From: a virus
Direction: 5' to 3' (one strand)
Virus record (IMG/VR): IMGVR_UViG_3300017960_000051
Coordinates: 1 to 27,413 of that record
Length of the DNA: 27,413 nucleotides
This document shows, piece by piece, positions 1 to 27,413 of the stretch; position 1 is the first letter of the stretch, and the number at the start of each line of letters is the position of its first letter. Both the position numbers and the translations under genes were made by a program. The notes beneath the pieces are model-generated. The model worked only from the letters and a program-made list of their open reading frames with translations. It searched no databases and was not told the DNA's origin.

Positions 1-21
1 ATATGTGAGCTACAAACCCAT

Positions 22-39
22 CAACCATTCAGCCTTAAC
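22..39 (+). repeat. Cassette junction site S0 (right half only)
   Basis: The window opens with the right half of a junction site: CAACCATT, then CAGCC (30-34) and TTAAC (35-39), followed by ATT of cassette 1. The left half would lie upstream of the window if it exists. CAACCATTCAGCC recurs exactly at 673-685 in S2, so S0 and S2 probably belong to one subfamily. This suggests that the array continues to the left. Confidence 0.6.
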
Positions 40-59
40 ATTATTTGTCAGGAGGAAAA

Positions 60-275
60 ATGGATAAAAAACATTGTTCAGGTTGTTACAATAATGATTA
101 CAATCATGGTTTAGGTGGTGCAAAAGAATGTTGGCACTTTAAAACAGCTAAAATTATATGGCGTAAAGAAGTTCATATAGATCAAGTTCCACCGTGGAAC
201 CAAAAAGCTAAGCGGCTCCCAAATTGTTATACAAAGCAAAGGTATGTTTATGTGCCACCTAATGTAACGTGCTGA
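60..275 (+). CDS. Small Cys-rich protein of cassette 1 (71 aa), function unknown
   Basis: The start is the ATG at 60, behind a strong GGAGG (51-55). A TTG at 45 is in frame but lies inside the repeat arm and is less likely. The protein has CXXC at residues 6-9, a Cys-Trp pair near residue 24 and two further Cys near the C-terminus, so metal binding is plausible. A PPW motif sits mid-protein. The pattern resembles small Cys-containing proteins often found in phage accessory regions, but I cannot name a family. The TGA stop falls within the right repeat arm of the cassette, so coding and recombination-site-like sequence abut directly. Confidence 0.75.
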   Translation: MDKKHCSGCYNNDYNHGLGGAKECWHFKTAKIIWRKEVHIDQVPPWNQKAKRLPNCYTKQRYVYVPPNVTC

Positions 276-280
276 CAAAT

Positions 281-327
281 AACAACCGGCTGGATAACTC
301 CTAAATATCAGGATTATCAGCCTTAAC
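281..327 (+). repeat. Cassette junction site S1, imperfect hairpin with one-sided bulges
   Basis: The left end is AACAACC-GGCTG (GGCTG 288-292) and the right end CAGCC (318-322)-TTAAC (323-327). The stem pairs GGCTG with CAGCC, ATAA (294-297) with TTAT (314-317) and TCCT (299-302) with AGGA (310-313). The loop is AAATATC. Two single bases, G293 and C298, bulge out, both from the 5' arm. No T-run follows, so this is not a Rho-independent terminator. Asymmetric extrahelical bases are a known hallmark of integron attC sites; the GTT core of those sites is missing here. Confidence 0.75.
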
Positions 328-356
328 ATTAAAAAACATTTACTGGAGAATCAAAT

Positions 357-548
357 ATGAAAAGAAAAATTACAGTCTATTGGATTGGTTTAGAAGATGA
401 ACCAAATAATGGCTACTATGAAAAAAATATAAAAAATGTTGCCGATGCAATTGAGGCCCTTGAATCCAATAGTGACGGCTTTGTTGTTCGCAAAAAAAAG
501 ATGCGCGAAGATGTATACAACGCCTTACCAGAGTTTATGGGATTTTAA
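357..548 (+). CDS. Small protein of cassette 2 (63 aa), function unknown
   Basis: The start is ATG 357 with GGAG at 345-348. The protein begins MKRKITVYWIG, continues with an acidic, Asn-rich stretch, then a predicted helix (residues about 26-36) and a basic RKKKMR patch. I see no Cys, signal peptide or membrane segment. I do not recognise the family. The fold could be a small alpha/beta domain, but this is a guess. The stop lies just before the right arm of its cassette. Codon use is AT-rich, like the other cassette genes and unlike the GC-rich structural genes further right. Confidence 0.7.
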   Translation: MKRKITVYWIGLEDEPNNGYYEKNIKNVADAIEALESNSDGFVVRKKKMREDVYNALPEFMGF

Positions 549-567
549 CCCGTAAATATTTTTTAAT

Positions 568-690
568 AACCGGCTGGAATCAGATTGCGGGGGTCGAGCG
601 GCCCCGAAAGACTAGGAATTTGGGATAATACTAGCAAGTTCGGGAAAAAGGTTTCTCTCCCGAAGGCCCCCGCAACCATTCAGCCTTAAC
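568..690 (+). repeat. Cassette junction site S2, long branched hairpin
   Basis: AACC-GGCTG (GGCTG 572-576) opens the site and CAGCC (681-685)-TTAAC (686-690) closes it. The stem continues as AAT (578-580) with ATT (678-680), then TTGCGGGGG (585-593) with CCCCCGCAA (667-675). G577 bulges from the 5' arm, and CAGA faces CC in an internal loop. The interior (594-666) can form further stems, for example TTCGGGA with TCCCGAA at about 637-664. Stem length differs greatly between sites while the ends are conserved, as in attC sites with variable terminal structures. Confidence 0.72.
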
Positions 691-700
691 ATTATTTACT

Positions 701-928
701 ATGAGACAAAAAGACAAATTAAGAGCAAGTTGGTCGAAACGTGAAAATGACATAATGTTATATTGGCCTCTTGGAACCTCAACAAAGAGTGATGCACATT
801 GGTTGTCGGGAATTTTTAATGATAAATTTGTGGAGGCAATCAAAAATCGTGGGTATGACATAAAAACAATGAAGTTCGAGGTATGTCCACAAAAGGGCAA
901 TCAAAGCTTTGCGTCAGAACGTAAATAA
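701..928 (+). CDS. Small protein of cassette 3 (75 aa), function unknown
   Basis: ATG 701 is only 10 bases from the end of S2, and no Shine-Dalgarno sequence is visible between them. Translation may depend on upstream ribosomes or on a leaderless-type start. The protein is basic at the N-terminus (MRQKDKLRASWSKRE), has an aromatic-rich middle containing MLYWPLG, and ends in a short Lys-rich tail. One motif, FNDKFVEAIKNRGYD, suggests a helix followed by a turn. I do not recognise the family. TAA at 926-928 lies within the right cassette arm. Confidence 0.65.
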   Translation: MRQKDKLRASWSKRENDIMLYWPLGTSTKSDAHWLSGIFNDKFVEAIKNRGYDIKTMKFEVCPQKGNQSFASERK

Positions 929-929
929 T

Positions 930-977
930 AACCGGATGGACGGCTGACCATAAAAAGCATGGCAGGTCAGCCTAAAC
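930..977 (+). repeat. Cassette junction site S3
   Basis: AACC-GGATG (934-938) replaces the usual GGCTG, and the right end is CAGCC (968-972) with TAAAC in place of TTAAC. A second GGCTGACC (942-949) pairs perfectly with GGTCAGCC (965-972), giving an alternative stem. The interior GACCATAAAAAG is shared with S5 and S4, which ties these three sites into one subfamily. Confidence 0.7.
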
Positions 978-997
978 ATTACCTGCCTGGAGGAATT

Positions 998-1342
998 ATG
1001 AACGATACAAAATTAACAGAACAAGATATTGAAAAAACCATAATTTCGTTACATACAGCTTTTCAAGATGAGTTATTCAAATGCAAAGAAGAAGATTTGG
1101 AGGGCTATTGGCATTTCAAATACAATAAAGAACAATCCCTCGTTAGCAATTTATATAATTTTTATGATCTTCTTAAGCTTTATGATGGTTTTTGCCGCAG
1201 GTGGGAAGAGCACACAAATGGCAGTTGTTGTGTAGTTGAAAGAGTAAGAGACAAATATCTCATCCCTAAAATCAAAAATTTTATAAATGCGATGGAGGCA
1301 GGTAATAACCGGCTGGGTTTAGACCATAAAAAGAATGGCTAA
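998..1342 (+). CDS. Cassette 4 protein (114 aa), function unknown; C-terminus encoded by the junction site
   Basis: I chose ATG 998 because GGAGG (989-993) lies just upstream. An in-frame ATG at 959 lies inside hairpin S3 and has no ribosome site. The protein looks mostly alpha-helical and acidic, with several aromatic residues (EGYWHFKYNKEQSL) and two to three Cys in the second half. I do not recognise a family. Unlike the other cassettes, no stop precedes the right arm, so about 15 C-terminal residues come from the repeat arm and hairpin S4 and the stop is at 1340-1342. A different junction would change the tail of this protein. Confidence 0.72.
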   Translation: MNDTKLTEQDIEKTIISLHTAFQDELFKCKEEDLEGYWHFKYNKEQSLVSNLYNFYDLLKLYDGFCRRWEEHTNGSCCVVERVRDKYLIPKIKNFINAMEAGNNRLGLDHKKNG

Positions 1343-1353
1343 TCAGCCTTAAC
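1307..1353 (+). repeat. Cassette junction site S4
   Basis: AACC-GGCTG (1311-1315) opens and CAGCC (1344-1348)-TTAAC (1349-1353) closes the site. The stem pairs GGCTG with CAGCC, then GTT with AAT by a G-T wobble and two A-T pairs, AG with CT, and CCA (1324-1326) with TGG (1336-1338). G1316, T1320 and A1323 bulge, all on the 5' arm as in S1 and S2. Confidence 0.72.
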
Positions 1354-1380
1354 ATTAAATTTCTACGAGGTATAAAGACA

Positions 1381-1512
1381 ATGAGAGAATTAACCAAAGA
1401 AGAAATGAAAGAACGTTTAGTGTCTGTCGGCTGGTTAGAATATGAAGCAGAAGAAGAAGTAGAAAGTATGTTTGCAGAAGCTGAGATAGAAGATGGATAC
1501 GATGGGCCATAA
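1381..1512 (+). CDS. Small acidic protein of cassette 5 (43 aa), function unknown
   Basis: The ORF begins at ATG 1381 with GAGG at 1367-1370 and ends with TAA at 1510-1512, three bases before the right arm. The product is short and very acidic: MRELTKEEMKERL, then VGWLEYEAEEEVESMF, ending in DGP. It is probably one or two helices. I recognise no family. Its size fits a phage accessory peptide or inhibitor of a host enzyme, but nothing in the sequence shows this. The ribosome site and the exact fit between the two arms support it as a real gene. Confidence 0.6.
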   Translation: MRELTKEEMKERLVSVGWLEYEAEEEVESMFAEAEIEDGYDGP

Positions 1513-1524
1513 CCGAAATTTAAT

Positions 1525-1572
1525 AACCGGCTGGACGGCTGACCATAAAAAGCAGGGCAGGGCAGCCTTAAC
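1525..1572 (+). repeat. Cassette junction site S5 (last copy)
   Basis: AACC-GGCTG (1529-1533) and CAGCC (1563-1567)-TTAAC (1568-1572) flank an interior nearly identical to S3 (GGACGGCTGACC, then ATAAAAAGCA). The base run after TTAAC is AATTGTAG rather than ATT plus an arm. I find no matching inverted arm further right, so this appears to be the end of the array. Confidence 0.7.
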
Positions 1573-1603
1573 AATTGTAGAAGAAACCAAAGAAAAGTAA
1601 ATC

Positions 1604-1771
1604 ATGAGATTTTATATCGAAGCACCAACAAAAATGATGGCCAAAGAATATTTAGAGAATATCATTCGGGAAGTTTATGCCACCAGCACGCCGAACGTTC
1701 ATAATATCAATGAAGATGATCGGCCTTTTGAGGCTGCTGAGGCAATTATGAACGAAATGACAGAGGAATAA
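1604..1771 (+). CDS. Small protein (55 aa) just after the cassette array, function unknown
   Basis: ATG 1604 to TAA 1769-1771. The ribosome site is weak (AAAGAAAAG upstream). The protein starts MRFYIEAPTKMMAKEY, has a likely amphipathic helix at residues 10-26, and ends with an acidic helix containing FEAAEAIMNEM. I do not recognise it. It follows the last junction site but has no right-hand arm, so it is probably a resident phage gene rather than a cassette. The next start codon follows two bases after its stop, and GAGG inside its end serves as ribosome site for that gene, so the two are probably co-translated. Confidence 0.65.
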   Translation: MRFYIEAPTKMMAKEYLENIIREVYATSTPNVHNINEDDRPFEAAEAIMNEMTEE

Positions 1772-1773
1772 AT

Positions 1774-2484
1774 ATGCTAAACCCAGTCAAAGGAAAAATG
1801 TATTCGTTCGTGACGCACACGTGGAATACCGTCAAAGGTAAATGCCCCCATAATTGCAATTATTGTTATATGAAAAAATGGGGAAAACAGCCGAAGCTCC
1901 ATTTTGATGAGTCGGAATTAAAAACCGACCTCGGAAGCGATCATTTCATATTTGTGGGATCAAGTTGCGATATGTGGGCGTGGGACATTCCTGCAGAATG
2001 GATATTAAAAACCCTCAATCATTGCTGCAAATTTGAAAGAAACAGATGGCTTTTTCAGTCAAAAAATCCAAACAGGTTTACAGATTTCTATGGGTATTAC
2101 CCCAAAATTAATGAGCTTGGCGATTCGATCATATTTGGGACCACTATCGAGACAAACAGAGAAAAATATATCAACAAAGATGCCCCGGCCATTGTTGATA
2201 GATACTGCGGAATTCATACAGTCGGGAAAGAAGACGGTTGCCGGACAATGGTTACGATAGAACCGATTATGGATTTCGATCTTAAGGAAATGGTTGAAAT
2301 AATATCCGATATAGAGCCTGAATGGGTAAATATCGGGGCAAACACCAATTACAGTGTCCAGCTTCGGGAGCCGGATCCTGGAAAAATCAGAAAATTGATA
2401 TCGGCATTAAAAGAATTAACCGAAGTAAAAATAAAAAAGAACCTTAAAAGATTGGTGGCTAAACGCGAGGATGTATATCGTTAA
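1774..2484 (+). CDS. DUF5131 (phage Gp37/Gp68) family protein, radical-SAM-like
   Basis: 236 aa. Residues 24-31 carry C-X3-C-X2-C (C24, C28, C31), the iron-sulfur motif of radical SAM enzymes, followed by YMKKWG. Other segments typical of the Gp37/Gp68 family are FVGSSCDMWAWDIP, LFQSKNPNRF, GTTIETNRE and TIEPIMDFD. Family members are common in phages and plasmids, and no reaction is firmly assigned that I know of. A 4Fe-4S cluster and SAM-dependent chemistry are inference from the motif. The gene follows the 55 aa gene with a two-base gap and uses GAGG at 1764-1767. Length is normal for the family. Confidence 0.88.
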   Translation: MLNPVKGKMYSFVTHTWNTVKGKCPHNCNYCYMKKWGKQPKLHFDESELKTDLGSDHFIFVGSSCDMWAWDIPAEWILKTLNHCCKFERNRWLFQSKNPNRFTDFYGYYPKINELGDSIIFGTTIETNREKYINKDAPAIVDRYCGIHTVGKEDGCRTMVTIEPIMDFDLKEMVEIISDIEPEWVNIGANTNYSVQLREPDPGKIRKLISALKELTEVKIKKNLKRLVAKREDVYR

Positions 2485-2496
2485 TTCTTAAATATT

Positions 2497-2658
2497 ATGG
2501 ACAAACTATTAAATATACTGCCGATCATTATCATGCTGGAGAGTTTCGCGGCTGCGGTACCGCTGCTGATCTGCCAGCGGTGGGGCAGCGGGCTGTATTG
2601 GTTTTCCGCCGGGTTGCTTAACCTTGCGGTGATCTTTTTGATCAAAAAATGGGGGTGA
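2497..2658 (+). CDS. Small two-helix membrane protein (53 aa)
   Basis: ATG 2497 to TGA 2656-2658. Two hydrophobic segments cover about residues 4-27 and 32-49, joined by a short QRWGSG turn and followed by a KKWG basic tail, so both ends probably face the cytoplasm. The shape fits a small holin-like or other phage membrane peptide, but there is no specific motif. No clear Shine-Dalgarno sequence precedes it. It lies 12 bases after the DUF5131 gene and 3 bases before the next start, so it is likely part of the same operon. Confidence 0.6.
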   Translation: MDKLLNILPIIIMLESFAAAVPLLICQRWGSGLYWFSAGLLNLAVIFLIKKWG

Positions 2659-2661
2659 AAA

Positions 2662-2874
2662 ATGGCTGCTGGCGAATTTGAAATATCATATACATTTCAA
2701 TGTAAACAGTGCGGCGCAGCATTAGAAATAGAGGAAACTTACGATAATACGATATTAATTACGCCGTGTTCGTGCCGTCCGATTAAAGACCGTGCGGAAA
2801 ATAAAGTCGAAAAAATTAGAGAAACTTTAAAAACAGCCATCGATAAAGCGGTAAATGAAATATATTTTGATTAA
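2662..2874 (+). CDS. Zinc-ribbon-like small protein (70 aa)
   Basis: ATG 2662 follows the previous stop by three bases, with GGGGGTGA as a possible ribosome site. CKQC at residues 14-17 and CSC at 36-38 suggest a zinc ribbon with a short beta-hairpin between them. The C-terminal half is a charged helix (DRAENKVEKIRETL). The role is unknown. Such proteins in phages may bind nucleic acid or partner proteins. The end of the ORF overlaps a possible upstream start (2855) of the next gene. Confidence 0.7.
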   Translation: MAAGEFEISYTFQCKQCGAALEIEETYDNTILITPCSCRPIKDRAENKVEKIRETLKTAIDKAVNEIYFD

Positions 2875-2896
2875 TGCTGTAAGAACAACATTTCGT

Positions 2897-3169
2897 ATGA
2901 AAAAATATAAATATTTAATCGTTGCGGCGCTTTTTGCGATGGCGGTGCCTCCGGTGTTCTGGTGGGGAGTAGGCCGGGGACGCGAGATCGATGCCGTGTT
3001 CGTGACCCATGGCAAAGAGCTGATCCGGCTGCAAAAAGATATCAAGGGACTGCAGTTGCATGTGGCGGAGCTGAACATTAAAAATCATCGGCTGAAAAGC
3101 CGGCTGGAGAGCGTACAAAAGGCAAACCTGGCTTACCAGGAGAAGATCAGAATAATACAGCGCAGATGA
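2897..3169 (+). CDS. Membrane-anchored coiled-coil protein (90 aa), spanin- or Rz-like shape
   Basis: I prefer ATG 2897, which puts a basic MKKYKY ahead of one hydrophobic segment (YLIVAALFAMAVPPVFWWG). An in-frame ATG at 2855 would add 14 residues and overlap the preceding gene; neither start has a good ribosome site. After the anchor comes a long periplasm-facing or cytoplasmic helix with heptad-like leucines (residues about 35-85). This topology is seen in inner-membrane spanins, but no lipoprotein partner is nested here. The stop overlaps the next start as ATGA. Function remains unproven. Confidence 0.65.
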   Translation: MKKYKYLIVAALFAMAVPPVFWWGVGRGREIDAVFVTHGKELIRLQKDIKGLQLHVAELNIKNHRLKSRLESVQKANLAYQEKIRIIQRR

Positions 3170-3828
3170 CGGAAGATATCGACATATTGATTCAGGCCCG
3201 GGACAAAGCCAGGGTAAAAGTGGAACAGGATCCCACCGCGGAAAACCTGGCAGCCCTGGAAAAGGCGTCCAAAATGCTGGCGGAGATGCAGGGGGACGGC
3301 CCCGAACCGGCGGTGAAAAACCGGCTGGAGGTGTTGAAGCACCTGCGGCGGGAAGGGTTCAAGATCGGTAAAACCAAGCTGTACAAGGATGCCGGCGACG
3401 GCTTGCTGCGGATTCAGCCGGACGGGTCGGTGCTGGAAAGGGATATTGACCGGTATGTGCGTGTGGCCGGGTTGAAAAAGCCGGCGGAGATCTCCGATAC
3501 CGAGCTGCAGCAGCTGCAGAAAAGCAAGGGCGAGATGGAGGTGGAAAAACTTCGCCAGCAGGTGTCGGATCTGAAGTTCAAGCAGGATGTGGCCCAGGGG
3601 AAGTACATCCTGCGGTCGGAGTTCGAAATGGAAATGGCCGGCCGGGCCGGCGCTCTTGATGCGGGCCTGCGCCACCGGTTCATGTCGGAGTGCCGGGATC
3701 TGACGGATGCGGTCAAGGGCGATCCGTCTCTGGTGCCGGTGCTGCAGGAGATGCTGGGGCGAATGCTGGACGAGGCGCTCAACGAGTATGCCAGCCTGGA
3801 TAACTTCCAAGTGATAATTGAGAGTTAA
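3166..3828 (+). CDS. Putative terminase small subunit (Nu1-like)
   Basis: 220 aa, ATGA overlap with the gene before. An N-terminal helical segment is followed by a region that could form a winged helix (residues about 48-95: LEVLKHLRREGFKIGKTKLYKD, an IQPDGSV turn and RYVRVAG). A charged coiled coil comes next (residues about 112-150), then a segment with QGKYILRSEF like the dimerisation part of Nu1-type proteins. Lambda Nu1 recognises cos or pac DNA and recruits the large subunit. Position just before the large terminase supports the call, although one AT-rich gene intervenes. There is no direct motif proof, so an unrelated DNA-binding protein is possible. Confidence 0.6.
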   Translation: MTEDIDILIQARDKARVKVEQDPTAENLAALEKASKMLAEMQGDGPEPAVKNRLEVLKHLRREGFKIGKTKLYKDAGDGLLRIQPDGSVLERDIDRYVRVAGLKKPAEISDTELQQLQKSKGEMEVEKLRQQVSDLKFKQDVAQGKYILRSEFEMEMAGRAGALDAGLRHRFMSECRDLTDAVKGDPSLVPVLQEMLGRMLDEALNEYASLDNFQVIIES

Positions 3829-3879
3829 GAATAGTGAATTGAGAATTGAAGGATGCGAGGATCCAAGGGGTCAAGTGAA
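3829..3879 (+). repeat. Intergenic 7-8 bp periodic repeat, supplies a ribosome site
   Basis: The spacer reads GAATAGTGAATTGAGAATTG and then GAGGATCCAAGGGGTCAAGTG. The first part has 7 bp periodicity and the second 8 bp. AGGGG within it (3866-3870) is the best ribosome site for ATG 3880. Similar sequences fill many other spacers in this window. Confidence 0.7.
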
Positions 3880-4251
3880 ATGAAAATAACTAAAATAGTA
3901 ACAATGTGTGGATCGTCAAGATTTGTGGATATAATGGCAGTATGTGCCTGGTTTATTGAGCGTGATGAAAAAGCGATAACAATGGGGCTGCACTTACTGC
4001 CGGAATGGTATTGTTCCGGTCTAATCCCTGACCATCTTGCAGAGCATGAAGGCGTTGCCGATGAAATGGATGCACTCCACCTCCGGAAAATAGATATTTC
4101 TGATGAAATATTTGTTGTGAATTATATGGACTATATTGGGGAGAGTACAACCAATGAAGTTGAGTACGCTAAAAAGAACAATAAAAAAATAAGGTGGTTT
4201 ACACACGACCCTGTGGGTGATCGGGTTTTTGAACTTGTAACGGAAGCATGA
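3880..4251 (+). CDS. Nucleoside 2-deoxyribosyltransferase-like / DUF4406-like protein
   Basis: ATG 3880 is chosen over an in-frame ATG at 3853, because the codons between them belong to the intergenic repeat and AGGGG sits just upstream of 3880. The 123 aa protein begins MKITKIVTMCGSSRF, the glycine-containing strand-turn of this Rossmann-like family. It also has DEMDALHLRKIDISDEIFVV and the YIGESTTNEVEYA segment, which in relatives lines the nucleotide pocket (the ES-T-E pattern). The family cleaves or transfers N-glycosidic bonds of nucleotides, but phage members are mostly untested. It is AT-rich and wedged between the two terminase genes, so it looks like a later insertion. Confidence 0.75.
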   Translation: MKITKIVTMCGSSRFVDIMAVCAWFIERDEKAITMGLHLLPEWYCSGLIPDHLAEHEGVADEMDALHLRKIDISDEIFVVNYMDYIGESTTNEVEYAKKNNKKIRWFTHDPVGDRVFELVTEA

Positions 4252-6194
4252 ATTTAAATCAAACAACATTCACAATTAAATCCCCATCCTGGCTGCCGGG
4301 GATGCTGGCGGATCAGTTGCTGGAGTCCGGAAAGCTGGAGTACTTCGGGTCGTTTACCGCTGCGGAGAAAAAAGTACTTCGCAAGCGAAAGCAGATCCCG
4401 GTTTCCCGGTGGTGTGAAAAACACCGGGTGGTGACCACCGGCGGGCTGCCGGGCAGATGGAAAAACCGGGTCACGCCGTATATGGTCGGGGTGATGGATG
4501 CGTCTTTTTTCCCGTCCGTCCGGGTGATCACGGTTTGCGCAGCGCCCCAGGTGGCCAAGTCCGAGGCGGCGAATAACTGCATCGGATATGCCATCGACCG
4601 GGCGCCAGGGCCGGTTTTGTACGTCTATCCGGACGAGCAGACGGCCAGAGATAACTCCCGGGACCGGATCCGCCCCATGATTGAATCATCGGCCCGGCTC
4701 CGGGGTTATCTCACCGGCGTGGATGACGATGTGTCGTCTATGCGGATCAACCTGCAGCACATGCCGATATATATGGCCTGGGCACGATCCGCCGCGCGGA
4801 TGGCCAATAAGCCCATCCGACACCTGGTGTTTGATGAGACGGACAAATATCCGGAGACCAGCGGAAAAAAAGAGACGGATCCCATATCCCTGGGAGAAAA
4901 GCGGACCCGGACTTATCGCTGGTTTTATAAAGAGTGGAAGATCTCCAGTCCTACCATCGAGGAAGGCTTTATCTGGGTGGCTTTGACCGTGGAGTCCCAG
5001 GCTGTCTTTGATTATTATGTCCGCTGTTCCTTCTGCGACCATTTTCATCTCATGACCTTTGAGCAGATCAAGTTTCCGGAGGATGAGCGGGATCCGGAGC
5101 GAGTCGAGGGTGAAAACCTGGCCTGGTACCAGTGTCCGGAGTGCGGGGAAACCTGGGACGATGACCTGCGAAATCGGGCGGTGCAAAACGGTGACTGGAT
5201 CGAGCGGGAGTCCGGCCTGGAGTTGATGGTTCACCTGAAAAAGCACCGGCCACAAAAAATCGGTTTTCACATCCCGTCGTGGCTGTCCATTTTTGTGGGT
5301 CTGTCCGAGGTGGCGGCGGCCTTTTTGCGGGGATTAAAGGACAAGACCAAGCTCAAAGACTTTCGTAATGGCCACCAGGCGATACCCTGGCTCGACTACC
5401 CGGATGAGCGGGACGAGGACCACATCCTGGCGCTGCGGGATGAGCGCCCCGCCGGGCTGGTGCCGTCCGGCAACGTGGTGGCCGCGCTCACCGGCGCCAT
5501 TGACACCCAGGACAACGGCTTTTTTTACGAGATCCGCGCCTGGGGTTATGGCCTCACCCAGGAGTCGTGGCAGATCCGCAACGGTTTTGCCGCCAACTTT
5601 GCCCAGCTGGAAAAAATTCTGTTTGACGATGCCTACCTGGACGCGGAGGGGAAAAAATACCTGGTGCGCTTGAGCGTGATCGACTCCGGCGGTCATCGCA
5701 CCTCCGAGGTGTACGACTGGTGCCGGGTCAACCGCGGCCGGGTGTTTGCCCTCAAGGGAGTGCAGACCATGAACCAGCCGGTGGCCTGGTCCAAAATCGA
5801 CGTGTATCCGGGCACCAACAAGCCCATTGCCGGCGGGGTGATGCTGGCCCGGGTGAACACCACCTATTTCAAGAACAAGCTGGCCAACACCCTGGAGATT
5901 GCCCCGGACGACCCCGGAGCCTGGCACATGCACGCCGAAATGTCGGTGGACTGGGCCCGGCAGATGACCTCCGAGTATGTGGACGAAAAAGGGATCTGGC
6001 AGGTGCGCCAGTCCATGGCCAACCACGGCTGGGACGTGTCCGGCTACGGCCTGGCCGCCGCCGAGATCCTGGGGGTTAGATTTTGGCAGAAAAAACAGCC
6101 GAAAAAGGAAGAAGAAAAACCGGTGATACCGGCTCAAAACGAAAACTGGGTGCGAGGTGGTAAACAAGGAAGTGTTTGGATAAAAAATAAATGA
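4248..6194 (+). CDS. Terminase large subunit, GpA family
   Basis: 648 aa, as long as lambda gpA. The ATPase part has a Walker A-like AAPQVAKSEA (98-107, K104) and Walker B LVFDETD (193-199, D196-E197). Two Cys pairs, C260/C263 and C296/C299, form a likely zinc site. The nuclease part has acidic residues D419 (GAIDTQ) and D479 (VIDSGG), plus an Asp near residue 595 (HGWDVSGYG). The protein pumps DNA into the prohead and cuts concatemers. Its start overlaps the preceding stop as ATGA and its end overlaps the next gene the same way. Confidence 0.95.
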   Translation: MNLNQTTFTIKSPSWLPGMLADQLLESGKLEYFGSFTAAEKKVLRKRKQIPVSRWCEKHRVVTTGGLPGRWKNRVTPYMVGVMDASFFPSVRVITVCAAPQVAKSEAANNCIGYAIDRAPGPVLYVYPDEQTARDNSRDRIRPMIESSARLRGYLTGVDDDVSSMRINLQHMPIYMAWARSAARMANKPIRHLVFDETDKYPETSGKKETDPISLGEKRTRTYRWFYKEWKISSPTIEEGFIWVALTVESQAVFDYYVRCSFCDHFHLMTFEQIKFPEDERDPERVEGENLAWYQCPECGETWDDDLRNRAVQNGDWIERESGLELMVHLKKHRPQKIGFHIPSWLSIFVGLSEVAAAFLRGLKDKTKLKDFRNGHQAIPWLDYPDERDEDHILALRDERPAGLVPSGNVVAALTGAIDTQDNGFFYEIRAWGYGLTQESWQIRNGFAANFAQLEKILFDDAYLDAEGKKYLVRLSVIDSGGHRTSEVYDWCRVNRGRVFALKGVQTMNQPVAWSKIDVYPGTNKPIAGGVMLARVNTTYFKNKLANTLEIAPDDPGAWHMHAEMSVDWARQMTSEYVDEKGIWQVRQSMANHGWDVSGYGLAAAEILGVRFWQKKQPKKEEEKPVIPAQNENWVRGGKQGSVWIKNK

Positions 6195-6403
6195 CGACCA
6201 ATGATAAAATACTTATCGGCTGTGACGCGATAATGAATTATATCGGCATTTCCAGCCGGGTGTTGTTTAAAGAGTTTATAGCCTTAGGCATGCCGGCAAA
6301 ATTGATCAACAACCGGTGGTATGCTTATGCCGACAACCTGGATGAATATTTTAGGGTGCTGACGCGGTACAGAGAGAAAAACCCGCCGGAAGATGCGGAA
6401 TAA
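6191..6403 (+). CDS. Small helix-turn-helix-like protein (70 aa)
   Basis: The start overlaps the terminase stop (ATGA). The sequence GCDAIMNYIGISSRVLFKEF, then LGMPAKLINNRWYAYADNLDEYF resembles an excisionase or Nu1-type winged helix: helix, turn, recognition helix, then a wing ending in a Trp-Tyr strand. It may be a small DNA-binding partner of the terminase. If so, it competes with the 3166 gene for the name of small subunit. Its tight coupling to the large terminase supports a packaging role. There is no direct evidence of DNA binding. Confidence 0.65.
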   Translation: MTTNDKILIGCDAIMNYIGISSRVLFKEFIALGMPAKLINNRWYAYADNLDEYFRVLTRYREKNPPEDAE

Positions 6404-6440
6404 TTAATTTTGAGTTTTGAAATGTGAAAAGTGAATTAAG
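6404..6440 (+). repeat. Intergenic heptameric repeat
   Basis: The spacer divides into seven-base blocks such as AATTTTG, AGTTTTG, AAATGTG, AAAAGTG and AATTAAG just before ATG 6441. It marks the left boundary of the AT-rich insert between terminase and gpW. Confidence 0.55.
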
Positions 6441-6713
6441 ATGATTGAAAAAATAAAAATACCGGAAGATATGGAAGCCTGTATAAAATCTGTGAGAGAA
6501 GAATTATCGTTTGGGTCAATTGCATACTTGGATAGCCATGGTAAAAATATTTTGGTTCTCAAAAAAATAGTAGAAATGCTATCTGAAAAAATAAACGAAA
6601 TTATCGAGGCGCTTAATTTGGATTGTGATCACGAGTGGATATCTGAAGATAGGGGTGGTCAGGCAGTTGCTGTGTGTAAAAAATGCAGAAAGGTGAGCGG
6701 AGGTCACGGATAA
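6441..6713 (+). CDS. Hypothetical protein with C-terminal Cys/His metal site (90 aa)
   Basis: The N-terminal 55 residues look helical, with leucines and lysines spaced as in a short coiled coil. The C-terminus has CDHEW, then VCKKC followed by a short Gly-rich tail. Cys-X-His and CXXC are a plausible zinc site of the kind seen in many small phage proteins. Start ATG 6441 has a weak ribosome site (AAAAGTG further upstream). The function is unknown. It is AT-rich compared with the packaging genes on either side and forms the left part of a moron-like insertion. Confidence 0.65.
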   Translation: MIEKIKIPEDMEACIKSVREELSFGSIAYLDSHGKNILVLKKIVEMLSEKINEIIEALNLDCDHEWISEDRGGQAVAVCKKCRKVSGGHG

Positions 6714-6715
6714 AG

Positions 6716-6744
6716 TTGTAAAATAAAAAAGATCGTGCTATATA
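6716..6744 (+). promoter_or_regulatory. Candidate sigma-70 promoter for the lipoprotein gene
   Basis: TTGTAA (6716-6721), a 17-base spacer and TATATA (6739-6744). Each box matches 4 of 6 consensus bases and the spacing is ideal. A short hairpin TTGGTT/AACCAA (6760-6775) and a G-rich ribosome site follow before ATG 6788. Confidence 0.45.
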
Positions 6745-6787
6745 TGAGCCCTCAGAAGGTTGGTTAAAAAACCAAAGGGGGGCTACA

Positions 6788-7126
6788 ATGAAGAAAATAC
6801 TTTTTTTGATGATTTGCTGCGGGTTTGTCCTGGTTTCGTGCGCGGGAACTCCGACACACATCGGGACGATGACGGCGCAGGGCAAGATCAAGGTCGATAC
6901 GGCTGATGACAATTCTTACGATTACAAAGTATCGATTTTAAATTATGTCGAAATTGGCTGGGATGGAAACAAAAAAGAAGACCGGTTGAAAGCCGTCGAT
7001 GTGATATTCAAAGATAAGTGCAAAAGTATCGAGGTGATCGGTGAGGATTCGATACAAACCGGTAAATATTTTTTGTCCGGAGATCCGACGATTACTTATA
7101 TTTTGAAAGTGAAATGTAACAAATAA
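6788..7126 (+). CDS. Small lipoprotein (112 aa), moron-like
   Basis: The N-terminus is MKKILFLMICC, then GFVLVSC, a typical lipoprotein signal peptide with lipobox LVSC and acylated Cys at residue 18. GGGGGG upstream of ATG 6788 is the ribosome site. The mature part is about 95 residues, mixed beta-strand, with a Cys pair near residues 78 and 110. No family is recognised. The gene sits among late genes with its own candidate promoter and followed by a terminator. Lipoproteins expressed from prophages often alter the host surface or block superinfection; that role is inference here. Confidence 0.75.
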   Translation: MKKILFLMICCGFVLVSCAGTPTHIGTMTAQGKIKVDTADDNSYDYKVSILNYVEIGWDGNKKEDRLKAVDVIFKDKCKSIEVIGEDSIQTGKYFLSGDPTITYILKVKCNK

Positions 7127-7168
7127 TTCCTTTCTAATTCACAACTTTTAATTTTCAATTCTCAATTC
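7127..7168 (+). repeat. Intergenic heptameric repeat (reverse orientation)
   Basis: Seven-base blocks such as TTCTAAT, TCACAAC, TTTTAAT, TTTCAAT and TCTCAAT. It is the complement-type version of the repeat at 3829-3850 and 6404-6440. Confidence 0.55.
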
Positions 7169-7201
7169 AAAAAAAGCGCTCTAAAAAGAGGCGCTTTTTT
7201 T
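7169..7201. terminator. Rho-independent terminator (probably bidirectional)
   Basis: AGCGCTCT, an A-rich loop, and AGAGGCGCT with one bulged G, followed by seven T and preceded by seven A. It ends the transcript of the lipoprotein gene. Confidence 0.85.
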
Positions 7202-7219
7202 ACTGTCAATAGAATTCTT

Positions 7220-7250
7220 TTGATATTTAACTATACATTTTGGGTATATT
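7220..7250 (+). promoter_or_regulatory. Weak candidate promoter in the spacer before 7376
   Basis: TTGATA (7220-7225) and TATATT (7245-7250) are 19 bases apart, longer than optimal. The region is AT-rich, so chance matches are likely. A strong hairpin lies between it and the next gene, so it may not drive that gene at all. Confidence 0.25.
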
Positions 7251-7286
7251 TTATGTAAGTCTTTAGCACATTTCCCGATTTTACCC

Positions 7287-7351
7287 AAAACCCCCATGAT
7301 ATGGTGGGTGAAATTTTAAATTTCACCATATTTTGGGGTTTTTTGTTTTTT
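7287..7351 (+). terminator. Long hairpin with T-run, terminator or attenuator
   Basis: AAAACCCC (7287-7294) pairs with GGGGTTTT (7335-7342); the inner arms ATATGG and GTGAAATTT pair with AAATTTCAC and CCATAT, with an internal bulge. A T-rich tail follows. It stands 25 bases before ATG 7376, so it would terminate or attenuate read-through from the lipoprotein unit into the head genes. Confidence 0.75.
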
Positions 7352-7375
7352 AATCCATAAAAAAGGAGTCGGAAA

Positions 7376-7711
7376 ATGTCGGATTTAAAAGATTTACAGA
7401 AGCAGCTGGAAGATCAGGTCGTCATCAATCAGCAGCAGGCGGAAGAACTGGAAAAACAGGCAACGCTTATCGAGGCCGGCAGCAAGGAAAATGACGAGCT
7501 GCGGGTCGAACTGGAAAAACTCAAACAACTGATCCCGGAAACACCTCCCGAAGAACCTCAAAAGCCGAAAATCAAAAAAACCTGTTTAAACTGTCGAATA
7601 CTGGAGCGGATGGACAAAAAGAACGGGACCTGTCCCAAGCGGAAAATCCCCATTGATTTGAAAAAGCCGGAAAAAGACTGCGATTACTGGCGAAAGCCGC
7701 TGGGCCTGTAA
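7376..7711 (+). CDS. Coiled-coil protein with C-terminal Cys motif (111 aa)
   Basis: AAAGGAG precedes ATG 7376. Residues 1-50 are a strong coiled coil rich in Leu, Gln and Glu. A Pro-rich linker (ETPPEEPQKP) follows, then CLNC, C and C-X-YW in the last 40 residues, a plausible zinc site. The function is unknown. The gene lies between two terminators, so it is transcribed as its own small unit or through read-through. It might be a second moron. The GCCTG near its stop is part of the downstream terminator. Confidence 0.7.
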   Translation: MSDLKDLQKQLEDQVVINQQQAEELEKQATLIEAGSKENDELRVELEKLKQLIPETPPEEPQKPKIKKTCLNCRILERMDKKNGTCPKRKIPIDLKKPEKDCDYWRKPLGL

Positions 7712-7729
7712 ACAGGCGGCGGTTTTTTT
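7697..7729 (+). terminator. Rho-independent terminator overlapping the end of the coiled-coil gene
   Basis: CCGC (7697-7700) and GCCTG (7704-7708) pair with CAGGC (7713-7717) and GCGG (7719-7722). The loop contains the stop codon, and seven T follow (7723-7729). Confidence 0.85.
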
Positions 7730-7763
7730 ACTGTTTAACAATCAATCCTGAAAGGTTTTTTCC

Positions 7764-7976
7764 ATGGCTTTTACATCCACCGACTTGGCGGCGGTTGAAA
7801 CCGCCATCATGGATTTGGCACAGGGTAAACGCTCGGTCCAGATCGATCGAGCCGGTAAGACCACGTCCTACCAAGCGACCGATATGGACAAGCTGATTAA
7901 GTTGAGATCCTTGATCCAGGCCGAGCTGCAGCCGGGCGGATTTATCAATAAAGTCAAATTTGTGAGTCCGACATGA
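7764..7976 (+). CDS. Head-to-tail joining protein, gpW family
   Basis: 70 aa, as expected for gpW (lambda gpW is 68 aa). The TDLAAVETAIMDLAQGKRS helix, a short beta-hairpin containing DRAGKTTSYQ and a second helix (MDKLIKLRSLIQAEL) reproduce the gpW fold. gpW seals the portal after packaging and prepares the head for the tail. Start ATG 7764 has a usable GAAAGG ribosome site. The last codon overlaps the portal start as ATGA, the same order as in lambda (W then B). Confidence 0.85.
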   Translation: MAFTSTDLAAVETAIMDLAQGKRSVQIDRAGKTTSYQATDMDKLIKLRSLIQAELQPGGFINKVKFVSPT

Positions 7977-9526
7977 GACAGGTTGATATACAGAAAAACA
8001 TCATTGACCGGGCCATTGAAAAGATTGCTCCTCAGTGGGGCGTCCGCAGGCTGCGGTCCAGGTACGCGCTGTCCATGCTGTCCGGATACAAGGCGGCCGA
8101 TATTACCCGGATTCGGGACAACTGGATTTTGCCGGGTATGGGCGGGGACAAGGCCACGGCCACCCAGTACGATCTGTCGGTGATGCGGGCCAGATCCCGC
8201 GATGCCAATCGCAACGATCCGGTGGCCTCCGGCGCCACCGACACCATGAAGACCAATATCATCGGCAACGGGTTGAAACCGCAGTCCAAGATCCGGGCAA
8301 AGCTGCTGGGAATATCCGAGGACCGGGCCAAAAGCCTGAGGCGTCAGGCGGAGACGGCCTGGGATATCTTTGCGCCCATGGCGGATGCGTCCAACCGGAT
8401 GGATATCGACGAAATGCAGTTTCTCGCTCTGGCTAAGATCATCGAAGACGGCGAAACCATCGTCATCCCCACCTGGGCCAACGAGTCCTGGCGGCCGTTC
8501 GGGCGTTGCCTGGAGATCATCGAGTCCGAGCGCTTGGCTTCCCCATCAAAAGAAAGGACCGAAGCGCCTCATGGGATCGTTACCGGCAAACGGGGCCAGC
8601 CTGAATCCTACTGGATTAAAAAAACCAAGCAAAAAGTCCAGGACAAAGACGACTATCTATCCATTAAAGCCAGAGATTCCGAAGGCCGTCCTAAAATACT
8701 GCATATTTTCCCGGTGAAGCGTCCCGGCCAGACTCGCGGCGTGCCCTTTTTCGCCCCGGTGCTGTCCTATTTCAAGGATTTGGCGGACTACATGGAAGCC
8801 GAGGTGGTGGCGGCCCGCGTGGCGGCCTGCCTGGCGGTGTTCATCACCAAGGGAGACCCCATGGCGGCGGCCATGGCCACCGGCACCGGCACGGAAACAG
8901 ACACCAACGAGCGGGTGCAGAGCATTGAGCCGGGCATGGTCAGCTATCTGAATTTTAATGAATCCATCAATACGGTAGATCCCAAGCGCCCCGGCGATGC
9001 ATTCGGGCCGTTCATCGAAAGCATTCTGCGGATTATCGGCATATCCCTGGGCCTGCCTTACGAACTAATCGCCAAGGATTTTTCCAAAACCAACTACTCC
9101 AGCGCCCGGGCGTCCCTGCTGGAAGGCCGCCGAATGTTTACCAACTGGCGCAACTGGTTTTCCCGCAAGTTCTGCCGGCCGGTGTGGGACATGATCCTGG
9201 AAGAGGCCTATCTGCGCGGCCGGTTCGATGCGCCCGATTTTTACAAATTCAAGCACGAGTACAGCCGTGTGCAATGGATCGGCGGCGGCTGGGGCTGGGT
9301 GGATCCGGTCAAAGAGGTCGATGCCTCCAAAAAGGCGGTGGATTACGGCCTGTCCACCCTGGCGGAAGAAGCCGCGGCCCAGGGCAGAGACTGGGAAGAG
9401 GTGCTGGAACAAAAGGCCCGGGAAGAGGACAAAGTAAAAGATCTGAAACTGGAGCTGGGCCGGGCGGACCAGACCAAAACGACGAAAGGCGATGAAAATG
9501 GAAGTAAAGACGATCAAGGCGATTGA
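7973..9526 (+). CDS. Portal protein, lambda gpB family
   Basis: 517 aa, close to the 533 of lambda gpB. Family signatures visible include ARSRDANRNDPVASGATDTM, then NIIGNGLKPQ, RLASP before a variable segment, HIFPVKRPGQTRGVPFFAPV and LGLPYELIAKDFSKTNYSSA. It forms the dodecameric DNA channel at one head vertex. The C-terminal 60 residues are charged and Lys-rich. The start overlaps the gpW stop, and its end overlaps the protease gene by 35 bases, which suggests translational coupling. Confidence 0.95.
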   Translation: MRQVDIQKNIIDRAIEKIAPQWGVRRLRSRYALSMLSGYKAADITRIRDNWILPGMGGDKATATQYDLSVMRARSRDANRNDPVASGATDTMKTNIIGNGLKPQSKIRAKLLGISEDRAKSLRRQAETAWDIFAPMADASNRMDIDEMQFLALAKIIEDGETIVIPTWANESWRPFGRCLEIIESERLASPSKERTEAPHGIVTGKRGQPESYWIKKTKQKVQDKDDYLSIKARDSEGRPKILHIFPVKRPGQTRGVPFFAPVLSYFKDLADYMEAEVVAARVAACLAVFITKGDPMAAAMATGTGTETDTNERVQSIEPGMVSYLNFNESINTVDPKRPGDAFGPFIESILRIIGISLGLPYELIAKDFSKTNYSSARASLLEGRRMFTNWRNWFSRKFCRPVWDMILEEAYLRGRFDAPDFYKFKHEYSRVQWIGGGWGWVDPVKEVDASKKAVDYGLSTLAEEAAAQGRDWEEVLEQKAREEDKVKDLKLELGRADQTKTTKGDENGSKDDQGD

Positions 9527-10814
9527 TATATTTGCCCGGCCCTGGGCGATATCAGCGGACGGACTGGAGTCCATCATTACAGCGCAAAACGAGATTGATT
9601 ACAGCGCGTTGATGGCCAAGCCGGGCGAATGGTCATCCGAAGGTGCGAACATCATCATGCGAGACTCGGTGGCCATCCTGCCGATTACCGGTCCCATTAT
9701 CAGGCACGGCAGTTTTTTGTCCATGTTTTTTCAAATGACCTCTCTTTCCGTACTGGCCAAGGATTTCAAGACCGTGCTGGACAGCGACAAGGTGAAATCC
9801 GTCATTCTGGATATCGACTCGCCCGGCGGGCAAGTGTCCGGAGTGAACGAGTTTGCCGAGATGGTATATGAGGCCAGGGGAACCAAACCGATCACCGCAT
9901 ATGTAGGCGGAACCGGGTCCAGTGCGGCATACTGGATCGCGTCTGCTGCGGATAAAATAATTATTGATGCCACCGCCAGCCTGGGGTCCATCGGCTGTGT
10001 GGTGGCTATGTGGAAACAGTCCGGCGATAGAATAGAGATTGTATCCACCCAGAGCCCTAATAAACGACCGGACCCGGATTCGGCAGAAGGTCGAAAAGAA
10101 ATCCTTAAAACCGCGGATGCCATTGCGGATCAGTTTATTAAGAGCGTGGCGCGAAACAGAGGCACCGAAACAGACACGGTGATCAACGATTTCGGTCACG
10201 GCGGTGTCCTGGTGGGAGATACGGCGGTCCGTGCCGGAATGGCCGACGGCCTGGGAAATTTGGAAACTTTAATTTTACAAGCCAATCAAAAATTCAACCA
10301 AAGGAGCAACATTATGGCAACAAGAGAAGAGTTGAAAACCAATTTTAAACAAATCGTGGCGGAAGCCCCGGATCTGCTGGACAAGTTCAAAACCGAAGCG
10401 GAGCACAAAGGACATGAAAGCGGCGTCAAAGAAGGTATCGCCACCGAGCGCAAGCGTGTGACCGAGATCCTTGGCGCCGATGCGGATCCCGTTGAAACCA
10501 AAAAGGCCATCGAGGACGGCACCGAAGCGGAAGCGGCTTACAAGCAATTTTATACCGCGGAAAGAGAAAAAAGAGCCCTGGGGCTGAAAGCTATGGAAAA
10601 AGAGTCCACCACAGCCATGGGCCAGGAGGAGCTGGACGACAAAGAGCTGACCAAACAGGGCGGGGAAAAAGAAGCGCCCATCGATCAGCAGCTGGTCGCC
10701 AAAGCTAATAAACTGGCCGAGGAAAAAGGCATCAGTTTCGGAGAGGCCTCCAAGCAGATCGCCGCGACGGAAAACCAGTTGAGAAGCAAGTGGCGACCGG
10801 CCGGAACGGCATAA
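9492..10814 (+). CDS. Prohead protease (S49/SppA type, lambda gpC-like) with C-terminal scaffold domain
   Basis: 440 aa like lambda gpC (439). The protease part (residues about 50-260) has LDIDSPGGQVSG (106-117), the nucleophile region GTGSSAAYWIAS (140-151, probable Ser144) and a candidate lysine K191 about 47 residues later, as in the Ser-Lys dyad of S49 enzymes. Residues 275-440 are charged, helical and Lys/Glu-rich, as in scaffold proteins. A strong internal start at 10314 would make that part alone. The enzyme matures the prohead. The start lies within the portal gene. Confidence 0.92.
   Translation: MKMEVKTIKAIDIFARPWAISADGLESIITAQNEIDYSALMAKPGEWSSEGANIIMRDSVAILPITGPIIRHGSFLSMFFQMTSLSVLAKDFKTVLDSDKVKSVILDIDSPGGQVSGVNEFAEMVYEARGTKPITAYVGGTGSSAAYWIASAADKIIIDATASLGSIGCVVAMWKQSGDRIEIVSTQSPNKRPDPDSAEGRKEILKTADAIADQFIKSVARNRGTETDTVINDFGHGGVLVGDTAVRAGMADGLGNLETLILQANQKFNQRSNIMATREELKTNFKQIVAEAPDLLDKFKTEAEHKGHESGVKEGIATERKRVTEILGADADPVETKKAIEDGTEAEAAYKQFYTAEREKRALGLKAMEKESTTAMGQEELDDKELTKQGGEKEAPIDQQLVAKANKLAEEKGISFGEASKQIAATENQLRSKWRPAGTA
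10314..10814 (+). CDS. Nested in-frame scaffold protein (Nu3-like), internal start
   Basis: ATG 10314 is in frame with the protease and has its own AAGGAG (10301-10306) at 7-base spacing, better than that of the full gene. The product would be 166 aa: MATREELKTNFKQIV, then an acidic-basic helix with many Lys and Glu, no Cys and few aromatics, typical of scaffolds. Lambda makes Nu3 from a nested start in C in the same way. Two proteins sharing the C-terminus would be expected. This is sequence-based inference and no translation data are available. Confidence 0.75.
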   Translation: MATREELKTNFKQIVAEAPDLLDKFKTEAEHKGHESGVKEGIATERKRVTEILGADADPVETKKAIEDGTEAEAAYKQFYTAEREKRALGLKAMEKESTTAMGQEELDDKELTKQGGEKEAPIDQQLVAKANKLAEEKGISFGEASKQIAATENQLRSKWRPAGTA

Positions 10815-10891
10815 AAACGGGGAAGCCATGAGGCCGGGAAATAGAGAGGTCTCAAAACAACAACTAAAAAAACGATTAGAGGAGAAATATC

Positions 10892-11287
10892 ATGGCTATA
10901 GAATATGGCGGAAGAGATATCACTTTTACAGCTGCTGAAGATTTAAGCAGCCATCAGTTCATGTTTGTGCATCAGGCAGATGATAACACCGTGGACTTGT
11001 TAGACAGCGGTACCGAATATCCGGTGGGTGTGCTGCAGAACGCACCGGAAGACGGCGAAGTGGCCGTGGTGCGCGTGGACGGCACCTCCAAACTGGTGAT
11101 GAACGCGGCAGTTGCCGTGGGAGTCAAGGTCAAGGCTGAGTACGTCGGAGCCACCGACAACGGCAAGGGCGACGCTGCGGATACGGACGGCGATCTGGCC
11201 CGCGGGGTGTGCATCGGAGCATCCGGAGCGGAAGACGACGTGGGAGCGATCCTGCTCTGTAGCGATACGCTTTCCATACCGGCTTAA
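10892..11287 (+). CDS. Head decoration / capsid cement protein (gpD position)
   Basis: 131 aa behind GAGGAG. It is Asp-, Ala- and Val-rich with many short beta strands (PVGVLQNAPEDGEVAVVRVDG, then LARGVCIGASGAEDDVG), the pattern of small cement proteins such as gpD or DUF2190 members. These bind expanded capsids as trimers and stabilise them. The order protease-scaffold, decoration, major capsid is that of lambda. I cannot tell gpD from DUF2190 by eye. Confidence 0.8.
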   Translation: MAIEYGGRDITFTAAEDLSSHQFMFVHQADDNTVDLLDSGTEYPVGVLQNAPEDGEVAVVRVDGTSKLVMNAAVAVGVKVKAEYVGATDNGKGDAADTDGDLARGVCIGASGAEDDVGAILLCSDTLSIPA

Positions 11288-11378
11288 AATTCATTATAGG
11301 CTATTGAAAATAAACTAAAATACTAAAAAAAAGGCATGCCGCGGCGAAGCCGGAGGCGAAGCCTGGGAGATAAAAAAA

Positions 11379-12386
11379 ATGCAACCTAAACCCAAAGATG
11401 TTCACAAAGATTCATACCTGACCGGAATATCGGTCGGGTACAGCAATCCGATGTTTATCGCGGATATGGTTTTTCCCAATGTTCCGGTAATCAAACAGAG
11501 CGATTACTATTATAAATTTTTAAAAGGCGCCTGGTTCAGGAACGAAGCAAAAAAAAGAGGACCGGGAACGAAAGCGGCCCGGGGCGGTTATCCGGTTACA
11601 AGCGATACTTATTCCTGCCAGGAAACAGCTCTTGCTCATAAGGTGCCCATCGAGTTGATCAACAATGCGGATATACCGATCAAGCCCTTTGAGACAGGTG
11701 CCAGGTTTGCCACCCAGAAGGTGATGCTGGCAAAAGAGATTGAAGTGGCCGCTTTGTGTATGACTGCAGCCAACTGGACCACCACTGACGACGTGGCGGC
11801 CGGCTGGGTCGGCACCGCGGACGGGTCCGGGAACACCTTTATCGCCGATATCCTGGCGCAGAAAGAGGTGATCCGGCAGCTCATCGGCCGGTACCCCAAC
11901 CGGTTGATCATGGATGCCAAAACCTTCAAGAACGTGAAAACCGAGTACACCGTGCTGGAGCGGATCAAGTACACCGGCACGGCCGGCAAGCCGGCGGATG
12001 TCACCACCCAGACCCTGGCGCAGCTTTTTGAGCTGGAGTGGGTCGGTATCGGCGGAGCCATCAAGTCGGATGCCGAAGAAGTGGTGGCCGGCACCGATTT
12101 TAACGCGGTGGATATCTGGGAGACCAATGCCACCAAAGGCGCGGCCTTGCTGTATTACTGTGAGAACGAGCCTGCGCTTGATGTTCCCAGCGCCGGATAC
12201 GTGTTCAACTGGAAGGGTTCGGAATCACCGGAGGACGCGGAGATCGCGTCCGATATTTATCGGTCCGTTAGATACTGGTGGGATTCTGATATCAAGTCCT
12301 ATCTGGTGGAAGCATCGGAGAACTTTGATCCCAAAGTGGTTTGCGCAGACGCAGGCTGCCTGTTCACCGATACCATTGTAACGTAA
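11379..12386 (+). CDS. Major capsid protein, lambda gpE-like
   Basis: 335 aa against 341 in lambda gpE. N-terminal segments MFIADMVFPNVPVIKQSDYY and GAWFRNEAKKRGPGTKA, then LAKEIEVAALCMTAANW and the C-terminal SDIYRSVRYWWDSDIKSYLV, are like phage capsid proteins of the gpE group, and the gene position fits exactly. It should form the shell hexamers and pentamers. The ribosome site is weak (GGGAGA). The 90-base spacer before it contains a doubled GGCGAAGCC and the palindrome GGCATGCC, which might form an mRNA structure ahead of this highly expressed gene. Confidence 0.85.
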   Translation: MQPKPKDVHKDSYLTGISVGYSNPMFIADMVFPNVPVIKQSDYYYKFLKGAWFRNEAKKRGPGTKAARGGYPVTSDTYSCQETALAHKVPIELINNADIPIKPFETGARFATQKVMLAKEIEVAALCMTAANWTTTDDVAAGWVGTADGSGNTFIADILAQKEVIRQLIGRYPNRLIMDAKTFKNVKTEYTVLERIKYTGTAGKPADVTTQTLAQLFELEWVGIGGAIKSDAEEVVAGTDFNAVDIWETNATKGAALLYYCENEPALDVPSAGYVFNWKGSESPEDAEIASDIYRSVRYWWDSDIKSYLVEASENFDPKVVCADAGCLFTDTIVT

Positions 12387-12390
12387 AATA

Positions 12391-12491
12391 AAAGGGTCCA
12401 AGGATTCAGGGATTCGAGGATTCAAGTGAAAGAAGGAGCAAAGCGACTCCACCGCTTGAACCCTCGACCCCTTGGCCCCTCGAACCCTTAA
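12391..12491. repeat. Palindromic intergenic element, copy A
   Basis: The left arm consists of 8-base blocks like GGATTCAA and GGGTCCAA, and the right arm has the complement (CTTGAACC, CCTCGACC, CCTTGGCC, CCTCGAACC). The centre GGAGCAAAGCGACTCCACC (12435-12453) recurs in reverse orientation at 15271-15289 with 18 of 19 bases identical. The element fills the spacer between the capsid and tail-terminator genes. Confidence 0.8.
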
Positions 12492-12507
12492 ATGCAAAGC
12501 ATTTTTT

Positions 12508-12981
12508 ATGGATCTATACACCTTTTTCAATACCTTTGTGGAAGCGGTGGCCAACGACAGCGAGCTGGACGCCTGGGCCCATATCAACTTTGAGCGCAGC
12601 GTCACAGTGTTTGCCGAGGTGGATGCGGCCGCGGATCCGGATGAGGATGACGATACGCCGTATGTGATTTTCGGGTCGCCGGGCAAATCGTTTCACCAGA
12701 GAAAAAGTCAGGTGGAATACTTCTTTGAAGGCTTCCTGTCTATCAACAAGGACGGATACAAGCTGCGCACCGAAGACAACGTTACCGAGGCCCTGGGCGT
12801 CAAGCTGGTATCGGAGTTTGTCGAGCACATCAAAAACGCCATGGTGGCGGCTTTGCCGGCGAATTTTACCTGCGGATTCACCGTTGAAACGGACACGGTG
12901 ACCCGGTTGCCGGAAATGTGCGGGTACCTGGATATCAATTTCACCCAGGATCTGACCATCGGCGAGGATCCAATGGAATAA
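12508..12981 (+). CDS. Putative tail terminator / minor tail protein (gpU/gpZ-like position)
   Basis: ATG 12508 is chosen over an in-frame ATG at 12472, which lies in the palindromic repeat. The product is 157 aa, starting MDLYTFFNTFVEAVAND, with an acidic loop (DPDEDDD) and a beta-rich C-terminus (LDINFTQDLTIGED). Tail-terminator proteins have this size, mixed alpha-beta make-up and place just before the tube gene. It would cap the tail tube and join it to the head. The ribosome site is poor. A head-completion protein is the main alternative. Confidence 0.6.
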   Translation: MDLYTFFNTFVEAVANDSELDAWAHINFERSVTVFAEVDAAADPDEDDDTPYVIFGSPGKSFHQRKSQVEYFFEGFLSINKDGYKLRTEDNVTEALGVKLVSEFVEHIKNAMVAALPANFTCGFTVETDTVTRLPEMCGYLDINFTQDLTIGEDPME

Positions 12982-12983
12982 AA

Positions 12984-13050
12984 GCGGTTTACGGTTCACG
13001 GTTAACGGTTTTTTTTAACCGGAAACTGAAAACCGTCAACTGTAAACCCA
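12984..13050. repeat. Palindromic heptameric repeat (GGTTNAC type)
   Basis: The left arm has GGTTTAC, GGTTCAC, GGTTAAC and GGTT; the right arm reads in complement as GGTTTAC, AGTTGAC, GGTTTTC, AGTTTCC and GGTT. Both have a 7-base period and are separated by a T-run. The sequence differs from the TTCAAGG family but has the same architecture. Confidence 0.75.
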
Positions 13051-13070
13051 AATTACGGAGTAATTTTATC

Positions 13071-14015
13071 ATGGCACAACAAACAGGAGCAAATGTAAAA
13101 GTAATGATCGGCGAGGAGAGCTCGTACAAGACCGTGGCAACAGCCGGTTTTATACTGCCGGTGAACAGTTGCGGTGTGAAGGGTCTGCAGGCGCTTTCCA
13201 CCGCCCAGACGCTGACCGGCACCCGCAACCCGGTGGCGCCCTTTGCCGGCAACCGGGACGTGTCCGGACCCATCGTGGTGCCGGCGGACTCGCTGGCCAT
13301 GCCGTACTGGCTGCAAAAGATGTTCGGCGACCCGGCCACCACCGGATCGGACCCCTACACCCACGAGTACAAGATCGGCTCCACCATGCCGTCTTTTACT
13401 CTGGAAGAACAATTTCTCGACCTGGCCACCGACAAGTATGCCCGGTTTCTCGGCTGTGTGGTGTCCGGCTGGTCCATGGCCGTGGGTGGGGACGGTGAGC
13501 TGGTGAGCAATATCGATGTGGTGGGCGCATCTGAAACGCTGGAAAACAGCTCGTTTGACGCCGACCCGGACACCATATCGCTGGCCCGGGTGGAAAACTT
13601 CCAGGCGGGCCTTACCGAAGGCGGCGGCGCCCTGTCCAACGCCCGCGAAGTGTCGTTTTCCGTAAATTTCGGACTGGATACCGACCAGTTTGTCATCGGC
13701 GGATCCGGCGTGCGCGGCAGCATACCGGTGGGGATCGTGGGCGTGACCGGCAACCTGAAAACCCTGTTCGAGGATTCGACCCTGCTGGACAAGGCCATTG
13801 CCGGCACCGAGTCGAGCCTGAAGATCACCGTCACCGGCAGTGCCAGCTCCATTCTGGAGGTGGAGTTCCAGGAGCTGCGCTACGAGCGAAATTCTCCGGA
13901 TGTGCCCGGTCCCCAGGGTCTGCTGGTAGACCTGAACTTTCAGGGATATTACACCGACGGGTCGGAAGCCAGCGCCATTGTGGCCAGGGTGACCAACGGG
14001 GTGGAAAGTTATTAA
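13071..14015 (+). CDS. Major tail tube protein
   Basis: The start is ATG 13071 with GGAG at 13057-13060; an upstream in-frame extension to 12918 runs through the preceding gene and repeat and is discarded. The 314 aa protein fits tail tube proteins of the Phage_tube_2 type: an ANVKVMIGEESSYKTV start, then TGTRNPVAPFAGNRDVSG and repeated two-domain beta structure (residues about 20-160 and 170-310). The strand-rich C-terminus ends VDLNFQGYYTDGSEASA. Hexamer rings of it build the tube around the tape measure. The order before the chaperone pair is normal. Confidence 0.88.
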   Translation: MAQQTGANVKVMIGEESSYKTVATAGFILPVNSCGVKGLQALSTAQTLTGTRNPVAPFAGNRDVSGPIVVPADSLAMPYWLQKMFGDPATTGSDPYTHEYKIGSTMPSFTLEEQFLDLATDKYARFLGCVVSGWSMAVGGDGELVSNIDVVGASETLENSSFDADPDTISLARVENFQAGLTEGGGALSNAREVSFSVNFGLDTDQFVIGGSGVRGSIPVGIVGVTGNLKTLFEDSTLLDKAIAGTESSLKITVTGSASSILEVEFQELRYERNSPDVPGPQGLLVDLNFQGYYTDGSEASAIVARVTNGVESY

Positions 14016-14060
14016 AAAAAGGGTTTAAGGATTCGGAGGTTCAAGGGGTCAAGGGAAAGG
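14016..14060 (+). repeat. TTCAAGG-type repeat arm before the chaperone gene
   Basis: Blocks GGGTTTAA, GGATTCGG, AGGTTCAA, GGGGTCAA and GGGAAAGG lie directly before ATG 14068. GGAAAGGA at the end can act as ribosome site. Only one arm of the palindrome is present. Confidence 0.7.
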
Positions 14061-14067
14061 ATGAAAC

Positions 14068-14373
14068 ATGAGCAGAAAAGTGAAGGTCGGTGATAACGAA
14101 TTATCCGTCCGGGGACTCAAGCGCAAAGAGATTAAAGCCTTAAAGAAAAAAGGATATGAAATCGGCAAGCTAAAAATTGAGCAGGTCGATGATTTGATCG
14201 ATGAGATTTTACCTATGATTTTCAACAAAAAGGACGTTGAGCTCATCGAAGACTCTCCCTACAAGGTTAGCGTTCAGATCTGGACGGCGATTTTAAAAGA
14301 AACCTACGGATCGGCGGGAGAGGAAAAAAACTCGTCAGCGTCTGGGGCTGGTTCTCAGACAGAGAAAGAATAG
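14068..14373 (+). CDS. Tail assembly chaperone, gpG-like (101 aa, unshifted product)
   Basis: The protein is Lys-rich (GLKRKEIKALKKKGYEIGKL), helical and of the size expected for the first tail assembly chaperone. It lies between tube and tape-measure genes, where G/GT-type pairs occur. In lambda most ribosomes make gpG, and a few shift to make gpGT. A canonical slippery heptamer is found at 14325-14331 near the 3' end. The protein would coat the tape measure before tube polymerisation and then be released. Confidence 0.85.
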   Translation: MSRKVKVGDNELSVRGLKRKEIKALKKKGYEIGKLKIEQVDDLIDEILPMIFNKKDVELIEDSPYKVSVQIWTAILKETYGSAGEEKNSSASGAGSQTEKE

Positions 14374-14726
14374 AGTACTGCAAGGTCTGCGCCAAACCGC
14401 AAGAGGTTTGCCGGATCTGTGAATATGGCATTCCGCCGCCCCTGATGGATGAAAACGAAGACGCCTGGGATCTGTGGGTCGAGGTGCAAACCCAGTGGCG
14501 GGGATCCGGCACGGGGCTGGATTACCACATGGTGTACCGCGAGGCGGAGCGACTGGAAATCGAGCTGACGCCCTGCACCATGAAAAAAATTAAATGCCTG
14601 GAGGCACATATACTCGGGAAACAACATGCTGAAAGTCACCGTTCGCGGGCTGAAAAACCTGCAAAAAGACCTGAAGGCCGAGACCGGACGGCAACAAAGA
14701 GCCCTCACCACCGCGATCAAGGTTGA
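14068..14726 (+). CDS. Tail assembly chaperone frameshift product, gpGT-like (about 219 aa by -1 shift)
   Basis: A -1 shift at A AAA AAC (14325-14331) moves from the gpG frame into an open frame running to 14726 without a stop. The shifted part (about 131 aa) has SVWGWFSDRERIEYC, two CXXC motifs (CKVC and CRIC) and VQTQWRGSGTGLDYHMVY, the QWR-G-GLDY pattern of the DUF1799/gpT-type extension. The T part recruits the tube protein while the G part holds the tape measure. The extension overlaps the next gene by 101 bases. The Lys/Arg-rich tail is probably disordered. Confidence 0.85.
14325..14331 (+). promoter_or_regulatory. -1 programmed ribosomal frameshift site (A AAA AAC)
   Basis: In the gpG frame the codons are GAA AAA AAC, the classic X-XXY-YYZ heptamer. 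After slippage the next codon is CTC at 14331-14333. The two frames differ by exactly -1 and the new frame is open for 131 codons. I did not identify a clear downstream pseudoknot by eye. Confidence 0.88.
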
Positions 14727-15231
14727 GGGTTTTCGGCTTAGAAAGGCGCTGGTCAGGGAGATCAAAAAGGGCGCTCCCGGCGGAAAGAGGTTTGCCGGAC
14801 TGACCTGGCTGGCCCGGGCCTGGCACCAGGGCAAAGCCAACTGGCGGGCCAACAAGCCGCTGGCCGGACTGACTAAAGGCATTTTTTCTCATTTTGACCG
14901 GGCTTCCATGGCGGTGGAGGTCGGCTGGGTGGGACCGCGGTCGTCAGTCACCATGAAACGCCTGGCCAAACAGCACCAGGAAGGGTTCACCGGTCCGCTG
15001 GGATCGGGAAAGTACTCCGGCAGTTTTAAACGTGAATTTTTTGCGTCCAGGGCCGCCAAAATGACCGGGCGGTCAAAAGGCCGCAAGTATCTGTTTTTAA
15101 GAAAAACAACACAGAGTTTTCGCACCCCGGCCCGGCCCATCATGGAGCCGTTCTGGGATATGCACGAAAAAGAGGTGTGGCCGAATGTTCGGCGCAACTT
15201 CAGGCTGAAGATGCAGGGAAAGAGAATATGA
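14626..15231 (+). CDS. Tail completion or minor tail protein (HK97 gp10/gpZ-like candidate)
   Basis: 201 aa, strongly basic, starting MLKVTVRGLKNLQKDLKAE. It has a conserved-looking N-terminal helix, then KRFAGLTWLARAW, and a C-terminal TPARPIMEPFWDMHEKEVWP. The RP-I-P-W ending resembles tail-completion proteins of the gp10/gpZ type, which close the head-tail joint. Its place between chaperone and tape measure is unusual for that group, which is normally before the tube gene. The start overlaps the shifted chaperone frame by 101 bases. Virion morphogenesis protein is the broad safe label. Confidence 0.6.
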   Translation: MLKVTVRGLKNLQKDLKAETGRQQRALTTAIKVEGFRLRKALVREIKKGAPGGKRFAGLTWLARAWHQGKANWRANKPLAGLTKGIFSHFDRASMAVEVGWVGPRSSVTMKRLAKQHQEGFTGPLGSGKYSGSFKREFFASRAAKMTGRSKGRKYLFLRKTTQSFRTPARPIMEPFWDMHEKEVWPNVRRNFRLKMQGKRI

Positions 15232-15360
15232 AAAAAGGGTTCAAGGGTTCAAGGATTCAAGGATTCGAGTGGTGGTGTCGCTTTGCTCCATCTTTTTTAA
15301 AATAGGCAGAATTCCTTCCCTCGATCCCTCGAACCCTGGAATCCTTGAACCCTTAAAAAA
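15231..15360. repeat. Palindromic intergenic element, copy B
   Basis: The arms are GGGTTCAA, GGGTTCAA, GGATTCAA, GGATTCGA on the left and the complementary CTCGATCC, CTCGAACC, CTGGAATC, CTTGAACC on the right. The centre (15271-15289) is the reverse complement of the centre of copy A, with one mismatch. The two copies therefore lie in opposite orientation about 2.8 kb apart. Confidence 0.8.
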
Positions 15361-15380
15361 ACACGGAGTGTTTTATTTTA

Positions 15381-17228
15381 ATGGATCATAAACTTGAAAT
15401 CGTTTTAGCTGCCAGGGACATCACCGGGCAGGCATTTACAAAACTGCAGGGCCGCATGACCGCGCTGACCAAGTCGGTGTTTTCGCTGAAGGGCGGACTG
15501 GTGGCCCTGGCCGGCGCGGCCGGGATGAAAATGGCGGCCACCGCCGCTCTGGACGTGGCGGCCTCGTTCGAGCAGATGGAAGTCAAACTGGATGCCCTGA
15601 CCAAAGGCAAAGGCCAGGAGACCCTGGACAAGATCAACGCCTGGGCTCTTGAAATGCCGGTAAACACCCGAAAGGCGGTGGACACGTTTGCCATGATGCA
15701 GGCCATGGGATTGGACCCCACCATCGACAAGATGCAGACCCTGGTGGATGTGTCCAGCATTTTCGGCGAAGATACCATGCCGAGAGTGGCGCGTGCACTG
15801 GGCCAGATGGCCACCTTGGGAAAGCTGTCCGCCGAGGAGCTCAATCAGATGTCCGAGGCCGGCATCAATGCGCGTAAATACCTCACCGAAGCATTCGGCA
15901 TGACGGTGGAGGAGCTGAAAAAATCCCAGGTGTCCATCGAGGAGATCATCGACGCCATCTGGCAAGGGCTGGATGCCGATTTCGGAGGGGCGGCCAAAAA
16001 GGCCCAGGACTCCTGGCAGGGCATGGTGGCCACCTTCAAATCCTACCTGGAAGAGATACTCAAACAGGTTATGGACGCTGGGGTGTTCGAGGTCATCAAG
16101 AGTCATTTAAAAGAAATAAACGACGGGCTGAAAGAATGGATTGCCAGCAACCAGGAGCTCATCAAGCAAAAAGTGCCCGAGTACCTGAATGCCATCGGCA
16201 CCGGTCTGCGGTTCATCGGTGAGACGTTTTCCATCATTGTTCAGACCGGCAGAAACCTGGACGAGGTGCTGGGGATCAGTGCGGCCTATCGAAGTATCCA
16301 GGATTTTAAAAAAGCCTTTGCCGAAATCGGGGCGGTGCTGTCCGGAGAAAAGGACTGGAACACCGGCCTGCCTACCGGCGCCGCTGACCGGGTGACCGAA
16401 GAGTTCGACAACCTTCACCAGGCATACACCACCGTGATCAGCGATACCGACCAGCTTGGCACCCAAACCAGGGCGGCCACAGCGGCTTTTGATGAATATG
16501 ACCGGATGATACAAAAATTCAATCAGGAGCTGGACGGCATGGCACTGGCAGCCACCGAGTATGCAGCACCGGCCGTCGATGAGCTGGACCGGATGATAGC
16601 GGAATTTACCGACGAGTTGAACGGTGCGGCGCTGGCGGCCACCGATTATTCCGATCAGATTGCCGACGCCATGAAGGATTCGGCGGAAGAAGCGGCAGCC
16701 GCTTTTGAGAATTTGAAAGACAGCCTGGAGTCCGGCCTGGTCGATACCTTGGCGGACATCGTGACCGGCGCCAAAACCGCCAAGGAAGCATTCAGGGACT
16801 TCGCCCGCAGTACGCTCAAATGGATGATCAAGCTGATTATGCAGCAGGCCGTGTCATCCCTTTTTTCCAATTTCAGTTTTTCCACCAACGCCCAGGGTAA
16901 CGTGTACGATCAATCCGGCCTGGTTCCCTTTGCCAGGGGCGGGGTGGTCCACCGCCCGGCCATTTTTCCATTTGCCTCTGGAATAGGTTTGATGGGCGAA
17001 GCCGGCCCGGAGGCCATTCTGCCCCTGACCCGCACTTCAGGCGGGGACTTGGGTGTCAAGACCGAAGGCGGGACCGGGGGCGTTACCAATAACTTTAACA
17101 TCATGGCCATCGATTCCAGGAGCTTCGAAGAAGTGGTGCGGAGAAACCCCAGCGCCGTCGTCAATGTGGTCGGCGATGCCATGATCGGGAATACGCCGCT
17201 AAGAGATATCATGAGGAGAACGCTTTAA
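15381..17228 (+). CDS. Tail tape measure protein
   Basis: 615 aa. The N-terminus (MDHKLEIVLAARDITGQAF), a tape-measure core with LGQMATLGKLSAEELNQMSE and INARKYLTEAFGMTVEEL, a central hydrophobic helix near residues 37-55 and a lambda gpH-like C-terminus with GLMGEAGPEAILPLTR support the call. Residues about 372-425 contain two copies of a unit of about 28 residues (DRMIQKFNQELDG and DRMIAEFTDELNG), an internal duplication that would lengthen the tail. By the usual 0.15 nm per residue a tail of roughly 90 nm is expected (inference). GGAG lies before ATG. Confidence 0.92.
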   Translation: MDHKLEIVLAARDITGQAFTKLQGRMTALTKSVFSLKGGLVALAGAAGMKMAATAALDVAASFEQMEVKLDALTKGKGQETLDKINAWALEMPVNTRKAVDTFAMMQAMGLDPTIDKMQTLVDVSSIFGEDTMPRVARALGQMATLGKLSAEELNQMSEAGINARKYLTEAFGMTVEELKKSQVSIEEIIDAIWQGLDADFGGAAKKAQDSWQGMVATFKSYLEEILKQVMDAGVFEVIKSHLKEINDGLKEWIASNQELIKQKVPEYLNAIGTGLRFIGETFSIIVQTGRNLDEVLGISAAYRSIQDFKKAFAEIGAVLSGEKDWNTGLPTGAADRVTEEFDNLHQAYTTVISDTDQLGTQTRAATAAFDEYDRMIQKFNQELDGMALAATEYAAPAVDELDRMIAEFTDELNGAALAATDYSDQIADAMKDSAEEAAAAFENLKDSLESGLVDTLADIVTGAKTAKEAFRDFARSTLKWMIKLIMQQAVSSLFSNFSFSTNAQGNVYDQSGLVPFARGGVVHRPAIFPFASGIGLMGEAGPEAILPLTRTSGGDLGVKTEGGTGGVTNNFNIMAIDSRSFEEVVRRNPSAVVNVVGDAMIGNTPLRDIMRRTL

Positions 17229-17285
17229 AAAAATGAACATCGAACATCGAACGCCCAACATCGAACGATGAATAAAATAAAAACC
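17228..17285 (+). repeat. GAACATC heptameric repeat
   Basis: GAACATC, GAACATC, GAACGCC, CAACATC and GAACGAT blocks follow the tape-measure stop. This is a fourth sequence family with a 7-base period, found only in this spacer. Confidence 0.7.
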
Positions 17286-17299
17286 AAAAAAGGGCCCAA

Positions 17300-17890
17300 A
17301 TGAGCACTTACCCGGAGTCACCTAAACCGATATACCCGCTCATTGTCGAGCCGGAATTCAAAACCCTGATATCCGGTTTTGACGGCGGCGGAGAGCAGCG
17401 CCGGCAAAAACAGCTGTTTCCCAAATATAATGTGACGGTGAATTACGGTGCGCTGTCCGAAACCGACATGCAGACCCTGTGGGATTTTTATCTGGCCCGC
17501 AAGGGGGCATACGAGGCGTTTTATATCTACGACCTGGCGCTTTTGGCGAGTATATCGCCGAATCACGACGGCCAGTATGTCGGTACCGGGGACGCGTCCA
17601 CCGAGGTGTTCGACATCCCGGGCCGATCCACGTCATCGCAGGTGATTTATATCGATGGCGTGGAGCAGACCCTTACCACCGATTACGTGATTTTGAACGG
17701 CGGCGGGGAGTCCAGTGCCGACCGCGTGGACTTTGTCAGCCCGCCTGCTGCCGGCGAAGTCGTTACAGCGGATTTTACCGGGTTTCTGAGGATCCGGGCA
17801 CGTTTTGCCGAGGATAAGCTGTCCCGGGAGCTGTTTATGACCAATTTATTTAGATATGGCATCCAATTAAAGGGGCTGAAAGCGGCCTAA
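17300..17890 (+). CDS. DUF2460 family tail protein
   Basis: 196 aa. Typical features are the N-terminal YPLIVEPEFKTLISGFDGG, QLFPKYNVTVNYGALSETDM, the LWDFYLARKGAYEAFYIYD segment and the C-terminal ARFAEDKLSRELFMTNLFRY. Family members occur right after the tape measure in lambda-like phages and in gene transfer agents, where they form the distal tail ring, analogous to lambda gpM or a Dit. ATG 17300 is preceded by GGGCCC rather than a good Shine-Dalgarno sequence. The next gene begins 19 bases further on. Confidence 0.88.
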   Translation: MSTYPESPKPIYPLIVEPEFKTLISGFDGGGEQRRQKQLFPKYNVTVNYGALSETDMQTLWDFYLARKGAYEAFYIYDLALLASISPNHDGQYVGTGDASTEVFDIPGRSTSSQVIYIDGVEQTLTTDYVILNGGGESSADRVDFVSPPAAGEVVTADFTGFLRIRARFAEDKLSRELFMTNLFRYGIQLKGLKAA

Positions 17891-17909
17891 AAAAAAGGGG
17901 AGTGTTTTA

Positions 17910-18530
17910 TTGAAGTCTTTTGATTCCAATATTACCGCCGAGCTGGCCAAGGAGATCGCGGCATCGTTTTTTATGATCGATATGCAGTTTGCCTCTACCT
18001 ACCGGTACACGGACTGCGATATTGATATGTATCACGGCGGCAACAAGTACAGCTCATTTCCCTTTTCCATCGGCAACGTGGTCAATTCGGCCGGGATGAG
18101 CGTGGACAGCCTGGAACTGAACTTTTCCAACGTGGACCTGACCTTTTCGTCCATTTTGCTCAATGAAGATGTGGCAAGCAAAACGTGCATCCTGTCGTTT
18201 TTTATGGTGTCCGCCGATTACACCATTATCGCGGCCGAAGAACTGTTCCGGGGTCTGGTGGGTGAATGGGAGCTTACCGAGGAAAAATGCCGGATCAAGC
18301 TGGTCAATGAATTCGTGCTGTGGTCCAAGCGCACGCTGCGAACGTGCCAGGCGTCCTGCCCCTGGGAGTTCAAGGGCACGGAGTGCGGCTACAGCGGCGG
18401 CGAAACCTGGTGCGATCAGTCGTATGATCGCTGTCAGGCGCTTTCCAACACGGACAACTACGGCGGGTTTCGCTTTTTGCCGTCTCTGGAGGAAAAGAAG
18501 ATCTGGTGGGGGAGAACGCAGAATGCGTAA
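17910..18530 (+). CDS. Tail hub protein with Cys cluster (gpL / DUF2163-like)
   Basis: TTG 17910 is chosen because GGGGAG (17897-17902) stands 7 bases upstream. The product is 206 aa. A beta-rich N-terminal part (residues about 20-130) is followed by C146, C150, C159, C168 and C175 with CPWEFKGTECGYSGG, the pattern of the minor tail protein L family, whose lambda member carries an iron-sulfur cluster. It should sit at the tail hub between the Dit-like ring and gpJ. The DUF2460-DUF2163-NlpC order is shared with gene transfer agents. Confidence 0.82.
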   Translation: MKSFDSNITAELAKEIAASFFMIDMQFASTYRYTDCDIDMYHGGNKYSSFPFSIGNVVNSAGMSVDSLELNFSNVDLTFSSILLNEDVASKTCILSFFMVSADYTIIAAEELFRGLVGEWELTEEKCRIKLVNEFVLWSKRTLRTCQASCPWEFKGTECGYSGGETWCDQSYDRCQALSNTDNYGGFRFLPSLEEKKIWWGRTQNA

Positions 18531-18533
18531 TAG

Positions 18534-18571
18534 AAAAGGATTCAAGGATTCAAGGGGTCAAGGAATCAAGT
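18534..18571 (+). repeat. TTCAAGG-type repeat arm before the NlpC-like gene
   Basis: Blocks GGATTCAA, GGATTCAA, GGGGTCAA, GGAATCAA precede the GTG start at 18570. AAGGGG or AAGGA inside the repeat is the only ribosome site available. Confidence 0.7.
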
Positions 18572-18977
18572 GAAGGATAAAAAACCATTATCTGAAATCA
18601 CCGGAAAGTACATCGGCAAATCGTTTTCCGAGATGCCGTGCATGCACCTGATGCACGGCATATATGCGGATCTGGGCTTTGATGCGCCGGACAGCTTCGG
18701 CAGTCTGACCCTGGACAATTACCAGGAGTATTTCAGGGCCAACCCCAAACTTACCCAGGCCCGGATGCTGCAGCTCATCAAAAGCCTGGGGCGGCCGGCG
18801 GATATTGACCGGCTGAAAATATTCGACCTGGTGGTGGTGATGCAGCCCGACCGGGTGATTTTCCCGGCCGTGTATGTGGGCAAAAAAATGATTATGTCGT
18901 CGTTTGCCAGGCACGGCGTGGCGGTGTTTCACCTGGGAAAGTTCAACCGGCCTATCATGGCCCGGAGATTGATATAA
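18570..18977 (+). CDS. NlpC/P60-like tail protein (gpK-like), probably lacking the catalytic His
   Basis: GTG 18570 gives 135 aa. YIGKSFSEMPCMHLMHGIY matches the N-terminal part of phage NlpC/P60 proteins, with C24 in the nucleophile position. DLVVVMQP and AVYVGKKMIMSSFARHGVAV match the following strands, but where the family normally has His before the V-G-I-Y strand this protein has Pro99. The fold is probably kept and the peptidase activity may be lost. It would be part of the tail tip, next to gpJ. The start is in a repeat. The stop overlaps the next start (TAATG). Confidence 0.72.
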   Translation: MKDKKPLSEITGKYIGKSFSEMPCMHLMHGIYADLGFDAPDSFGSLTLDNYQEYFRANPKLTQARMLQLIKSLGRPADIDRLKIFDLVVVMQPDRVIFPAVYVGKKMIMSSFARHGVAVFHLGKFNRPIMARRLI

Positions 18978-21511
18978 TGGGAGCCGCTCTGGGTCTCGAA
19001 GCGGTGGCCGCATGGATTTTTAATTTCATTGTGGCCCTGCTGGCTTCTGCCGCGCTCAACTATATTCTGGCCCCGGGGACTCCGGACGACGAGCCGGACG
19101 TCCCCGATGTGGAGCAGGGCGGTCATCTCAAGGCCAAGTGCACCACCCAGTTCGGCATACCGCTGATATACGGCACCTGCCGGGTGGGGAGCAACCGGGT
19201 ATATGCTGGCTGTGCCGGTGATGACAACGAATACCTGCATATGGTCGGTGTGGTCGGTGAAGGCCCGGTGGAAGGGATTCATCAGGAGGGTGGTGTGGAC
19301 CAGGTATTTCTGGACGACAAGATTTATACCGATTTCGGCAGCAACGTGTATTACGAGTTTTTCACCGGCACGTCCACGCAGAACGTGTGTGCCACGCTGC
19401 ACACCGCCATTCCGGAATGGACGGATCCATTGAGATATACAGCATATATCTATGTCCGGATCAAATACGACAAGGACAAATTCAACTCCATCCCGAATAT
19501 CACCGTTGTCGTGGAGGGGTTGAAGCTGTGGGATCCCACCGACGATGTGACGGAGAATACGGACAACCCGGCTTTGTGTGTATACGACATGCTTACCCGG
19601 CCGTCGGTGCGGGGAGGGTTCGGCCTGGATGTATGGAGCGGCCCGGAGCCGGCCAGTCCCAGGATAGACAAAGGGTCGGTGGACGATGCCAAGGATTACT
19701 GTACTACCAAGGGCTGGACCAATAACCAGCCGATTACCGACGCCAAGCGTGCGGTCATGGACAACATGAATCTGATTCTGCCCAATTTTCGCGGCGCCCT
19801 GGTGTATTCGGAAAACACTTTTAAACTGCTGTTTCGGGACTTGAACTACGAGGCAGCGGTGATGTCCTTTGATGATGACGAGGTCATCGCCGACAGCATG
19901 GAAAGCTCGCTCAAAATAAACATGCCGAATATTTTTAATCGGCCCAATGCGGTACGGGGCAAATATCTGTCCAGCCTGGGCGCATCGGACGGGTCCGGCA
20001 AGTACAAGATTGCCGACCTGGTCAAGACGGATAGCTCTGCGGTGTCGGCGGACGGCGACTATAGGGAAACCGAGGTGAAGCTGTACGGCCTGAACACCGT
20101 GGAGCTGGTGGGAAAGATGTTGAACTATCACCTGGAGCGGCTGCGCTGGGGCAATCAGGTTTTTTTCGTAGCCGGTGGAAAAGCCAAGGCGCTGGAGCCC
20201 ATGGATCTGATCCAGCTTACCCACACCATGCCCGGATGGACCGACGAAAAACTACGGGTGACAGGCGTGTCTTATATGGATAACGACCTGGTCAGTCTCA
20301 GCGGGATTCAGGAGCATGTGGATCTGTACGATGACACTTACGATGTCACCTCGCACACCTGGTACGATACCAACCTGCCGAACATTCTGGGCGCGGTGGC
20401 ATCGGTGGTCAGTGTGTCGCACCAGGAAGAAGTATATTACTACCGGGAGCGCAGCTTTACCCGGTGGAAAATCGATTTCGATCCGCCGGCAGCCGCCAAC
20501 TATCCCTGGTGGGATTATGCGGAGATCTGGCTGTCCATCGGCGGCACGTCCGATTACCGCTATATGACCAAGTCTACCAGCGATTACGTGCTGGACCCGG
20601 TGGAAGAGGGGGAGATTTACTATGTCAAGATCCGCTCGGTGAGCGTCACCGGGGCCAAGGAGGGTTTTGACTCCTGTTACACGGTGTCGAAAACCATTGT
20701 GGGCAAGACCAGCGCGCCGTCCAATCTGAGCGCCATCACCGCCGTGGCGGTCAACGACACGGTCAACATATATGCGGATGAGGTTTCCAGTCCGGACGTG
20801 GAGGGCTACGAGTTCCGCATTTCCGGCCAGGGCAATTCCAACTGGGTGGGGGCGGTGTACCTGGCGTTCAACAAAAAGCCGATTCATTCCATATCCGGCA
20901 TGAGGTCCGGCAGTTTCCGGGTGTTCTGCAAGCCCCGGGGCAACAACGGGGAATATGCCGCCAGCGCCGTGTACTGCGATTTTACCATGCTGGCGCCCCA
21001 CGGTTATACCCTGGACACCACCAGCAATATCGACCAGGGCACCGGCTCTCACAGCAACACCCAGTTTTACGATCAGGGCGGCGGGGACTACGTGCTGCGG
21101 GTCAACCATGCCAGCGCCCTCACCGGTACCTATACCAGCGCGGAGATCGACCTGGGGTCGTCCAAAACCGTGCGGGTGCAGGGTGATTTTATTCTCAAGG
21201 TGCTGGATGCCTCGGCCACCTGGGCGGCCCTGTGGGGGGCCTCCGGGCTGTGGAGCATCAAGGACATGGATGATCCCTGGGGGCAGATCTTTTCGCCTGC
21301 GGCGGCTTCGTCCATTTCGGCCAAGCTCAAGTGGGGCACGGCCACTGGGGTGTATCCCAACAGCGCCGATCTGTTCGAGCTGTCCGCCATCGATGCGGTG
21401 GGCCGGTATTTTCAGGTGGAGATCACCATTACGGATCCCAACAACAACCAGTACCTGATGCTGGACGGTACCGGCGGCAACACGGTGTTGACACTGAAGT
21501 TTTATACTTAA
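18977..21511 (+). CDS. Tail tip / host specificity protein, gpJ-like
   Basis: 844 aa. An N-terminal hydrophobic segment (residues about 8-30) is followed by KAKCTTQFGIPLIYGTCRVG and the conserved VVGEGPVEGI turn of Phage-tail_3 proteins. PALCVYDMLTRPSVRGGFGL matches the gpJ core. A fibronectin-type-III-like region lies at about 575-675 (APSNLSAITAVAVNDTVNIY). The last 170 residues are Gly/Ser/Thr-rich beta structure, probably the receptor-facing part. It forms the trimeric tail tip that contacts the host. It is shorter than lambda gpJ (1132 aa). Confidence 0.9.
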   Translation: MGAALGLEAVAAWIFNFIVALLASAALNYILAPGTPDDEPDVPDVEQGGHLKAKCTTQFGIPLIYGTCRVGSNRVYAGCAGDDNEYLHMVGVVGEGPVEGIHQEGGVDQVFLDDKIYTDFGSNVYYEFFTGTSTQNVCATLHTAIPEWTDPLRYTAYIYVRIKYDKDKFNSIPNITVVVEGLKLWDPTDDVTENTDNPALCVYDMLTRPSVRGGFGLDVWSGPEPASPRIDKGSVDDAKDYCTTKGWTNNQPITDAKRAVMDNMNLILPNFRGALVYSENTFKLLFRDLNYEAAVMSFDDDEVIADSMESSLKINMPNIFNRPNAVRGKYLSSLGASDGSGKYKIADLVKTDSSAVSADGDYRETEVKLYGLNTVELVGKMLNYHLERLRWGNQVFFVAGGKAKALEPMDLIQLTHTMPGWTDEKLRVTGVSYMDNDLVSLSGIQEHVDLYDDTYDVTSHTWYDTNLPNILGAVASVVSVSHQEEVYYYRERSFTRWKIDFDPPAAANYPWWDYAEIWLSIGGTSDYRYMTKSTSDYVLDPVEEGEIYYVKIRSVSVTGAKEGFDSCYTVSKTIVGKTSAPSNLSAITAVAVNDTVNIYADEVSSPDVEGYEFRISGQGNSNWVGAVYLAFNKKPIHSISGMRSGSFRVFCKPRGNNGEYAASAVYCDFTMLAPHGYTLDTTSNIDQGTGSHSNTQFYDQGGGDYVLRVNHASALTGTYTSAEIDLGSSKTVRVQGDFILKVLDASATWAALWGASGLWSIKDMDDPWGQIFSPAAASSISAKLKWGTATGVYPNSADLFELSAIDAVGRYFQVEITITDPNNNQYLMLDGTGGNTVLTLKFYT

Positions 21512-21525
21512 AGAACGGAATACTT

Positions 21526-21825
21526 ATGATCATTATTAAATGCGATTTCTGCGGAAAAGAGATTGAGACCCACGACACCAGGGGCGTGGCCCTGTCCCAG
21601 GGCACGGTGGATATAATTGAGACAGGATGCTCCACCTGTAACAAGGCGACCCTGGACGCCGAGTGGGAAAGCAAAGAGAGACAGGATAAGCTCGCGGCCG
21701 ACTGGGAGGTTCAGGAGGCAGAGCAGCGAAACTTTGTCGAATCGCTTATAAATAATAAAAAGGCTGAGTTTGAGGAAGAGGAAAAGAAAAAACACTATGG
21801 AACCCTGTATAAAAAATCCGTTTAA
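21526..21825 (+). CDS. Small zinc-finger-like protein (99 aa)
   Basis: ATG 21526 is chosen, because the upstream in-frame extension to 21331 lies inside the tail tip gene in another frame. MIIIKCDFCGKEI and TGCSTCNKATLDAEW give two CXXC pairs, typical of a rubredoxin-like or zinc-ribbon knuckle. The C-terminal half is a Glu/Lys-rich helix. It follows the tail tip gene by 14 bases. The function is unknown. It may help fibre assembly or be unrelated to the virion. Confidence 0.65.
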   Translation: MIIIKCDFCGKEIETHDTRGVALSQGTVDIIETGCSTCNKATLDAEWESKERQDKLAADWEVQEAEQRNFVESLINNKKAEFEEEEKKKHYGTLYKKSV

Positions 21826-21863
21826 ACCCTTGGACCCTGGAATCCTTGACCCCTTGAACCCTA
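21826..21863 (-). repeat. TTCAAGG-type repeat arm, reverse orientation
   Basis: Blocks CCTTGGAC, CCTGGAAT, CCTTGACC and CCTTGAACCC lie between the zinc-finger gene and the fibre gene. The arm is single, without a mate nearby. Confidence 0.7.
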
Positions 21864-21885
21864 AAGATAAACCGGAGGTTTTTTT

Positions 21886-22539
21886 ATGAGTCAGGCATTC
21901 ACCGACGACCTGTACGAGCAAAGTTACGCGGCGGACACCACGCTCACCAACATGGAAAACAATTTTGCCGCGTTAAAATCTTCCTTTTCCGGAAATGCGG
22001 CGCCGTCGAACCCGGTGGCGTTCATGCTGTGGGGGGATACCAGCAGCGGCGACGAGTGTCTCAAACGGCGCAACGACGCCAACGACGCCTGGCTGGCCGT
22101 CCTGTGCGGCGATGCGTCGCAGAAGATGTATGTGTATCGCAACGACACCTGCGAAGGGTGGGTGATCGACGCCACTGTCACCGACCGGGTGCTGGCCGTG
22201 AAAGGCGGGTCCAACGCCTATAACGTCAACGGCGGGGTCAATGCCGGCACCTGGACCCAGCCCGGGCATACACTGACGGCATCGGAAATACCGGATCACT
22301 CGCATTCAGGGACGACGGATTCAGATGCCCATACACATAATTTTGATGTGGGTTCTTCCGGTTCTTTTGCAATAGCGGCCACGGGTACGGGCGTGATAAC
22401 ATCAGCCACAACGGATTCGTATGCCCATACCCATACGTTTACAACGGATACGGACGGCGGCGGCGACGGCAGCCACAACCACGGCGACACGTATCGCCCG
22501 GCAGCCGCGGTGGGGACATTGCAGTATCCGGATCTGTAA
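21886..22539 (+). CDS. Tail fibre or collar-type protein with HxH motifs
   Basis: 217 aa behind CCGGAGG. An N-terminal attachment helix (residues 1-35) leads to a collar-like domain (AFMLWGDTSSGDECLKRRND, then AVKGGSNAYNVNGG and GTWTQPGHTL), where phage tail collar domains have similar GGSN-Y-N motifs. Residues 138-199 contain four HxH motifs: H138/H140, H149/H151, H181/H183 and H197/H199. In T4 gp37 tips such motifs coordinate iron along a trimeric needle. A metal-bound fibre tip is therefore likely. The C-terminus ends in YRPAAAVG. Confidence 0.75.
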   Translation: MSQAFTDDLYEQSYAADTTLTNMENNFAALKSSFSGNAAPSNPVAFMLWGDTSSGDECLKRRNDANDAWLAVLCGDASQKMYVYRNDTCEGWVIDATVTDRVLAVKGGSNAYNVNGGVNAGTWTQPGHTLTASEIPDHSHSGTTDSDAHTHNFDVGSSGSFAIAATGTGVITSATTDSYAHTHTFTTDTDGGGDGSHNHGDTYRPAAAVGTLQYPDL

Positions 22540-22540
22540 A

Positions 22541-22841
22541 GAAAAGGGTTCCAGGATTCGAGGTTTTAAGGGGCCGAGTGTAAAAAACGTTATTTATATA
22601 AGAAAACTTGAGAAAAAAGGAGAACGCAAAATCGGCACAAATTCGACAAAAAAACAGATAGAAATAATTGAACATTTTAACCGTTTAAAATGATTATAAA
22701 TATAAAAAGTTAAAAATCGGGTACCGGCGCCCATGGGGCCCTGCCGGCAGCTGGTGAACCAAAAATGTAAAACGGGTGTGATCGACAATAATCAAGGATA
22801 ATCGCAAATAAAATACACTTGAACCCTGAAAGGAAAAAATT
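22541..22841. other. 302-base spacer with repeat arms and a GC-rich hairpin
   Basis: No convincing gene lies here. It starts with a TTCAAGG-type arm (22541-22580) and ends with a short complementary arm CTTGAACCCTGAA (22818-22830), so the whole spacer may be an enlarged copy of the palindromic element. Within it an AT-rich stretch (22581-22715) shows no ORF with start and ribosome site. A hairpin at 22724-22747 pairs CCGGC-GCCC with GGGC-(CCT)-GCCGG. No T-run follows, so it is not a terminator. Confidence 0.6.
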
Positions 22842-23303
22842 ATGTTCGAGAAAGCATTAACAAAAGCCCTGTCTAACTTTTTTGCATCTTCAAAAGGCCA
22901 GGAGATTATCGGCAATATCATGCTGAGGGCCCTCAGTATTTCTTTGACCCGCACCGTCCAGATCGAGGACGGCAAGACCGAGCCGGGAAAGAAGGTTGTC
23001 AAGGAAGAGAACATCAACGTGCTGGACCACCTGATCAAATACATGCCCTATGTGGAGGCGGCCCTGCGCGGTGTGCAGGTGGACGCGGATGTGGCCCGAA
23101 ACCGATCGGTGCAGGTGCTGCAGGAGGTCGGAGACATCAAACAGATATTTGCCGACCAGCTTGAAAAGCGCAACACCGTCGATTCCGAAACCCTGGCCAA
23201 AGCCATCGTGCTGGCGCAGTCGCAAATGCTGCGGCAGCTGAGCATGGAAGATGTCAAACAGATCGGTGAAAACAACAATAATAACCATGAACAGGAGGCG
23301 TAA
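22842..23303 (+). CDS. Hypothetical structural-region protein (153 aa)
   Basis: GAAAGGAAA precedes ATG 22842. The protein starts MFEKALTKALSNFFASSKG and is mostly helical with a Val/Ala-rich middle (LIKYMPYVEAALRGVQVDAD). Its tail is Asn-rich (ENNNNNHEQ). There is no signal peptide, membrane segment or Cys. I do not recognise a family. It stands between the HxH fibre and further fibre genes, so a virion-associated or fibre-assembly role is plausible, but nothing in the sequence proves it. Confidence 0.7.
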   Translation: MFEKALTKALSNFFASSKGQEIIGNIMLRALSISLTRTVQIEDGKTEPGKKVVKEENINVLDHLIKYMPYVEAALRGVQVDADVARNRSVQVLQEVGDIKQIFADQLEKRNTVDSETLAKAIVLAQSQMLRQLSMEDVKQIGENNNNNHEQEA

Positions 23304-23312
23304 GGAGAAAAA

Positions 23313-23615
23313 ATGGCACAGAACGAATGTCAACGAATGGATAAAACAGAATTTTATCAGAAACTCAGAAACCTTTTAAGCACTATTTATAATTTAATGA
23401 ATACTGCTGATAGAGGAGCGGAGTTTCTGAACACGATGGACTCTGACACCTTGGATACTATGGGTGTCCCGGCGGTTGGGGCTGATGAAGGGTTAAGAAC
23501 CACATTGAGTCAATGCAGAACAGCGTTAAACGAGTTTAGAGATTTTTATGATGGAACGGCTACGACTCAAACGCAGACTCTAAAAACGACAATTAACAAA
23601 TTAAGGCATATGTGA
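23313..23615 (+). CDS. Hypothetical helical protein (100 aa)
   Basis: AAGGAG stands before ATG 23313, nine bases after the previous stop, so the pair is likely co-transcribed. The product is mostly helical (QKLRNLLSTIYNLMN, then LSQCRTALNEFRDFYD) and AT-rich compared with its neighbours. No family is recognised. Its position before a large repeat protein suggests a fibre chaperone or structural partner, but this is guesswork. Confidence 0.68.
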   Translation: MAQNECQRMDKTEFYQKLRNLLSTIYNLMNTADRGAEFLNTMDSDTLDTMGVPAVGADEGLRTTLSQCRTALNEFRDFYDGTATTQTQTLKTTINKLRHM

Positions 23616-23639
23616 TGTTGGCAGTTGACGGGGTGATAA

Positions 23640-25124
23640 ATGGCTGTTGAGCTTACGGGATCGCCCTCTTATGTGGTGAATCGAGATTTTGACGATGGCA
23701 GTCAGGCTGTTACAATTCCTGCAGACTGTACTGCCGTTCTCGTGTTTTCGTGTGTCTCACACACGACGACAGAGATAGATTTCGATGAACTAAACTGGGA
23801 TAACGGTGCAACCAACGATTTTACACAGGTCGTTCATAATGGCGCGGGTGCTAATAACTCGGTTGTTTTTAGCTATATAATGACATCGGCATCTGGCGAC
23901 TGGCCCGGAACCGGTAGCCAAACTCTATATTTTGGCTTTAATGCCACCCCGGGCGGCGGGGGCCCTGTGATTATAGTTTTCCTAAAGGGATTAGATACAT
24001 CTACTCCAACTGTTGATACGGATTCGGATTATGACTTAACAGATGGGGATTGGACGGCTTCGCTTAGCGGAGTAAGTTCCGGCGATCTCACATTTTTAAT
24101 GGTCGGTATTTACTATGCTTATACGATTGATGGAAGGGGTTCCGGTCAGACTCAGTTGGCTTCCGATTCCAATGACAATAGTTTCGAATGGGAGATAAAC
24201 TATGAAGACGGTGAAGGAAGCCCGAGTATTCAAACCAACGATTCTATATATAGTGGAGCGGTTGCTTTTGCGGTTTCAGCAGCCTCGGGGTCAAACTATC
24301 AGCTCACCGCGTCCATTGCCGGAGTAACTACCACACCCGCAGTCGACCTGGGAGTATTAAGAGCCATATCCGCGTCCATAGCGGCACAGATCGTCACTCC
24401 GGATATCGATTTAAATATATTGAGGGCTTTGACTGCCGTCGTTAACGGCGTGATTGTTACTTCCGACATCGACCTGACCATATCCGGACTGATTCAGCTC
24501 ACCGCGTCCATTGCCGGAGTGACTACCACACCCGAGGTTGACCTGGGAGTTACACGCGCATTGACGGCGGCGCCTGCCGGCGTGACCGTGACTCCGGCTG
24601 TTGATCTTAATATACTTCGGGCGCTGACCGCAACAATTGTCGGACAGACATCGACACCAGACATCGACCTGGGAGTATTAAGAGCCATATCCGCGTCCAT
24701 AGCGGCACAAACAGCCACGCCGAACATCGGTCTAAATATTTTACGCGCTCTGACGGCTGCACCTGCGGGGGCGATCGTTACTTCCGACATCGACCTGACC
24801 ATATCCGGACTGATTCAGCTCACCGCGTCTATCGCGGCACAGACCGTGACACCGGATATCGCCCTGTCAATGGCCAGGGAGATCTCCGCATCCATCCAGG
24901 GTAGCACCGTTACCGCGGAGGCTGTTTTATCCGTTGCCCGGCGGTTTTCGGCGGATATCGATGCGGTGACAGTCACATCCGCAATCAACCTGATCCTGGG
25001 CGGCCTGGGGGTCATTACGGACCCGTCCATCGAATCGCTGACACCGGAAAGAACGCTGTCCTCGTTGACGGCAGAAAGAAGTATCGAATCATTAACCGCG
25101 GAAAGAACCATTCATGAGACATGA
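23640..25124 (+). CDS. Tail-associated repeat protein with eleven 21-23 residue repeats
   Basis: 494 aa. Residues 1-220 form a beta-rich domain (VELTGSPSYVVNRDFDDG, then GGGGPVIIVFLKGLD). From about residue 222 to 455 there are about eleven repeats of 21-23 residues of the type LTASIAGVTTTPAVDLG. The C-terminal 32 residues repeat a 9-residue unit (SIESLTAER, TLSSLTAER). The DNA repeats too: 45 bases at 24344-24388 recur at 24665-24709, and 53 bases at 24456-24508 recur at 24777-24829, both 321 bases apart. A fibre-like, extended virion protein is likely; the family is unknown. Confidence 0.75.
   Translation: MAVELTGSPSYVVNRDFDDGSQAVTIPADCTAVLVFSCVSHTTTEIDFDELNWDNGATNDFTQVVHNGAGANNSVVFSYIMTSASGDWPGTGSQTLYFGFNATPGGGGPVIIVFLKGLDTSTPTVDTDSDYDLTDGDWTASLSGVSSGDLTFLMVGIYYAYTIDGRGSGQTQLASDSNDNSFEWEINYEDGEGSPSIQTNDSIYSGAVAFAVSAASGSNYQLTASIAGVTTTPAVDLGVLRAISASIAAQIVTPDIDLNILRALTAVVNGVIVTSDIDLTISGLIQLTASIAGVTTTPEVDLGVTRALTAAPAGVTVTPAVDLNILRALTATIVGQTSTPDIDLGVLRAISASIAAQTATPNIGLNILRALTAAPAGAIVTSDIDLTISGLIQLTASIAAQTVTPDIALSMAREISASIQGSTVTAEAVLSVARRFSADIDAVTVTSAINLILGGLGVITDPSIESLTPERTLSSLTAERSIESLTAERTIHET
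24344..24829 (+). repeat. Duplicated 321-bp period inside the repeat protein gene
   Basis: Two pairs of identical blocks (45 and 53 bases) share an offset of 321 bases (107 codons). This suggests a recent in-frame duplication or gene conversion of about five protein repeats. Confidence 0.8.
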
Positions 25125-25139
25125 GGATAGGGGGGAACC

Positions 25140-25940
25140 ATGGGAAGTATATGTAATTTTTTAGAAAATGAGCTGCTGGACCACATCTTCAATGCGGCCT
25201 ATACGCCGCCGTCAACGGTGTATCTGGCATTATCCACTGCGGACCCTACCGATGACGGCTCCGGGATCGCGGAGCCGTCCGGCAACGGCTATGCCAGAAA
25301 AGCCACCACATTCGGCGCGGCTTCCAGCCGGGTGATCACCCAGAGTGGCACGGTGACCTTTGATCAGGCGTCCGGATCCTGGGGAACGATTACGCACTGG
25401 GCGCTGTACGACGCCCTGACGGCTGGCAATATCATGGCACACGGGGCGCTTTCCACCAGCAAGTCGGTGGTTAGTGGCAACACGCCGTCGGTGGCCGGTA
25501 GCGAGATCACGGTGACCTTCAGCGCGGGAGAGGTGTCCAATTACCTGGCAAATAAACTGCTCGATTTTGCATTTCGTAATCAGGCTTTCAGCGCTCCGGA
25601 CACCTATATTGCCCTGATGACGGCCAACGCCTCGGATTCAAGCACCGGCAGCACCATTACCGAGCCGTCCGGCAACGGCTATGCCAGAAAACAGGTCAAT
25701 GTTAACGGGGGATCGTCGCCCACCTGGGATCTGGCCGCGTCCGGGGTGGTGGACAATACCCACGATATCGAGTTTGCCGCCGCCACCGGGTCCTGGGGCA
25801 CCATTACAGCCGCAGCCATTGTTGACGCAGCGGCAAACGGCAACCTGTTGTTTTATGAAAATGCCATCACCGAACAGGCAGTGGGCGATGGTGACACCGT
25901 GGAATTTGTTGCCGGTGCTTTTGACGTATCGCTGGATTAA
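25140..25940 (+). CDS. Virion protein with two tandem copies of a 130-residue domain
   Basis: 266 aa with GGGGGAA before ATG 25140. The first copy (residues about 1-135) and the second (about 136-266) share ELLDHIF / KLLDFAF, TVYLALST / TYIALMT, EPSGNGYARK in both, and GSWGTIT in both. The shared EPSGNGYARK is encoded by an identical 30-base stretch at 25272-25301 and 25662-25691. The domain resembles the phage structural domain with a YLAL-T-dP-dG-g-EP pattern seen in tail fibre regions. It probably trimerises or forms part of the baseplate periphery. Confidence 0.72.
   Translation: MGSICNFLENELLDHIFNAAYTPPSTVYLALSTADPTDDGSGIAEPSGNGYARKATTFGAASSRVITQSGTVTFDQASGSWGTITHWALYDALTAGNIMAHGALSTSKSVVSGNTPSVAGSEITVTFSAGEVSNYLANKLLDFAFRNQAFSAPDTYIALMTANASDSSTGSTITEPSGNGYARKQVNVNGGSSPTWDLAASGVVDNTHDIEFAAATGSWGTITAAAIVDAAANGNLLFYENAITEQAVGDGDTVEFVAGAFDVSLD
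25272..25691 (+). repeat. 30-bp perfect direct repeat (25272-25301 and 25662-25691)
   Basis: The two domain copies of the virion gene carry an identical 30-base stretch, while the flanking sequence has diverged. This points to gene conversion or strong constraint on the EPSGNGYARK loop. Confidence 0.85.
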
Positions 25941-25952
25941 AGGAGTTTGATC

Positions 25953-26276
25953 ATGTCTGTACGAGAAATTGTATATCTGGGTAGGGACAACACCGTGGAC
26001 CTGCTGTTAAAAGAGGACGGCTCCGCTAAGGATCTATCTGCCGTTACCCGCATGATCGTCAAGCAGGATGACGGCGACTGGGAGGTCGATTACGACACTT
26101 ATAACAATGCGTTTGACTGGGATACCGGCACCACCGGAAAGGTGATTCTGGATCTGGCTGCCGCTCTGGCGACGGAAGGGGTCGCCGCCGGCGAATATGT
26201 CGTCCGCCTGGTGGTCTACGATCCCACCAATACCGACGGTCTGGTGTGGGGCCGGTTCGTCCTTGAGGTGGCCTGA
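25953..26276 (+). CDS. Small beta-rich virion protein (107 aa), BppU-N-like candidate
   Basis: ATG 25953 has AAGGAG at 25940-25945. An in-frame TTG at 25947 is unlikely. The protein starts VREIVYLGRDNTVDLLLKE, continues with a KDLSAVTRMIVK strand and ends in YDPTNTDGLVWGRFVLEV. This resembles the N-terminal adhesin-anchoring domains (BppU-N type) that form immunoglobulin-like sandwiches on baseplates. The next start overlaps its stop. Function is inferred from shape and context. Confidence 0.65.
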   Translation: MSVREIVYLGRDNTVDLLLKEDGSAKDLSAVTRMIVKQDDGDWEVDYDTYNNAFDWDTGTTGKVILDLAAALATEGVAAGEYVVRLVVYDPTNTDGLVWGRFVLEVA

Positions 26277-26452
26277 TGGCCAATCTGTGCAGATACAACG
26301 GCCTGTCCCGGTGTGGTGCCGAAACCTGGGAAAAGCAGCGGGATTGTCCATATGCCGAAAAGTCCGACCGCAGAGGCTGCTGCCGGCACATGCGCACGGA
26401 CGGGACCTGCGATAACGAAAAGATCCCGGCCAAAGACAAGGAGAATTTATAA
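26276..26452 (+). CDS. Cys-rich small protein (58 aa)
   Basis: ATG 26276 overlaps the stop of the previous gene, and its TAA overlaps the next start. Seven Cys occur in 58 residues (C5, C13, C24, C35, C36, C45 and spacing typical of metal-binding or disulfide peptides), with CRYNGL at the front and CCRHMR in the middle. It is conserved only by context. Tight overlap on both sides supports it as a real gene. The function is unknown. Confidence 0.65.
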   Translation: MANLCRYNGLSRCGAETWEKQRDCPYAEKSDRRGCCRHMRTDGTCDNEKIPAKDKENL

Positions 26453-26775
26453 TGGATGCGGCGGTCTGGTTACCCTCGCTGATAGCTGCCGGAGCCTTGG
26501 CATTTGTGTGGTGGGACATCCGGAGGAGTCGAATCATGAACGAAACCAAGCTGAAAAAGGCGCTGTACAAGGATGACGGCGTGACTGTGTTTATCCCGCG
26601 CAGCGAGTGCAAGGACAACCAGGAGATGTTTTGTAAAAAAACCGAGGAGATCAAAAAGCTGGTGGCCGAGCTGGATAAAAAGATCGAGCGGGGCCAGAAA
26701 GACGAATCAGCCAAGTGGGAAGGTATCCAGCACACCCTTGGCAAAATTGACCAATATATGGAGACGCACGCATGA
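26452..26775 (+). CDS. Membrane-anchored coiled-coil protein (107 aa), lysis-region candidate
   Basis: MDAAVWLPSLIAAGALAFVW is a single N-terminal membrane segment, followed by basic RRSR and a long charged coiled coil (residues about 60-105: CKKTEEIKKLVAELDKKIE). This topology matches phage holin-accessory or inner-membrane spanin proteins such as the XhlA type. The start overlaps the stop of the Cys-rich gene. Downstream come a DUF5675 gene and a lipoprotein, so a lysis role is suggested by context. Confidence 0.68.
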   Translation: MDAAVWLPSLIAAGALAFVWWDIRRSRIMNETKLKKALYKDDGVTVFIPRSECKDNQEMFCKKTEEIKKLVAELDKKIERGQKDESAKWEGIQHTLGKIDQYMETHA

Positions 26776-26817
26776 CCACCACAAAACCAATATTGCAGTA
26801 ATAAAGGAGACTATAAA

Positions 26818-27225
26818 ATGATACCGGTTGTTGAACTTATCAGGTTGGAGGAAAGCTCACTGTATGGCACGTTCGGTGTGCTGAAAATCAACAAGGAAGT
26901 ATTCTGCGTGACCTTGGAGCCGGCGGACCTGGAAAACAGACAAAACGTTTCGTCTATTCCGGCACAGCAGTATATCTGCCGGCGCTACAGTTCGAAAAAG
27001 TATCCCGACACGTTTCAGGTGACAAACGTTCCGGATCGGGACAAGGTTCTGTTTCATCCCGGAAACGATATCGACGATACCGAAGGATGTATCCTAACTG
27101 CCGAGCATTACGGCAAGCTCAAAGGGAACCGGGCCGTGTTGAATTCCGGCAATACATTCGAAGCATTCATGGGAACCATGAAAGATATTAACGAATTTCA
27201 CTTAACCATCAGGGAAATATTTTAA
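26818..27225 (+). CDS. DUF5675 family protein (135 aa)
   Basis: AAAGGAG stands upstream of ATG 26818. The segments SSLYGTFGVLKINKEVFCVTLEP, IPAQQYICRRYSS, VLFHPGNDIDDTEGCILT and LNSGNTFEAFM match the DUF5675 pattern, with conserved H-GN-DT-GC residues that could form an active site. The family is frequent in phage lysis and tail regions, and its activity is not established to my knowledge. A cell-wall related role is only inference. The length is normal for the family. Confidence 0.82.
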   Translation: MIPVVELIRLEESSLYGTFGVLKINKEVFCVTLEPADLENRQNVSSIPAQQYICRRYSSKKYPDTFQVTNVPDRDKVLFHPGNDIDDTEGCILTAEHYGKLKGNRAVLNSGNTFEAFMGTMKDINEFHLTIREIF

Positions 27226-27272
27226 CATGGCGCGGTACAACAACCAATAACCCCAAACCAAAGGAGTCAATC

Positions 27273-27413
27273 ATGAAAAAGCTGTTGTTTTTATTTTTCA
27301 CAATTTTTTTGGCAGGATTCCTGCTTTCGGGCTGTGCAGGAATGCCTAAATTCTTCGAACCGGCTGAACCGTACTGCACGGCAGAGGAACAGAAAGACAG
27401 CCTGATTTATAAG
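27273..27413 (+). CDS. Lipoprotein, partial (cut by the window end)
   Basis: AAAGGAG precedes ATG 27273. Forty-seven codons remain in the window. MKKLLFLFFTIFLAGFLLSGC is a lipoprotein signal peptide with lipobox LSGC (acylated Cys21), followed by AGMPKFF and an acidic stretch. An outer-membrane lipoprotein here could be the outer spanin partner of the upstream membrane coiled coil, or a surface-exclusion protein. The missing C-terminus prevents a choice. Confidence 0.75.
   Translation, partial: MKKLLFLFFTIFLAGFLLSGCAGMPKFFEPAEPYCTAEEQKDSLIYK

Follow-up and report, generated by a model that had tools for sequence, protein, structure and literature searches.

The left end of the tailed-phage fragment analysed here very probably carries an integron-type cassette array, resembling a CALIN, whose sites have an altered core specificity and whose integrase is not on the recovered fragment. 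The window, that is, the whole stretch of 27,413 bases, spans its IMG/VR record (27,413 bases) in full, and its right part is a tailed-phage structural module with the large terminase, a lambda-family portal, an S49 protease, the tape measure and tail genes. Five complete cassettes lie at 22-1579, each with one small ORF and all ORFs running left to right, and they are bounded by six hairpin sites within the first 1.6 kb, the first of which (S0) is partial, being cut by the left contig end, past which the array continues. The sites end in CAGCCT[T/A]AAC at 39, 327, 690, 977, 1353 and 1572 and start with AACCGG[C/A]TGG at 284, 568, 930, 1307 and 1525, while the cassette ORFs end just before their own site or inside it. 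All six sites and five ORFs listed in a preliminary description of this DNA were located, but the ORF of cassette 4 (998-1342) does not simply lie between two sites, as had been stated, since it extends into its own site S4. The features are as follows:

1-40, plus strand: S0, right half of an attC-like site, CAACCATTCAGCCTTAACA|TT, resembling the right half of S2; predicted crossover 40|41 (A|TT)
41-328, plus strand: cassette 1, ORF 60-275 (71 aa), then its own site S1; arm match 11/12
277-334, plus strand: S1, R'' AAATAAC, spacer AACCG, L'' GCT(G)GATAA, L' TTATCAGC, spacer CTTAAC, R' A|TTA
329-691, plus strand: cassette 2, ORF 357-548 (63 aa), then its own site S2; arm match 15/16
561-697, plus strand: S2, AAT / AACCG / GCT(G)GAAT ... 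ATTCAGC / CTTAAC / A|TT, with a long variable top
692-978, plus strand: cassette 3, ORF 701-928 (75 aa), then its own site S3; arm match 9/9
923-984, plus strand: S3, AAT / AACCG / GAT(G)GAC ... GTCAGC / CTAAAC / A|TT; L'' sequence common to site delta of the related phage L008
979-1354, plus strand: cassette 4, ORF 998-1342 (114 aa), then its own site S4; arm match 11/11
1300-1360, plus strand: S4, AAT / AACCG / GCT(G)GGTTTAG(A)CC ... / CTTAAC / A|TT
1355-1573, plus strand: cassette 5, ORF 1381-1512 (43 aa), then its own site S5; arm match 10/10
1518-1579, plus strand: S5, the last site, right flank A|ATTG
2855-3828, plus strand: conserved phage genes, 104-aa and 220-aa TerS-like ORFs, downstream of the variable cassette region in related phages

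The preliminary description had spoken of an integron-like array with a non-canonical site, and the resemblance to the attC sites of bacterial integrons (59-be) proved stronger than it stated. As in bacterial arrays, there is one ORF per cassette, the orientation is uniform and the R'' and R' arms are complementary in the circle form. The unpaired asymmetric spacers measure 5 and 6 nt (AACCG and CTTAAC), the first extrahelical base stands on the L'' arm, which is the correct side for attC, and is a G (top strand) at all six sites examined, a conserved C precedes the core, and a variable top is present. A second extrahelical base, an A lying 6-8 nt further in, is visible in S4 and in site alpha of L008 and is ambiguous in S1-S3 and S5. 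The correspondence can be read box by box, given that a bacterial site has the form GTCTAAC aagtc GCT(G)CAGCCGA ... TCGGCTGAGC cttggc G|TTATGAG and S1 the form AAATAAC aaccg GCT(G)GATAA ... TTATCAGC cttaac A|TTA. In the predicted fold of the S1 bottom strand, the R stem is 12 bp long, the internal loop is 5/4 and single bases bulge out of the L stem. Unlike bacterial attC, the window sites have an AAT/ATT core (once AAC/ATT) in place of AAC/GTT, arms of 9-16 bp against mostly 5-10, and short L stems, and a canonical model misses them; as the GTT core is absent, we term them attC-like.

The core reads ATT in the R' of S0-S4, so that the AAC-ATT form previously given for the 3' half holds there, but S5 is followed by A|AT, so the sequence after it (A|ATTG) does not open in the way the cassettes do. 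In R'', sites S2-S5 carry AAT and S1 carries AAC, which makes S1 the sole window site where AAC stands opposite ATT. Integron exchange takes place at G|TT, where the first core base remains part of the upstream site and is free to differ from the cassette that comes next. In cassette 1 the lone mismatch of the 12-base arm falls on the first core base (AAC at the end, ATT at the start), which makes A|TT the natural reading and places the exchange one base to the right of TTAAC|ATT, the insertion point proposed earlier, which fits less well. On the sequence, therefore, the crossover is best placed at A|TT, which would be the exact counterpart of G|TT.

The arms themselves behave as had been described, since in every cassette the stretch that follows AAC and the stretch just ahead of AACC form inverted repeats that differ from the arms of the other cassettes. 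With a match scored +1 and a mismatch -2, cassettes 1-5 reach 9, 13, 9, 11 and 10 (over 12, 16, 9, 11 and 10 bases), the top score among the 20 wrong pairings is 7, and random ATT/AAT-anchored pairs from the window score 9 in 8e-4 of draws and 13 in 1e-5. Five window sites and one L008 site together offer 60 R-arm positions, of which 56 pair in the circle form and 34 across the linear junctions. For S1, S4 and S5 the circle form folds with roughly double the stability (for S1, -15.5 kcal/mol against -7.8 in linear form), and the L stems of S3 and S5 pair poorly. The arms of integron cassettes had been thought short and unlike those of the window; they are indeed somewhat shorter, but bacterial cassettes beside intI follow the same within-cassette logic, with a mean score of 6.0 and a maximum of 9 (n=22) on a scale where the window scores 8-12, indicating that the window arms obey the normal integron rule in a somewhat extended form.

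The rarity of the ATT core was assessed with several searches. R1, a covariance model from 20 canonical bacterial attC sites, matched none of the window sites at E values up to 10, even with its filters switched off, bearing out the expectation that a standard attC search would miss them, and it did find attC sites in the related phages L047, L014, L032 and L006. The bacterial sample was taken next to integron integrase genes (NCBIfam TIGR02249) in genomes of the phylum to which a Deltaproteobacteria MAG belongs. A mechanical scan of 772 kb for AAx, 5 nt, 3 pairs, an extra base, further pairs, 5/6 nt and xTT, with x left free, returned 51 AAC/GTT sites against 7 AAT/ATT, which look like chance or AT-rich hairpins, with 1-19 for the other combinations; S1 and S2, with their 5- and 6-nt spacers and one extrahelical base, are fitted by the scan that picks up AAC/GTT sites next to bacterial intI. 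A single-cassette scanner, in which shuffled DNA reached 18.6 against 19.9 for S1, is too noisy alone and was used only with controls. R2, a covariance model deliberately biased towards AAT/ATT (bacterial sites with core letters changed in silico as the query, together with S1-S4 and one L008 site), recovered 105 distinct sites from 990 genomes of three phyla, of which 100 were AAC/GTT, 2 AAC/ATT, 3 others and 0 AAT/ATT, in a sample that may leave out the relevant bacterial integrons. Run on 80 IMG/VR contigs that carry an IntI-like gene, the same model returned 38 distinct sites, every one of them AAC/GTT. Seven of the eight complete sites of two phages, the window and L008, are AAT/ATT (Fisher p ~2e-10, a value to be taken as descriptive since the sites of one array do not vary independently and S1-S4 were in the R2 training set). 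Exact-site patterns run against IMG/VR and GTDB (one genome per species) gave 0 matches in their first form and 13 and 19 stretches when relaxed, apparently coding DNA and none with an AATAACC context. As a separate observation, IMG/VR holds at least 514 contigs with an IntI relative, and many of the 80 fetched (L244-L323), which may be phage or host DNA, carry canonical attC arrays.

These counts bear on the reading in which the array began as canonical G|TT cassettes that, once in the phage, became non-functional and drifted to A|TT. Isolated G-to-A changes do occur in bacterial arrays, given the 2 AAC/ATT sites among the 105 found by the model and two more in the mechanical scan, and S1, being AAC/ATT, together with the weak L stems of S3 and S5, would agree with such decay. 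We nevertheless judge it improbable, because A occupies that base in 8 of 8 complete sites of two phages despite different L boxes (GCT/GAT in the window; GTT, GAT and GCT in L008), the partner base has changed as well (AAT) in 7 of the 8, the arms are intact and longer than bacterial ones, and decay would be expected to alter other positions too.

Related phages place the array in a wider context. A TerL search retrieved four contigs (L005-L008) at 84-100% identity, and the TerS-like protein search gave the same four; L005 is too short to cover the cassette region. Four phages, the window, L006, L007 and L008, have such sites upstream of the same genes, at about 80-85% in TerS/TerL. L006 (one site, at 142-270) and L007 (one cassette with matching arms) have canonical G|TT cores, and the window and L008 have A|TT. 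The L008 sites read GTT(G)AAGTAG(A)TGCG, GAT(G)CACAG and GCT(G)GAC, with arms of 9/10, 9/9 and 8/8, and the differences among these three L boxes leave a single mutated founder site as no simple explanation. A stretch like AATAANCNGCTGGACG(G)CTGACC is common to L008 delta and to S3 and S5, evidence of kinship between some of the A|TT sites in the two phages; the corresponding site-family pattern matched L008 and two chance stretches only. No cassette protein common to the related phages was found, nor any pair of phages differing by exactly one cassette, so that the precise gain or loss which the preliminary description had looked for was not observed. Neither was the same gene order in all relatives, which would have spoken against cassette exchange: the relatives carry different cassettes at the same place, which fits turnover at a fixed place. 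No relative of the 104-aa protein was detected in L006. Between the array and the packaging genes, the window has a DUF5131/radical-SAM-like ORF (1774-2484) that was not seen at the corresponding position in L007 or L008.

Canonical G|TT attC-like sites were also seen on the minus strands of L047 (9549-9633, 12511-12599 and 12823-12912, the last being the weakest canonical site and below significance), L014 (8299-8355 and 9011-9067) and L032 (4814-4872). As these phages have related TerL proteins, cassette carriage may recur in this phage group.

An integrase, attI or a cassette promoter was not identified on the 27.4-kb fragment, whose array runs off the contig end, and the tyrosine recombinase that the preliminary description proposed to find near such arrays was seen neither there nor in the three nearest array-bearing relatives, all of them fragments. 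The unseen IntI, the different core triplet and the failure of the canonical attC model are what a different hairpin-guided system would predict, such as an HUH/IS200-like enzyme or a non-IntI phage recombinase that had arrived by convergence at circular cassettes with palindromic ends. Such a system appears very unlikely to us, as the spacer lengths, the L''-side extrahelical base, the C before the core and the ORF orientation are those of attC, the window sites align with bacterial attC over R'', spacer and L'', and close relatives have canonical G|TT sites at the same place. Xer-dependent dif modules (p-dif modules) can be dismissed almost entirely. We take TTAACATTA to be loosely like the reverse complement of a XerD half-site, which counts for them; against them, the window contains 0 XerC-6-XerD sites at up to 3 mismatches and the arms vary by cassette. 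Besides, p-dif modules alternate in direction, and the window sites all point the same way.

Phage CALINs, attC-type arrays in phage genomes that lack an integrase, have been described, and IntI1 recombined 5 of 6 tested sites with 5'-G|TTRRRY junctions (Qi et al. 2023, PMC9892861), unlike the A|TT cores of the window. AAC/GTT is regarded as the only conserved sequence of attC (PMC2727003) and as the universal crossover triplet, whose bottom-strand AAC is important for integron integrase binding and strand transfer; a C-to-A change in the triplet lowered attI recombination and abolished it in one configuration (PMC4792948). From the attG and secondary sites (GNT/GWT) it is known that IntI accepts non-classical targets (PMC10127599; PMC4618277; Loot et al. 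2024, in the account given by PMC12901181), but these sites keep the first G and relax the second base (PMC10127599), whereas in the window it is the first base that has changed. No report of ATT-core arrays was found in the literature searched, subscription papers and preprints being outside its reach. What is new here is the ATT core, phage-borne attC arrays having already been published (PMC9892861).

In the mechanism that we propose, each cassette comprises one small ORF and its own attC-like site, one strand of which would fold in the cell into a hairpin made up of an R stem, an unpaired spacer, an L stem whose L'' arm bears an extrahelical base, and a variable top. An IntI-type tyrosine recombinase acting in trans, from the host or from the missing part of the phage, would cut the bottom strand at 5'-AA|T-3' (top strand A|TT), and circular cassettes would be inserted or excised, the core base pair having presumably changed from the near-universal C-G (AAC/GTT) to T-A (AAT/ATT). 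The array may still recombine at present. The best TerL matches fall in one sampled bacterial phylum (~48% identical over most of the protein), and IntI genes occur in 121 of 345 genomes of the phylum of the Deltaproteobacteria MAG, making a helper enzyme plausible if the host is of that kind.

ATT cores with a matching partner base would show that the last conserved sequence element of these sites is replaceable, and the role of the first core base becomes directly testable. More speculatively, and with the balance of our judgment against it, the A|TT sites may constitute a separate specificity, in which an IntI-type lineage, perhaps on the unseen part of the phage, exchanges cassettes mainly among A|TT sites; if so, phages would keep a private cassette pool not freely mixing with the G|TT integrons of the host, because the core triplet supplies microhomology for strand transfer. 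ATT cores also mean that attC searches built on canonical sites undercount cassette arrays, perhaps above all in phages. In one phage group, the region upstream of the TerS-like gene looks like a hot spot for cassettes.

Regarding the cargo, the five cassette proteins (43-114 aa) matched no curated family above noise in Pfam, NCBIfam or PADLOC, the whole array and its proteins had no match among 50,697 phage records, and Rfam gave no match in window positions 1-2600. The cassettes of L008, searched in IMG/VR, matched L008 itself only. The sole IMG/VR match of the window's cassette proteins is a relative of the cassette-1 protein, 55% identical, in the phage contig L196. There (5992-6237 of a 67-kb contig) it is an ordinary gene with no such sites around it, so the cargo of the cassettes seems to include plain phage genes. 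Finally, three different ORFs of L008 (1-201, 243-491 and 1156-1413) have Cys-rich tails (DAKSRCNC..., DAESRCPEC... and DAQDATQLGGCEIC...) that overlap the hairpin regions, as if encoded by the sites.
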